From contig SYJQ01000028.1 in NCBI GenBank assembly GCA_005798405.1, positions 1-64,000 of the forward strand: a stretch of DNA of 64,000 nucleotides. Direction: 5' to 3'. The DNA is from Nitrosopumilaceae archaeon (lineage in GTDB: Archaea; Thermoproteota; Nitrososphaeria; Nitrososphaerales; Nitrosopumilaceae). Under the pieces are notes generated by a model that was not told the DNA's origin, ran no database searches, and worked only from the letters and a program-made list of their open reading frames with translations. The translations under genes were made by a program, and so were the position numbers. Below, piece by piece: positions 1-64,000 of the stretch (positions are counted from its first letter, which is position 1; each line of letters starts with the position of its first letter).

Positions 1-177
1 GAATCTCTTTTCTCTTTATTGATAGATATGTAAGGTAATAGAAATTGCAGGTGTAAGCACTAATAATAATTGCAGAAAAAATAAACAGATCAAAAACAAA
101 TTGGGTAAACGAATTAAGTGCCATTATCTAGTTTCACAAAATGGCTGGTCGCTATTTATACTTGCAAAATAATTTAT

Positions 178-1125
178 TTATTTTTGCTCAAAGATCTTGA
201 TTGCTTGTGGTGGACAAACGCCTTCACATGCAAGACAAAAGATGCAATCAGGTTCTTTTGACATGAGAGGTTTTTTTCCAGATGCAGGATTTCCAGGAGT
301 GTCAAACCACTCATAGACTCCAACTGGACATGCTTCAATACATGCACCATCTGCAACACAAATATCATAATCTACAGATACAAATTCTCCCCAAACACCA
401 AGAATTCCATTGTTTGCGCCTTTTCTGCCCCAAGTCTTGATTGTGTATCCATTTGCATCAAATGGAACAGATGGTTTCATTTTAGATTTGTAAGCAACAT
501 CAATCGGTCCTGGTTTTGCACCATCTGGAATTTCAACTTCGCCTCCATCATCTTCAGCAATTTCATCTGTAGCTTCAGTTGGTTTTGGTTTGGCGTTAAG
601 AACAATTTTTGCAAGTGGAGTAAGTTCTTCGAGTCTTTGTATTGCTTCAGAATGATTTAGCTTTTCTGCTTTTGCAAGATAAGAAATCATCTTATCTGCT
701 AAAATTGTATTTCGTAATATAGTATCAATAACCATTTTTGCAAAATGATCTGCCTTTTTTCTATAATCCTTAACCCAATTTGGATCACCGAATTTTTCGA
801 TTGGAAAAATTTGATAAATAATATCAACTACTTCCCCACTTACAATCTCAACGGTTACAGATAGTTCTACTTCTTCATACCCTTTTGCGTCAGGATCTTT
901 CATATTCTGTTCTTTCCAGCGATATGTAGCAAAGACTCTGTCTGCGTATGCATCCATCTCAAATGCCTTTTTGAGGCCATCATGTACGGATTTAATTTCA
1001 AGAGGATCTTCAAGTTTTATCGGTAATCTATAAAGTCCAAGTTTGAATCCATGAAGAGGGTATACACCACGTTTTGCAGTTGGTGCTTCCATTGTCCAAA
1101 CTCGATCTTTTAGAAGTAATGACAT
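178..1125 (-). CDS. Ferredoxin-domain protein: about 190-aa N-terminal domain fused to a C-terminal 2x[4Fe-4S] zinc-ferredoxin-like domain
   Basis: C-terminus VDYDICVADGACIEACPVGVYEWFDTPGNPASGKKPL...PDCIFCLACEGVCPPQAIKI matches archaeal zinc-containing ferredoxin pattern. Confidence 0.85.
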   Translation of the reverse strand: MSLLLKDRVWTMEAPTAKRGVYPLHGFKLGLYRLPIKLEDPLEIKSVHDGLKKAFEMDAYADRVFATYRWKEQNMKDPDAKGYEEVELSVTVEIVSGEVVDIIYQIFPIEKFGDPNWVKDYRKKADHFAKMVIDTILRNTILADKMISYLAKAEKLNHSEAIQRLEELTPLAKIVLNAKPKPTEATDEIAEDDGGEVEIPDGAKPGPIDVAYKSKMKPSVPFDANGYTIKTWGRKGANNGILGVWGEFVSVDYDICVADGACIEACPVGVYEWFDTPGNPASGKKPLMSKEPDCIFCLACEGVCPPQAIKIFEQK

Positions 1126-1161
1126 CTGGCTTCAGTAGATTGGATTTATTTAAAAAGGTTA

Positions 1162-1473
1162 TCAGTCATTGTCGTCTGGACAAGTAAGCTCACGAAGTTC
1201 AGTGTATTTTTTTTCCATTGCTTCAGCATATTCTGAAACTTTTGCTAGAATAAACAGATCTTTTGAAAAATACCAACGAATTGGAACCCAATGTCCAATT
1301 CCATCCATATCATGAATCATGCCTTTATCGGCTTTTACATTTAGTTTTTCGTCAATTGACGTATCTTTTACTGTAAGACCTCTTTTTGTTTTATCTTCTA
1401 AGATAAAATCACAGTCAGCGTCTTTGATGAAATAAAATGAACCTGTCTTCAGTACAGGAAGGTCCAAGGACAA
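1162..1473 (-). CDS. Conserved hypothetical protein (103 aa)
   Basis: ORF packed directly between ferredoxin and rhodanese genes on the same strand. Confidence 0.6.
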   Translation of the reverse strand: MSLDLPVLKTGSFYFIKDADCDFILEDKTKRGLTVKDTSIDEKLNVKADKGMIHDMDGIGHWVPIRWYFSKDLFILAKVSEYAEAMEKKYTELRELTCPDDND

Positions 1474-1474
1474 T

Positions 1475-2320
1475 TTATTTTTCCACAGGATTTCCTATCA
1501 TGTTGCCCCATTCAGTCCAAGAACCATCATAGTTTCGAACCTTGGAGTAACCAAGTAAATATTTTAGGACAAACCAACTGTGAGATGATCTTTCTCCAAT
1601 TCTACAATAACAGATAACATCTTTGTCTGGGGTGACACCTTTTGATTCATAATTTTGCCTAAGATCTGCTACAGACTTGAATGTGCCGTCAGCATCATTT
1701 ACAGCAGTTGCCCATGGAATATTATTTGCTTTAGGAATATGTCCACCTCTTTGTGCATGCTCCATAGGATATTCAGGAGGAGCAGTAATTTCACCAGAGA
1801 ATTCTTTTGGAGATCTTACATCAACCATCACAGTATCTTCTCGTCCTAATGCTCTGCTAACATCAAACAGATAAGCACGTAGACCTTCATCAGGAGGTTG
1901 CGCTTTGTATTGAGTTAGTGCAAGTCGTGGCTCTTCTGTAGTGTATTCTTTATTTTCTAATTCCCATTTTTTTCTTCCACCATTCATGATTTTTAGATTT
2001 TCATGACCATAGTATTTGAAAACCCAGAAAACAAATGCTGCAAACCAATTATTAAAATCTCCATAAAGAATAACTTCAGTATCCTCACGGATGCCATTTT
2101 TAGACATTAATGTCTCAAATTGTTTTTTATTAATGATATCTCTAGTTATAGGATCATTGATGTCTCGTTTCCACCAAATTAAGCTGGCTCCTTTAATGTG
2201 ACCTTTTTGATATCCATTTACTGGATCATAATCAACTTCAACTAATTTTCTATTTTCATTTGGAGTATTTTTTGAAACCCAGTCAGTGTCTACTAAAACT
2301 TCAGGATGTGCGTAGTTCAT
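1475..2320 (-). CDS. Sulfurtransferase (tandem rhodanese domains, thiosulfate/3-mercaptopyruvate type)
   Basis: Two rhodanese-like halves; active-site loop CYCRIGERSSHSWFVLKYLLGY. Confidence 0.88.
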   Translation of the reverse strand: MNYAHPEVLVDTDWVSKNTPNENRKLVEVDYDPVNGYQKGHIKGASLIWWKRDINDPITRDIINKKQFETLMSKNGIREDTEVILYGDFNNWFAAFVFWVFKYYGHENLKIMNGGRKKWELENKEYTTEEPRLALTQYKAQPPDEGLRAYLFDVSRALGREDTVMVDVRSPKEFSGEITAPPEYPMEHAQRGGHIPKANNIPWATAVNDADGTFKSVADLRQNYESKGVTPDKDVICYCRIGERSSHSWFVLKYLLGYSKVRNYDGSWTEWGNMIGNPVEK

Positions 2321-2413
2321 GTTATTTTACAAATTTGTATTCATACTTATTTGTTTTTACACTAAATTAAATAAAAAATATGTTTTTAACCAAATGAGAT
2401 TTAGGAGAACTGA

Positions 2414-3229
2414 TTGAAACTTCAAAAAGTTGCAGTGGTTAGTAAAGTAGGTTCAAAAGAGTCAGAAGAAGCAGCAAAAAACGTTGTAAAAAAATTTCTA
2501 GCAAAAAAATCCACAGTATTTACAATTTCCCCCATAGATGTAGAAGGTGCAAAAAAGGTAGAGACATTAGATGAGCTAAAAAAAGAAAAGCTGGACTTGG
2601 TAGTTACATTGGGAGGAGATGGAACTACACTAAGAGTTTTCAGATATCTTGAAAACGAAACTCCAATTCTAACAATCAACGTAGGTGGAAATAGAGGCAT
2701 ATTAGCTGAAATAACAATTGATGAGATAGATGATGCAATTGATAAAATGCTAAAAGACAAATTCTTTTTAGATAAAAGAACCAGAGTTGTTGCTTCGTGT
2801 GGAGGTAAAGAATTTCCACCGGCATTAAATGAGATCTATATTTGTAGAACAAACCTCACAAAAACTGCAGAAATTGAGATAAAATTTCAAAATGATACAG
2901 TAAAGCAAAAAATGGATGGAGTCATAATTGCAACTCCAAGTGGTTCAACAGGGCATTCATTTTCTTTGGGCGGTCCGATTCTTCATGAAAGTCTAGATGT
3001 TCTGATTATAACACCAGTTGCTCCAGTTTATAGATTAGAATCAATTGTTGTTCCAGATGAAAAAATAGAAATAATATCATCGCATGACTGTAGTATAGTG
3101 ATGGATGCACAAGTAGTAAAGTCGGCAGGTTATGGGGAGCCGATAACTATAAAGAAATATAGAAAACCAGCAGTCTTTGTTAGATTGAAGAAACGGGGAC
3201 TGAGACAGATGAGCAAACTTGGATTTTAG
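2414..3229 (+). CDS. nadK: NAD kinase
   Basis: LGGDGTTLRVFR motif; DGVIIATPSGSTGHSFSLGGPI. Confidence 0.92.
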   Translation: MKLQKVAVVSKVGSKESEEAAKNVVKKFLAKKSTVFTISPIDVEGAKKVETLDELKKEKLDLVVTLGGDGTTLRVFRYLENETPILTINVGGNRGILAEITIDEIDDAIDKMLKDKFFLDKRTRVVASCGGKEFPPALNEIYICRTNLTKTAEIEIKFQNDTVKQKMDGVIIATPSGSTGHSFSLGGPILHESLDVLIITPVAPVYRLESIVVPDEKIEIISSHDCSIVMDAQVVKSAGYGEPITIKKYRKPAVFVRLKKRGLRQMSKLGF

Positions 3230-3725
3230 AATATTAGACGCCAGTGCATTTTATGCAGGAGTTCCTTTTGGATCAGCTAATGATTGCTATACAACATCTC
3301 TTGTTTATGAAGAAATAAAACACATCAAAAAAAATCAAGACGCGTTAGGAACACTGTTAGAAACTAATCGATTAAAAATAATGGATCCAGACAAAGAATC
3401 AACAAATGCCGCCATCGCATCTGCCAAAGAAACAGGTGATTTTCCGCAATTATCAAAGCAAGATATTTCAATAATTGCACTATGTATCAGTCTCAAAGGT
3501 GAAATTATTTCAGATGATTTTGCAATTACAAATGTTGCAAAAAACATAGGATTGAAGGTATCACCTATAATGACAAATAGTTTTCAAGATGTAGGTAAAT
3601 GGGTTCATTATTGTCCTGGTTGTCGCACAAACCACACTACTGGGAAAGAATGCCCGATGTGTGGCACTCCGCTTAAGAGAAAATTACTCAAAGGACAATC
3701 TCCATCCATATCAATCAACGAATGA
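3219..3725 (+). CDS. nob1: Endoribonuclease Nob1 (PIN domain + zinc ribbon)
   Basis: N-terminal PIN domain (DASAFYAG), C-terminal CPGCRTNH...CPMCGTPL zinc ribbon; overlaps the end of nadK. Confidence 0.85.
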   Translation: MDFRILDASAFYAGVPFGSANDCYTTSLVYEEIKHIKKNQDALGTLLETNRLKIMDPDKESTNAAIASAKETGDFPQLSKQDISIIALCISLKGEIISDDFAITNVAKNIGLKVSPIMTNSFQDVGKWVHYCPGCRTNHTTGKECPMCGTPLKRKLLKGQSPSISINE

Positions 3726-3826
3726 TCTGTAATACAATTTTATTTTTTCAGATTTGACAATGATCTTTTAACCGATCTATTGAAACTAACATTGATGGTA
3801 TAAATTTCTAAATTTATTTAACAGTA

Positions 3827-4513
3827 TCATGCATCATGCAAGGTTTTTTGATTTGATTCTTTGAGGTATTTACTTTGGGATTCAAGCACCTTTTTTATTT
3901 TTTTAGCTCTGGCATCACCAAGACCCTCAACTTTTGCAAGTTCAGTAGTTGTGGCAGTGAAAACTTTCAAAGGAGTTCCAAATTTCTCAAGCATTCTAAC
4001 AGCAAATTTTTCCCCAACGCCAGGGAAGCTACAAAGAGAAGACAATTGTTGTTTTTCCAAATCATTTGATTTTTTAATTTTTTTCAGATAAGGTCCCTTT
4101 TGAGATTCATTTCTAGAACATAGTGAGACAAGTAATTTTGCAGTATGAATTGCGCTAGGAGTTGGAATTATTGGAATTTTAAAATCAATTACCACAGTAG
4201 AAAGTGCACCGTAGAAAATCATTGGGTTATCAGCTATTTCTTCGATTTCATCTACATTTCCTTCCATAAGCACTATGGGAAATTGAAAGTGTTCTTTCAG
4301 TCTAGAACACTGATCAAAAAGCCTGCCATCAAAAACAGAAGACATCAAATCCCTAATACTTTTACGTTCTACAACAGTTTCAGGTGCAACAATGTAATCA
4401 CCAACAGGTAATGTTTTCATTTCAAGATTAAGGCCTACAGATTTTAGCAGATCAGGAATTCCACTCTTACGTTCTCGTTCATCTACAATGATTCGTAAAT
4501 TTTCTAATTTCAC
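3827..4513 (-). CDS. ERCC4/XPF-family nuclease with C-terminal HhH
   Basis: VDERERKSGIP, VVERKSIRDLMSS nuclease motif; FPGVGEKFAVRML and VEGLGDARAKKI HhH. Confidence 0.9.
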   Translation of the reverse strand: MKLENLRIIVDERERKSGIPDLLKSVGLNLEMKTLPVGDYIVAPETVVERKSIRDLMSSVFDGRLFDQCSRLKEHFQFPIVLMEGNVDEIEEIADNPMIFYGALSTVVIDFKIPIIPTPSAIHTAKLLVSLCSRNESQKGPYLKKIKKSNDLEKQQLSSLCSFPGVGEKFAVRMLEKFGTPLKVFTATTTELAKVEGLGDARAKKIKKVLESQSKYLKESNQKTLHDA

Positions 4514-4558
4514 TAAATGTAATTTTGTTAATTTGTTAATATCTTTTTGAAATCAAAG

Positions 4559-4966
4559 CTATTTTCTAGGATTATCGTCAGATGGTGGAGATTGAGACAT
4601 TTGAGCACCTCCAGATGCAGGACCACGCATCATTTCAGTGATTTTTGCTTCTTGTTCTTTGAGAGACTCTTTAATTCTTGATTCTTGTTTTTCAAGAACG
4701 GTTGCACGTGTTTTTGCCAGTTCTTTGCGTTCTTCTAATTCATCAATTAGTTCTTGTTTAGTAGATTTTATCAAAATTGAACCAGCATGTTTGTATACAT
4801 TATCATCATCTGCTGCTTTTTTTAATTCATCAAGTGCCTTTTCAATCTCAATGTTTTCCATCTCGAGATGTTGTTTTTGTGTCATTATTGATTGGAGATT
4901 TTGTTGAGATTGCTGCATTTTCATGAGCTGTTCTTGAAGCCAAGGAGGCATTTGTCCTGTTGACAT
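4559..4966 (-). CDS. pfdB: Prefoldin subunit beta
   Basis: Coiled coil with MSTGQMPPWLQEQLMKMQQSQQNLQSI and VYKHAGSILIKSTKQELIDELEERKE. Confidence 0.88.
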   Translation of the reverse strand: MSTGQMPPWLQEQLMKMQQSQQNLQSIMTQKQHLEMENIEIEKALDELKKAADDDNVYKHAGSILIKSTKQELIDELEERKELAKTRATVLEKQESRIKESLKEQEAKITEMMRGPASGGAQMSQSPPSDDNPRK

Positions 4967-4990
4967 GTTAGTACGATGTCTTTGATTTCA

Positions 4991-5236
4991 TTATATCTTT
5001 ACCGATTCAATTGAATCATAACTTGCCTGAATTAATCTCAGAGTAGAGTTAAGATTTGCTCGTAAGTGTGGAATATGATCAGATTCTATCGAGATTGTGA
5101 TTTTATCATTTAATGACATATTGGTTTTTGTAGGATTTTCTGGATAAAATTCATTATCAGTGTTTATTGAATCAAATATTGCTTTTGTTTTTTCTTTAGC
5201 ATCAACAGTAATCTTTGCACTAAAGCTTGATATCAT
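4991..5236 (-). CDS. pcc1: KEOPS complex subunit Pcc1
   Basis: MISSFSAKITVDAKEKTKAIFDSI...ISIESDHIPHLRANLNSTLRLIQASYDSIE; I place the start at the internal ATG at 5236 rather than the 5317 start in the ORF track, because the latter overlaps L37Ae by 98 bp. Confidence 0.78.
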   Translation of the reverse strand: MISSFSAKITVDAKEKTKAIFDSINTDNEFYPENPTKTNMSLNDKITISIESDHIPHLRANLNSTLRLIQASYDSIESVKI

Positions 5237-5429
5237 ATGCGGTTCCAGCAACTTTGTAACTACATTTCTTACAGGACCAAATGCCAACTGCATCTCGATT
5301 AAACTGTTGAGAACCACATTCAGGGCAGGATCTCTTTTCTTTTAGTTGAAAGTGAATTTTGGCATATAGTTTTCTATGTTTGATACCAAATCTGGCGCCC
5401 AATCCTTTTAGTGATTTTTGCTTTACCAA
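5220..5429 (-). CDS. rpl37ae: 50S ribosomal protein L37Ae
   Basis: CPECGSQQFNRDAVGIWSCKKCSYKVAGTAY zinc ribbon. Confidence 0.9.
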   Translation of the reverse strand: MVKQKSLKGLGARFGIKHRKLYAKIHFQLKEKRSCPECGSQQFNRDAVGIWSCKKCSYKVAGTAYDIKL

Positions 5430-5430
5430 T

Positions 5431-6249
5431 TTATTGCCCTCCTTCCTTTGCTTGTTTTAACTTTTCTCTTATCTTTGAGCCTACTTTAACAGATATTTCA
5501 CCACATTTGATTACCTCATCAAAACTGAATCCTCCATTTCCTCCTTTTTGCAAAGCACAAATGTTACCATTAGAATCAGTGGTGATTGTAATTCTTGCAT
5601 CCATGCTATTCCATTCATCGCCATTTGGATCTACAATTATGTAATTTCCAATTTTGCCCATAGTGACAGAGACGGGAATAGTTGTTACTGGAACAGATGA
5701 CTCGCCTCCCTCAACTAAAGTTGGCACATCATTTTTCATTTCCCATTTTGGTGTTTTTGAAGAGAGGATTGCAGCTGTTGCAGCATAAGCGCATGCATCA
5801 AACAAATTTCCATCATAATCAACTACAACATTATCAGCAAAAACCCCAACAACTGACTTGTTCTTTTCAATTACTAGTTGTGATAAATCAATCATATGGC
5901 TTTCTCGGATGCCCCTGTCAACTACTCTTGCCAATTCAATAACATCAGGTCCAGGAGGTCCAGTTTCAACACTTGGATGAGAAAGAGGTAAAAGTTCAGC
6001 AGTGCAAATGAATATACCTTTTTCACCCATGTCTGGAAAAGGTCTATCAGGTTGAATTTTAACGCCGCAAACTACTTCACTGTCACCTAATCTAACTCGA
6101 GCAGAACCATTCGCTTTTGGAATTGCATTTATTTCAATTATTAATTTTCGTGGTTCATCTAATGCTCTTCCATCAACTCTTTTTCCTTGTTCCAATAATT
6201 CAAGAATTTGAAATTTCTTTAATTCATCAATTACAGATGTAGATGTCAT
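5431..6249 (-). CDS. rrp42: Exosome complex protein Rrp42
   Basis: RNase PH fold; ELLEQGKRVDGRALDEPRKL; adjacent to rrp41. Confidence 0.93.
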   Translation of the reverse strand: MTSTSVIDELKKFQILELLEQGKRVDGRALDEPRKLIIEINAIPKANGSARVRLGDSEVVCGVKIQPDRPFPDMGEKGIFICTAELLPLSHPSVETGPPGPDVIELARVVDRGIRESHMIDLSQLVIEKNKSVVGVFADNVVVDYDGNLFDACAYAATAAILSSKTPKWEMKNDVPTLVEGGESSVPVTTIPVSVTMGKIGNYIIVDPNGDEWNSMDARITITTDSNGNICALQKGGNGGFSFDEVIKCGEISVKVGSKIREKLKQAKEGGQ

Positions 6250-6984
6250 TTATTTTTCTCCGTTTCCAAAATATTTTTCAGTTAATGCTTTCTTTTGTAA
6301 TTCATATACAATTTTACAACCATGAATTCCTGTTTCTACGCATTTCTTGTATTCTGCAGGAGTAAGTACTCCATCTAATTGAAGCAAAGTAATTTTTTCA
6401 AGACTTGGCATATATCCAATAGGCATATCTGCTTGCCCTGCTTGATCTTCTTCATTATTAACATCTAAAATGATTGTGTCTGCGGCTTTGCCTGCAGCAC
6501 ATGCTGCCACCATATCCCTCATTGGAATTCCAGCATCGGCCAGAGCTACAGATGCAGCAGATAATGCAGCGCATCGTGTACCACCATCGGCTTGGAGAAC
6601 TTCTATGAAAACATCAACTGCAGTTCTTGGAAATTTGTCCAACATCACTGCTGGCTCTAATGCTTCTTTGATAACTTTGGAAATTTCAATTTCTCTTCTA
6701 GATGGTGCCGGATTTTTTCTCTCAGTTACAGAAAATGGTTCCATGTGATATCTGACTCGTAAAATACCGGTATCTGTGTTGGACATGTGTTTTGGATGTA
6801 CGTCTCGTGGACCAAATACTCCAACCAAAATTTTATTGTCACCAAATTCAATGTATGCCGAGCCATCAGCATTTTTTAATCCTCCAGCCTTAATCATGAT
6901 TCGTCTTGGTTCGTCAACTTTTCTACCATCGCAACGAATTCCATTTTCATCTAGTAGCACTAGCGCTGTGTCTCTTCCACCCAT
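6250..6984 (-). CDS. rrp41: Exosome complex exonuclease Rrp41
   Basis: RNase PH catalytic subunit; FIEVLQADGGTRCAALSAASVALADAGI. Confidence 0.95.
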   Translation of the reverse strand: MGGRDTALVLLDENGIRCDGRKVDEPRRIMIKAGGLKNADGSAYIEFGDNKILVGVFGPRDVHPKHMSNTDTGILRVRYHMEPFSVTERKNPAPSRREIEISKVIKEALEPAVMLDKFPRTAVDVFIEVLQADGGTRCAALSAASVALADAGIPMRDMVAACAAGKAADTIILDVNNEEDQAGQADMPIGYMPSLEKITLLQLDGVLTPAEYKKCVETGIHGCKIVYELQKKALTEKYFGNGEK

Positions 6985-7664
6985 TATGATTCACCTTTTG
7001 ATTCTAACATTTCTTTCACTTGGTCAGTCAAATTAGCAACATGTGCCTTTTCATCAACCATTTGTATTGCTTTTTTAGCCTTTAATAATCCCTCGGGAGT
7101 CTCACATGAAACCACTACCCATCCGTTTTGACCAATGGTAATAGCTGCACCAGTGGCCATTTCAATTGCTTGAATCATAGTACCTCTTTTTCCAATCAGA
7201 CGCGGTACTTTGCTTGGGGAAATCTTGACCAAGTGTCCAGAATCAATCTTGCCTAGATCTCTATCAGCTATTGTAACAAGTGGATCTCGAGTTCTATCAA
7301 AATTAGCAATTCTAGCTGCAACGAGATCGCCGGATTTCAACTTTGATGAGAGTTCATCAGCATGAGCAGAAAAATCTCTTCCAAAAACATCTTGAGCAGG
7401 TAAAAATCCAACATAACATGAATTGATATCTAATTCCCAAGATAACGACGTGTGAGAAATAACTTTACCAATCACAAGATCATCAATCTTTGGAATGTAT
7501 TTTCCGGTTAATGGTATAACTTTAATAGAATCATCGTAAATCTCTGAAATTCCAATAGCAGTTGAGATGATTTTATTGCCATCAAGAATTACATTTTGTT
7601 CAGGTCTATAAGGACCAGTTGTAATTACGTCGCCAGGTATAACGTACTTTCGTTTATTCTCCAT
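6984..7664 (-). CDS. rrp4: Exosome complex RNA-binding protein Rrp4
   Basis: S1/KH domains; VPRLIGKRGTMIQAIEMATGAAITIGQNG. Confidence 0.93.
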   Translation of the reverse strand: MENKRKYVIPGDVITTGPYRPEQNVILDGNKIISTAIGISEIYDDSIKVIPLTGKYIPKIDDLVIGKVISHTSLSWELDINSCYVGFLPAQDVFGRDFSAHADELSSKLKSGDLVAARIANFDRTRDPLVTIADRDLGKIDSGHLVKISPSKVPRLIGKRGTMIQAIEMATGAAITIGQNGWVVVSCETPEGLLKAKKAIQMVDEKAHVANLTDQVKEMLESKGES

Positions 7665-8350
7665 TACTTCATTACCTCAACTGTAGCAGAACCTTTTGTT
7701 ATAGAACCTAATCTATCAATCACGTTTGGCCTTGCTCCAGCGGGTATTTCAAGTATTGCTTTTAAAGAACCGTTATTTTGCCATTCTTCCTTTTTTAGAA
7801 ATCCTACAGATTTCAAAACAGCATAAGATTGAGATGCATATTGAGCAGGTATAGTTATTTCAAGATCTAGGTTTTCAGATTTCAAAGCTATTATCGAACG
7901 TAATTTTTCTACAATATCTTTTACTTGTTCATCCACACTTTTTTGTGGTTCTATTGTAATTCTCCCATCCTTTAATGCTTGTTCAATTCTCAGTGGAGGA
8001 TGTGGTAAATGAGTTCGAGGATCAACGTAAGTCTTGGCAATAAATGAGACGATTTGTTTTTTCTTCTCATCTAACATTTTACGTCTTTGATCAGTAGTAA
8101 GATTTAGATCACCTTTTCTGAGCATTATTTCAGCAATCTCATTTACATCTTCAGTTTTGAAAGCTTTGAGTAGTTTTTCTGTTGAAGGTTTAGTACCTTT
8201 TCCTGAGTCAGTATAAATTTCATCAGAAACTAAGATTGAAGAAATATCTTTTTTCTTTCCCATTTTGAAATCCAATGCCGGATCAGGTTTTACCAGAATC
8301 TCAAATTTTTCACCTTCGTGTGAATATCTAACCACAGTTACATCGGTCAT
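7664..8350 (-). CDS. SBDS family ribosome maturation protein
   Basis: VVRYSHEGEKFEILVKPD; upstream of the exosome genes as in other archaea. Confidence 0.93.
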   Translation of the reverse strand: MTDVTVVRYSHEGEKFEILVKPDPALDFKMGKKKDISSILVSDEIYTDSGKGTKPSTEKLLKAFKTEDVNEIAEIMLRKGDLNLTTDQRRKMLDEKKKQIVSFIAKTYVDPRTHLPHPPLRIEQALKDGRITIEPQKSVDEQVKDIVEKLRSIIALKSENLDLEITIPAQYASQSYAVLKSVGFLKKEEWQNNGSLKAILEIPAGARPNVIDRLGSITKGSATVEVMK

Positions 8351-8395
8351 TTCTGAAATATGGTATTATAATTTGGTATTTATCTATACTCAAAA

Positions 8396-8758
8396 TTAGT
8401 CTTGGTTTTTGTAATAGAGTTTGATAATTTTATCTACCACGGTATCTGTATCAACGTCTTTTTCCGTACTTACAAGAAGCAAATGATCATCCCCCAAATA
8501 AAGAGAAAAACGCTTAACCAAATCGTATTCAGCCAAAGTGTATTTTGTTTTACCAAGCCACTTTGACATTTCTTTACGCGCTTTCCAATCAATAATAGAA
8601 AGAGTAACCAATTCATTTTCTTTATGTTCAGAAAGTAAGCTAGTCAGTCCTTTTCGCATACCACCACCAACGCGAACAGCCCATTGATCATAAACAGTAG
8701 CAAATCGAATTTTAGGATCAGATTCTAAAATTTGTGAACAGAATTTTTCATAATCCAA
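8396..8758 (-). CDS. Conserved hypothetical protein (roadblock-like small domain suspected)
   Basis: 120-aa ORF MDYEKFCSQILESDPKIRFATVYDQWAVRVGGGMRKGL...; reminiscent of thaumarchaeal paralogous small proteins. Confidence 0.6.
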   Translation of the reverse strand: MDYEKFCSQILESDPKIRFATVYDQWAVRVGGGMRKGLTSLLSEHKENELVTLSIIDWKARKEMSKWLGKTKYTLAEYDLVKRFSLYLGDDHLLLVSTEKDVDTDTVVDKIIKLYYKNQD

Positions 8759-9011
8759 TGATTATTCTATTCGTTTATGATTATTAGAGTTTGTCAAATA
8801 CAGAACAGACTCAACATTATAAAATAGATTTCAAGATGTCAATATTAGAAAAAAGAAATCAGAATTTCCGGAAGAATAGAACCTAAAAATCCGCTTTTGA
8901 GAGACACAATCATGCCCAAAACGGGCTTTATCATATAACGCTAAAACTTTAGTATCGATATGTAAAACCAGCTAGATTTTTATGTGGACTTTGAAAATTT
9001 TCTTTTAAGAT

Positions 9012-9650
9012 TTGTCTTCTTTAGAGGTAATTAACAAGGATACTCAAAAAATGTCAGTAAAACTGAAAGGAGTTCCATTACAATACGCAAATGCACTTAG
9101 ACGTATCTGTCTAAATGGCATTCCTGTATTTGCCATAGACACAGTAGACATTATAGAAAATTCTTCCGTGTTACCAGATGAGGGGTTGGCTCACAGACTT
9201 GGATTAATACCAATTAAGACAGATTTGTCCAGATTCAATGAGCCATCAAAGTGTGATTGTCAAAGTGAGACAGGTTGTTCTAATTGTAAAGTCATGTTAG
9301 TTCTAGATTCTGGAGACTCGGATGTAACTAGAACTATCTTGTCAAATGAATTAACATCTGAAGATGATTCAGTAAAACCAACTTCAGACAAAATACCAAT
9401 TGTTCAACTTGCCCCAGGACAAAGAATCAAAGTGGAATGCTATGCAAGACTCGGCCGTGGAACAGAACATGCAAAATGGAACTCGGCAAACATTTCAGTA
9501 TTAACTGAAACTAGTAAAGAAGATGAAAGAGTTCTCACAGTAGAATCAACTGGTGCATTAAAACCAGAACAAATCATTCTTGCTGGTGTTGATGAATTAA
9601 GTAGTAGATTATCAGAGTTTAAAGAAATAATCGGTCAGTTAAAAGAATAA
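9012..9650 (+). CDS. rpoD: DNA-directed RNA polymerase subunit D (Rpo3)
   Basis: ANALRRICLNGIPVFAIDTVDIIENSSVLPDEGLAHRLGLIPI; followed by L18e-L13-S9; TTG start. Confidence 0.95.
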   Translation: MSSLEVINKDTQKMSVKLKGVPLQYANALRRICLNGIPVFAIDTVDIIENSSVLPDEGLAHRLGLIPIKTDLSRFNEPSKCDCQSETGCSNCKVMLVLDSGDSDVTRTILSNELTSEDDSVKPTSDKIPIVQLAPGQRIKVECYARLGRGTEHAKWNSANISVLTETSKEDERVLTVESTGALKPEQIILAGVDELSSRLSEFKEIIGQLKE

Positions 9651-9695
9651 ACTAAGCATACACATTATATTTGGGTTTTAAACCGGTTTATTCAC

Positions 9696-10043
9696 ATGAC
9701 TAATCAAGTCGTCATACGCATGGCAAAAGATCTAAAAAAGGCATCCACTAAAAATGATGCCCCAATTTGGGCAAGAATGGCAGAATATGCATTAAAACCA
9801 TCCATTGCAAGACGACATATCAATTTAAACAGAATAGGTCAACTAACTAAAGACAAGGATACAGTAGTTTTCCCAGGTAAAGTGTTAGGAACTGGAGATA
9901 TTGATCACAAAATCACACTTTGCTCATTTTCAATTTCAAATGCTGCAGCTACAAAGATTTTAGAAAAAGGTGGAAAGGTTGTTAGTTTTTCAGATTTAAT
10001 AGAAAAAAATCCAACTGGAAAAGGAGTTGTATTGCTTGGCTAG
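9696..10043 (+). CDS. rpl18e: 50S ribosomal protein L18e
   Basis: INLNRIGQLTKDKDTVVFPGKVLGTGDIDHKITL; operon context. Confidence 0.92.
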   Translation: MTNQVVIRMAKDLKKASTKNDAPIWARMAEYALKPSIARRHINLNRIGQLTKDKDTVVFPGKVLGTGDIDHKITLCSFSISNAAATKILEKGGKVVSFSDLIEKNPTGKGVVLLG

Positions 10044-10500
10044 TCAAGAAAACATCATATCAATGGACAAGCCGATTGTAGTAGATGCTACAGATCACAT
10101 CGCAGGAAGATTGTCATCAAATGTTGCCAAATTATTGTTAAAAGGAAACAGAGTATCAGTTGTCAATTGTGAAAAAATTATGATCAGCGGATCAAGAACA
10201 AACATAATTAGTGAATACAGAGGATTTTTAGAAGTTAACAGTGTAATTCATCCAAGCCACGGTCCTGTTCACCCAAGAAGACCAGATACCATCATGAAAA
10301 AAATGATTCGTGGAATGCTACCATATGGAAAAAAACCATCTGGGATATTAGCGCATAAAAGATTAAGAACATACATTGGTTCACCTAAAGAATTAAGTTC
10401 GTTTGAAAAAATTCAATTTAAAGAAGCAAAAATTAGAAAATCTTCAGCAAACTATACAACAGTTGGAGACATTGCAAAAATAATAGGGTGGACAGAATGA
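10027..10500 (+). CDS. rpl13: 50S ribosomal protein L13 (true start probably TTG 10036 or ATG 10063)
   Basis: VVDATDHIAGRLSSNVAKLLLKGNRVSVVNCEKI; HPRRPDTIMKKMIRGMLPY. Confidence 0.93.
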   Translation: MYCLASQENIISMDKPIVVDATDHIAGRLSSNVAKLLLKGNRVSVVNCEKIMISGSRTNIISEYRGFLEVNSVIHPSHGPVHPRRPDTIMKKMIRGMLPYGKKPSGILAHKRLRTYIGSPKELSSFEKIQFKEAKIRKSSANYTTVGDIAKIIGWTE

Positions 10501-10946
10501 CAACACCAAAAACAGAAATTTATTTTGCAACTAGAAAAACATCTAGCGCCCATGTATACATTACAAAAGGACAAGGAAAAATCAGAATAAACAACATACC
10601 AATCGAGATGATTCCACAAGAAACTGCTCGCGAAGTAATGCTAGCGCCATTAGAAATTACAGGAGATTTAAGAGATAAGATAGACATTTCTGTTAGAGTA
10701 AGAGGCGGTGGATTTATGGGACAGGCCAGTGCAACAGCTACTGCTATCTCAAGAGCACTTACAGGTTGGACCAAATCCAAAAAAGAACCTAAGGAACACC
10801 CATTCCCAAAATCAACGAGAGAAGACCTCAGACAGAGAATTACAGATTTTGACAAATATCTGATTAGCGGTGATGCCAGAAGAAAAGAACCAAAGAAATT
10901 TGGCGGACCTGGCGCAAGAAGAAGAAAGCAAAAATCATACCGTTAG
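10488..10946 (+). CDS. rps9: 30S ribosomal protein S9
   Basis: VRVRGGGFMGQASATATAISRAL...KKFGGPGARRRKQKSYR. Confidence 0.95.
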   Translation: MDRMTTPKTEIYFATRKTSSAHVYITKGQGKIRINNIPIEMIPQETAREVMLAPLEITGDLRDKIDISVRVRGGGFMGQASATATAISRALTGWTKSKKEPKEHPFPKSTREDLRQRITDFDKYLISGDARRKEPKKFGGPGARRRKQKSYR

Positions 10947-10949
10947 ACT

Positions 10950-11678
10950 GTGAAGGCTATAATTTTAGCTGGTGGTAGAGGAACTAGAGGCAAACCATAT
11001 ACAGAATATTTTCCAAAAGCAATGACACCAATTAACGATAAACCATTAATTGATTACATTGTAAAATATTTGCATTCATTTGATTTCATCAAAGAGATCA
11101 TCATAATTGCCGATTACACGGGGTTGGGGGGTCAGATTAAAAATTATTACAGCACAGCAAAAAATGGAAAAAAGATCACGTTTGTGCAAGATACACAGAG
11201 TGGGACAGGTGGAGATCTTTTACATATTGAAGATAAACTTGGGGGAGATTCAGAATTCTTGTTGTGGTTTGTGGATAATCTTTGTGCCATAGATCTAGTA
11301 AAGATGAAAAAAGTATTCAAAGAAAAAAACAGTACAGCGTGTATTGCAACCAGAACAAAAAGAAAAGAAGAGACAGGATTTGCAATAGTAGAAAATGGAA
11401 TAATCAAAGAATTCAAAGAAAAACCAATCATGGAATTACAATTATCAGAGTGTTTAGGAATTTACATTTTAGGAAAAGAAATAATTGAAAGAATCAAAGC
11501 AAAAACAAAACAGAAAGAAATCAATCTGTCATTTGACATTTTACAGCAATTATCAAAAGAGGGAAAAATTAGCGCCTACGATATTGATGATAGAGAATGG
11601 ATAGATGCAGAATCTCCAATGATTTTAGAAAGAAATGAAATGACAGTAAAAAAGATCATAAAACAGATGGGATTTTAG
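10950..11678 (+). CDS. Sugar nucleotidyltransferase family protein
   Basis: MKAIILAGGRGTRGKPYTEYFPKAMTPINDKPLIDYIV; GTG start. Confidence 0.88.
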   Translation: MKAIILAGGRGTRGKPYTEYFPKAMTPINDKPLIDYIVKYLHSFDFIKEIIIIADYTGLGGQIKNYYSTAKNGKKITFVQDTQSGTGGDLLHIEDKLGGDSEFLLWFVDNLCAIDLVKMKKVFKEKNSTACIATRTKRKEETGFAIVENGIIKEFKEKPIMELQLSECLGIYILGKEIIERIKAKTKQKEINLSFDILQQLSKEGKISAYDIDDREWIDAESPMILERNEMTVKKIIKQMGF

Positions 11679-12240
11679 ACTGTTTTTCAAATTCGGAAAT
11701 TTTTTTCTCATATAGCAAAGTCTGGGCTATGTCATCCAATCCTTCTAAAAGAATTTTTTTCTTGTGGGAATCAATATCGAAAGATATTTTTTCAGAACTT
11801 GTTGCAATCATTTGATTTTCCAAATCTACTTCCACATCTCCTGATTCTTTTTGGAGTTTTTCTACTGTTTTTTCATGTAATATAATCGGCAAAATTCCAT
11901 TTTTGAAACAATTACTGTAAAAAATGTCAGCAAATGATGGGGCAATAATAACTGAAAACCCATAGTCCTGTAATGCCCAAACTGCATGTTCTCGGCTAGA
12001 CCCACATCCAAAATTATCTCCTGCAACAAGAATTTTAGAATTTTTGTATCTAGGATTATTCAATATAAAATCAGATTTTGTTTGTTCCTGATCATCATAT
12101 CTCCAGTTATAGAAAAGAAATTTACCAAATCCAGACTTCTGAACTAATTTTAGAAATTGTTTTGGAACAATTTGATCTGTATCTACGTTTACCTTATCTA
12201 ACGGAGTTACCACAGTTTTAATTTTTTTAAAAGATATCAT
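11656..12240 (-). CDS. leuD: 3-isopropylmalate dehydratase small subunit (bacterial-type)
   Basis: NVDTDQIVPKQFL...[44 protein letters not shown]. Confidence 0.92.
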   Translation of the reverse strand: MISFKKIKTVVTPLDKVNVDTDQIVPKQFLKLVQKSGFGKFLFYNWRYDDQEQTKSDFILNNPRYKNSKILVAGDNFGCGSSREHAVWALQDYGFSVIIAPSFADIFYSNCFKNGILPIILHEKTVEKLQKESGDVEVDLENQMIATSSEKISFDIDSHKKKILLEGLDDIAQTLLYEKKISEFEKQSKIPSVL

Positions 12241-12241
12241 T

Positions 12242-13657
12242 CTAATTCAAATCCATTTCCCTAACATCTACAAAATGACCTTCTATAGCTGCTGCTGCTG
12301 CCATTACAGGACTCACCAAGTGTGTTCTTCCACCAGTTCCTTGTCTGCCTTCAAAATTTCTATTAGATGTACTTGCACATCTTTCACCTGGAGATAAGAT
12401 ATCAGGATTCATTCCAAGACACATGCTGCAGCCTGATTCTCTCCACTCAAAATTTGCATTTGTAAATATTTTATCTAGACCCAATTCTTCAGCTTGTTTT
12501 TTTACCATCTGAGAACCAGGGACTACCATAGCTCTAACATGTGGAGATAGTTTTCTTCCTTTGACAACTTTGGATGCTTCAATAAGATCTTCCAATCTAG
12601 CATTTGTACATGAACCAATAAACACTCGATCTATTTTGATTTCAATAATAGGAGTTCCAGGTTTAAGAGCCATGTATTCAAGTGCTTGCTCAGCACCTTT
12701 CTTTTGATTTTGATCACCATTGGAAAAATCTTCTGGAGATGGAATGGATTCAGTTACATCACATGTCATACCAGGATTAGTACCCCAGCTTACTTGAGGT
12801 GCAATATTATCAATATGCAAAGTATATTTTTTTTCAAATTTTGCGTCACTGTCTGTTTTTAGATTATCTTTCCAATATTCAACTAGAGATTCATAATTTT
12901 TTGGTGTGTATTTTCTGCCTCGAAGATATTCAAAGGTTTTCTCATCAGGTGCAATCAAACCTGCACGTGCACCTGCTTCAATAGACATATTACAAATTGT
13001 CATTCGTTGTTCCATAGAAAGGTCACAGATGCCCTCTCCTCTATATTCAATAACAGTGCCATTACCACCAGAAGTTCCAATATTTTTGATTATTGATAAT
13101 ATGATGTCTTTTGCAGTAACTGCGTGGGGGTTCTTTCGTTTACCTGCTACAATGATTTCAAAAGGTTTTGGTTTTTCTAACCAGAGAGTTTGTGATGCTA
13201 AAACATGTTCAACTTCACTTGTTCCAATCCCAAATGCTAATGCCCCAAAAGCTCCATGTGTGGAAGTGTGACTATCGCCACAAACAATAGTACTTCCAGG
13301 CAAAGTAATTCCTAATTGAGGTCCGATGACATGAACTATTCCTTGATTTGGGCTGTTGATATCAAATAATTGAATTCCAAAGTCTTTGCAATTTTTTTCC
13401 AAAGTTTGTATCTGGACTGCAGATGTTTGATCTAAGATAGGAAGGGTCCTATTGTTTGTTGGAACGTTATGATCCATAGTTGCAATTGTAAGATCAGGTC
13501 TTCTCACAGATCTATTATTCATACGAAGGCCATCAAATGCTTGAGGAGAAGTTACTTCATGAACAAGATGTCTGTCAATATAGATTAGAGAGGGGCTATT
13601 TTCTTTTTCTACAACAATGTGAGCATCCCAAATTTTTTCAAAAAGAGTTTTTCCCAT
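12242..13657 (-). CDS. leuC: 3-isopropylmalate dehydratase large subunit (bacterial-type)
   Basis: [79 protein letters not shown]. Confidence 0.94.
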
Positions 13658-13664
13658 TTTAATC

Positions 13665-14150
13665 CTAGTCGGGTTTGTATTTGAATAAACCGCCAGCTTC
13701 TATTATTTTTCCAATAATTTCAGAGAAAGGTTTCATTTTGTATATTTTATTTTTGGTTATATTTTTTATTTCATTTGTGTGAATGTTAATGTCGATTTCA
13801 TCACCTTCGGAAATATCAGAGTACGCATCCTCTTCAATTTCTATTGGTAACAAAAATGCGCCGTCAACTGCGTTTCTATAAAAGATTCTTGCAAAAGAAA
13901 GAGCAAGTACTGCTTTTATTCCAGAATGTGAAAGTGCGATTGGTGCATGCTCACGAGATGAACCACAACCAAAATTTCTTCCAGATAGTATAAAATCACC
14001 TTCTTTGACCTTGGAGTGAAAATCAGGATCTAGTCCTTCCATTGCATGTAATGCAAGTTCAGCATAATCATGGACTTTGAGATATTGTCCAGGAATAATG
14101 ACATCAGTGTCAATATTGTCTCTTTCATATTTTATGACGTTTCCCTTCAA
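13665..14150 (-). CDS. Aconitase-superfamily small subunit (archaeal IPMI/homoaconitase-type)
   Basis: [15 protein letters not shown]...[38 protein letters not shown]. Confidence 0.88.
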
Positions 14151-15418
14151 TTCAAGTCCCTCGGGTCAGTGATTTTACCAGTAACAGCAGAAGCTGCTGC
14201 TACAAGAGGTGATGAAAGATATGTTTGTGAATCAACATGTCCCATTCTTCCAGGAAAATTTCTGTTTGTAGTGCTAATGCAAATTTCGTCTTTTGCCAAA
14301 ACTCCCATATGTGCACCACAGCATGCTCCACATGTTGGCGGACCTACAGTTACACCTGCATCTAAAAATATTTTGAGTAGCCCGTTTTCCATTGCACGTT
14401 TGTAAATAGAAATTGAAGCAGGCAAAATTTCTGTTCTAATCTTAACGGTTCTTCCCTTAAGAATTCTAGCAGCTGCTTCCAAATCTTCGTATTTTGCACC
14501 AGTGCAAGAACCAATGTATGATTTATCCAATTCTACAGATGGTGCTTCTCTAACTATGGAAATGTTTTCAGGGGAAAAGGGTTTTGCCACAATAGGTTCC
14601 ATTTCTGAACCTTCGTATTCGTATATCTTTTCATATTCAGCGTCATCATCTCCATTAACTAATGAGATATTTTTAGCGCCTCTACTTGTAAGATAATCAA
14701 TTACTTTTTGATCAGGTTCAACTATTCCATTTTTTGCACCAGCTTCTGTAGTCATGTTACATAAAGTTAATCTACTCTCAACGGACATTTCATTAATTCC
14801 ACTCCCACCAAATTGCATGGTTTTGTATGCTCCTCCCTCAGTACTAATATCACCAATGATCTTTAGGATAAAGTCTTTAGCCATAACATGTTCTGGGAGT
14901 TTTCCATTTAGCTTAAAGTATAACGTGTGAGGAACCTTAAACCAAATTTTTCCATTTAATAAAACATATGCTACATCTGTATGCCCTAATCCACAAGCAA
15001 ACGATCCTAGTGCACCAGTAGTATTAGTATGAGAGTCACCTCCAACATACACATCGCCAGGCAACACTAATGCTTCTTCGTGAGATAATGTATGGCAAAT
15101 TCCATATTGTCCCATTCCGTATTTGAAGTGTTTTTCAATTCCATAAGTTTTTGTAAAATTAGATAATTTGACAATATTTTCAGCTGAAACCTTATCTGCA
15201 GATGGAACAAAATGATCTTCTGCAACCCAAACTTTTGTTGGATCCCATAATTTATCCACACTAACACCTTGTTTCTTTAATTTATCAAATACTTTGATTA
15301 CTCCTGGACCAGATACATCATGAACCATTACTTTGTCCACATTTGCAAAAATTACATCGTCAGGAGCAACTCGTTGTCTTCCTGAAGCACGTGCAAGTAT
15401 CTTCTCGGTTATATTCAT
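14147..15418 (-). CDS. Aconitase-superfamily large subunit (archaeal IPMI/homoaconitase-type)
   Basis: YVGGDSHTNTTGALGSFACGLGHTDVAYVL; YIGSCTGAKYEDL; TCGACCGAHMGVLAKDEICISTTNRNFPGRMG. Confidence 0.88.
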   Translation of the reverse strand: MNITEKILARASGRQRVAPDDVIFANVDKVMVHDVSGPGVIKVFDKLKKQGVSVDKLWDPTKVWVAEDHFVPSADKVSAENIVKLSNFTKTYGIEKHFKYGMGQYGICHTLSHEEALVLPGDVYVGGDSHTNTTGALGSFACGLGHTDVAYVLLNGKIWFKVPHTLYFKLNGKLPEHVMAKDFILKIIGDISTEGGAYKTMQFGGSGINEMSVESRLTLCNMTTEAGAKNGIVEPDQKVIDYLTSRGAKNISLVNGDDDAEYEKIYEYEGSEMEPIVAKPFSPENISIVREAPSVELDKSYIGSCTGAKYEDLEAAARILKGRTVKIRTEILPASISIYKRAMENGLLKIFLDAGVTVGPPTCGACCGAHMGVLAKDEICISTTNRNFPGRMGHVDSQTYLSSPLVAAASAVTGKITDPRDLN

Positions 15419-15488
15419 AATCGAAAAAGCCAGTTCTACAGATTAAAAGCTTTTCAGATGACATAGTCTCAAATATGAGAATTTAGCA

Positions 15489-16211
15489 TTATTGCTGATA
15501 AAACTCTGCATTAATTTCAGAGTCAACACTATCACCAGAATTAAATGAAGAGATCACAGTCCCATAGTCTTTGTGCTCAACAACAACATCCACATAATAT
15601 GTTCTAGATACATCGTTTATCACGGTCTTAAAATTTGAAGTAAAAAAAGTTCCAGAAAAGATTTCTTTATCACTAGTCCTAATTATCACATCGATGCTTT
15701 TCGTATTACCAGTGGTGTCTGCGTATTGAAGTAATACGTCATCGTTTGACTGCTGAATCATAGATAGTGAAAGAATTTTGTTAACATTGGTGGGTTCAGA
15801 TTTATTTGCAGAGTCAATATTTGACAAATCAGCATTTGAATCAGTTGGAGAAAGAGGGATTGTTGTGGTTTGAATTTCAGGTTCATCAGAAGGTTCATTT
15901 TTAAAAATATCATCGACGCTCTTGATTGGATTCACTTGGGATATTTTTTCAGATAGTTGATCCTTTGATGATTCTTTTGCAGTGTTTATCTTGTTACTGA
16001 TTTTATTGCTGGTTTCATCAACTGCTTTGATTGAAGAGTCAAGACCATTCTCAACTGATTCTACTGTTCTAGTTCCCAAGACATTTGCATTTTCTTTCAT
16101 GGGCTCAATTACAGCATTAGTGAAATTTGGAAACATGCCTGTAATTTCGGATGAGAACACAAATACACCTATAGTCAAAATAGAGGCGATCACGATTATT
16201 TTTTTGAGCAT
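15489..16211 (-). CDS. Hypothetical exported/membrane-anchored protein
   Basis: N-terminal hydrophobic segment MLKKIIVIASILTIGVFVF followed by Ser/Asn/Lys-rich region. Confidence 0.7.
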   Translation of the reverse strand: MLKKIIVIASILTIGVFVFSSEITGMFPNFTNAVIEPMKENANVLGTRTVESVENGLDSSIKAVDETSNKISNKINTAKESSKDQLSEKISQVNPIKSVDDIFKNEPSDEPEIQTTTIPLSPTDSNADLSNIDSANKSEPTNVNKILSLSMIQQSNDDVLLQYADTTGNTKSIDVIIRTSDKEIFSGTFFTSNFKTVINDVSRTYYVDVVVEHKDYGTVISSFNSGDSVDSEINAEFYQQ

Positions 16212-16358
16212 ATCATATTATCTAAAAACTAGGTTTTAGAGTGAAAGTCAAAAAAAATTGCCGGCAAGCTAAAACACTAAATGCATTATAAGCGTGAATC
16301 AAAAATAGAAAATCTTAATGCAGAACAATAAAAAAGAAAAGAAATACCTCAACATATC

Positions 16359-17135
16359 ATGTCTTTGACCGTATCACCCTTATTTTCAGAAAGAAAAGAA
16401 GAAAAATTTGATGTGTTTAAGGCATTATTAGAGACATTAGACAAAAATAATGAAAAACTGCAAGAAGGTGATGTCATAGTAATATCAACAAAATACATTT
16501 CTAATTCTCAGGGAAGATTAATTGATTTGAACAATGTCAAAACATCAAAAGATGGAACTGAAATTTCCAAGAAATTTCAAATGAGATCTGAAATTGCAGA
16601 GGTAATTCTAAGAGAATCAGATAAAATTTTTGGTGGAATTTCAGGTTTTGTTATTACTTCAGCAGATAACATCATGGCTCCAAATGCAGGAATTGATAAA
16701 TCAAATGCAAAAAAAGGAAAAGTCATTTTATATCCAAAGAATCCGTATCTTGTGGCAGAGCAAATTAGAAGAAAAGTTTTTTTAAAATTTCTTATTCATG
16801 TTGGAGTTATTTTGGTAGATAGTAGATTGATGCCATCTCGTGTTGGAACATCAGGTGTGGCAGTATCGTGTGCAGGAATTGAACCAGTGTTAGACATGAG
16901 AGCTGAAAAGGATCTTGATGGAAATCCATTAAAGGTGACTTTCCAAGCAGTTGTAGATAATCTTGCAACAATTGCAAATCACAAAATGGGTGAAGCCGCA
17001 GAATCAAAACCATTTGCAATTGTCAGAGATTCAGGGGCAAAACTTACAGATAGAAAAATCAACCCAACAGAGATGGCAATATCTCCAGATCAGTGCGTAT
17101 ACGTTAGAGGTCTAACAAATCCAATAAAAGATTAG
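16359..17135 (+). CDS. cofE: Coenzyme F420-0:L-glutamate ligase
   Basis: EGDVIVISTKYISNSQGRLIDL; VLYPKNP...VGVILVDSRLMPSRVGTSGVAVSCAGIEPVLDMR. Confidence 0.9.
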   Translation: MSLTVSPLFSERKEEKFDVFKALLETLDKNNEKLQEGDVIVISTKYISNSQGRLIDLNNVKTSKDGTEISKKFQMRSEIAEVILRESDKIFGGISGFVITSADNIMAPNAGIDKSNAKKGKVILYPKNPYLVAEQIRRKVFLKFLIHVGVILVDSRLMPSRVGTSGVAVSCAGIEPVLDMRAEKDLDGNPLKVTFQAVVDNLATIANHKMGEAAESKPFAIVRDSGAKLTDRKINPTEMAISPDQCVYVRGLTNPIKD

Positions 17136-17182
17136 AATTGGAATTGGTTCTGCTTTAAATATAGGTTTTTGAGGACAAAATT

Positions 17183-17731
17183 ATGGAATACCTAACAAGA
17201 TATCCCAAAACAATTTCATTTCTAGATGGATTAAAACACAGTATTGACGTAGATAACAAAGGAGTAGAACAGCTTCATATCGTAGTTAAGAAGAGCTTTG
17301 ATGAATTAATGAAAATCTTCACATCTGAGGGATTTACTAAAGTCAAATTAGAACATAAACAACCCAACCAAATTGGAAATGGTCTGAATCTTAAACTAAA
17401 GAAACCTTGGGAGATGCACATAAGAATGGTAGATCTGAAAAAAGGATTAATCGGGATACATGCCGAAGTTGAAGTTTCAAGAGATTACCTTCAACACCTA
17501 GTATCACAGAGAACGCCCGTAATTTATGAAGTTGAAGAAATATTGAAAAAATACCAAGTAGATTATAAAATATGGCATGATAAAATCAAAAAAAATGTTC
17601 ATACGATTTTTGATAATTATAAAATAAAGCTTGCGACACCGAGCATTCCAGTTTTTGCATGGAAACCAATGTTGTTTGTGATTGGAACAATTTGCATATT
17701 TTATCTGTGGAAATTTATCAATACCATCTAA
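17183..17731 (+). CDS. Hypothetical protein with C-terminal transmembrane segment
   Basis: 182-aa ORF ending AWKPMLFVIGTICIFYLWKFINTI. Confidence 0.65.
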   Translation: MEYLTRYPKTISFLDGLKHSIDVDNKGVEQLHIVVKKSFDELMKIFTSEGFTKVKLEHKQPNQIGNGLNLKLKKPWEMHIRMVDLKKGLIGIHAEVEVSRDYLQHLVSQRTPVIYEVEEILKKYQVDYKIWHDKIKKNVHTIFDNYKIKLATPSIPVFAWKPMLFVIGTICIFYLWKFINTI

Positions 17732-17756
17732 AATAAAAGAAGAAAAAACAGTGGGA

Positions 17757-18083
17757 CTAAATGCCCAAAGTTTCTTCTTTGGTTAATTCAAGATAGACTT
17801 TATCACCTACAGATAGACCCATTTCTTTGTATTCGTGCATCTCAAGTTTTAGTTGAGTTACACCGCTTTGCATACCCATACCACCCATCCCAGAGAACAT
17901 TTTGTTGAGATCTTTCATCATGTCATTCATGTTGGTGAATCCCATCACTTTAGGACTACCAAAGGGAGATGGGGTAGATGTTGTTCCTTCTTTAAGGTCT
18001 TTAACGGAAGACAGAGAAACTACAACGTATGGTGCACCATCAGGTGCAGAATCAATACTTCTTACTACAAATTCCTTTTTCAT
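17757..18083 (-). CDS. Conserved hypothetical protein (108 aa)
   Basis: ORF MKKEFVVRSIDSAPDGAPYVVVSLSSVKDL... with Met/Gly-rich middle (MNDMMKDLNKMFSGMGGMGMQSG). Confidence 0.7.
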   Translation of the reverse strand: MKKEFVVRSIDSAPDGAPYVVVSLSSVKDLKEGTTSTPSPFGSPKVMGFTNMNDMMKDLNKMFSGMGGMGMQSGVTQLKLEMHEYKEMGLSVGDKVYLELTKEETLGI

Positions 18084-18182
18084 ATTTGACAGTTCTCACT
18101 CCATAATTTTAATTTTGATGAGAATATGAGTAATTAGAGCCAGATTTGAAGATTTAATTACAATTTTCATGATTTCAAATTA

Positions 18183-18719
18183 ATGGTAGACGAGAATCTG
18201 AAAATATCTTTACAGTACTATGGCATATCCCCATGGGAGATTGAGGTGATTTACGGGTATTTGAATTCCAGATTTTCAATTATTCAAGAAGAGATTGAAG
18301 CAAATGATGATAATTTTGTGAGCTTTTTGAATTTAGACATACCACTTGCTTTTAACGAGGAATTTTTCAAATGGTTTGAGTTTAGACGATGGGAGAAAAT
18401 GAAAGATGTTTTCAAAGAGATGAAAAGACGCAGAGGAACTGGAAATGCTTTAAAGATAAATATTAATTTTTTAGGAAAACCAAAAATAGTTTTTGTGTTA
18501 GATACTGAAGATAAACAGTGGTATGATAATGCAATTGAAAAGATAGATTTTGTTTTAGAACTTCTCCCTTATCATTTAGATCCAGAAAAACTGCCATCGG
18601 ATATTTTAGAAGTAATTTACAAATTTGATCCTCAATCAATAAGATGGCGTCTCAATACTGCAATATCAGAAGATAAAAGATATGTTTTCAGAGGAGACGT
18701 ATGGAGTGCAGTTATTTAA
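18183..18719 (+). CDS. Conserved hypothetical protein (178 aa)
   Basis: Single long ORF in an otherwise empty interval. Confidence 0.65.
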   Translation: MVDENLKISLQYYGISPWEIEVIYGYLNSRFSIIQEEIEANDDNFVSFLNLDIPLAFNEEFFKWFEFRRWEKMKDVFKEMKRRRGTGNALKININFLGKPKIVFVLDTEDKQWYDNAIEKIDFVLELLPYHLDPEKLPSDILEVIYKFDPQSIRWRLNTAISEDKRYVFRGDVWSAVI

Positions 18720-19152
18720 GATCTTTTTGAAGCGGCTCAAGTAAACCATGTAGTTCTTTGTATTTAGATTCTAAAAATTCTAATGCGTCATCAAGTTTCT
18801 TGGATTTACCATATTTGTAACGTATTAGTTCACGATGATGCCAGAAAGTTTTTCCATCCTCTACTGAAATAGTTGTAAAATAATCAGTTCCTTTCAGAGT
18901 ATCTGGAAGTTTAATATCATGTGGGAAAAGCAGTTCAACAATAAACCATTCATCGGCGTCAGGATAATCAGAACCAGTATCCACATCAAAAAATATATGA
19001 AGTAAATCAGATTGCATCAAACCATCGTCAACGATGGAAGGATGTTTTACTCCTGATTTTTTAAAATCAAGATTAACAAGTTGTGGCTCAAAGAATCCTT
19101 TGATAATAGATTTTCTAAATACTTTATTGGCCTCGTTTATGTTCAACAGCAA
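18712..19152 (-). CDS. Conserved hypothetical protein (146 aa)
   Basis: ORF convergent with the previous gene (8-bp overlap). Confidence 0.65.
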   Translation of the reverse strand: MLLNINEANKVFRKSIIKGFFEPQLVNLDFKKSGVKHPSIVDDGLMQSDLLHIFFDVDTGSDYPDADEWFIVELLFPHDIKLPDTLKGTDYFTTISVEDGKTFWHHRELIRYKYGKSKKLDDALEFLESKYKELHGLLEPLQKDLK

Positions 19153-19200
19153 GGTGATCTACGAATAAACTAGTCTATAACTCATTAGGTTATAGATATT

Positions 19201-20163
19201 CTAAACTCTGAGGGAGTCAAGTATTTCTGAAACATCGGTGGTAGGTAATCCATTTTCAGAAATCTTTTGTTTTGAAGGGGGGTTTTCAAGATAATTTGGG
19301 ATTTTATCAGTGAGTCTAGTTGAATATTGAGAAATTATTTCATTTTGATAAAATACACCTATTGGTATTTTACTTCCCCATTCCAGAGATTTGATTAAGG
19401 CTTGAGATAGTTTTTCATTAACTTCTGTTTCATCATCATAACGAACCATAGGATCAAAATGTGAATCTTCGAGTTTATAGATTCTAGAGTGTCGTTCCAT
19501 AGATTCTTGTGCCAAATCAACTCCAGCATACCAATCCCTAGTATTGATATCATTGTAAGTTGGACACGGCTGCAATACGTCAAGGAAAGAAAGGCCTTTG
19601 TGACGAACAGCTTTGATTATCAGATCTTTAAGATGTCTAACATCATATGAATACCCACGTGCTACAAATGTAAAACCGCTGGCAACTGCCAATCCAATAG
19701 GATTTACGGCATAGTTTGTGTTTGGAGAAGGGAGTGATTTTGTTTTCTCACCGAGTTTTAATGTTGGAGAAGCTTGACCTTTGGTTAAACCATAGACTCC
19801 GTTATCAAATATTATATAGGTCATGTCAATATTGCGCCTTCCAGCTGCAACAAAATGACCGGCACCTATTCCCAATCCATCACCGTCACCACCTACTGCT
19901 ACAACGGTCATCTCAGGATTTGCAAGTTTTCCACCTTGAGCAAAAGTCAAAACTCTTCCATGTAGAGTATGAACACCATATGTATTGATAAAATGAGATG
20001 TCTTTCCAGAACAACCAATGCCAGAAAAAATTGTTGCTTTATCACGTTCTATTCCCATTTCTGCTAATGCCATTTGCAATGCATTGACTATTCCAAAGTC
20101 ACCACATCCAGGACACCAATCATTATGTACTTCAGTTTTGTAATCAGCTAGTTTAAGCGCCAT
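19201..20163 (-). CDS. korB: 2-oxoacid:ferredoxin oxidoreductase beta subunit
   Basis: [22 protein letters not shown]-binding [21 protein letters not shown]. Confidence 0.92.
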
Positions 20164-22063
20164 GACTTAGAACCTCTCTCTTGTTCGCCTTATTTTCAAT
20201 TATCTTTTTTAGTGAATCATAAATTTCAGTACTGGTCATTCCTCTTCCAGTATATTTTAGTACGAAATAATCAATTTCACGTGATATGTTTTGCTTGAAG
20301 ATCTTGCCTAGTTGTCCTGAATGATTTGCCTCGATATCAATGATAGTTTTTGCATCTTTTAGAATAGACTTGACATAATCAGATGGGAATGGATGAATCA
20401 ATTTAATTTGGATAAATCCAATATTGATTCCTTCTTTTTTAAGCATTGAAATAGCATCCAAAATAGGACCCTTGGTAGATCCCCACGAGATAATAGTGAA
20501 ATCATAGATACCAAATGAAACAACTTGTTCGTCATCTGGAATTTTTTTTGTTATCAGATCTAATCTAGACATTCTCTTATCCATCATTTTGATACGTACT
20601 TGAGGATCTTCTGTAATATGGCCAAATTCGTCTGATTCATCTCCAGTATTCCAAAAAACCCCATTATCCAATCCTAACCTAGAACGAGGGGAGATTCCAT
20701 CGTCAGTAAAAGCAAATCGCTTGTATTCTCCCTCTACTTTATCTAATAACATACCTCTATCAATTGAAATTTTTTGAGGATCAAATTTTTTACAGGTAAC
20801 AACTGAGCTTGAAAGAAATTTGTCCATCATGTGGATTACAGGAATTTGATAAACATCTGCATAATTAAAACATCGACCAGTATCATAGAAACTTTCTTCA
20901 ATATCACCAGAAGCATAAACAATTTTTGGAAAATCACCATGTCCTGCATGTACTGCAAAGAGCAAATCATCTTGTCCATGTCTTGTAGGAAGACCTGTGG
21001 AAGGTCCACTTCTTTGATACAGAGTAATTACAATTGGAACTTCGTTAATACCTGCCCAACCAAGTGCTTCAGTCATCAATGCAAATCCAGGTCCAGAAGT
21101 AGATGTGGAAGAACGAGTACCAGTTAGTGCTGCACCGATCATCATTCCCATTGCAGATATCTCATCTTCAGTTTGAATCACAAGAGTTGAACCAGGTCTA
21201 TCGTTTTGGATTTCTAAAAGTTCATGGGATTCAAGATAGACACTTTCATCAGAAGCAGGAGTGATTGGATAGTATGATTGAAATCTACATCCACTGACCA
21301 TTTTTCCTATCGAGGTTCCAAAATGACCCTGAACAAGAATAGTATCAGGTCGTTTAGCATTTCCAGTTAAAGCATATTGAAAACTACCAAATTTTGATTT
21401 AGCGTAATCATATGCAAAATCTGCTGCTTGTTTATTAATTTCTGCTATCTGAGGTTTTTTTGAGAATATAGAATTAATGGATTGAAGTAAAGGATCAAGG
21501 GGCATTTTGATTAGCCCTAGTGATAAAGAAACAGCAAGCACGTTAAACAATCTCACCATTCCTTTTAGTTTTGGATTTTCTGTCTTTTCAGCAAGAGTTG
21601 ACAATAATTCTCTAAAAGACACAGGGTAAAGATGGACACCTTTTTCTTTTGCAATCTCAAGAACTCCTGCAATTGTAAAAGGTTTGTTTTTAGATTCTAA
21701 TTCTTTGTGCAATCTTTCTTTAAAATAATTATCAAGTGTATGCACTTCGTCAGTGGTTGTTTTATCTAAATCAGAGTCATAAATTATCCCACAGCCTTTA
21801 GGAATTTCATTAAAATGTCTAAAAATTGTTTCAGCATCAAAAGAAGCCATAAGAGTAACATCATTTACGTTAGATCGGATTTCTTCATCAGAAACTCTAA
21901 CTGCAAAATAACTGTGTTCTCCTTTAATATTAGAATAAAATTCTCTCTTACCAAAAATTTGATATCCCATCTCGGCACAAACTTTAGAAAAAACATTAGC
22001 ACCAGAATCCACACCGCTTCCTTGCGGACCGCCAATTAACCAAGTAAAATCAATAGAAGCCAT
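20153..22063 (-). CDS. korA: 2-oxoacid:ferredoxin oxidoreductase fused gamma-alpha subunit
   Basis: [25 protein letters not shown] (gamma) then [21 protein letters not shown]...[21 protein letters not shown] (alpha). Confidence 0.92.
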
Positions 22064-22113
22064 TACAATTTACTCATTTTTTTGGATATTAATAATATGA
22101 TGCATAACTTATC

Positions 22114-22254
22114 CTAACCACCTGTAGCTGAGTCAAATAATGCACATTCACATTTATCGCGTTCACCACAATATGGACAGACACAAACACATTTTTCAAT
22201 AGAATTTCCACATTCAACACAGATTGCAAATTCCTCTTCTTCAGTCTTTGACAT
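22114..22254 (-). CDS. Small Cys-rich zinc-ribbon-like protein
   Basis: MSKTEEEEFAICVECGNSIEKCVCVCPYCGERDKCECALFDSATGG; ORF track starts at 22302, but ATG 22254 is more plausible because the upstream part overlaps the promoter of the divergent gene. Confidence 0.7.
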   Translation of the reverse strand: MSKTEEEEFAICVECGNSIEKCVCVCPYCGERDKCECALFDSATGG

Positions 22255-22304
22255 CTTATCATCTAGAAAGAAATCGTATAAATGGTTTGAGATAAATCTC
22301 ACAG

Positions 22305-23279
22305 ATGATGGAAAAAAAGCGAGTTTTTCTTACCAGAACACTTCATGATTTTGCATTAAAAGAATTAAAAAAAAGATATCAGATTGAAATTCATTCAGGT
22401 AAAATCCCAATTTCAAAAACAAAATTACAATCAAAAATTGAAAATGTAGAAGGCTTGATCTGTTTTCCATATGATAAAATTGATAGTGATTTGATAGATA
22501 CCGCAAAAAAACTAAAGGTTATCAGTACCTATAGTGTTGGTTTTGATCATATAGATACCCAATATGCAAAGAAAAAGAAAATACGTGTGGGGTATACCCC
22601 AGAAGTTCTCACAGATGCAACAGCAGATTTGGCATTTTCTTTAATTTTAGATATTTTACGTAGAGTTTCAGAAGGGGATAGAATAATCAGAAATGGAAAA
22701 TGGAGACAAATTTACGGGGCATATGATTATGTGGGAACTGATCTTCAAGGTAAAACATTAGGAATTTTTGGATTGGGAAGAATTGGAAGTACTCTTGCAA
22801 AGCGTGCCAAGTCATTTGATATGAAAATAATATATCACAATAGAAAACAGGTTTCTAAAAACAAAGAAAAATCATTAGGAGTAAAATATGTCACACTAGA
22901 CAAACTGATAACGCAAAGTGACGTGATTTCAATTCATGTTCCACATACAAAAGAAACAGATCGATTGTTCGACATGAAAATTTTTAAAAAAATGAAAAAG
23001 TCTGCATTTTTAATTAATACTGCACGAGGTAAAATCGTTAATGAAAAAGATCTCATAATAGCACTAAATAAAAAAATCATCGCCGGCGCTGCACTTGACG
23101 TATATGAATTCGAACCGATCAGTAAAAAAAATCCATTAACAAAGATACAAAATGTCGTGTTAGCACCTCATATAGGAAGCTCAACCAAAGAGACAAGAAC
23201 AAAAATGGCAGAAATCACGATAAAGAATCTAAATCTAGGACTAGATGGAAAATCCCCCATCTATTCTGTTGGATATTAG
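22305..23279 (+). CDS. D-2-hydroxyacid dehydrogenase (NAD-binding)
   Basis: LGIFGLGRIGSTLAKRAKSFDMKIIYHNR; INTARGKIVNEKDLI; LAPHIGSSTKETR. Confidence 0.9.
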   Translation: MMEKKRVFLTRTLHDFALKELKKRYQIEIHSGKIPISKTKLQSKIENVEGLICFPYDKIDSDLIDTAKKLKVISTYSVGFDHIDTQYAKKKKIRVGYTPEVLTDATADLAFSLILDILRRVSEGDRIIRNGKWRQIYGAYDYVGTDLQGKTLGIFGLGRIGSTLAKRAKSFDMKIIYHNRKQVSKNKEKSLGVKYVTLDKLITQSDVISIHVPHTKETDRLFDMKIFKKMKKSAFLINTARGKIVNEKDLIIALNKKIIAGAALDVYEFEPISKKNPLTKIQNVVLAPHIGSSTKETRTKMAEITIKNLNLGLDGKSPIYSVGY

Positions 23280-23325
23280 CAAGTTAAAATTCAGGCTTAA
23301 AATAGATGAGAAAAACTGTGCAGTT

Positions 23326-23336
23326 TTTATATAAAG
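23326..23336 (+). promoter_or_regulatory. TATA-box-like element upstream of microORF
   Basis: ttatataaaga about 25 bp 5' of the TTG at 23356, the spacing expected for an archaeal leaderless start. Confidence 0.5.
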
Positions 23337-23355
23337 AATGTAAATCATTAGTAGA

Positions 23356-23445
23356 TTGAAAAAATTCAAACATACAAACGAAGAATTAGAATTAGCTAAA
23401 CAACAATCTGAAAAAGAAAAGAAGAAAAAACAATTAGAACAATAA
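23356..23445 (+). CDS. Candidate microprotein, 29 aa (MKKFKHTNEELELAKQQSEKEKKKKQLEQ)
   Basis: TTG-initiated ORF below the 60-aa cutoff of the supplied track; TATA-like element upstream and hairpin/T-tract downstream. Confidence 0.5.
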   Translation: MKKFKHTNEELELAKQQSEKEKKKKQLEQ

Positions 23446-23456
23446 AAAATTTTTCT

Positions 23457-23486
23457 CCTTGTCATTTTCAGACAAGGCATTTTTTT
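23457..23486 (+). terminator. Hairpin plus T-tract (CCTTGTC-ATTTTCA-GACAAGG-CATTTTTTT)
   Basis: Perfect 7-bp inverted repeat followed by seven T residues. Confidence 0.6.
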
Positions 23487-23858
23487 AAAATTGAATTTTC
23501 AAACCATGTTTTTGATATAATTTTTCATATATTTTTTTTCGTTCAAAGTTGATATTGTTACTCGAATCATACATTTTTGTAAAAAATGCGCCTAGTATTC
23601 GTTCGTGCTTTTCATCAAAAAAGTGGATACTAAAGCTAGTACGATCAGGTTTGTCTTCCTCAATAAACTCAGTAGTTCTTATCGATTCAGAATTAATGTG
23701 CATATGAGCAGCCCATTATTATCACCGATAGTAATCCATTTTTCTTTCTGTTTAACATGAAGAGAATTACTTCTAATCTCAGAGACGGCTGCGTTATTTT
23801 TTATTATCAGTAAAACATCATCAACTTCTAGCAAATCAGATAAGAGATCCAAAAGCAA
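23485..23858 (-). pseudogene. Frame-disrupted small gene (heme-utilisation-like fold suspected); ORF track shows only the C-terminal 72 aa (23485-23703)
   Basis: Upstream frame encodes MLLLDLLSDLLEVDDVLLIIKNNAAVSEIRSNSLHVKQKEKWITIGDNNG; adding one base in GGG (23712-23714) joins it to AAHMHINSESIRTTEFIEEDKPDRTSFSIHFFDEKHERILGAFFTKMYD...; total becomes 375 nt = 125 codons. Confidence 0.6.
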
Positions 23859-23884
23859 TACAGATAGATTAAAAAGAAATTATT

Positions 23885-24166
23885 TCAATTTTTATGATTT
23901 TTGGTGTCTAATTGAACAAAATCATCAGGATCACCATGTATACAGTCAGTTCCAACTGCCTTTAGTGGAGAAAAACTAATTTTTCCACGAGGTAGTTTGT
24001 TTTCGTTCTGAAGAAATTGAATTTTTCCTGAAACTATTTGTTTATGTTTATCACATGTTACACCAACCATGTATTCGTCTTTTTCTACCACAACAGAGAC
24101 TACAAATTCTGGTGGATTGACACATTGTTTTCCATCTTCCATTATAGAGCATCTATCAGGCAGCAC
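23885..24166 (-). CDS. Hypothetical protein (93 aa)
   Basis: ORF MLPDRCSIMEDGKQCVNPPEFVVSVVVEKDEYMVGVTCDKHK... Confidence 0.65.
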   Translation of the reverse strand: MLPDRCSIMEDGKQCVNPPEFVVSVVVEKDEYMVGVTCDKHKQIVSGKIQFLQNENKLPRGKISFSPLKAVGTDCIHGDPDDFVQLDTKNHKN

Positions 24167-24248
24167 AATTAGAACCAGATTTTATACGATATTAATCTTG
24201 ATTGTTACGTATTCAATTTAATATTGATGAATATGAAAAGGATATGTA

Positions 24249-25559
24249 TTGACACATAATTTTGATCTAGTGATTATAGGTGGAGGAATACTAGGTACTT
24301 CAATTTCATATTTTCTGGGTTTTCTAAATAAAACAAAAAAAATTGCAGTTATAGAACAAGCTCACAGTGTTGCATTTCACACAAGTGGCAGAAACACAGG
24401 AAAAGTTCATGCTCCATACTTGTACAATCCTGAAAAGAAGAAGATGTTTGCAAAAGCGGCTTTTCACGGATATGAAATGTGGGAAGAGTATTCTAAACTG
24501 AAAAGTGTACCATTTAAAAAAGACGGAGTAATTGAAGTGTCCTTAGACGAAAAAGGAAACAAAGTTCTTGAAAAATATCTAAAATGGGGAAAACAGAACG
24601 GGTTGGAGGACATAGATATCAAATTAATGGATAAAAACGAATTAAAAAAAATAGAACCTGAAATAAAATGTGAATCTGCACTTTATGTGTATAAAGATGG
24701 GTCTACAGATTATTCTAAATTTACTGATGCATTGATGCAAGATAGTAAAAATAATGGAATAAATTTTCTTTTAGATACTAAAGTAACCAATATTAAAAAA
24801 ATAGATGGTAGATGGAAAATTACACTAAATAATGAACATGTGATTTTTGCAAATTTTATCATTAACGCAGCAGGGGGGGAGGCAGTAGATATTGCGCATA
24901 AATTAGATGTTGGAGAGACATTTACAGATGTACATTTTAGAGGAGAGTATTGGAGAGCGCCAAAAGAATACAATAGTTTGACAAAAACAAGTGTGTATTC
25001 CGTACCAGAATATCCAGATTATCCATTTTTGGATCCACATTGGATTATCAGAGTTGATGGAAGTTGCGAAATTGGGCCAAATGCAGTACCAGTGTTTAGT
25101 CCATATGGATACAACAAAACAGAAAACATCAAAGAATTCATTCCAAAAATGTTGGAGATGCTCAAATCTGGAGCAAGAAAGGCAATATTTGACAAACAAT
25201 TCCAAGAACTGGCAATAAATGAAATTCAATCCTCAATGTCAAAATCCGCAATGATTAGCAGAGTGAAACGGTTCTTACCAAAAATTGATGTGGAGAAAAT
25301 CACAGAGAAAGGAACTGCTGGAATTCGTTCATCTGTAATAAATAATGAAGGAAAATTTGTCCCAGATGTAATTTTAGAGGGGGACACAATGTCTTTTCAT
25401 ATTTTAAATTATAACTCTCCAGGAGCCACAGGTGCTTTACCATTTTCTGCGTATGTCGTAGATCATCTAAACAGACAAGGAATGTTTGAGAGTGAAAATT
25501 CAGACGCACGATGTGGGCCTTGGAAATTTAGCAATATAATTGAAAAATTAGCATTGTAG
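24249..25559 (+). CDS. FAD-dependent oxidoreductase, L-2-hydroxyglutarate oxidase-like
   Basis: DLVIIGGGILGTSISYFLG; HTSGRNTGKVHAPYLYNPEKKKMFAKAAFHGYEMWEEY; C-terminal GTAGIRSSVINNEGKFVPD...NYNSPGATGALPFSAYV. Confidence 0.83.
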   Translation: MTHNFDLVIIGGGILGTSISYFLGFLNKTKKIAVIEQAHSVAFHTSGRNTGKVHAPYLYNPEKKKMFAKAAFHGYEMWEEYSKLKSVPFKKDGVIEVSLDEKGNKVLEKYLKWGKQNGLEDIDIKLMDKNELKKIEPEIKCESALYVYKDGSTDYSKFTDALMQDSKNNGINFLLDTKVTNIKKIDGRWKITLNNEHVIFANFIINAAGGEAVDIAHKLDVGETFTDVHFRGEYWRAPKEYNSLTKTSVYSVPEYPDYPFLDPHWIIRVDGSCEIGPNAVPVFSPYGYNKTENIKEFIPKMLEMLKSGARKAIFDKQFQELAINEIQSSMSKSAMISRVKRFLPKIDVEKITEKGTAGIRSSVINNEGKFVPDVILEGDTMSFHILNYNSPGATGALPFSAYVVDHLNRQGMFESENSDARCGPWKFSNIIEKLAL

Positions 25560-25563
25560 AAAA

Positions 25564-25664
25564 TGGCGCCGGGAGGGAGATTTGAACTCCCGTTCCCTTG
25601 CGAGAACGCGCTTTATGGTAAATTATTTCCAGGCGCGCGCCCTACCAGGCTAGGCGACCCCGGC
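25564..25664 (-). tRNA. tRNA-Ser (GGA) with about 14-nt intron at the canonical 37/38 position; CCA encoded
   Basis: RC reads GCCGGGG-UC-GCCU-AGCCUGGUA-GGGC-G-CGCGC-CUGGAA[AUAAUUUACCAUAA]A-GCGCG-long variable arm-GGGAG-UUCAAAU-CUCCC-UCCCGGC-G-CCA. Confidence 0.92.
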
Positions 25665-25732
25665 ACTTGTCTTTTGACAAATTAATTCTGGAAAATTTGA
25701 TTATATATTGTGTTACGAGATATTACAAAAAA

Positions 25733-26179
25733 TTACTTCCAGATGTTAATTGTAATGGATTTTTCTACTTTGTTTCCCATAGAATCAATTCCATCTGAGC
25801 TGATTTTGTAAAGACCCTCTAAAACAGGGACATTGTCATTTTTCATTTGATCCCAAACAAATACGATTTCTTCGCTTGGTTTTAGAGTTGTAACTGCTGG
25901 TGATACATGCGGGGAATACATCATTATTCCAAACAATCCACTTATCTTCAAGCCATAGGAGGTGTCTGAAAAAATCAGTGTGTTTGTTCCGGAATTTACA
26001 ATAGTGATTTTGATTTCCTCACCTTTCTTAAAATCGGATTTTTCGGTTACAATAGAAATAGAAGAGCCGTCTACAAACACAAGTTGGTTAGTATTTTTCA
26101 TATCATGTAGATAGAAACCAAATGCAAAACCTGCCATAACACCAACACCAATAAAAATTACAAGGCTTTTTGCTAACAA
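25733..26179 (-). CDS. Hypothetical membrane-anchored exported protein
   Basis: N-terminal TM (LAKSLVIFIGVGVMAGFAFGFYL) plus Ig-like beta-rich domain. Confidence 0.7.
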   Translation of the reverse strand: MLAKSLVIFIGVGVMAGFAFGFYLHDMKNTNQLVFVDGSSISIVTEKSDFKKGEEIKITIVNSGTNTLIFSDTSYGLKISGLFGIMMYSPHVSPAVTTLKPSEEIVFVWDQMKNDNVPVLEGLYKISSDGIDSMGNKVEKSITINIWK

Positions 26180-26206
26180 TTATTCAAGAGTTTTTTGTTT
26201 GATTTT

Positions 26207-27205
26207 TTAATCCTTTGGAGGAGTTTTTGATCTCCATTTCTTGGGATATGTATTAGGGGCCATGATTATTCGTTTCGTCTCAAAAGCATAACCTTTAGTT
26301 GCATCACGTATTTCTTCCTCAGACATCATAGATTCGGCCAAAGCTATGGCTTCTCCTTTTTGTGTATAGATTCCCACAATGTCGCCTTTTTTTAGATTTG
26401 GTGAGATTTGCAATATGCCAGGAATTGCAAGTTGAGCTCCATGACACAGTGCGTCTACTGCGGAATCACGAATCACCACAGATTTCAGTTCGCTTAGGGC
26501 ATACTCGATGGGTTTGATCATTTTCATGAGTCTAGTTTCATCTTTTTTTTCTTCCCAAAGCGCAAAAGCGTTTGCAAGCTCATGTAGTGTTACCAATCCA
26601 TCAGATTCGTGAAATTGATCAACTCTTGTTCTTCTTAGCTCGATCATAGTGGCACCAGGACCAAGGATTTCCCCAATGTCATAGTATAGTTTTCTAATGT
26701 ATGTTCCAGCCTCACACAATATACGAGTTAAGAGTAATCTCTCTTTTTGTTCTAACACTTCTAATTCATAGATAGTTCTTGTCCTAGTTTGTCTAAGAAC
26801 AGAAGAACGTTGTGGAGGTTTTTGGAAAATTTCTCCTCTGAACATATCAAGTATTTCATCTAGTTTTTCTTTTGATGGAAGAGAATGAAATCTTCCAAGT
26901 GCATGATATTCTTTTGGACCGTATAGCAACACACCAAGTGCCTTTGTTGCTTCACCAAGACCTAAAGGCAATACTCCTGAAACCTGAGGATCCAAAGTTC
27001 CACTGTGACCAATCTTTGGAATTTTGAGGATTCTTTTTGTCCAAGCAACAGTTTCGTGACTAGTTGGACCTGGAGGTTTATCTAAAATTATCAAACCATA
27101 ATTAAGTAATTGCTCAAGATTTCTTTTGTCATAATATGTCCCATATGCATTATCAGTAATATCTTGATCAATTACGATTAAATTCTGAAGTTGCTTTAGA
27201 GTCAT
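26207..27205 (-). CDS. cbf5: tRNA/rRNA pseudouridine synthase Cbf5 (dyskerin/TruB family)
   Basis: LDKPPGPTSHETVAWTKRIL...KIGHSGTLDPQVSGVLPLGLGEATK; C-terminal PUA. Confidence 0.94.
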   Translation of the reverse strand: MTLKQLQNLIVIDQDITDNAYGTYYDKRNLEQLLNYGLIILDKPPGPTSHETVAWTKRILKIPKIGHSGTLDPQVSGVLPLGLGEATKALGVLLYGPKEYHALGRFHSLPSKEKLDEILDMFRGEIFQKPPQRSSVLRQTRTRTIYELEVLEQKERLLLTRILCEAGTYIRKLYYDIGEILGPGATMIELRRTRVDQFHESDGLVTLHELANAFALWEEKKDETRLMKMIKPIEYALSELKSVVIRDSAVDALCHGAQLAIPGILQISPNLKKGDIVGIYTQKGEAIALAESMMSEEEIRDATKGYAFETKRIIMAPNTYPKKWRSKTPPKD

Positions 27206-27762
27206 AGTAATTTCCTTACTGTTTCTTTTGCAATATTAATTACTTGAGATGCATTAAGATTATCAGTGTCAATTATTTTATCAAATACGGATATGTCATT
27301 TCCAAAATCAAAATGATATAATTTCCTATATAATGCTCGATTTTTATCATATCTTATTTTTGTTATTTCGTATGCCTCTTGTGAAGTCATGTTATCTCTA
27401 GTTTGCATTCTTTTTGAACTACTGTCATGAGAGCCAGCTAGCCATATTTTGATACCATTACTGACTAACCAAGGAAGGGTATAACTTGTTATTACCATTC
27501 CTCCTTTGTTGAAAAGTTCAATTAATTTATCGTCTACTTTTTTATCAAATTCAGAATTGTTTTCTCGTTGACTGAGAAATTTCATACCGTTTTCAGTGTC
27601 CCACCAATCATCACCAATTACATCAAATCCTTGTTCTTTTGCCATTTCTTTTAAAATATCACCGCCACTAAGATATGTCAGATTAAATTCGTCTGCTAAT
27701 CCTTTTGCTACAGTTGTTTTTCCCACAGCGGGAGGACCAGAAATTACGATTGATTTAGTCAA
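27202..27762 (-). CDS. cmk: Cytidylate kinase
   Basis: IVISGPPAVGKTTVAKGLADEFNLTYLSGGDI; between cbf5 and the EMC3-like gene. Confidence 0.87.
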   Translation of the reverse strand: MTKSIVISGPPAVGKTTVAKGLADEFNLTYLSGGDILKEMAKEQGFDVIGDDWWDTENGMKFLSQRENNSEFDKKVDDKLIELFNKGGMVITSYTLPWLVSNGIKIWLAGSHDSSSKRMQTRDNMTSQEAYEITKIRYDKNRALYRKLYHFDFGNDISVFDKIIDTDNLNASQVINIAKETVRKLL

Positions 27763-28394
27763 CTGAGGTCCATAGATGTTTTTGTTATCTTCATAATGAT
27801 TCCACTAAACGCAATAGAAGCCAGAAAATACCAGGCCCAAAGAAATAGTGCATTTTCTTTTTGATAACATACATTATCTAGCTCTGCAGCTTGAGCTGCA
27901 GTACAAGTAAGATGAAAAAAATCACCAGGAATTATGTTAAGAGAAACTGGAGACAATGCTACAATGTGTGAAAACAATACAGGCAATACAAGATAAAATA
28001 TCAAAATCAAAGGAACGAATGTAATTAACATTGGTCTCATATTCATCTGCATCATTTCCATGGACATTTTGTTCATGTAAGATGATTTTTTGTTTAGATC
28101 ATTGATCTTTGCTTGATCTTTTGATCTCATTGCGGCCATTCTTTCTTTTTGCCAAGCACGTGTCTCTTTCATTATTCGTTTTAGTTTTGTTTGATCAACC
28201 ATTTTCTTTCTGACTACAGCATTAAAGATATTAAGCAAAATGCCAAATCCAGTTACTGCAAATGCAGTTAGAATTAGACCTTTAACAATGGGATCATCAC
28301 TTCCTAATGCAGCTTGACTACCACTAAGAGATGCAAAGATGTCACCTTGAAGGAATACAGAATCCAAAAATAATAAGATAAAATTAAAATCCAT
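27759..28394 (-). CDS. DUF106/EMC3-like (Oxa1 superfamily) membrane protein
   Basis: Three TM segments with a basic coiled-coil region; archaeal position next to secY/adk. Confidence 0.83.
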   Translation of the reverse strand: MDFNFILLFLDSVFLQGDIFASLSGSQAALGSDDPIVKGLILTAFAVTGFGILLNIFNAVVRKKMVDQTKLKRIMKETRAWQKERMAAMRSKDQAKINDLNKKSSYMNKMSMEMMQMNMRPMLITFVPLILIFYLVLPVLFSHIVALSPVSLNIIPGDFFHLTCTAAQAAELDNVCYQKENALFLWAWYFLASIAFSGIIMKITKTSMDLS

Positions 28395-28395
28395 T

Positions 28396-28986
28396 TTACA
28401 GTCCTATTGCTTTAATTATTTTATCAGCCACTTCATCAATCTTTCCTTCTCTGTTAAGTACGTGTTTTACAGGAGAGCCTGAAAGTACTGCACATGCAGA
28501 GATCATACCAGATTGTACATCTAATTCTTTTTTAATATTATCAATGGATATTTGATCTCTATTTCTAGTGTCGTCTTTCATTCGTCTATTGTAGATTTCT
28601 TCAGGTTTTGCAGAAACAGATACAAAGTTTGAAGGTTTCAAAATTTTTAAAACGTGCTCTGGCAATCCAGGATAATATCCCTCAGGAGAATTAATAAAAG
28701 CATGTGTATCAATAATCACCACATCATCATTTAACATTGCTAGTTTTTCAGCAGCAATTTTTTGAAGATTTTTTTGTTCAGATAAAGGTAATTTCCTTAG
28801 TTCGTCTCTGTCTTTAATGCCATTTTCTTTTGCAACATCAAACATTATACTTCCAAAACTATTAACACTAACACTTTTGTTATGATCTTTTAAAATTTCA
28901 ACTATTTTTTGTAATAAAGAAGTTTTTCCAACACCGGGTATCCCTACCACTACAACCTTTTTACTTTCTACCAAGTAAAGCACCAA
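28396..28986 (-). CDS. adkA: Adenylate kinase (archaeal type)
   Basis: VVVVGIPGVGKTSLLQKIVEIL; secY-adjacent. Confidence 0.9.
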   Translation of the reverse strand: MVLYLVESKKVVVVGIPGVGKTSLLQKIVEILKDHNKSVSVNSFGSIMFDVAKENGIKDRDELRKLPLSEQKNLQKIAAEKLAMLNDDVVIIDTHAFINSPEGYYPGLPEHVLKILKPSNFVSVSAKPEEIYNRRMKDDTRNRDQISIDNIKKELDVQSGMISACAVLSGSPVKHVLNREGKIDEVADKIIKAIGL

Positions 28987-30391
28987 GACGTGGCATTACA
29001 ACTTCTACTTGTTCTCTTACTAGTTGAGTGTAATAGTTGATGAGAATATCCACCATAAGTAAAATTCCAATGCCAGACCCAAAAACGCCTAAAACATCAG
29101 ATACACCAGCCAACAATCCCAAAATTATAGAACCAATAATTGTAACTGATGGAATGTATTTGTTTAGTAATGCTTCTACAGGTGCATTTGATCTTCTGAA
29201 TCCTGGAATTTGTACATCTGCATCAAGTAAGTTTTGAGCTGCACTCTTTGGTGATAACCCTCCAAGCTCAACCCATAATCTACCAAACAATACAACGATA
29301 CCGATCATAAACAAAATGTAACCTACAGCTCTACTAGGATCTAACGCTGCTGCCTCTATTCCTCTTGGGGGAGTAATGTAGTAAATTATTCCTCCTATTG
29401 GAGTAGATGGACTTGTAGGATCAAATTGTCCAAGAACATTCATGAATTCATTATTATTTCGAGGGTTGAAGTTTGCCCATAACATCTGGCCAATAAACAC
29501 AGCATTTGCAGTAAGAGCTGATGCAAGTATTACAGGGATGTTAGAGACATATATCAGCTTAATTGGGTATACTGCTGAGAATCCACGATATTTTGTAGAA
29601 ACAATTGGAATTTCAATTTTCATTCCTTGCGTAAATACTAGAATCAATAGAATTCCTACAGTCAGACATAATCCAAAAATACTTGGAAGTTGATTTGAAC
29701 GGAATAAGACATTAGATAAATCTCCAGTCATCATGGATTGGCCAATATACGGTATAATACCAATAGTACCGCCATCTCCAGCTGGTAATGGGCTGAACAA
29801 ACTCCATAAAATTTGTTGAGCAACACCTGCCATAATGAATAAACTGATTCCACTACCAAGGCCCCAACCTTTTTGGACCAATTCATCTAAGAACATAATG
29901 ATAATTGATGCTGCCATCAATTGACCAATCATAACATACAAGACATATGGTTCTGGTACACCCGGACCGTAAACTGCAGCTGCATAAACAATTGATTCTG
30001 CTACAATTACAACATAAGTTACTAGTTTAGTAGCAGTTTGAAATACTCCTCTCTCTTCTGGTTTTTTAAAGTCAAACTTTAGAATATCTGAACCCCTAAG
30101 CAATTGCATCAAGAGACCCGCAGTTACAATAGGTCCAATTCCTAACTCAACAAGTGTTCCTTGTTGAGATGCAAAAATGACTCTAGCAAACTGTAGAAAA
30201 TCAAACTCTGGCGCTGTTGCTCCAAATAACGGAGTCTGTCCCATAACCATGTAAACTAACAATGCGACTCCAGACCAAATCAATCTAGTTTGCAGTGATA
30301 TCTTTTTTTTTGGTTTTGGTACTTGAGGAATGTATGGTTCAGCTTTGAAAACAACTTTTCTAATAAAATTAGTTATGCTACCTTCAGCCAT
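28961..30391 (-). CDS. secY: Preprotein translocase subunit SecY
   Basis: Polytopic; FLDELVQKGWGLGSGISLFIMAGVAQQI; IPIVSTKYRGFSAVYPIKLIYVSNIPVIL. Confidence 0.96.
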   Translation of the reverse strand: MAEGSITNFIRKVVFKAEPYIPQVPKPKKKISLQTRLIWSGVALLVYMVMGQTPLFGATAPEFDFLQFARVIFASQQGTLVELGIGPIVTAGLLMQLLRGSDILKFDFKKPEERGVFQTATKLVTYVVIVAESIVYAAAVYGPGVPEPYVLYVMIGQLMAASIIIMFLDELVQKGWGLGSGISLFIMAGVAQQILWSLFSPLPAGDGGTIGIIPYIGQSMMTGDLSNVLFRSNQLPSIFGLCLTVGILLILVFTQGMKIEIPIVSTKYRGFSAVYPIKLIYVSNIPVILASALTANAVFIGQMLWANFNPRNNNEFMNVLGQFDPTSPSTPIGGIIYYITPPRGIEAAALDPSRAVGYILFMIGIVVLFGRLWVELGGLSPKSAAQNLLDADVQIPGFRRSNAPVEALLNKYIPSVTIIGSIILGLLAGVSDVLGVFGSGIGILLMVDILINYYTQLVREQVEVVMPRLGALLGRK

Positions 30392-30809
30392 TATCAGCTA
30401 GCACCTCTCCGCCTACTGATTTTATTTTCTCTTCTGCAGTTGCAGTAAATCGCGGTACTTTGACGGTGTATGTGTTAGATACTTTACCGCCACCAAGGAG
30501 TTTATCATATCCAGCAGTTATGAGGTCTATGACTTTCTTTCCTCCTTCATCTTTACCAAATTTTGAGAATAGATCATCGAGATCACGGACACTGGCCCAT
30601 TTTCTTGTGATAATTGGATGAGGTGGGTGAGTAGAATCATGTCCAAAATGATCTGGGTTTTCTTTTAGTAAAGTACTAAAATGGTATTTATGTAATCCAG
30701 CAATTCCAAGACCGCCTTTGTGACCACTTGCACGATGTTGACCTACTTGTCCCCATCCCATGTGTCGTCCACCTCTTAATCTTCTTGTTTTTCTTAATCT
30801 TGTTGCCAT
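30384..30809 (-). CDS. rpl15: 50S ribosomal protein L15
   Basis: RKTRRLRGGRHMGWGQVGQHRASGHKGG. Confidence 0.95.
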   Translation of the reverse strand: MATRLRKTRRLRGGRHMGWGQVGQHRASGHKGGLGIAGLHKYHFSTLLKENPDHFGHDSTHPPHPIITRKWASVRDLDDLFSKFGKDEGGKKVIDLITAGYDKLLGGGKVSNTYTVKVPRFTATAEEKIKSVGGEVLADNG

Positions 30810-30810
30810 T

Positions 30811-31278
30811 TTACATCATATTCCTTACCAATGTTCCAAGGTCTTTATTTTGTCCCAATATGCCTTTTTGTCCATATAGTTTTTTGGTGCTTCGCTTGAA
30901 TCCATGTTTTGGTGGAGCTAAAGCAAACCAAGGTTTTAGTGGTTTTAATTTAGAAAGTGTTGCTTTTCCCTCAGCTAATGCTGAACCAAGTGCTTCAGTA
31001 CTAGCAAATCCAAGTTCTTTAAGATCAGTAGCAGTAATTTTTTGATAACCTTCTTTTCTTGCTTTTTTATCAATGAGTTCTTTTGCTAAATTGGCATCTA
31101 GTTCAATCCAAGATACATAGTGTTTTACTTTGTTTAACATTCCCAATGTATTGTCTTTAGCAGGTAAAATTGTAGCACGATATTTTTTATCTAATTTTAG
31201 TAAAGTCATAGTGGTAGTTGCCCAATAAGGACAATCAGCTTGACCTTTTATTCTAACTACAAGATATGCATTTGCCAT
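30811..31278 (-). CDS. rpl30: 50S ribosomal protein L30
   Basis: YLVVRIKGQADCPYWATTTMTLLKLDKKYRATIL; operon context. Confidence 0.94.
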   Translation of the reverse strand: MANAYLVVRIKGQADCPYWATTTMTLLKLDKKYRATILPAKDNTLGMLNKVKHYVSWIELDANLAKELIDKKARKEGYQKITATDLKELGFASTEALGSALAEGKATLSKLKPLKPWFALAPPKHGFKRSTKKLYGQKGILGQNKDLGTLVRNMM

Positions 31279-31284
31279 TTTATA

Positions 31285-32007
31285 TCAACCCTGACTAAAT
31301 GTCTGTTTAAGACAGTCCAATATAGCTTTAGAAGTTGAATTCATTGTTGGAGTAGAACCTTTTGCTGTTGTCCATGCATCCTTTAGACCTGCTAATTGCA
31401 ATAATCGTTTAATTTTACCACCAGCTACTAACCCCAATCCACGGGGAGCTGGAATTATTTCAATTGTGACACTTCCACCTTTTCCTCTAATTTTAAACGG
31501 TACTGAGTGCTTCTGATCACATCTGCATTCCCAACTTCCACATCCTAGTTTGATTGGACTTACATTGAGAAGAGCTTGGTTTGTTGCCTTTTCAATTGCA
31601 ATTCTCATTTGTTTTGATTTTCCTTGACCTACTCCCAAGTAACCATTTTCATTACCAGTTGCAACAATTGCTTTGAATCTAGTTGATTGTCCATTAGAAG
31701 TCATTTTTTGAATAATGCCTACATCGATAACTTCGCTTTTCAAATCAGGAAGTAATTTTTTAATTATGCCAGCTTCTTGAATTCTTAAACCATCTTGAAT
31801 AATTTCTTCAATAGAATTAATTTCTCCAGAAGCTACTTTTTTTCCTAAAATTGTTTTTGGAATCCAAGCTTCTTCTTCAGGTTCTCGTCTTGGTCGTCTA
31901 GCTTGTCCGCCAGGTTTACCTCCACCATAAGTTTTTTGGCCTCCAGGTCCACCTCTGCCTCCAGGTCCACCTTGACCAGAAGGTTTACGTTGTGTTGTTT
32001 GACTCAT
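31285..32007 (-). CDS. rps5: 30S ribosomal protein S5 with Gly/Arg-rich N-terminal extension
   Basis: Core GYLGVGQGKSKQMRIAIEKA, GKGGSVTIEIIPAPRGLGLVAGGKIKRLLQLAGLKD; N-terminus GGPGGRGGPGGQKTYGGGKPGG. Confidence 0.95.
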   Translation of the reverse strand: MSQTTQRKPSGQGGPGGRGGPGGQKTYGGGKPGGQARRPRREPEEEAWIPKTILGKKVASGEINSIEEIIQDGLRIQEAGIIKKLLPDLKSEVIDVGIIQKMTSNGQSTRFKAIVATGNENGYLGVGQGKSKQMRIAIEKATNQALLNVSPIKLGCGSWECRCDQKHSVPFKIRGKGGSVTIEIIPAPRGLGLVAGGKIKRLLQLAGLKDAWTTAKGSTPTMNSTSKAILDCLKQTFSQG

Positions 32008-32009
32008 TT

Positions 32010-32492
32010 CTATTTAACCTCGCTATCAATAGCAGATTTAATTTTTGAAGTATCATTTTTTACGGTGAGATGATCTCCGTTAATTCTATCAGTTGGTGGA
32101 AATGTTTCTGAATCGGCTGGGACTTTAACACCTGCGTCAACAACGCCTTTTAGTGCAGCTGCCATTCGTTGTGTGTATCTTCTAGTGCCAGTATACAAAA
32201 TTGCATCTTTAGCACCATTACCAATAGCTTTCTTTCCAGCAAGATAGCCAGTCAGATATGCCGCAGGAATACTTTTCCTTGAACCTTTCCAGCCTTTTTT
32301 GATTAAATAACTTGAATGTGCAGATGCAATGACCTTATCACCAGTCATGCCAGGCTTTAAAATTTGAACTTGTGTATTCTCATTTGTAATATTCACAGTA
32401 ATGAAATCACGTTTACCTATCAATAAGGTTCCACGTTTTTTGTAATTGGTCTTTTCCTCTCTTAGTCTTCTTAGGATGTTTGAATAGGCCAT
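32010..32492 (-). CDS. rpl18: 50S ribosomal protein L18
   Basis: TNYKKRGTLLIGKRDFITVNITNENTQVQIL; YTGTRRYTQRMAAALKGVVDAGVKVP. Confidence 0.94.
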   Translation of the reverse strand: MAYSNILRRLREEKTNYKKRGTLLIGKRDFITVNITNENTQVQILKPGMTGDKVIASAHSSYLIKKGWKGSRKSIPAAYLTGYLAGKKAIGNGAKDAILYTGTRRYTQRMAAALKGVVDAGVKVPADSETFPPTDRINGDHLTVKNDTSKIKSAIDSEVK

Positions 32493-32528
32493 CTATAGAA
32501 CACGAGTTTGAAACTGCTCTTATATACG

Positions 32529-33440
32529 TTAAGCGCGAATTATGGAAGCAAGTAAAGCTTTTTGAGTATGAAGTCTATTTTCTGCCTCATCCCAAACAAC
32601 AGATTGAGGACCATCAATTACAGAAGATGTAACTTCATGTTCTCTTTTTGCAGGGAGACAATGCATAAAAATTGCATCATTTTTGGCATTACTCATTAAA
32701 GATTTGTTGATCTGATATTTTGGAAGGAATTTTTTAATTCGTTTTGGGTTGTTGTTGTGAATTGAAGTATATGTGTCAGTCACTACAACATCAGCATTTT
32801 TGATTGCCTTTATTGGATCTGTTGTTAAATCAATATTGATGAATTTTTCAGATTCTGTAATCACTTTTTTTTCAGGTTCAAATCCTTTTGGAGTTGCAAT
32901 AGATAATCCAACGTCAGCAAGAGCACATCCATAGATCATTGAATTACATACATTGTTTCCGTCACCTATCCAAGCAATTTTTAGTCCTTTGAATTTTCCT
33001 TTTTTTTCTTTAATAGTCATAAAATCTGCTAAGATTTGACATGGATGAAAAGAATCAGACAATCCATTAATAACAGGTATGCTAGAAAATTCAGATAATT
33101 TTTCCAATACACTATGATCATAGACTCGTGCCATAATGCAATCAGTATAGCGTGATAAAGTTCTTGCAGTATCTTCTATTGACTCACCTCGAGATAGTTG
33201 CATATCTTGTGATGAGAGATTTATTGCATGTCCACCTAATTGATACATGCCAGTTTCAAAGCTTACTCGTGTTCGAGTAGAGGGTTTTTGAAAAATCATA
33301 GTGAGTGTTTTGTTTTTCAATAAAGGTTTGTTACCATTTTTTAATTCTTTTTTTAGTATAATGGAATAATCAATTAATTGATTAAATTCTTTCGGAGTTA
33401 ATTCCGCTAAAGTGAGTAGATCTTTTGTTTTGAGTTTCAT
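32529..33440 (-). CDS. argF: Ornithine carbamoyltransferase
   Basis: [47 protein letters not shown]. Confidence 0.95.
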
Positions 33441-34768
33441 TTCTTAAAGAATCCAAATACACCCCGTTTCTTTTTAGATTTTTCTTCTTCTTTATCTTGT
33501 TTGTGTTTATGATCTTTAATTTCTTCTTTTTCAGATAAATGCTCTTCATGCTCTTTTTTCTTATCTACTTTTGATTCTCCAGGTTTCGGTCGCCCCTGTT
33601 TAATCCAATCACGAATTTTTATACCGAGTTTAATTGCTTCGTCATCATTTTCAGGTAAAGAGATATCGTATAATTCAGAATATTTGAAAATGTCAGCATC
33701 GTTAATTCCTTCAAAAGGATCATTTGTAGAAGAATTTGGTTCTGGTTCTGGTTTTGGTTCTGGTTTTGGTTCTGGTTTTGGTTCTGGTTTTGGTTCTGGT
33801 TTTGGTTCTGGTTTTGGTTCTGGTTTTGGTTCAGAAGAAATTTCTTTAATATCTACTCCAGAAAGAGAGCCAAATACAGTTTCCAAAAAAGTTTCTTTAT
33901 CAAAAGGTTTTAGATCTTGGTATTCTTGTCCCACACCAACATAAAGCACGGGAGTGGATGTAATTTTTACAATAGATAATGCAGCTCCGCCACGAGCATC
34001 TGCGTCACTTTTTGTTAGAATTGAACCGTTAAATTTTACATGTTCAAAGAACTCTCTTGCTTGGTTTACAGTATCATTTCCAGCTAAAGAATCACCAACA
34101 AAAATTTTGAAATCAGGATTTACTACTTTAGTAATTTTAGCAATTTGCTCCATCAGGTTTTTACTAGTTTGCATTCTGCCTGCAGTGTCAATTAGCACAC
34201 AGTCCATTTTGTGGGATTTTGCATAAAGTACTGCATCTCTAGCTACTGCTGCAGGGTCAGAGTTATAGTTTTGAGCAACTAATTTCAAATTCAGACGATT
34301 TGTGTGTTCGCGTAATTGCTCAATAGCTCCAGCTCTAAATGTATCGGCTGCGGCTACTACAACAGAATACTTTGCCTGTTGTAGCATATGAGCTACTTTA
34401 GCAAGAGAAGTAGTTTTTCCAGTACCGTTGATCCCTACAAAGAGTATCAGAAAAGGCTGACCTGTTTTCTTTTTTTCATTAATTTTTTCAAAAAGATCAA
34501 CCTTACCTGCAACATCAAATAATGATGAAATACTAGAAATCAAACTATCCTTGACAAATTTTTCAATTTCGTTTCTAGATACTTTGGAACCGATCAGATG
34601 ATTTTTCAAGTCAGATTTTATAGAATCGATTACTTCACTAGCCACATCAGATTCAAGAAGTGAAATCTCCAACTCAAAAAGAATTTCTTCGATATCTTTT
34701 TCATTTAGTTCTTTTTCACCAAGACTTTTCGCTGCATTTGAAAATGCATTACGAAGCTTATCAAACAT
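33437..34768 (-). CDS. ftsY: Signal recognition particle receptor FtsY with unusual C-terminal extension
   Basis: GINGTGKTTSLAKVAHMLQ; DTFRAGAIEQLREH; DTAGRMQTSKNLMEQ; C-terminal (EPKP)n linker and [12 protein letters not shown]. Confidence 0.95.
   Translation of the reverse strand: MFDKLRNAFSNAAKSLGEKELNEKDIEEILFELEISLLESDVASEVIDSIKSDLKNHLIGSKVSRNEIEKFVKDSLISSISSLFDVAGKVDLFEKINEKKKTGQPFLILFVGINGTGKTTSLAKVAHMLQQAKYSVVVAAADTFRAGAIEQLREHTNRLNLKLVAQNYNSDPAAVARDAVLYAKSHKMDCVLIDTAGRMQTSKNLMEQIAKITKVVNPDFKIFVGDSLAGNDTVNQAREFFEHVKFNGSILTKSDADARGGAALSIVKITSTPVLYVGVGQEYQDLKPFDKETFLETVFGSLSGVDIKEISSEPKPEPKPEPKPEPKPEPKPEPKPEPKPEPEPNSSTNDPFEGINDADIFKYSELYDISLPENDDEAIKLGIKIRDWIKQGRPKPGESKVDKKKEHEEHLSEKEEIKDHKHKQDKEEEKSKKKRGVFGFFKK
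33738..33833. repeat. 12-bp tandem repeat (GGTTCTGGTTTT)n encoding (EPKP)n in ftsY
   Basis: About 7-8 near-perfect contiguous copies visible in the + strand. Confidence 0.95.
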
Positions 34769-34772
34769 TATT

Positions 34773-35198
34773 TTATCCCGAAATGTTTTGAGATGTTTCT
34801 TGCATGAGTTGATTCATTTGATCCTTACCTTGTTCCAATCTGGCTACTGCATCTTGTTTTCTAGCAGAAGTATCTTGTAAAGCAACTTCAATTTCTTTAA
34901 TTCGTGCCTCAAGATAGTTTATAGTAGAATCATATGTTTTTTCCACCGCAATTCCTGCACCTATATTCAAAACAATTTTGTCATTAGACGAAATTTTTGT
35001 TTGCACATATGATCCCATTCCAATAGGGAGTAAAGTATCAGAATTAGGTTTTTGGCGAAGTGATTTTATCGATTCTATTGCAGAAACAGATTCTCTTAAG
35101 ACACTTAGAAGCGTTCCTTCTCGTTGAGATAAATCTGCAAAGTAGGTTTCAAGCATTTGCATTTGCTGCATTAATTGTTGGGCCTGCTCTTCACTCAT
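34773..35198 (-). CDS. pfdA: Prefoldin subunit alpha
   Basis: Coiled coil; LLPIGMGSYVQTKISSNDKIVLNIGAGIAVEKTYDSTINYLEARIKEIE. Confidence 0.9.
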   Translation of the reverse strand: MSEEQAQQLMQQMQMLETYFADLSQREGTLLSVLRESVSAIESIKSLRQKPNSDTLLPIGMGSYVQTKISSNDKIVLNIGAGIAVEKTYDSTINYLEARIKEIEVALQDTSARKQDAVARLEQGKDQMNQLMQETSQNISG

Positions 35199-35373
35199 TT
35201 ACAACAAACTATCTAGAGATGGTTATAAATTCATTCATAAAATAATAACAAAAGAAAACAAAATAAAAGAAAAAGATTACCATTTACAATGATTTGAAAA
35301 ATTTGCAAAATAAACGAAAAATTAAATCAGTATCAGAAGAAATATAGAATTAAAAAAAATAAAGATTAGAACT

Positions 35374-35994
35374 TTATTTTGCTTTAGAGAATCTGTTTTC
35401 TACTTCATCCCAATTAACTACATTCCACCAAGATGCAATATAATCAGGTCTTTTGTTCTGATATTTCAGATAGTATGCATGTTCCCAAACATCACAACCC
35501 AACAATGGTATTAATCCTTCAGTTCTTGGACTAGTTTGGTTTGGCATAGATTTGTACTCAACCTTTCCAGTGGAAGGATTGTATACTAACCATCCCCAAC
35601 CACTGCCTTGAATTACTGCAGAAGTGGATGAGAATTTCTCTTTGAAGTCAGAAAAGCTACCAAAGGAATTATTGATTGCATCAGCAATTGATCCTCCAGG
35701 TTCTCCTCCTCCATTTGGTTTCATGTTGTTCCAAAATAGTGCATGATTATCATATCCACCACCATTAAAATTAATGGCACTTCTTTGTCCTTCAGGTACT
35801 TGACTAAGATTTGACAAAATGTCCAAGATATCTTTGTTCTGTATTTCTGCGGGACAGCTTTCTAGTGCTGCATTAAGTTTGTCAGTGTATGTTTGATGAT
35901 GTTTTGTATGATGGATCTCCATTGTTCTTGCGTCAATGTGAGGTTCCAATGCATCATATGCATATGGTATTTTTGGAAGTGTGTATTTTCCCAT
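35374..35994 (-). CDS. sod: Superoxide dismutase (Fe/Mn)
   Basis: LPKIPYAYDALEPHIDARTMEIHHTKHHQTYTDKLNAAL; GCDVWEHAYYLKYQNKRPDYI. Confidence 0.95.
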   Translation of the reverse strand: MGKYTLPKIPYAYDALEPHIDARTMEIHHTKHHQTYTDKLNAALESCPAEIQNKDILDILSNLSQVPEGQRSAINFNGGGYDNHALFWNNMKPNGGGEPGGSIADAINNSFGSFSDFKEKFSSTSAVIQGSGWGWLVYNPSTGKVEYKSMPNQTSPRTEGLIPLLGCDVWEHAYYLKYQNKRPDYIASWWNVVNWDEVENRFSKAK

Positions 35995-36071
35995 GTGGAT
36001 ACTTCGATATTTATTCCATTTATTGCTTTACTAGTCAATTGGTTTTTACTTGCTAAAAATATCGTAAAAAT

Positions 36072-38120
36072 ATGAAATTATTGATAGTTTTTGCATGTAT
36101 CATAACTATTTCAGCAACAGTAATTATTTCACAGTTTGAATCAAATGAGATTATTCACACTTATCTTGATAGAAGTGTTCCATTTGTAGGAGCAAATATT
36201 CCAAATCTTGAGGGAATTGATGGCAAAGGAATCAAAATTGCAGTTATTGACACGGGTATTGATTTCAATCATCCAGATCTTTTTGGATGGGGGGAAAACG
36301 GAAAAGTGGTTGGAGGATATAATTTCATTGATGATGGAGAATTGCCAATGGATGCAAATGGACATGGAACACAAGTTGCAGGAGTAATTGCTGCCGATGG
36401 ACAATTAGTAGGGATAGCACCAAAAGCTAAAATTTTGGCATACAAAGTTTCAGAAAACGGAGAGGCAGTATCATCTGACTTGATAGTAAAAGCAATAGAC
36501 AGAGCAATTGAAGATGATGCAGACATAATCAATATCAGTCTAGGGGTAAACAAGACAAACACCGGTATTGAACATGCAGTTAACAGAGCACTTGAAAAAG
36601 AAATCTTTGTTGTAACTGCAGCTGGGAATGATGGTCCTACATCTAAAACAATTGGCAGTCCAGGAAAAAACTACGGTTCAGTCACTGTCGGTGCAACATA
36701 TAATAATTTGACATCAAGCCTGGTTGCAACGTTAGAAGTCAATGAAAAACCATATACTGTAATTCCCATGGTGGGTTCGTCTAAATTAAACGAGTCAGTT
36801 GTCGGTAAAATAATTTTTGGAGGATACGGAAAAAAATCAGATCTGAAAGATGTTAACGCTACTGATTCAATTCTACTTGTGGAGAGAGGTAGTGATGTCA
36901 AAGGAGAACTTCTTTATTTTTCTACAAAAGAAAAAAATGCAGCAGATGTAGGAGCGAAGGCTTTGATAGTTTACAATAATGAACCAGGAATTTTTCTAGG
37001 AGAGTTAATTCACGAATTTGTAGAATCTGATTATAAACCACAGATTCCAGTCGTGTCAATTGATAGAAAAGAGGGATTGGAAATTAAAGAGGCAATTCAA
37101 GAAAAAAATAAAGCAAGTTTACATCTTTTCTATAATCCAGATTTTGTTGCACATTTTAGTTCAAGAGGATCTGTTTCACCGTTTTACATAAAACCAGACA
37201 TTGTAGCTCCAGGTGCATACATCAATACAACACAAATCAATGGGGGGTACAATTTGACTAGTGGCACAAGCTTTGCAGCACCACATGTTAGTGGAGCAGC
37301 TGCATTATTACTTGAGAAATATCCCAGCATACATCATCATGAGATCAAGTCATTATTGTTGACTACGACTGAGCCTGTTTCAGATGCTTATGGTCAAGAA
37401 TTTTCACTAAGTGATTCAGGTTCAGGCAGGCTAAATATCGCAAAGGCTTTTCAGGCAAAATTAATTATCACGCCCCCAAACTTTGTGATTTACTTATCAT
37501 CAGATAATCCAACCACTCAAAAACAATTAGAATTAAAACTGCTAAAAGGAACACTTGAGAATTTAGAAGTACATTTTGATGGACCTGAATTTATTCAGTT
37601 TTCACATATTTTAGAGGGAAGTAATTTGTTAATTAAAACAAAAATCATTGGACAAAATTATGGAGAATATGAGGGGAAAATAATCATTAATCATGATGAT
37701 GTAAAATACATAGTTCCTGTTTTGATACATTACACAGAAGGTTCAATCTCCGTAAATCAAGAAAATGAAAAACTCAATTTTATGATTTTTCATCCAGAAA
37801 AATGGAGTTTTGCAAAAATTTCAGTGATAAACAGTGAAAATGGAAAAATCGAGACAGTCACTGCAACTCCAGAAAGAGATGCGTCAGTGAAAATCAAGGA
37901 AAATGCAGAGTATTGGATAGATGCAAAAATAAAAATCGATGGAAAAACTTTTGATGCATACAATACTATTGAAGTAAATTCAATAAATGAAAACATTCAG
38001 AATGAATTTGATTTATCGAATATTCCAGAAAAACAAATGGTAATAGTATTTGGAATTGTGATAATTGTTGGAATAATCGGAGTTATATCAATACGAAAAA
38101 CAATTAAGAGTGAATCTTAG
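36072..38120 (+). CDS. Subtilisin-family (S8) serine protease with PA-like insert and C-terminal TM anchor
   Basis: Catalytic motifs AVIDTGID, NGHGTQVAG, SGTSFAAPHVSGAAALL; C-terminal MVIVFGIVIIVGIIGVISI. Confidence 0.93.
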   Translation: MKLLIVFACIITISATVIISQFESNEIIHTYLDRSVPFVGANIPNLEGIDGKGIKIAVIDTGIDFNHPDLFGWGENGKVVGGYNFIDDGELPMDANGHGTQVAGVIAADGQLVGIAPKAKILAYKVSENGEAVSSDLIVKAIDRAIEDDADIINISLGVNKTNTGIEHAVNRALEKEIFVVTAAGNDGPTSKTIGSPGKNYGSVTVGATYNNLTSSLVATLEVNEKPYTVIPMVGSSKLNESVVGKIIFGGYGKKSDLKDVNATDSILLVERGSDVKGELLYFSTKEKNAADVGAKALIVYNNEPGIFLGELIHEFVESDYKPQIPVVSIDRKEGLEIKEAIQEKNKASLHLFYNPDFVAHFSSRGSVSPFYIKPDIVAPGAYINTTQINGGYNLTSGTSFAAPHVSGAAALLLEKYPSIHHHEIKSLLLTTTEPVSDAYGQEFSLSDSGSGRLNIAKAFQAKLIITPPNFVIYLSSDNPTTQKQLELKLLKGTLENLEVHFDGPEFIQFSHILEGSNLLIKTKIIGQNYGEYEGKIIINHDDVKYIVPVLIHYTEGSISVNQENEKLNFMIFHPEKWSFAKISVINSENGKIETVTATPERDASVKIKENAEYWIDAKIKIDGKTFDAYNTIEVNSINENIQNEFDLSNIPEKQMVIVFGIVIIVGIIGVISIRKTIKSES

Positions 38121-39603
38121 GACCCGCATTTATTATTTCAGGTATGACATTCTGAAATTTTTTAAAATTTTCAACAAACATTTGAGCTAATTTTTTTGCA
38201 GAAAGTTCGTATGACTCTTTATCCGACCAAGTATTTTTTGGATCGAGGATTTCAGATGGTACATCTGGAACTTCTGTTGGGATGTCAAGATTGAATATAT
38301 CATCATGTCTATATTTTACACTGTCCAGTACACCAGTAAGTGCAGCGGTTACCATTGCTCGACTATATTTTATCTTGATTCTTGTACCAATACCATATGG
38401 TCCACCAGACCATCCAGTGTTAACAAGATAAACAACCGTGTTGTGTTGATTGATTTTTTCTCCAAGTAGTTTTGCATATACAGATGCCTGTCTAGGCATA
38501 AACGGTGCTCCAAAACATTCAGAAAATACAGATTTTGGTTCTTTGATTCCTCGTTCAGTTCCAGCTAATTTACTAGTATACCCAGACATGAAATGATACA
38601 TCGCTCCTTCTTTTGTCAATCTAGATACAGGAGGTAAAACACCCAATGCATCAGCAGTTAGAAATACGACTACTTTTGGATGACCACCTATACTTGGAAT
38701 TACTGCTCCTGGAATGTAATCAAGAGGGTATGCAACACGTGTATTTTCAGTTAATTTGTTATCGTTATAATCAGGAATGCCGTTATTGAGTACAACGTTT
38801 TCTAATACAGCCCCAGGTTTTATCGCATTCCAAATTTCAGGCTCTGCTTCTTGACTAAGATTAATACATTTTGCATAAAATCCACCTTCAAAATAAAATG
38901 TCCCGTTATCAGACCAACCATGTTCATCGTCTCCAATTAATCTTCTATTAGGATCAGCTGAGAGAGTGGTTTTTCCAGTTCCAGATAAACCAAAAAATAG
39001 AGCAGTGTCTCCATTTTTTCCAATGTTTGCAGAACAGTGCATTGGGAATACATCACGTTCTGGTAAGAGAAAATTCATTACACCAAACATAGATTTTTTC
39101 ATCTCTCCTGCATATTGAGTTCCTCCAATCAAAACAATTTTTCTAGTCAAATCAATCAGTATGAAAACATTTGATGCGGTTCCATCAACTTTAGGTACTG
39201 CTTGAAAATCATTAATACACATTACAGTGAATTCAGGTTCATGATTTTCCAATTCTTCTTCAGATGGCCTTATGAATAGCTGTCTTGCAAAAAGACTTTG
39301 CCAAACATGATCATTGATTACTCTAATAGGTAATCGATTTTCTTTGTCGGCACCTACAAATCCATCAAACACAAAAAGATCTTTCCCATCTACAAAATGT
39401 TTCATTTTTTCAAGAATGGCTTCGAATTTGTCACTTTGGAACTGATGATTAATTTTTCCCCAATCAATTGTGCTACGGGTTTTATCATCAATTACGATAA
39501 ATCTGTCATCAGGGGATCTTCCAGTATATTTTCCAGTGTTAACAGAAAGAGAACCTGTGGAATTTATCACTCCTTCATTTCGAGCAACCGCGGTTTTGAC
39601 CAA
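38104..39603 (-). CDS. pckA: Phosphoenolpyruvate carboxykinase (ATP); 5' end as called is probably incomplete (see findings)
   Basis: NEGVINSTGSLSVNTGKYTGRSPDDRFIV; FFGLSGTGKTTLSADPNRRLIGDDEHGW. Confidence 0.93.
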   Translation of the reverse strand: MVKTAVARNEGVINSTGSLSVNTGKYTGRSPDDRFIVIDDKTRSTIDWGKINHQFQSDKFEAILEKMKHFVDGKDLFVFDGFVGADKENRLPIRVINDHVWQSLFARQLFIRPSEEELENHEPEFTVMCINDFQAVPKVDGTASNVFILIDLTRKIVLIGGTQYAGEMKKSMFGVMNFLLPERDVFPMHCSANIGKNGDTALFFGLSGTGKTTLSADPNRRLIGDDEHGWSDNGTFYFEGGFYAKCINLSQEAEPEIWNAIKPGAVLENVVLNNGIPDYNDNKLTENTRVAYPLDYIPGAVIPSIGGHPKVVVFLTADALGVLPPVSRLTKEGAMYHFMSGYTSKLAGTERGIKEPKSVFSECFGAPFMPRQASVYAKLLGEKINQHNTVVYLVNTGWSGGPYGIGTRIKIKYSRAMVTAALTGVLDSVKYRHDDIFNLDIPTEVPDVPSEILDPKNTWSDKESYELSAKKLAQMFVENFKKFQNVIPEIINAGPKIHS

Positions 39604-39860
39604 ATCATCTACTGCTAAATTACGATATACTTTTGAGGGATTTATTCCAAAATTTTGTATTTGTGATAAAAATTTGTCAGTTTTAACAGAGCCTATTACT
39701 TCGGTCAGAGGAAGTAACCCCCATCAACAATTATCATACTAATCCCAGGCTTAATCATGAGATATTTCGATCGGCCTTAATTTTCCTTATTATCTCTTTC
39801 CTATCAGATAATTTTTTTCATCTAGGAACGTATTTATTTAAAATTTCAAGAGTCAAACTG

Positions 39861-40265
39861 ATGCCGATCAACAAAGAGAAACTAGCTAAAAGACAAGAAG
39901 CTAAAGAACACAATCCAGAATTTATCAGACCAGAAAGCTGGCGTTATGTTAGATTACAAACAAATTGGAGAAAACCAAAAGGAATTGATCATCATCAAAG
40001 AAAACAAAAAAGCAGAGGTCGTCCAGGACTTGTCAAAGTAGGTTACGGTGGACCAAAAGAGGCAAAAGGACTGCACCCTTCAGGATATACAGATAATCTA
40101 GTTTATACAATAAATGATTTGAAAAAACTTAATCCAAAAACAGACGGTGTAAGATTTGGACATGGTGTTGGTACTAGAAAAAGAAAAGAAATCATTGTAA
40201 AAGCAATGGAAAGTAAGTTCAAGGTGTTTAACGCGAGAGTGAGTGCAAGTGGTAGTAAATCTTAA
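39861..40265 (+). CDS. rpl32e: 50S ribosomal protein L32e
   Basis: RPESWRYVRLQTNWRKPKGIDHHQRKQKSRGRPGLVKVGYGGPKEAKGLHPSGY. Confidence 0.9.
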   Translation: MPINKEKLAKRQEAKEHNPEFIRPESWRYVRLQTNWRKPKGIDHHQRKQKSRGRPGLVKVGYGGPKEAKGLHPSGYTDNLVYTINDLKKLNPKTDGVRFGHGVGTRKRKEIIVKAMESKFKVFNARVSASGSKS

Positions 40266-40704
40266 AGCTAAAAAAAGACTGGTAGCACGAGTTACCGGCG
40301 TTGGAATTCACAGAGTAAAATTTGATTCGGATCATCTAGATGATGTAGCAGATGCAATTACCAGAGAAAATATACGTAGTTTAATTACAGCAAAAAAAAT
40401 CAAAATAAAATCAATAGTGGGGACTTCAAGAGGAAGGGCTCATACTAAAAAGGCTCAAAGAAACAAAAGAGGAACCACACAAGGTTCAAAACAAGGCACA
40501 AAAGGTGCAAGAGTTGGAAAGAAAGAAGTATACGTTGCAAAAGTTCGTGCATTGAGAAGATTGTTAAAAATTGCTAAAGATAGAAAAGAACTAACAAACC
40601 CAGAATTTTGGTTGCTTTACAAAAAAGTGGGTGGAAATACTGTAAGAAACAAAGCTCACCTAAGACTACTCATGGAAGAAACAATTTCCAAGAGAAAAAG
40701 CTAG
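40243..40704 (+). CDS. rpl19e: 50S ribosomal protein L19e
   Basis: NLKAKKRLVARVTGVGIHRVKFD...ITRENIRSLITAKKIKIKSIVGTSRGRA. Confidence 0.92.
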   Translation: MQVVVNLKAKKRLVARVTGVGIHRVKFDSDHLDDVADAITRENIRSLITAKKIKIKSIVGTSRGRAHTKKAQRNKRGTTQGSKQGTKGARVGKKEVYVAKVRALRRLLKIAKDRKELTNPEFWLLYKKVGGNTVRNKAHLRLLMEETISKRKS

Positions 40705-41000
40705 AATCTATAGAGATTATTTTCCAAATCGAAAATTTTCCCATTCTTAATTATGATTCCTTCTCGGATCAGCATATCAGATTTAATCTCTTCACCATAT
40801 GCATATCCACCAACTTTGCCATCAGACTTTACAACTCTATGACACGGTATTATTACGGGGTAAGGATTCTTGTTCATTATTTTACCAACCGCCCTTTGCC
40901 CATTTTTCAAACCAACAGCTTTTGCTAATTCGCCATACGTTGTAATTTTTCCCTTGGGCACTTCAAGTAATTTTTTGTAAATTTTTTTATCAAGATTCAA
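40701..41000 (-). CDS. ogt: Methylated-DNA--protein-cysteine methyltransferase
   Basis: VPKGKITTYGELAKAVGLKNGQRAVGKIMNKNPYPVIIPCHRVVKSDGKVGGY. Confidence 0.93.
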   Translation of the reverse strand: MNLDKKIYKKLLEVPKGKITTYGELAKAVGLKNGQRAVGKIMNKNPYPVIIPCHRVVKSDGKVGGYAYGEEIKSDMLIREGIIIKNGKIFDLENNLYRF

Positions 41001-41773
41001 AGTTTGATCACCTCAAGATCAGTATTGCTTAGAAAATTGATAATCTTTTGTTTGTTTGAACCCAATCCGCCCCAATCCAGAAAAGCAGTTTTTGCCATTT
41101 TATTTTGTTTCATAATATGTAAAAATAAATTTTTGTCAAGACTATCAAGTGCGTGTTTTGGTACAACAGTTCCAAGTGAAAATTCTCCTTCCAACAATTC
41201 ATGTGTAAACTTTTCAGGGTAATGTGTACCTCCAAAACAAATAGCCACCGGTGAAGGACTCACATCCTTAGTCATTACATCGTGCACTAAAACAGCAACT
41301 GAATTACATAAAGAAACATCAGTCCATTGTTTTTCAGTTGTGCCAATTTCAATAAAGATGACAGGTTTGGTCAATGCAGTGGGTCCATGATGTGTAGCTT
41401 CAATTGTGATTTGAAAATCAGAGAATTTTGATTTGTTTTTCCAAAGTGTCTGAAGATATTTTTTTTGTATGTATGGGTGTGGAATTGCTATTTGTCTATC
41501 ATTTCCTCCAAATTTAGCCTCCGAAAAATTACCAGTGCTATGACAAGTAAGAGCCAAAACTCCAGACTCGGCTGCATGTTTTGATAAAAAAATAAATCCA
41601 TCATAATCAAATTTTTCTTCTAACCAGTCAGCAGAGATGGCAGGTGTTGGAATTATTATCAAGTCATAGAATTTACCTCGATAAATCTCGCCTTCTTGCG
41701 TCATTTCTTGAGTAAGAAATTTTGCCATGTTGTATCCCGCAGGGTCATCGCGGTATGCTACAAGGAGTTCCAT
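40997..41773 (-). CDS. dtdA: D-aminoacyl-tRNA deacylase (DtdA/GEK1 type)
   Basis: GNFSEAKFGGNDRQIAIPHPYIQK; ITIEATHHGPTALTKPVIFIEIGTTEKQW; I set the start at ATG 41773 (MELLVAYRDDPAGYNMA) because upstream residues overlap secE. Confidence 0.85.
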   Translation of the reverse strand: MELLVAYRDDPAGYNMAKFLTQEMTQEGEIYRGKFYDLIIIPTPAISADWLEEKFDYDGFIFLSKHAAESGVLALTCHSTGNFSEAKFGGNDRQIAIPHPYIQKKYLQTLWKNKSKFSDFQITIEATHHGPTALTKPVIFIEIGTTEKQWTDVSLCNSVAVLVHDVMTKDVSPSPVAICFGGTHYPEKFTHELLEGEFSLGTVVPKHALDSLDKNLFLHIMKQNKMAKTAFLDWGGLGSNKQKIINFLSNTDLEVIKL

Positions 41774-41812
41774 GAGATAAGAGATATAAGGACACCTTAT
41801 TAATTTCCAGCA

Positions 41813-41986
41813 ATGAACCCTAAGCAGACTTTGAAAAACATGGCTAATACTTTGAAAATGGCTAAAAAGCCAGATCGTGACGAGTATCAACAGCATCTCA
41901 GATTAGTATTAATAGGAATTGCAGGTGTGGGTGCAATTGGCTTTACAATTCAGTTTGTCTTTTCAGTAATTACGTTTGGTAGATAA
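41813..41986 (+). CDS. secE: Preprotein translocase SecE/Sss1 subunit (57 aa; absent from the ORF track)
   Basis: MNPKQTLKNMANTLKMAKKPDREYQ-type motif (actual: ...MAKKPDRDEYQQHLRLVLIGIAGVGAIGFTIQFVFSVITFGR*) directly upstream of spt5 and L11. Confidence 0.88.
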   Translation: MNPKQTLKNMANTLKMAKKPDRDEYQQHLRLVLIGIAGVGAIGFTIQFVFSVITFGR

Positions 41987-41988
41987 AA

Positions 41989-42447
41989 TTGTCCGAGGAA
42001 ATAAAATCTCATCTTTTTGCAATAAGAACCACTGGAGGTCAAGAAAAAGTAGTCATGAGACTATTAGAAGCAAAAGCAAATGCCAATAAAATTAACATTC
42101 AATCTGTATTATTAGTAGACAATCTAAAAGGATATGTCGTAATAGAGGCAATAAATCCAAGTGATGCATACATGGCAGTAGAGGGAGTTAGACATATTCG
42201 CGGCCAGCTTAGAGGAGAATTAGAATTTAAAGACATTGAAGGATATCTGATAAAGAAATCCACAGTTTCACAATTAACAATAGATAACATAGTAGAGATC
42301 ACTGGCGGTCCATTCAAAGGAATGAAAGCAACAATCACCAGAATAGATGTAGACAAAGAAGAAGCAACTGTCGTTTTATTAGATGCATCATATCAATTAC
42401 CAGTAACTGTCGACGCCAACTATCTAAAACTGTCAAGTGAGTCTTAG
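41989..42447 (+). CDS. spt5: Transcription elongation factor Spt5 (NusG)
   Basis: HLFAIRTTGGQEKVVMRLLEAKA; VEGVRHIRGQLRGELEFKDIEGYL; KOW ITGGPFKGMKATI; TTG start. Confidence 0.92.
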   Translation: MSEEIKSHLFAIRTTGGQEKVVMRLLEAKANANKINIQSVLLVDNLKGYVVIEAINPSDAYMAVEGVRHIRGQLRGELEFKDIEGYLIKKSTVSQLTIDNIVEITGGPFKGMKATITRIDVDKEEATVVLLDASYQLPVTVDANYLKLSSES

Positions 42448-42481
42448 GAAGGATTAAATTTTTCATATTAAACTGATAAAC

Positions 42482-42964
42482 ATGGTAGAAGCACAAAAAG
42501 TATCATCACTTGTAACAGGCGGAGCTGCATCAGCAGGTCCACCACTAGGTCCAGCTTTAGGTCCATTGGGAGTCAATATTATGGAGATAATCAAGGCTAT
42601 CAATGAAAAGACAAAAGACTTTGAAGGAATGAAAGTCCCAGTAACAGTTTCTGTTTATCCAGACACAAAAAAATGGGAGATAGAAATTGGAATTCCTTCA
42701 GCAGCTGCATTATTACTAAAAGAAGCAGGAATTCAAAAAGGAACTGGAACTGCAGGAACTGCCTGGGTAGGGGATATAACCATAGATTCTGTTATCAAAG
42801 TTGCAAATACAAAACTAGAGAAATCCTATGCATCTTCTTTGAAATCTGTTGTAAAAACAATAATTGGAACATGTTTGTCACTTGGAATAAAGGTTGAGGG
42901 AAAAACACCAAAAGAGATCACTGCCGAAATTAATGAAGGCAAGTGGGATTCAAAACTAAAATAA
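42482..42964 (+). CDS. rpl11: 50S ribosomal protein L11
   Basis: VTGGAASAGPPLGPALGPLGVNIMEIIKAINEKTKDFEGMKVPV. Confidence 0.96.
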   Translation: MVEAQKVSSLVTGGAASAGPPLGPALGPLGVNIMEIIKAINEKTKDFEGMKVPVTVSVYPDTKKWEIEIGIPSAAALLLKEAGIQKGTGTAGTAWVGDITIDSVIKVANTKLEKSYASSLKSVVKTIIGTCLSLGIKVEGKTPKEITAEINEGKWDSKLK

Positions 42965-42965
42965 A

Positions 42966-43430
42966 TTATAATATAGAGTAAACTGGGTCTTTATCGGTTT
43001 TTTGTAATTCGACAAAGGTTTCCGTGTTTATAATACCATCAATTTTTCCTATCTTCTCTATAACTATGGAATGCAATGCCTCTAAATTTTTTGCATGTAC
43101 ATTTACAATAATATCAAATCTTCCAGTCACTTCAGAAATAGAGATGACTTCTGGTGTCTCCATTAATTTTTTATGAATGTTATCTTTAAGTTTTGGATCT
43201 CTGTTAATTCCAACAGATGCTTTTACACCTATTCCTAAAAGAGAGTCATCTATAACTACAGTAAATTTTTTGATCAATTTTTTTTTCATTAATCGTTTTA
43301 TCCTACTATAAAGAACAGATGCATTAATTCCGAGTTTTTTTGACAGCGCAGGTACTGAGATGGAGCCATCTTTAGTTAGTTCAAAAAGCAATTTCATATC
43401 AAGTTCATCAAATCTCTGCAATGTGCTCAA
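42966..43430 (-). CDS. Lrp/AsnC-family transcriptional regulator
   Basis: N-terminal HTH (DGSISVPALSKKLGINASVLYSRIKRLMKKKLI) plus RAM-like domain. Confidence 0.88.
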   Translation of the reverse strand: MSTLQRFDELDMKLLFELTKDGSISVPALSKKLGINASVLYSRIKRLMKKKLIKKFTVVIDDSLLGIGVKASVGINRDPKLKDNIHKKLMETPEVISISEVTGRFDIIVNVHAKNLEALHSIVIEKIGKIDGIINTETFVELQKTDKDPVYSIL

Positions 43431-43588
43431 AAATTGGCTCAGTGATTTAATAAATGTAAGTTTAGCATGAATTTTACTTTGAAATTACATACATTACCTT
43501 AAAAAAGTGTAAATTTTTAAAATAATATGAGAATCATAATTCATAGCCTCTAAACGATTTTAAGTAGGCTTTCTCGAAAATCTTCATA

Positions 43589-44251
43589 ATGATTACAGAG
43601 GCAAAGCTTGCAGATATGATTAAAGAGGCCAAAGAGGGCAGTAAACAAAGAAAATTCAAACAATCAGTAGAGATGATTATTGTCTTCAAAGATATTGATG
43701 TAAAAAAGGGCTTTGCACTTAACGAGGTAGTTCAACTTCCAAAAACTAGTTCACCTGCCACAGTATGCATTATGGCTACTGGTGATATGGGTCAAAAAGC
43801 AAAGGAAGCAAAAGCAGACGCAGTTGTAGGATCAGATGAATTAGACAAGTTTGCAGCTAACAAAAGAGCATCCAGAAAATTCATCAACAAATATGACTTC
43901 TTCTTAGCAGATACTCAAATTATGCCAGCAGTAGGTAAAGTGTTAGGTCAACTTTTAGGTCCAAGAGGAAAAATGCCAACACCAGTTCCATTTAATGCTT
44001 CAATTGAATCATTTTTACAAAGATTTAGATCATCAATCAAAGTTAGAGCAAGAGCAACATTAGCTATGTCATGTAAAATAGGAGATGAGTCAATGGAAAA
44101 TTCAGACTTGTCAATCAACGCACATGCAGTATTAAGTGCAGTAGAGAAAAAATTACCAAACGGAGAAAAGAATCTCAAAAGAATAATTATCAAAACCACA
44201 ATGGGTAAACCAATTAAACAGATAGAAGAGGTCAAGAAGAAAAATGCATGA
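43589..44251 (+). CDS. rpl1: 50S ribosomal protein L1
   Basis: VGKVLGQLLGPRGKMPTPVPFNASIES. Confidence 0.95.
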   Translation: MITEAKLADMIKEAKEGSKQRKFKQSVEMIIVFKDIDVKKGFALNEVVQLPKTSSPATVCIMATGDMGQKAKEAKADAVVGSDELDKFAANKRASRKFINKYDFFLADTQIMPAVGKVLGQLLGPRGKMPTPVPFNASIESFLQRFRSSIKVRARATLAMSCKIGDESMENSDLSINAHAVLSAVEKKLPNGEKNLKRIIIKTTMGKPIKQIEEVKKKNA

Positions 44252-45110
44252 AAATAGAACAGAGTATCCTAAAAGAAAATCTCAGATGTATCAGCAACTA
44301 CTGGAAATCCCAAAAAAATACAAAGTAGTGGCTCTCGTTAAAATAAACAAAGTAAGAGCATCACAAATTCTTCCACTAAGAAAAGCGCTCAAAGGTCAAG
44401 TAGAATTTGTGTGTGTAAAAGACAGAGTAGCACAAAAAGCATTAGAAAAATTAGACATTCCAGGAATTAAAGGAATTTCAGAAGAGCTAACAGGTCAATG
44501 TCTTTTCATATTTACCAACATGTCACCATTTAAGCTAAATGTATTATTGGCAAAAAATAAAATTATGATGGCAGCAAGAGGCGGAGATATCGCAAGTGTA
44601 GACATTGTAGTACCAGCAAAAAACACAGGAATCGCACCAGGACCAATGCTTACAGAATTCAAAGAGGCAGGAATCCCAACAAAGATTGATCAAGGTACGA
44701 TTTGGATTCAGAAAGACACCACTCCTGTAAAGAAAGGAGAGGCAATCAATGAGAAATTAGCAGCACTTCTTGGTAAGCTAGATATCAAACCAGTAGAGGC
44801 AGGAATTTCACTTTATACAGCATTAGAAGAGGGCTTAAAATATGCAGCAGATGAGATGGTTGTAGATGTTGCAAAAATAAGAAATGCATTTACACAATTC
44901 CATCAAGAAGCAATTTCATTATCCATTGAAGCAGCATATATTACAGCAGAAAACATCAACCAAATCCTTAGCAAAGCAGCTCATTCTGCACGTTCAGTGT
45001 CTATTCAATCCGGATTTATGACAGATGAAACAAAGGAACAGGTTTTGCAGAAAGCTCATAGTCAAGCTAATGCGCTTGCAACTAAAGCAAAACAATACAC
45101 TGCATCTTAA
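44244..45110 (+). CDS. rpl10: 50S ribosomal protein L10 (P0)
   Basis: KKYKVVALVKINKVRASQILPLRKALKGQVEFVCVKDRVAQKAL; AKNTGIAPGPMLTEFKEAGIPTKID; follows L1. Confidence 0.94.
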   Translation: MHENRTEYPKRKSQMYQQLLEIPKKYKVVALVKINKVRASQILPLRKALKGQVEFVCVKDRVAQKALEKLDIPGIKGISEELTGQCLFIFTNMSPFKLNVLLAKNKIMMAARGGDIASVDIVVPAKNTGIAPGPMLTEFKEAGIPTKIDQGTIWIQKDTTPVKKGEAINEKLAALLGKLDIKPVEAGISLYTALEEGLKYAADEMVVDVAKIRNAFTQFHQEAISLSIEAAYITAENINQILSKAAHSARSVSIQSGFMTDETKEQVLQKAHSQANALATKAKQYTAS

Positions 45111-45745
45111 TCCAAACTTCCTTTAGCTTTTGGAAGATTCCAATTGAATTTCATCGCAATTAATCTCAATGTGGTAGTTAGAATTATTCCTAAAATTGTT
45201 GCAGAGTATAATTCACCTCCAAAATACAATGTCAAGTAAAATACAACAATTCCAATAAAACTTGCAGAGATATAGAACTCTTTGACAAAAACTATAGGAA
45301 CTTGACTGACAAAAATATCACGTAATATTCCACCACCTACTGCAGTAAGCATTCCTCCAAGCATTATTGCCAGAAAATTTAATCCAACCAAATTATAAGC
45401 AAAAGTAGCTCCAATTATTGCAAAAACGCCTAATCCAATTGCATCAAATTTCAAAAATAAATTCCAATGTTTCTTTAGATGAGAGTACAAGAAAAAAATA
45501 GAGATTCCTGAAAGTACCGTGATTACCACATATGTTGGATCGGACAAAGAGTTTGGAAATTGTCCCATCACGACATCTCTGATTGTACCACCAGCAACGC
45601 CTGTAATTGTTGCAAGAAGTAAAATTCCGACAATATCCATCTTATGCTCAATTGCCTTAAAAGCACCAGTCACTGCAAAAGCCATTGTGCCAAACAAATC
45701 TAAAATGTAAATAAAAACCTGAGCAGAAATTGAAAAATCAACCAA
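45107..45745 (-). CDS. TRIC/UPF0126-family membrane protein
   Basis: Repeated GTMAFAVTGAFKAIEHKMDIVGILLLATITGVAGGTIRDVVMGQ and GGMLTAVGGGILRDIFVSQVP. Confidence 0.92.
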   Translation of the reverse strand: MVDFSISAQVFIYILDLFGTMAFAVTGAFKAIEHKMDIVGILLLATITGVAGGTIRDVVMGQFPNSLSDPTYVVITVLSGISIFFLYSHLKKHWNLFLKFDAIGLGVFAIIGATFAYNLVGLNFLAIMLGGMLTAVGGGILRDIFVSQVPIVFVKEFYISASFIGIVVFYLTLYFGGELYSATILGIILTTTLRLIAMKFNWNLPKAKGSLD

Positions 45746-45824
45746 TTAAAATGAAAAATGAATAATTGTTAATTAACATTGATGTAAATAAAAATCAAAA
45801 TTAAATTGAAAAAAGAAAAGTTGT

Positions 45825-46118
45825 CTAGCCAAATAGAGAAGAGAGACCTTCCATTGCGGCTTCTTCGCTTTTACTTGTATCAACTGGTGCTTCTTTCTTT
45901 GCTTCACCTGCTGCGGCTGCCGGAGCGGCTGCTGCTACTGCTACAGGTGCGGCTTTGATTGCTTCTTCGATGTTAACATCAGCTAAAGCTGCGACTAATG
46001 CTTTTACTTGAGCATCATTCACTGCGGCGCCAGATGCTTTAACAACTGAGCTGATGTTGGCTTCATTAACTTCTTTTTGTAGCTTGTGAAGAAGTAAAGC
46101 AGCATAAACATATTCCAT
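45825..46118 (-). CDS. rpl12: 50S ribosomal protein L12 (P1)
   Basis: [45 protein letters not shown]...[14 protein letters not shown]. Confidence 0.95.
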
Positions 46119-46185
46119 TGTATCGAGATTTTCTTAGGGCATAATATAAAACTATGGTGGAGTTATACCTGCAAAAACAGAAATC

Positions 46186-46695
46186 CTAGTTTAATATTTT
46201 CAAACTTCTGCAAACAGAGTAAAGGGTTCTTTTCAGATTTTTATCGACTAGTGTATCCATTCGATGTTTCAAAATACGTTTTGCTTCATCTCTTTCAAAA
46301 CCGGGTGGCAATGACAAGACATTATTAATTAATTCTGGAAGAGATTCACGAATCCAACCATCCAACATCGCATAAACTTTTGGTGGAATTAAATCACATT
46401 TGTCCTTATCCAAATCTATGACTTCGGCATAGTTTTCATGTTCTACTCTGTAGACCAGAGCTAATACAACATTATCAGGTGTGGGATGTTCAAGAATTTC
46501 AGCAGATCTGATACCTGTTTTACCTTGAGAAATTTTATTTTTGAGGCCAACAGGGTTGACTATTACGCCATTAATCCCAACTTTTCTTCCATCAACTCCA
46601 GTTACTATACCAAAGATAAAATCATAAAACTCGCCATTTTTTTTAGTGGAGAAAACATGAACGCCTTCTCTTAATGCAGGTTTTTTCCCAAACAT
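46186..46695 (-). CDS. Conserved hypothetical protein (169 aa)
   Basis: ORF MFGKKPALREGVHVFSTKKNGEFYDFIFGIVTGVDGRKV... Confidence 0.7.
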   Translation of the reverse strand: MFGKKPALREGVHVFSTKKNGEFYDFIFGIVTGVDGRKVGINGVIVNPVGLKNKISQGKTGIRSAEILEHPTPDNVVLALVYRVEHENYAEVIDLDKDKCDLIPPKVYAMLDGWIRESLPELINNVLSLPPGFERDEAKRILKHRMDTLVDKNLKRTLYSVCRSLKILN

Positions 46696-46759
46696 GATTA
46701 GAATGGATTATCTAGTGTATTTAATGTGTTATTAATCGACAATTCTTAATATCGGACTA

Positions 46760-49450
46760 ATGGATGCCTCTTCGTTGGATAAAAAAGAAATTCTAAAAGA
46801 ATTTTCATCTGATCCAGACAGATACTACAAGGTCAAATTATTTCAAGAACAAGGATTTGTCAGAAAATCATGTTCAGAATGTAAAAGGTTTTTCTGGACT
46901 TTAGATTCTGGAAGAGAGTTATGTCCAGATGATGCAGATGACACATATTCGTTTATTGGAGATCCTCCAACTACAAAGAGATTTGATTATACACAAGCTT
47001 GGAAAGAAGTAGAATCGTTTTTTGTAAAAAACGGTCATACATCAGTTTCAAGATACCCAGTTGTTTGCAGATGGAGAGATGATCTTTACTTTACGATTGC
47101 GTCGATTGTTGATTTTCAAAGAATAATGGGTTCAAAGGTTGTCTTTGAGTTTCCTGCAAATCCACTAGTGGTTCCACAAACTTGTTTGAGATTCAAGGAT
47201 TTAGAAAATGTTGGAGTAACAGGGAGACATTTTTCTAGTTTTTGTATGATTGGACAACACAGTATTCCAAATTCTCAAGGATACTGGAAAGATGAATGTG
47301 TGGATTTGGACTTTAGACTAGTAACTCAGCAATTTGGGATCAAAAAGGAAGAAGTGGTTTTTGTTGAAGATGTTTGGGCAGGGGGAGGCTCTTTTGGACC
47401 GTCCTTGGAGTATTTTGTAAGAGGATTAGAATTAGGTAATGCCGTATTTACTGAATTTCAAGGAGAGTTGGGAAAACACACAACGCTTGATCAAAGAATT
47501 ATAGACATGGGTGCAGGTCTTGAGAGATTTGCATGGATTACAATGGGAACTCCTACTGCATATGATTGCTGTTTTGGACCAATTAATCAAAAACTGTTTG
47601 AAAAGATCGGCATAGATTCTGACTCTGAAATATTAAGAAAATATTTTACTGAGATTGCTAAAGCATTGGAAAAATTTGAAGATCTTAATGATGTGAGACG
47701 TCATGCAGTAAAAAAAGTTGGATTGTCAGAGGACAAATTAAATCGGATGATTACACCATTGGAGGGAATGTATCTAATTGCAGACCATCTTAGAACATTG
47801 ATATTTGCAATATCCGATGGAGCACTTCCAAGTAATGTTGGGGGAGGATACAATCTACGAATGATGTTGCGCAGGATCAACGGAACAATAAACAGATTGA
47901 ATCTAAAATTAAACATTGACGAATTAATTGATTCTCATATTGATTATCTTAAAGACACATACCCAGAACTCGATGCAAAACGCGATGATGTTAAGACGAT
48001 CCTAAAGATAGAATCTGAAAGATATGAGGAATCAAAGACAAGAATGAAAAAAATGGCTGATAAAGTAGGTCAAAGAGGTCGTCCACCCACTGTTGAGGAG
48101 TTGATCACATTGTACGAATCAGACGGAGTGACTCCAGACTACCTAAAAGAGGTAAACGCCATATCAGAGATTCCGTCCACATTTTATTCAAAGTTATCGG
48201 ATTTGCACCAGTCTGAAAAGAAAAAAGAGATTGAAAAACTTCCACTAGATGACATTCCAGAAACAGAGATGTTATTTTACAAAGAGGACCCGATGGAATT
48301 TTCAGCCAAAGTTCTCAAGGTATTTGAGAATCATGTGATATTAGATAGAACTTCATTTTATGCAAGAGGAGGAGGACAAGAACCTGATCATGGAACAATA
48401 TCAGGATTTCAAGTAGTTGACGTAGACAAACATGCAAACATCATAGTTCACAAGCTTGAAGGCGGTGTTCCAAAAGAAGGGGAGATTGTTTCTTGTAAAA
48501 TAAATACAATTAGAAGAGCAAGCATTACAAAAAATCACACTAGTACTCACATCATTAATGCATCATCGCGGAGAGTTTTAGGTTCATGGGTTTGGCAACA
48601 CTCTGCATTCAAAGAAGCAGATCATGCAAGACTAGACATCACTCACCACTCATCTCTTACTGAAGAGCAAGTAATACAAATTGAAGATGCTGCAAATAGC
48701 ATGGTAAAGCAAAACTATCCAGTAACAATTCAGTATTTTGATCGAGGGACAGCAGAACAAAAATATGGATTTAGAATTTATCAAGGTGGAGTTGTCCCGG
48801 TCAAATCAGTCAGAATAGTTTCAATCCAAGATAAAGACATCGAAGCATGTGGTGGAACTCATGTGAAAAATACAGGTGAAATTCAGTTAATCAAAATTAC
48901 AAAGACAAAAAGAATTCAGGATGGAGTGGTTAGAATAGAGTATGTTTCAGGACCAACTGCATTTGAATATCTAAAGAAACAAGAAGAAGAGAAGACAAGG
49001 CAAAAACAAGAAGAGATAAACAAAGAGATCATAGAAAAAGAAAGAGAAACAAGAAAGCAAAAGGCACGTGAAATGATTCCAGGACTATTGGAAAGAATTT
49101 CAGTTGGAGAGTCTGGAATGCTAGAAGACATTCAAGTCAAAGACAAGATGTGTTTTACAGCAAGTGATCAATATGATGAATTTTTTCATATTAATTTTGG
49201 AAAAAAGATGATCAATTCCGAGCCAAAATCAGCATATTGTGGTATTTTTGAATCAGGTTCAACTATACACGTAGTCGTATATTGTGGAGAAGAGTCTGGC
49301 AAAAAAGCAGGCGAGATTGCCAGAGAACTGGCAAAAGTTTTGGGCGGTGCAGGTGGCGGAGATGCAAAATTTGCTCAGGGGGGAGGAAAAGACACATCTA
49401 AAAAAGACGAGGCAATCAATAAAGCAAAATCAATGATTTTAGGAGAATAG
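46760..49450 (+). CDS. alaS: Alanyl-tRNA synthetase (archaeal type)
   Basis: FYARGGGQEPDHGTI; NHTSTHIINASSRRVLG; CGGTHVKNTGEI. Confidence 0.96.
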   Translation: MDASSLDKKEILKEFSSDPDRYYKVKLFQEQGFVRKSCSECKRFFWTLDSGRELCPDDADDTYSFIGDPPTTKRFDYTQAWKEVESFFVKNGHTSVSRYPVVCRWRDDLYFTIASIVDFQRIMGSKVVFEFPANPLVVPQTCLRFKDLENVGVTGRHFSSFCMIGQHSIPNSQGYWKDECVDLDFRLVTQQFGIKKEEVVFVEDVWAGGGSFGPSLEYFVRGLELGNAVFTEFQGELGKHTTLDQRIIDMGAGLERFAWITMGTPTAYDCCFGPINQKLFEKIGIDSDSEILRKYFTEIAKALEKFEDLNDVRRHAVKKVGLSEDKLNRMITPLEGMYLIADHLRTLIFAISDGALPSNVGGGYNLRMMLRRINGTINRLNLKLNIDELIDSHIDYLKDTYPELDAKRDDVKTILKIESERYEESKTRMKKMADKVGQRGRPPTVEELITLYESDGVTPDYLKEVNAISEIPSTFYSKLSDLHQSEKKKEIEKLPLDDIPETEMLFYKEDPMEFSAKVLKVFENHVILDRTSFYARGGGQEPDHGTISGFQVVDVDKHANIIVHKLEGGVPKEGEIVSCKINTIRRASITKNHTSTHIINASSRRVLGSWVWQHSAFKEADHARLDITHHSSLTEEQVIQIEDAANSMVKQNYPVTIQYFDRGTAEQKYGFRIYQGGVVPVKSVRIVSIQDKDIEACGGTHVKNTGEIQLIKITKTKRIQDGVVRIEYVSGPTAFEYLKKQEEEKTRQKQEEINKEIIEKERETRKQKAREMIPGLLERISVGESGMLEDIQVKDKMCFTASDQYDEFFHINFGKKMINSEPKSAYCGIFESGSTIHVVVYCGEESGKKAGEIARELAKVLGGAGGGDAKFAQGGGKDTSKKDEAINKAKSMILGE

Positions 49451-49451
49451 C

Positions 49452-52331
49452 ATGAGAATAAACTGGAAGGATATTGAAATAAAGTGGAGACAAAAATGGA
49501 ATGAAAATAAAGATTTTGAAACAAATCCAAATGACAAACCAAAAAAATTCATCACCGTAGCATACCCATATCCTAATTCACCTCAACACATAGGACATGG
49601 TAGAACATATACACTGGCAGATGTCCATGCTAGGTTTTACCGTATGCAAGGATTCAACGTCTTATTTCCAATGGGATTTCATTATACAGGAACCCCGATT
49701 TTAGGAATGGCAAAAAGAGTAGAAGCAAATGATAAAGAATTAATTAATAATTTAAAAAATCTTTATGGAGTTCCAGAGGAATCAATTAAAACATTTGTCG
49801 AACCAGTTAAAATTGCAAGTTATTTCCATCAGGAAATTAAAGCTGGAATGATAGAGATGGGATATTCAATTGACTGGAGAAGGGAATTTACTACAATCGA
49901 TCCTGTGTATAGTAAGTTCATCGAATGGCAAATCAATACATTGCGAGAAAAAAACTTAATCATTCAAGGGTCACATCCAGTTGGATGGTGTCCAAAAGAT
50001 CAAAACCCAGTATCACAACATGACACACTTGGGGATGTGGAACCAGATTTTACAGAATATATTTTAATCAAATTCAAATATGAAGATTATATCATTCCAA
50101 CTGCAACACTACGACCTGAAACAATTTTTGGCGTTGTGAATCTTTGGGTAAATCCAGAAATCATTTACAAAAAAATTACAGTGGATGATGAAAAATGGAT
50201 TGTAAGTGCAGAATGTGCATACAAACTAGAATTTTTGGATAAAAAAATAACATATGATGGCGAGATAAAGGGTTCGGAATTAATTGGAAAATCGGCAATT
50301 GTTCCACATAGAAATGAATCAATTGTAATGCTTCCTGCAAGTTTTGTTGAGAGTGGGACAGGAACTGGAATGGTCATGTCAGTTCCAGCACATGCACCAT
50401 TTGATCATCAGGCATTGGAGGACCTCAAAAAAGCAAAAATTGCGCCTGAATTGGCCTCACTAGTAAACAAAATCATGCCCATATCCATTATTCAGACTGA
50501 GGGGTATGGTGAGAATCCGGCCAAAGAGGCAGTTGAGAGATTTGGAGTAAAAGATCAAAGTGATCCAAAACTAGAAGAGGCAACAAAGGAAGTATATGGA
50601 AAAGAATTCTACGGAGGAAAGCTCAAATCAAACACAGGACAATTCGCTGGAATAAAGGTAGCTTATGCCAAAGATACAATAAAAGACTGGTTGATTAAAA
50701 ACAAACATGCAGGTATTTTGTTAGAGCTGACAAATACTCCAGTAAAGTGTCGTTGTGGAGCAGAATGTGTTGTCAAAGTTCTCAACAATCAATGGTTTCT
50801 AAATTATGGAGAAAAAGATTGGAAAAAATTAGCAACAAAATGTTTTGATTCAATGAATATTTTACCGCAAGAGATTAGAACAGAGTTCAATTATGTTATT
50901 GGATGGCTACGAGAAAGAGCATGTGCAAGACAACATGGGTTGGGAACAAAACTACCATGGGATAAAGACTGGATTGTAGAGAGTCTTTCAGATTCTGTAA
51001 TTTACATGGCATACTATACAATTTCGAAATTTGTAAACAATGGAACATTAAAAGCAGAAAAATTATCCAAAGAATTCTTTGATTATATCTTCTTGGATAC
51101 TGGTGATGCAAATAAGATCTCTGTAATTACTGGAATACAAGAAAATACAATTAATGAAATCAAAAAAGAGTTCCAGTATTTTTATCCAGTAGATTCAAGA
51201 CACTCTGGACGTGATTTGGTTCCAAATCACTTGACATTTTTTGTTTTGAATCATGTTGCAATATTTCCTGAAAGCAACTGGCCCAAAGAAATTGTAGTTA
51301 ATGGTTCTGTTTTGATGAATGGTTCGAAAATGTCAAAAAGTATGGGAAACATCATACCACTACGAAAAGCAATCCAAGATTATGGTGCAGACCCAATTAG
51401 ATTAGCAATAATAATCTCAGCTGAATTATTGCAAGATGCAGATTTTAACATGGAGTCAGTTTCAGGCATACAAAACAAGATAGAATCACTGTTTGATGAA
51501 TGTTCTAGGCTCAAAGCAGAGAGACTAGAGACTTTAGAGGCAGAAGATAGATGGATTAAATCAAAAACACAGAATATGATATCTCAGGTAACTCTAGCCG
51601 TAGAAAAAATGAGATTACGTGAGGCATTGCATGATATTTTGTTTGCGTTTGAATCGGATTTGAGTTGGTATATGAAACGGGCAAATGCAAAAAACAGAAG
51701 TAACGTTTCAGGAATTCTACACGAAGTTAATTCAATTCGAATCGCAATGCTTTCTCCATTTGCACCACATATTGCTGAAGAAATGTGGGAAAAATTAGGA
51801 CATATTGGAATGGTGTCAACATCCAGATGGCCAGAATTTTCTCAAAGTAATGTGGATGCAACTGCTATTCAGTCTGAAGAATATTTGAAATCTACAATTG
51901 ATGATATCGCCAAAATTCTCAAAGTTACAAAAATAACTCCACAGAAAATTTCCATATACACTGCGGATTCATTCAAGTCTAAGATATATCATTCAATTTT
52001 GGAAAAAATAATGACAGGGCAAACAAATATGGGAATTATCATGAAAGAACTCATTTCAAGTCCAGATACACAAGAAATCAAAAAAAATCCAGATTTTGTA
52101 CAAAAAACAATCAAAGACATACTATCAGATCCAACAGAAATTAGAAGAACAAAACTAGAATCAATGGATTTTGATGAGAAAAGTTTTCTTGTAAATGAAT
52201 TGGCAGAAATTGGAAAAAAAGAATTTGGTGTAGAAATACAAGTGTTTTCGGAATCAGATTCAGACATTTATGATCCAAAAGACAAAGCACGACATGCAAG
52301 ACCATTCAAACCTGCAATACTAATCGAATAA
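49452..52331 (+). CDS. leuS: Leucyl-tRNA synthetase (archaeal type)
   Basis: YPYPNSPQHIGHGRTYTLADVHARFYRMQGFNVLFPMGFHYTGTPI; KMSKSMGNIIPLRKAI. Confidence 0.96.
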   Translation: MRINWKDIEIKWRQKWNENKDFETNPNDKPKKFITVAYPYPNSPQHIGHGRTYTLADVHARFYRMQGFNVLFPMGFHYTGTPILGMAKRVEANDKELINNLKNLYGVPEESIKTFVEPVKIASYFHQEIKAGMIEMGYSIDWRREFTTIDPVYSKFIEWQINTLREKNLIIQGSHPVGWCPKDQNPVSQHDTLGDVEPDFTEYILIKFKYEDYIIPTATLRPETIFGVVNLWVNPEIIYKKITVDDEKWIVSAECAYKLEFLDKKITYDGEIKGSELIGKSAIVPHRNESIVMLPASFVESGTGTGMVMSVPAHAPFDHQALEDLKKAKIAPELASLVNKIMPISIIQTEGYGENPAKEAVERFGVKDQSDPKLEEATKEVYGKEFYGGKLKSNTGQFAGIKVAYAKDTIKDWLIKNKHAGILLELTNTPVKCRCGAECVVKVLNNQWFLNYGEKDWKKLATKCFDSMNILPQEIRTEFNYVIGWLRERACARQHGLGTKLPWDKDWIVESLSDSVIYMAYYTISKFVNNGTLKAEKLSKEFFDYIFLDTGDANKISVITGIQENTINEIKKEFQYFYPVDSRHSGRDLVPNHLTFFVLNHVAIFPESNWPKEIVVNGSVLMNGSKMSKSMGNIIPLRKAIQDYGADPIRLAIIISAELLQDADFNMESVSGIQNKIESLFDECSRLKAERLETLEAEDRWIKSKTQNMISQVTLAVEKMRLREALHDILFAFESDLSWYMKRANAKNRSNVSGILHEVNSIRIAMLSPFAPHIAEEMWEKLGHIGMVSTSRWPEFSQSNVDATAIQSEEYLKSTIDDIAKILKVTKITPQKISIYTADSFKSKIYHSILEKIMTGQTNMGIIMKELISSPDTQEIKKNPDFVQKTIKDILSDPTEIRRTKLESMDFDEKSFLVNELAEIGKKEFGVEIQVFSESDSDIYDPKDKARHARPFKPAILIE

Positions 52332-52343
52332 TTTTGAGATTAT

Positions 52344-52559
52344 TTATTGTGAATCTTTTTTTAAGATCTCTATTACATCAGAATTACTTTTTATCCAAGT
52401 TTTAAGATATGCATAAAATAGATTTTCTAAATCATCTACCAGACCTTCTAGGCGTGGGTCTAATCGTATGTCAGAAAGTTGCTCATTAAGATGTTCTAGA
52501 ATAACTTTGAGACCTTGATTAGATGTTTCAAGTTTCTTGATTGCCTCTTCAGTACTCAC
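52344..52559 (-). CDS. Hypothetical small coiled-coil protein (71 aa)
   Basis: ORF MSTEEAIKKLETSNQGLKVILEHLNEQL... Confidence 0.55.
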   Translation of the reverse strand: MSTEEAIKKLETSNQGLKVILEHLNEQLSDIRLDPRLEGLVDDLENLFYAYLKTWIKSNSDVIEILKKDSQ

Positions 52560-52640
52560 AATTTATCTAAATTCTGACTAATTATAAACAGTTTTAATTT
52601 AATATTGTTACACGTGTGTAGAACTAAGATTAGATCAACA

Positions 52641-53243
52641 TTAAAAGTGATTTTCAAACACAATTTCAGATAAAGGTAATTGCCCACCCCTAGAAGAGGC
52701 AGGTTTTGTCGCCTTTCCAACTACTACCATCATTGAAATTACATGATCATCAGGTAAATGGATTAATTTGCTAACTTTATCATAATCAAATCCCTTCATC
52801 GGACAAGTATCATAGCCCATTGATTTTGCTGCCAGCATTATTGTTTGAGCTGCCATGCCGCAAGACCTCATTGCTTCATCTCTTTGAAGTTCAGATTTTC
52901 CATCATAGGAATTTTTCATAGAAGCAACTAGTGCTTTGCGTGGTTCTTCAGGAATATTTATCCAATATCGTTCAGGATTTTTGTCCCATGATTTTAAATC
53001 AGCACATAATATAATGACCAAAGAAGATTCAGAGACTTGTTTCTGACCATAAGATAATTCAGATAATTTATCTTTTAGAACTTGCTCGGTAACTATAACA
53101 AATCTCCAATTTTGAATGTTATAAGATGTTGGAGAAAGAATTGCAAATTCCAATAGTTTTGTGATTTCATTTTTGGTCATTTTTTGATTTTTGTCAAAAC
53201 TTTTGATTGAACGTCTACTGTTAATTGATTCAAATGTATCCAT
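52641..53243 (-). CDS. Nitroreductase family protein
   Basis: FESINSRRSIKSFD; LLEFAILSPTSYNIQNWRFVIVTEQ; MAAQTIMLAAKSMGYDTCPMKGFD. Confidence 0.92.
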   Translation of the reverse strand: MDTFESINSRRSIKSFDKNQKMTKNEITKLLEFAILSPTSYNIQNWRFVIVTEQVLKDKLSELSYGQKQVSESSLVIILCADLKSWDKNPERYWINIPEEPRKALVASMKNSYDGKSELQRDEAMRSCGMAAQTIMLAAKSMGYDTCPMKGFDYDKVSKLIHLPDDHVISMMVVVGKATKPASSRGGQLPLSEIVFENHF

Positions 53244-53485
53244 GATTTTTTTTCATAGATACCAAATTTAATTCATTGAAAAATAGTGGCAATATAACAA
53301 CATACAAAATAACAACATTTGGAATTAATTTTCAAACGATGTAAAGATAAAAAGACATTCGGATACTATGAATTACGATATTTAACTGAGATTTTTTGAT
53401 ATTGAAGGCAATCATTGAGAAATAAATTAAAACTAGTAAAAATTACAGATAGTGTATTTATTAGGTCAGATAGAATTGAATCTAA

Positions 53486-54496
53486 ATGAAGATTGCAGTT
53501 TGCGGAATTGGAGTGGCTGGGAGTTATTTAATTTCTAGACTAAAAGATTCTCATGAAGTAGTAGGGTTTGAACGAATGCCAGAAGAGAAGCATGATTCTA
53601 TTTGTGCATGGGGAACTACCAAATCAAAGATGACAGAGTTGTGCAAAAAATCAGGAGTGGATTTTAACAATTATGTCATTCATGACGGAAAAAACATGCA
53701 CATTGAGATGAACAATAATGAGAAATTTGACATAAAATTACACGGATTATGTACATATAACAAAATACAATTGATTAAAGATTTTGTTAAAGGATGCAAG
53801 ATAAATTATGGAATATCACCAAAACTAGAAGAGTTAGAAAAAGAATTTGACTTGATAGTAGATTGCACTGGATTTCATAGAGTCTACCTTCCAAAATTAA
53901 AAGAAGATTTCTTTTTACCGACTTATGAATACAAGGTAGAATACAAAGACAAGGTCCCATATGATGATTTTTTGGTAAAACCTTTTGATAAAATGACTGG
54001 TTATTTTTGGTATTTTCCATTAGGAGGCAAGTTTGCACATATCGGTGCAGGGGACTATAAGAAAAATCATATAAAGGCTACGGATGAATTTTTAGAAAAA
54101 TATGGTGGTACAATAGTAAAAACAGTTGGAAGACCAATTAGATTAGCAACTCCCAATATGTGCAAACCGTTTTTCAAAGGAAAAGTGGTTGGAGTAGGAG
54201 AATCAATTGGAACCGTGTATCCATTATTGGGAGAAGGGATCATTCCAAGTATGGAATGTGTCGACATTTTTGTAAAGAATTTAGGAGATAATAATGCGTA
54301 TGAGAAAGAAGTTTTAGAGCATTTCAAGATTTATGGTAAAGTATTCAACTTTGTTAGAAACAAGATGAAAAACAAATTTAGTTTGATAAAACAAATTGCA
54401 GAATTATTATCAATTTTCAGATACATGAAAAAGAACGAGGCCAGATTTGGAATGGAAATTCATATGAGAGATCTGATGAAAGTGGCCAAGGCCTAA
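53486..54496 (+). CDS. FAD-dependent oxidoreductase, geranylgeranyl reductase-like
   Basis: MKIAVCGIGVAGSYLISRL; DLIVDCTGFHR; GVGESIGTVYPLLGEGIIPSMECVD. Confidence 0.78.
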   Translation: MKIAVCGIGVAGSYLISRLKDSHEVVGFERMPEEKHDSICAWGTTKSKMTELCKKSGVDFNNYVIHDGKNMHIEMNNNEKFDIKLHGLCTYNKIQLIKDFVKGCKINYGISPKLEELEKEFDLIVDCTGFHRVYLPKLKEDFFLPTYEYKVEYKDKVPYDDFLVKPFDKMTGYFWYFPLGGKFAHIGAGDYKKNHIKATDEFLEKYGGTIVKTVGRPIRLATPNMCKPFFKGKVVGVGESIGTVYPLLGEGIIPSMECVDIFVKNLGDNNAYEKEVLEHFKIYGKVFNFVRNKMKNKFSLIKQIAELLSIFRYMKKNEARFGMEIHMRDLMKVAKA

Positions 54497-55197
54497 CTAA
54501 AACTCACAGAGCCAAAATTTTCCCTCATTGTTCTGCTTGATGACATGTTGTAATCATAAATTATTTTAGAATAATCTTTTAGTTCTTGCCTCATCAAAGT
54601 TAAATCATCAGAGAGATAAAACCCCGGACAGTCGCCTGTAAACTGGTATGTCGCATGCACTCGTGCTGTGCCTTTTTCATTTTCAAGCCAAGTAGAAAAT
54701 GGATATAGATAACAAACACCTGGACGGTCTGGATGCATGCTGCACCCACCCTTTTCATCTAAGAATCGACATGAAATATGAGTTCCGTCGTCTTGTTCAG
54801 TCTCATCATTTTTTCTTTTAAGATTAATTGTAGTTATCGTTGTGATTTGACCAGATGGAGCAATGTCTTTCCAGGTAGTAGTGATAGTTTCATTTTTTAT
54901 AAAATTAGATGGTCTTTGGTATTTCAATCCTTTTCCGATAGTGATTAGATCATCAGAAGTGAGAGGCAGTCTACCTTGTCTGTCACAGCAATTATGGCAA
55001 TCAGGCCAAAAACATTTCCATAAAATATATTTCTTTTCAGATACAATGTAAGGAATATGAAAAATTACATCTTTGACTTTGAATGGGTAATCAGAAACAT
55101 CGGTGACTTTACCCAGCATGAATTCTCGTAAAATAGGATCAATGTCCCAATTTTTTTGTAACAGACTAAGGGATTCTTCAATTTCTTTTTGAGACAA
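54493..55197 (-). CDS. YkgJ-type cysteine-cluster protein
   Basis: CFWPDCHNCCDRQGRLPLTSDDLI...CRFLDEKGGCSMHPDRPGVCYLYPF. Confidence 0.82.
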   Translation of the reverse strand: MSQKEIEESLSLLQKNWDIDPILREFMLGKVTDVSDYPFKVKDVIFHIPYIVSEKKYILWKCFWPDCHNCCDRQGRLPLTSDDLITIGKGLKYQRPSNFIKNETITTTWKDIAPSGQITTITTINLKRKNDETEQDDGTHISCRFLDEKGGCSMHPDRPGVCYLYPFSTWLENEKGTARVHATYQFTGDCPGFYLSDDLTLMRQELKDYSKIIYDYNMSSSRTMRENFGSVSFS

Positions 55198-55217
55198 CTA
55201 TTAAGTTATAACATCTT

Positions 55218-55553
55218 TTGCAGATGTTATTAATGTTGAGTGAAAAAGGTAAGTATGCATCAGCTACAGATAACAGAAGATTTGTTTGGGCTGAAATTGT
55301 GTGGCCTTTGATTTTAGAAATTAATGATGTAGCGTTTTCACTAAAACAATATCAAAAAAAACGTGACCAAGTATGTGAAAAAAAGAACGTGAAAATGGCA
55401 ATCACATCACGTGGATTAGTATCATTGATGCAAAAAGGAATCTTGCTAAAAGAAGAGAACACCTACTCAATTCATTTCAGATTAATTCCATATATGAGAT
55501 TAAAAGCAAATTGTGATTATGCAACAGCTATTCATGAAGTCAAGTTCAAGTGA
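55218..55553 (+). CDS. Hypothetical protein (111 aa, possible wHTH)
   Basis: ORF MQMLLMLSEKGKYASATDNRRFVWAEIVWPLILEIND... Confidence 0.6.
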   Translation: MQMLLMLSEKGKYASATDNRRFVWAEIVWPLILEINDVAFSLKQYQKKRDQVCEKKNVKMAITSRGLVSLMQKGILLKEENTYSIHFRLIPYMRLKANCDYATAIHEVKFK

Positions 55554-55598
55554 TTTCAGCAAATGATTATATTCTAAAACATTAGAATTTGATTTGGT

Positions 55599-55707
55599 AG
55601 CCCGATAGTCTAGCGGTCAAATAAAAAAAATTTTAGATCAAGGATTCTGCCCTCTGGATCTCAAGAGTGGATAGGCGGAGACGGCAGTTCGAATCTGCCT
55701 CGGGCTA
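55599..55707 (+). tRNA. tRNA-Gln (CUG) with two introns (D-loop 55621-55641; anticodon loop about 55658-55672); no encoded CCA
   Basis: AGCCCGA-UA-GUCU-AGCGGUCAA[21 nt]GGAU-U-CUGCC-CUCUGG[15 nt]A-GGCGG-AGAC-GGCAG-UUCGAAU-CUGCC-UCGGGCU-A; 73 nt after removing both introns. Confidence 0.88.
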
Positions 55708-55719
55708 CTGGAAAAATTA

Positions 55720-56319
55720 CTATCTAGATGCTTGTGCTATTCTTTCTAATTCGTGTTTTTTCTTTACAGATGGGGCATTTGGATCATTAGAAGCTGCTAA
55801 AATAAGCTGCTCTGCCATATGCTCCTCAATTGGTTTTGGATTAGAATAAGTTGCATCTCTTATGGAATCTGCAATAAATTTCAATGCCATGTCAACTCTT
55901 CGGATTGGAGCAACATCCACAGATACATGGTATACAGTGCCACCATACACAATTCTTGTTGTGTCTTCATTTGGTGCAGAAAACTCAATTGCTCTAACTA
56001 GAACCTCAACTGGGTTTTTACCAGTCTTTAATGCAATAATATCAAATGCCACTTTTACTGTATTGAGTACTTTGGTTTTTTTACCAGTCATTCTTCCGGT
56101 GTTTTTTGCATATTTTTTACCAAAGTGCATAACTTTGTTGCATAATCTTTCAACAATGTTCACATCAGCTTTGTTGAATCTTTTTAGTGCTGAACGGCCA
56201 AAGGTGTATGGTAAAATTTGCTTTCTTAATGAAATTGCTGTCTTTAATCCAGGATCTTTGATTTCAATATCAGACATGTCCCATTTTCTAAATAATAGTA
56301 GATTCTTTGTTTCTGCCAA
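55720..56319 (-). CDS. rps7: 30S ribosomal protein S7
   Basis: NKVMHFGKKYAKNTGRMTGKKTKV; VPVEV/RAIEFSAPNEDTTRIVYGGTVYHVSVDVAPIRRVDMAL region; next to S12. Confidence 0.95.
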   Translation of the reverse strand: MAETKNLLLFRKWDMSDIEIKDPGLKTAISLRKQILPYTFGRSALKRFNKADVNIVERLCNKVMHFGKKYAKNTGRMTGKKTKVLNTVKVAFDIIALKTGKNPVEVLVRAIEFSAPNEDTTRIVYGGTVYHVSVDVAPIRRVDMALKFIADSIRDATYSNPKPIEEHMAEQLILAASNDPNAPSVKKKHELERIAQASR

Positions 56320-56321
56320 TT

Positions 56322-56759
56322 CTATCTCCTTGGTTTTTCTTTCTTTCCGGTTACTAGCTCATTAAGTGATGTGCCATTTACTTTGAAAACTTTGAATCTA
56401 ACTCCAGGAATATCTCCCATTGCACCGCCTTGTGTTGCACCCATTCCTTGAATATGTACCTCGTCGTGTTCATCGATAAAATTCATTGCGCCGTCTCGTG
56501 GCAAGAATGCTGTAACAGTTTTACCATTTTTAATTAATTGAACCCTAACACATTTTCTAACTGCAGAGTTTGGTTGTTTTGCTGCAATGCCTACTTTTTC
56601 TAAGACGATTCCCCTTCCTTGAGGTGCGCCACCAAGAGGATCAGCTTTTTTATCAATTCCAAGTTTTCTTCTCTTGTAAGTTGAGATTGCCCATCGTTGT
56701 CTCTTTCTTTTTGCAACTAAAACTCTACCAGCAAATAGGCCTAGTGGTGACTTTGTCAT
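56322..56759 (-). CDS. rps12: 30S ribosomal protein S12
   Basis: [50 protein letters not shown]. Confidence 0.97.
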
Positions 56760-56762
56760 ATT

Positions 56763-57227
56763 TTACATCTCCAATGTTGCTTTTTCAGGACTATTAATCA
56801 GAACACTCGTAATATCAAAATATCGTTTTGCAAGTAATCTTGCTTTCTCAGCATTTCTGCCTTCTCTTCCTACAACAATTCCTTTCTTTCTTGGATCTAC
56901 CATGACTATTGCCTGTTTAGAACCATCTGCACGTGTATTTATTTTTACTTCAGAAACCAGTTTAGAGTTGAGCAAATTTGTCAAAAATTTAGCAGGATCC
57001 TCATCAAATTCAACTAGTTCAACATTTTTCTTTACAATGTTTTGTAATGATTTGATATGAATTCCACCTTTTCCAATAGCTAATCCCATTTTACCAGTAT
57101 TTACTACAAAAATTACACGATCTTGTTTTTCATCTTCAACACAATCACGAGCAGTTGCACCTGTAACATTTTGAAAGAGAGACATCATACGCATTTGATC
57201 AGTTGTAAGTTTAATTGATTGTGTCAT
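56763..57227 (-). CDS. nusA: NusA-like transcription factor (KH domains)
   Basis: VNTGKMGLAIGKGGIHIKSLQNIVKKNVELVEF; GIVVGREGRNAEKARLLAKRYFDI. Confidence 0.93.
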   Translation of the reverse strand: MTQSIKLTTDQMRMMSLFQNVTGATARDCVEDEKQDRVIFVVNTGKMGLAIGKGGIHIKSLQNIVKKNVELVEFDEDPAKFLTNLLNSKLVSEVKINTRADGSKQAIVMVDPRKKGIVVGREGRNAEKARLLAKRYFDITSVLINSPEKATLEM

Positions 57228-57291
57228 CAGAATTCCTTTTTATCTCCAAGCAAAATGGGACTCATTTAAACTTTCATTTGATGTAACGTGG

Positions 57292-57615
57292 TTACTCATT
57301 TTTTTCCTCAGTTTCTGTATCCTTAAGAATTGATTTGATGTTTGCATCACTCAGAGATGTAAAGGAGATTGTTGAAATTCTGAATTGTAAGCCGCATAGT
57401 CTACCTAATGCAACAGAAGTTCCTTGAAAGTTAACTAATGGTATCTTTTCTTTTTTTGCATCTGATTCAATTTTTGCAAACATTTCTTTTTTTACAGATT
57501 GAGACAATACAATTAGCTTGGAGTTTTTCATGGAGTTCAATACTTGCTTTGTACCCATTGTAATTTTATCTTCCTTAAGGGCATCCTTCAATATTTTTTC
57601 TAGTATCTTACTCAT
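57292..57615 (-). CDS. rpl30e: 50S ribosomal protein L30e
   Basis: KITMGTKQVLNSMKNSKLIVLSQSVKKEM...VALGRLCGLQFRISTISF; next to nusA. Confidence 0.88.
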   Translation of the reverse strand: MSKILEKILKDALKEDKITMGTKQVLNSMKNSKLIVLSQSVKKEMFAKIESDAKKEKIPLVNFQGTSVALGRLCGLQFRISTISFTSLSDANIKSILKDTETEEKNE

Positions 57616-57696
57616 GTGTTATCCTTATTGTCGATCGTCTTTACAGGGCTTTATAGGTTTATTGAAATTTTACCTATAAAAAAAGTCAAAATATAC

Positions 57697-59145
57697 TTAA
57701 TTTTTAAAACCAAAGATAGAGCCTAGTGATGAAAATGCCAAAGCTATCTCTTCAAAAATATTAGATGGTTTTTTTGTTTGAGGTTTTGAATTGTTTTCAA
57801 TTTCAAATACTTTTTCAGATGGAATTTCTTCAGATGAGGGCGTGGAATCTAAAGTCACTAGTTTGTTTTCTTGAGGTAATTCAGATAAAACAGATTTGAG
57901 GTTTTTTCTTGCAGTAGTATAATCAGGGTTTTTTTGAAGAGCATCATTGTAAAGCAAAATAGATTCATTGTATTTGCCCATATTTGCAAGTGCATTTGCC
58001 TTGTTGTTAATTGCAGGAATAAAATCAGGATTAATTTCAAGGACTTGATCATAATAAAAAATAGATTCTGAAATGTAACCAAGTTTGCCAAGAGCAGAAC
58101 CTTTGTTTGTGATAATCTCGATATTGTTTGGGTCATTCATTAACGAATTATCAAAAAAAATCAAAGATTGATCAAATTTACAAAGTCGATATAATGCAGG
58201 ACCCATTCCGTCATAGTAAGAAATAGTATCAACAAGTTTACTCTGATCACATTCTAAATTAATTTGATTTAGTAGTTTACCTAGTTCTAGATCTTCAACA
58301 GAGAGATTATCATATTTTTTGATTTTGGTGTCTGTTGATTTTTTATTTTGTTCAGCTGTGGTTTCAGTGGATTTAACATTGGAGTTATCTGTAGATGTAT
58401 TTTTTGATTTATCGTCGTTTTGAATTATGGGTTTGTTTTCAAATTCTTTTTCAGTATCATGTTCTTTGTAAAAATTAAAATTAGTTATTTTTTCAGTATC
58501 TCCATAATGTGCTTTTATTGAATAAGTTCCACTAGTTTTAAAATTAATGCCGGACTTTACAAGAAAATTTGCAGAAAATTTTAAGTCAGAATCAATTTGT
58601 CCAAAATAAAATCCAGTTGGAGTTCCAGATGGATCATAAACACCGATTAACACATTTGGTGAATCAATGCTAGAAACAACACCGGTGATTATTATAAAAT
58701 CATTGTCATAGTATTGATTCTTGTTAGTAATTAGGGAAATAATTTCAGGTGTTATTGATTCGGTGGTAATTATTTCTGACTCTGAATTATTTCCAGAGAT
58801 AGAAAAAAATTCAGTCTGAGTTATTTTACCATAATTGAGTTTTATGGTGTATTCTCCAGATTTATCATAAAATGGAGAATCCAATGAAATTATTTTTGAG
58901 AAAGTTCCATTAGAATCAATTATCACATTATTTGCAGATAAAATTTTTCCTTCAGGATCATAAAGAGTTAGTGCAATAACAGGCATCTTAAAATCCAAAA
59001 GATGCCCAGATATAACCATTGTATCACCAGTGCGATATTCCGTTTTATCGAATTCTAACAAGAACGAGTCTGCAAAACTTTGGGGTGTAATAATTGAAAA
59101 TAATGCAATTACAGACAACAAGAGTCCAATTTTGTATCCAAACAC
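57697..59145 (-). CDS. Exported protein with Ig-like repeats and TPR repeats
   Basis: Signal peptide KIGLLLSVIALFSIITPQSFA; TPR-like ...LGYISESIFYYDQVLEINPDFIPAINNKANALANMGKYNESILLYNDALQKNPDY. Confidence 0.82.
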   Translation of the reverse strand: MFGYKIGLLLSVIALFSIITPQSFADSFLLEFDKTEYRTGDTMVISGHLLDFKMPVIALTLYDPEGKILSANNVIIDSNGTFSKIISLDSPFYDKSGEYTIKLNYGKITQTEFFSISGNNSESEIITTESITPEIISLITNKNQYYDNDFIIITGVVSSIDSPNVLIGVYDPSGTPTGFYFGQIDSDLKFSANFLVKSGINFKTSGTYSIKAHYGDTEKITNFNFYKEHDTEKEFENKPIIQNDDKSKNTSTDNSNVKSTETTAEQNKKSTDTKIKKYDNLSVEDLELGKLLNQINLECDQSKLVDTISYYDGMGPALYRLCKFDQSLIFFDNSLMNDPNNIEIITNKGSALGKLGYISESIFYYDQVLEINPDFIPAINNKANALANMGKYNESILLYNDALQKNPDYTTARKNLKSVLSELPQENKLVTLDSTPSSEEIPSEKVFEIENNSKPQTKKPSNIFEEIALAFSSLGSIFGFKN

Positions 59146-59199
59146 ACGGCTAAAATCGTAATTTTGTATTTATTAGTTATGTAGAAATTATATTTTTAT

Positions 59200-60381
59200 T
59201 CATTTAACAGAAATTGACGTCAATAAAGATGGAGATAATGGAGCTGTATTAATTAGTGAATTCCAAGTAAAAGTTTCAACAGTATAGATTCCAGTTTTTT
59301 TAGGAATCCACGATTGAGAAACATCTAAATTTTGATTTCCAGATATTTCACCTTGTATCCATGAAACAGCTACAACAAAACCATTCTCATCTTTGACTTG
59401 AAAGAGATAAACAAATTTCTGTTTAAAATTCTGTTCGTTTGATATTTTTCCAACAATTTGTATCTGATCATTAATTGAAAATGATGTCAATGGATTACCA
59501 AAAGTATCAGATAAGACAATTGGCAAACTTTTTAGTCTTTGTAATGTAGGAATTGAAGAATCTACATTTGCAAGTGTTGTGACTTGAAGATTATCAGAAG
59601 TGGTATAAGGTTTAGGAAGTGTATAATCATCATATTTTGAAAAAATTGTGTCACCGGGCATTGCATACAGACGATTTCCACTTGAGGATTGATTTTGTGA
59701 AAAAGAAATGGTTGCAACAAATATGCCAGAGCTTTCAGATGTTTCAATAGCATCAACTTCAATGCCAGACATATCAGATGTGGAAGATATTTGAATTAAC
59801 ACATGATCCAAAGATTCGGGATTAAGATTAAGATCCGGATCAATTACACGAATTAACGCAGTTTTATCATAAAGATAATTCTCTTCAGAAAATTGAATTT
59901 TTCCAATATTCCACTGGATTGGAGCAGATTCGGTCAATACAACACCATCTGCAAATTCAAATGAGATGGTTATTGCAGAGTCTCTATCTACTTCTAAAAA
60001 TCCACTTGTTGGTCCATTTCCAGTGGTTCTAGGAGTTGTATCTGAATCGCCATCACCATCAACATCATGAGAAAATCCTGTAAGGATTATTTCAGCAGTA
60101 AAGATTCCAGAATTGACATCAGTTTCTGTAAATCTATATGGACCAAGTGAGTGCTCCCTTGTTGAAATTTCAATAGGATGATCTTCGGTATCACCTATTG
60201 AATCAATCAAATGTCTATCGCTATTCCAGCTAGGTGCAAGAATAGTCATTCTAACTTTGTCTGTCCATGAGTATACTGGTTTGTCGGTAAAAATCGGAGA
60301 GTATGGATTATCATAGTCAGGAGTTGCTTCAGCAAATACAGGAGTAAAAAACGTTAAAAAAATTAAAGCAAGTATCAACAT
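59200..60381 (-). CDS. Secreted beta-rich protein, thaumarchaeal surface-protein-like
   Basis: Signal peptide MLILALIFLTFFTPVFAEA; repeated beta motifs DVNSGIFTAEIILTGF / ETSESSGIFVATISF. Confidence 0.78.
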   Translation of the reverse strand: MLILALIFLTFFTPVFAEATPDYDNPYSPIFTDKPVYSWTDKVRMTILAPSWNSDRHLIDSIGDTEDHPIEISTREHSLGPYRFTETDVNSGIFTAEIILTGFSHDVDGDGDSDTTPRTTGNGPTSGFLEVDRDSAITISFEFADGVVLTESAPIQWNIGKIQFSEENYLYDKTALIRVIDPDLNLNPESLDHVLIQISSTSDMSGIEVDAIETSESSGIFVATISFSQNQSSSGNRLYAMPGDTIFSKYDDYTLPKPYTTSDNLQVTTLANVDSSIPTLQRLKSLPIVLSDTFGNPLTSFSINDQIQIVGKISNEQNFKQKFVYLFQVKDENGFVVAVSWIQGEISGNQNLDVSQSWIPKKTGIYTVETFTWNSLINTAPLSPSLLTSISVK

Positions 60382-60432
60382 AATTACAAATTATCAGAGT
60401 TTGAATTTAATGTTTGAGAATGAATAGTATTT

Positions 60433-60663
60433 TTATGATTCCTCATCAGGTAAAGAAACTGCCAAAATATTATCACCACGCAAAAGGATTGTTCCAAGTT
60501 TTGTAGTCACATTATCTGAAATATCTTCAGCATCATCTAATGTCAGATTCATATGAATATCAAAGTCTTGGAGATTCCCTCGAACAGTCTTGTTGTTTCT
60601 TAATCGTAACAAGATAACCTTGTTTTTATTGTTGTTCATTAAAGTAGAAATTTCGTCGCCCAT
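60433..60663 (-). CDS. Sm-like (LSm) RNA-binding protein
   Basis: VILLRLRNNKTVRGNLQDFDIHMNLTLDDAEDI...LGTILLRGDNILAVSL. Confidence 0.92.
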   Translation of the reverse strand: MGDEISTLMNNNKNKVILLRLRNNKTVRGNLQDFDIHMNLTLDDAEDISDNVTTKLGTILLRGDNILAVSLPDEES

Positions 60664-60693
60664 CTATATCACATTATAATTTTTTATTAATCC

Positions 60694-63600
60694 TCATTTC
60701 TTCTTACTTACTTGCATGTAAAGGTCTACGGTTCCACTTCCAATTGGAATCATGCTTCCAACAATAACGTTTTCAGTAATACCTTTGAGTTGTTCAACTT
60801 CACCAGCCAATGCAGCATGTGCAATAGTTGGAACAGTAATTTCAAATGCTGCTCTTGCAAGAACGCTGTCTTTAGTTCCAGCAATTCCATGTCTACCAAT
60901 TTGTTGCATGTATCCTCTGGAGCACATTAAATCAGATACTAACATGATATACCTATTATCAACTTCTAGCCCTTGATCTTCAAGGGTACTATTTAGCTCA
61001 TTAATCAATGCGTTTCTTGATGCCTCAATTCCTAATGTACCTGCAATTTCAAAGACATTATTTGTTCTAACATTTTTCTTGTCAATACCTGAAACTTCAA
61101 GTACTTTAGCTATGTTTGAACCAGTCGTTTGAATTATCCATTCATCATCTTTTTGGACTAGTGTTACACGTTCAATATCTGGAACTCCCTTAACTGTAGT
61201 ATTGAGTACTTTGTTTCTAATTGCAATTACAGTTGGAGCATCAGACTCTTCAACTAATTTCAAAGTGATTAAATCACCTGTTGTTTCAATTTTGAATTTT
61301 TTGTTTGACTGTAACGCTGACTCTACTTCACTAACTGTACATCCTCTTTCTTTGAGTCTGTTTGCACTTAGGATTAATTTTATTTGAGAAGTATAATCAG
61401 TTTCACTGTCAGAGATTAATGCACTTACTTTGGTTTGCAAAATATTTCTTGCAACATCGATAGCTTTTTCTCTAGATTTTTTTGATTCGTTGTCAAGATA
61501 AATATCCATAGTTGGAGTGACCGGTTTTTTTCTTGCATCAACAAGTTCGATTAATCTTGGAAGACCCAAGGTTACGTTTCTTTCTGCAATTCCTGCAAAG
61601 TGGAATGTTCTCAATGTCATTTGAGTACCAGGTTCGCCAATTGATTGTGCAGTGATAATGCCTACTGCTTGACCAGGTTCAACTTTGGCTTTGTTGTATA
61701 ACGATAATCCTTTCTTACAAACAATTTCTGCACCTTCTTTACTTAATTTGGAATCAAGTAATCCATCGGATACAAGTTGTTTTAATCGTGGGTTGAATGT
61801 CTTTGTATATTTTTTGGATAACTCTAAAATCTCTTCTCTTGTTGCTTTCTTGCCAGAATCAATAATTGTCTGGGATTCAATTAATCTGTTAACATTAAAT
61901 GCCTCACCATGATCACTTTTTGCTACATCTATTCCATCTTCACCATAAAGGAATTGAATGATATGACCGTGTGGGTCTCTAACTGTTCCATCATATTCTA
62001 ATCTAATATGCTCTAATGCATTGATCAATCTACGCTGCATGTATCCACTTTGTTGGGTTCTGACTGCAGTGTCTACTAGTCCTTCTCTTCCACCCATTGC
62101 ATGGAAAAAGAATTCAAGTGCAGACAAACCTTCCCTATAATTGGATTTTACAAATCCATGTGCGTCAGGATTATTGTCATGTTCTTGATAATGAGGTAAT
62201 GCACGATTATTGTAACCATCATGGAGTCTATTTCCACGTCTGGATTGCTGTCCTAATGCTCCTGCCATTTGACCAATGTTTAGTGATGAGCCTCTTGCAC
62301 CAGTTGTAGCCATAATTCTTCCAGCATTACTTTGAGAAAGGGATTGATCTGCAGTCATTCCAGCTTTATCTCTTGCTTTTCCTAGTTCATTGACAATGTA
62401 TGCCTCTAATGCTTCTTCAGGTCTCATTCCTCTAGTTAGTTTTAGAGTTCCTTTTTCATATTGAGAAGTAAGATCAGCAATGACACCATATGTGTCTTGA
62501 ATATCATCTAGGATCTGTTGTTTTTCTTTTTCTGGTACTTCAAGATCAGCATAACCATAACTGAAACCATAATGAGTGATGTATTGTTTTACCATAATCA
62601 GAATAGAGTTTAAGAAATTCTTTGCTTTTGTATTTCCGTAATCTTTTGCAATTCTATGCAATACACTTTCTGGTTCTTCAGCACCTATAGACGATTTATC
62701 AATTACGCCGCTGATCAATTCACCGTTTTTAATTACAACATCTTTTTGAGCTCCTTTAGTTCCTTTTGACCACTTTGATGTAATTACATAGTTGAAATCT
62801 TTTGGCAAGAATAATGAAAATAGTTGTTTACCAGTATATGCTGGGCCATCTTTAGTTTTTGTTGCAGGTTTTGGAAGTTTATCAGTAAATCCACCAAGCA
62901 TTGCATAATTGTAAAATTCTTGTGGAGTTAGGACAGTATCATCTTTTGTTAAAAGATATGCTCCTGTAACAAAGTCTCTTAGTGCTCCAATTATTGGACC
63001 TCCGTATCTTGGAGAGATTAATTGATCTTGAACTCTCATCAATAGAATTGCTTCTGCTCTTGCCTCTTCGCTTTGAGGTACGTGAAGATTCATTTCATCA
63101 CCATCAAAGTCTGCGTTATACGGAGGACATACAGATGGATGCAATCTGAAAGTCTTTCCTGGAAGTACTCTAACATAATGAGCCATAATAGACATTTGGT
63201 GAAGAGATGGTTGTCTGTTGAACATGACAATATCACCATTAGCAAGATGTCGTTCTACAAGATATCCAATTTCTAATGTTTCAGCTATTGTAGAACGGTC
63301 TTCAACAAAATCCAATCTAATTTTAACACCATCAGGTCTAACTATGTAATTAACTCCAGGGAATTTATTTGGACCATTAATTACAAGTTTTCTCATTCTT
63401 TCAATATTCCATTCAGTAACAATTTCAGGAATTGTGAGTTTCATTGCAACCTGTTCTGGAACTCCAACTTCAGACAAGTCCAAGTTAGGATCAGGAGAAA
63501 TTACAGTTCTACTTGAAAAATCAACTCTTTTTCCAGATAATGATCCTCTGAATCTTCCTTCTTTTCCTTTGAGTCTTTGTGTTAATGTCTTTAGTGGACG

Positions 63601-64000
63601 TCCGGAACGATGATGAGCTTGCGGAATTCCAGATACCTCATTATCAAAATATGTAGTTGTATGATATTGTAACAAGTCCACTAAATCTTGAACAATTAAT
63701 GGTGGAGTTCCTGCTTCTTTGCTTTCTTTTAGTCTTTGATTAACTCTAATGATGTCTACCATTTTGTGAGTTAGATCATCTTCAGAACGAATTCCGGTTT
63801 CAAGAATAATAGATGGTCTCACAGTTACTGGTGGAACAGGTAAAGCTTGTAGAATAAACCATTCAGGTCTTGCAGTGACAGGATCGTATGCTAAAAGATT
63901 AAGATCATCATCGATAATTTGAGTGAATCTTTCTCTAATTGTAATTGGTAGTAATCTGTGCTCTCCTATCTCTGTTTTTTCAACAAAGATGGTTGGTTTT
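60694..64000 (-). CDS. rpoA: DNA-directed RNA polymerase subunit A, unsplit A'+A'' (N-terminus beyond the window edge)
   Basis: CPPYNADFDGDEMNLHVPQSEEA (A') and GEPGTQMTLRTFHFAGIAERNVTLGLPRLIELVDARK (A'') in one frame; frame stays open from 63822 to the window end (...PTIFVEKTEIGEHRLLPITIRERFTQIIDDDLNLLAYDPVTARPEWFILQALPVPPVTVRPSIILETG). Confidence 0.96.
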   Translation of the reverse strand, partial: KPTIFVEKTEIGEHRLLPITIRERFTQIIDDDLNLLAYDPVTARPEWFILQALPVPPVTVRPSIILETGIRSEDDLTHKMVDIIRVNQRLKESKEAGTPPLIVQDLVDLLQYHTTTYFDNEVSGIPQAHHRSGRPLKTLTQRLKGKEGRFRGSLSGKRVDFSSRTVISPDPNLDLSEVGVPEQVAMKLTIPEIVTEWNIERMRKLVINGPNKFPGVNYIVRPDGVKIRLDFVEDRSTIAETLEIGYLVERHLANGDIVMFNRQPSLHQMSIMAHYVRVLPGKTFRLHPSVCPPYNADFDGDEMNLHVPQSEEARAEAILLMRVQDQLISPRYGGPIIGALRDFVTGAYLLTKDDTVLTPQEFYNYAMLGGFTDKLPKPATKTKDGPAYTGKQLFSLFLPKDFNYVITSKWSKGTKGAQKDVVIKNGELISGVIDKSSIGAEEPESVLHRIAKDYGNTKAKNFLNSILIMVKQYITHYGFSYGYADLEVPEKEKQQILDDIQDTYGVIADLTSQYEKGTLKLTRGMRPEEALEAYIVNELGKARDKAGMTADQSLSQSNAGRIMATTGARGSSLNIGQMAGALGQQSRRGNRLHDGYNNRALPHYQEHDNNPDAHGFVKSNYREGLSALEFFFHAMGGREGLVDTAVRTQQSGYMQRRLINALEHIRLEYDGTVRDPHGHIIQFLYGEDGIDVAKSDHGEAFNVNRLIESQTIIDSGKKATREEILELSKKYTKTFNPRLKQLVSDGLLDSKLSKEGAEIVCKKGLSLYNKAKVEPGQAVGIITAQSIGEPGTQMTLRTFHFAGIAERNVTLGLPRLIELVDARKKPVTPTMDIYLDNESKKSREKAIDVARNILQTKVSALISDSETDYTSQIKLILSANRLKERGCTVSEVESALQSNKKFKIETTGDLITLKLVEESDAPTVIAIRNKVLNTTVKGVPDIERVTLVQKDDEWIIQTTGSNIAKVLEVSGIDKKNVRTNNVFEIAGTLGIEASRNALINELNSTLEDQGLEVDNRYIMLVSDLMCSRGYMQQIGRHGIAGTKDSVLARAAFEITVPTIAHAALAGEVEQLKGITENVIVGSMIPIGSGTVDLYMQVSKKK

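Follow-up and report, generated by a model that had tools for sequence, protein, structure and literature searches.

Taken jointly, the evidence is best explained, and very probably so, if the interrupted gene at positions 55599 to 55707 of the window (the whole 64,000-nt stretch of DNA analysed) is functional and is the single tRNA-Gln(CUG) gene detected in a Nitrosarchaeum-group archaeon, its transcript carrying two introns that the splicing endonuclease EndA would cut out. In a sensitive scan the Rfam tRNA model (RF00005) aligned to the gene from end to end at 38.4 bits, leaving stretches of the D-loop and of the anticodon loop unaligned; neither the fast Rfam scan nor ARAGORN in its bacterial setting found it. 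Removing the two inserts (55621-55641 and 55658-55672) leaves a molecule of 73 nt with four stems, the anticodon CUG and the discriminator A, and the inserts and product length proposed earlier by a sequence-only reading of the same DNA proved exact to the base. Unconstrained folding of the mature 73-nt sequence gave no cloverleaf, a result that was not used as evidence; unmodified tRNA sequences commonly fail to fold as a cloverleaf. The gene, its parts and its neighbour are as follows:

55599-55707, forward strand: interrupted tRNA-Gln(CUG) gene, 109 nt, kept across relatives
55599-55620, forward strand: exon 1, with the 5' strand of the acceptor stem, U8-A9, the 5' strand of the D-stem and the D-loop AGCGGUCAA to A21
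55615-55618, forward strand: GGUC (G18-G19-U20-C20a), exon strand of the central helix, from folding and from the pairing in homologues
55621-55641, forward strand: D-loop intron, 21 nt, at the A21/G22 junction, AUAAAAAAAAUUUUAGAUCAA, exactly missing in related genes and with a conserved helix and hairpin
55636-55639, forward strand: GAUC, intron strand of the central helix, 2 nt 5' of the 3' splice site
55642-55657, forward strand: exon 2, with the 3' strand of the D-stem GGAU, U26, the anticodon stem CUGCC, and CUCUGG
55654-55656, forward strand: anticodon CUG
55658-55672, forward strand: anticodon-loop intron, 15 nt, canonical 37/38 position, AUCUCAAGAGUGGAU, placed by counting from the anticodon stem and by the 37/38 convention
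55673-55707, forward strand: exon 3, with A38, the 3' strand of the anticodon stem, variable loop, T-arm, 3' strand of the acceptor stem and discriminator A
55720-56300, reverse strand: convergent neighbouring gene, which from its translation and our knowledge of the sequence we take to encode ribosomal protein S7 (stop codon at 55720, start approximate)

Removal of the D-loop intron restores a standard tRNA with the same layout as the intron-less alleles of relatives, some of which (L030, L084 and others) also back the end of exon 1. When the 109-nt transcript was folded without constraints it formed a GGUC/GAUC helix, a 3-nt 5' bulge AAA and an inner hairpin UAAAA/UUUUA, so that a central helix of 4 bp and 3-nt bulges lie at the splice sites, with the predicted cuts falling between AA and A on the 5' side and between AA and G on the 3' side. 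The insert had been described as a good bulge-helix-bulge, and its central helix, 3-nt bulges and inner hairpin hold; its two-sided strictness does not, because A14-G15-C16 of the 5' strand are unpaired opposite the 3' bulge. The outer helix is therefore discontinuous and does not abut the central helix, and the D-arm motif is a relaxed one rather than the strict hBHBh' form.

The folding energy of the single sequence gives a weak z-score (-1.84), and it is the comparison of homologues, not this score, that shows an excess of structure over chance. So that the test would not be circular, the 3' splice site of each homologue was located without reference to the motif, by counting nucleotides backwards from its anticodon stem. 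At a spacing of exactly 2 nt from the site so placed, 57 of 58 distinct introns pair with GG(U/C)C at all four positions; at offsets of 0, 1 or 3-7 nt not one of the 58 does. Nucleotide 20 covaries with its partner (U-A 21, U-G 12, C-G 25, C-A 0; Fisher p ~1e-7, a statistic that ignores relatedness). The inner helix averages 3.0 bp against 0.71 bp in shuffled sequences (maximum 1.10 in 500 shuffles), and the hairpins range from AT-rich to GC-rich and differ in stem and loop length while keeping their pairing. The shortest D-loop insert, of ~11 nt, was seen in a 0.8-Mb genome (G021, L072); it has no inner hairpin and three of four central pairs, and may be close to the minimum size that can be spliced.

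Relatives were sampled by DNA search, by a pattern scan of named genomes and by samples of other families in the order and the class. The DNA search gave a match in 51 of 61 genomes, the weaker matches outside the family covering only part of a tRNA-Gln gene. Among 162 CUG gene records, the usual splicing rule places an insert at A21/G22 in 113; 45 lack one, and in 4 a D-arm insert lies three nucleotides further along, at 24/25. The 113 intron-bearing records amount to 58-59 distinct sequences, some genomes being present twice, and one truncated record of 89 nt lacking part of the anticodon arm (L154) was left out. The D-loop intron is found across the whole of the Nitrosopumilaceae, always at one position, and at that position also in several further families within the order (L075-L077, L201, L202, L207, L213, L216, L217). 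Judged from these genes, most of the Nitrosopumilaceae normally have it, and it is ancestral at least to that family; it is probably older than the family, within the order. In the wider class, six CUG genes read beyond the order (L221, L222, L223, L226, L230, L231) have the anticodon intron and no D-arm intron, and the D-arm intron therefore probably arose in the order.

Exactly the D-loop intron is missing from 42 Nitrosopumilaceae genes, which read GG(U/C)CAAGGAT, the predicted spliced product, and all 42 retain the anticodon intron. On a tree built from a single short marker, 600 bp of the neighbouring rps7 coding sequence, the intron changes between presence and absence at least seven times, at least four of these changes being forced by well-supported branches; Nitrosopumilus salaria, where it is absent, pairs with its close relative HKST02, where it is present, with support of 100/95. 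An initial tree from raw downstream DNA was dropped, as twelve of its rows had non-homologous neighbours and one branch reached 5.66 changes per column. As further families in the order have the intron too, the ancestral gene most likely contained it and most of the changes would be losses, precise deletion having most likely happened several times in Nitrosopumilus. The changes within Nitrosopumilus could instead be regains or gene transfers, given that the only tree comes from one 600-bp marker and that recombination could move the tRNA gene separately from rps7. We consider this unlikely, however, as the intron's occurrence in several further families of the order speaks for its being ancestral, and every gene without it shows the identical, exact deletion.

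Besides these losses, the D-arm intron is found at a second site. In two families (f2 and f3; L209, L219, L211, L212) the Gln(CUG) gene has it at 24/25 with a CAAG/CUUG helix, and an intron at 24/25 also interrupts Gln(UUG) genes in another family (L203, L204); this shared site suggests movement or conversion of introns between the two tRNA-Gln genes. Three introns are present in the Gln(CUG) genes L202 and L213 (family f8) and L209 and L219 (family f3), where a third one near 10/11, with a CGGU/GCCG helix, accompanies the D-arm and anticodon-loop introns. Base-perfect repeated loss in Nitrosopumilus, an anticodon intron never lost in the sample and the shift to 24/25 might together reflect a recurring, position-selective process in place of chance deletion, an idea that we hold to be possible but doubtful. 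If it were true, introns could, for example, move between the two tRNA-Gln genes, or a precursor that had been partly spliced and reverse-transcribed could convert the gene.

The anticodon intron is present in every intact CUG gene parsed, including those of families outside the order. It lies at 37/38, and the 5-bp anticodon stem closes in all 61 distinct variants. In the canonical register the host gene forms three of four central pairs (CUCU/GUGG, with C34 opposite U), which bears out the earlier description of a poorer motif, and several relatives form all four. The caution of the sequence-only reading regarding this intron thus holds for the motif and not for the boundaries, which are set by the anticodon stem and the canonical position. 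The strict motif (a perfect 4-bp helix, with 32-35 and the intron) is not formed in the host genome; it is not required for alpha-beta EndA. An alternative register (CUCU/AGAG, with a 6-nt 3' bulge) pairs at four of four positions in the genus and was rejected as not general across relatives; the canonical register was chosen on position, mean pairing failing to separate the two.

The host genome encodes two EndA paralogues. The catalytic alpha subunit (178 aa) has Y116, H124 and K155, and its crenarchaeal-type loop K35-P36-K37 aligns with K44-P45-R46 of Aeropyrum pernix, a signature important for cleavage and linked to broad substrate use (PMC12397907); the non-catalytic beta subunit (196 aa) lacks both the catalytic His and the loop. 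Reviews describe the thaumarchaeal enzyme as alpha2-beta2 (PMC4090602, PMC3218864), and introns with relaxed motifs are efficiently removed by (alpha beta)2 and epsilon2 enzymes only (PMC6379350). As predicted from its genes, then, the host's EndA would fit an enzyme able to process relaxed motifs. Genes for the RtcB ligase and for GatE are also present in the host genome. Archaeal relatives of GatE recognise the D-loop of tRNA-Gln.

We infer the cleavage, the ligation, the order of the two splicing events and the part played by the elbow as follows. In the precursor, G18-G19-U20-C20a of the D-loop would pair with GAUC of the intron, and heteromeric EndA (alpha and beta) would cut after A21 and before G22, within the two bulges. 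The halves of the D-loop would then be joined, most likely by RtcB, and a second pair of cuts at 37/38 would take 15 nt out of the anticodon loop. In a mature tRNA, G18 and G19 contact the T-loop to form the elbow; as both would be paired to the intron in the precursor, its removal should precede tRNA function. A mature tRNA that kept the D-loop insert as an enlarged hairpin D-loop, losing only its anticodon intron, would agree with the stable hairpin that the insert forms alone. It would also leave GG(U/C)C, needed for the elbow, paired in 57 of the 58 versions, and the 2-nt spacing and the bulges fit splicing sites, in close relatives precisely the insert is missing, and an EndA of the broad-specificity type is encoded, all of which makes retention very improbable. 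A tRNA-Gln(CUG) gene with two introns, one of them in the D-loop, as first proposed from the letters alone, is thus clearly the best supported reading: the intron-less alleles match the predicted spliced product, the motif covaries, and genes for splicing and ligation are present.

The host genome (1.25 Mb, 96% complete) contains a single CUG gene and a single Gln(UUG) gene, the latter uninterrupted (L007), and the single-contig genomes of relatives likewise have one CUG match each. An intact second tRNA-Gln(CUG), which had been named as the finding that would count against the two-intron gene, was not found in the ~96% of the genome available. The same Val-UAC gene appears at C9:4-78 and C14:198406-198480 of this assembly (G000), and the same Phe-GAA gene at C8:15-88 and C25:53-126; these repeats, at overlapping contig ends, probably reflect ends left unjoined in the assembly rather than gene duplication. 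A decaying pseudogene, with CAG codons read by tRNA-Gln(UUG), might be considered because that separate gene is uninterrupted and its tRNA could in principle read CAG by wobble (PMC6000648), but all stems are intact, nearly all genomes of the family retain the gene, its mature sequence is strongly conserved while the introns vary, and compensatory pairing would not survive decay, so that we regard decay as extremely unlikely. An assembly or sequencing artefact at the A8 run, a thought raised by homopolymer lengths of 5 to 8 among near relatives, has a negligible probability, the insert being present in well over 50 genomes, closed ones included, and often without a homopolymer.

Other tRNA genes of this genome also have inserts. 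The initiator tRNA-Met (L255, C28:840-1040, gene at ~890-980), barely at the Rfam threshold with 29.1 bits, has a D-loop insert with a clear AGCC/GGCU central helix and putative cuts between AG and A and between AA and G. A Leu(UAA)-like tRNA (L254, C40:400-580, reverse strand), under the threshold at 16.8 bits, has a D-loop insert (CCAA/UUGG, inner hairpin AAGCACAUUGUGCUU) and an anticodon-loop insert, and an Arg(CCU)-like tRNA (L251, C19:112520-112700, reverse strand) has a D-loop insert of ~20 nt (AGUCAUUUUAGACGCGAAA...). Inserts of ~16 nt in the T-loop, after GGGUUCAAA, and of ~17 nt in the variable loop were seen in a Glu(UUC) tRNA (L253, C14:123860-124060, outside the window) and a Val(CAC) tRNA (L050, C4:3-93, reverse strand), respectively. 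Within the window, tRNA-Ser(GGA) (25567-25664, reverse strand) has a 14-nt anticodon-loop intron.

The rarity that the earlier reading suggested for the D-loop intron was overstated: the intron is normal in most of its family and occurs in others of the order, the genome has several more non-canonical introns, and according to the main text of the tRNAscan-SE 2.0 paper 107 non-canonical tRNA introns were counted in the Thaumarchaeota examined there and used to train a dedicated covariance model (PMC8450103). Non-canonical thaumarchaeal tRNA introns are thus already established, and the tRNA-Gln gene is a new or unremarked case among them. The tRNA-Gln D-loop intron, its order-wide spread and its losses do not appear in the main text of that paper as searched, and the gene may well be listed already in its supplementary tables or in GtRNAdb; the literature searched, largely main texts in open access, holds no description of this intron. 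What is new is its long conservation across the order, the recurrent clean loss, the shift to 24/25 in two families and the third intron near 10/11. Since fast scans miss the gene, these archaea can seem to have an incomplete set of tRNAs. Among ammonia oxidisers, some of which can be cultivated, genes with the intron present, absent or shifted form a natural series on which intron loss, the order of splicing and the breadth of the endonuclease are testable.

Among known systems, the thaumarchaeal introns in the main text of PMC8450103 resemble the tRNA-Gln intron in phylum, in splice-motif class and in the occurrence of several introns per gene. The second tRNA-Gln intron is like canonical archaeal 37/38 introns in its position and anticodon-stem context, and differs from them in a central helix with three of four pairs here, complete in some relatives. 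With the multi-intron tRNAs of Thermoproteales (Sugahara et al. 2008; PMC4090602) the gene shares D-arm positions, non-canonical ones at 20/21 and 22/23 being listed (PMC4090602), as well as relaxed motifs and EndA of the alpha-beta type. Many of the Thermoproteales introns are nearly alike and look recently transposed, whereas the tRNA-Gln intron occupies one site and is old and diverged; it shows that a non-canonical tRNA intron can be kept for long and across an order, and need not be merely a recent insertion as in Thermoproteales.
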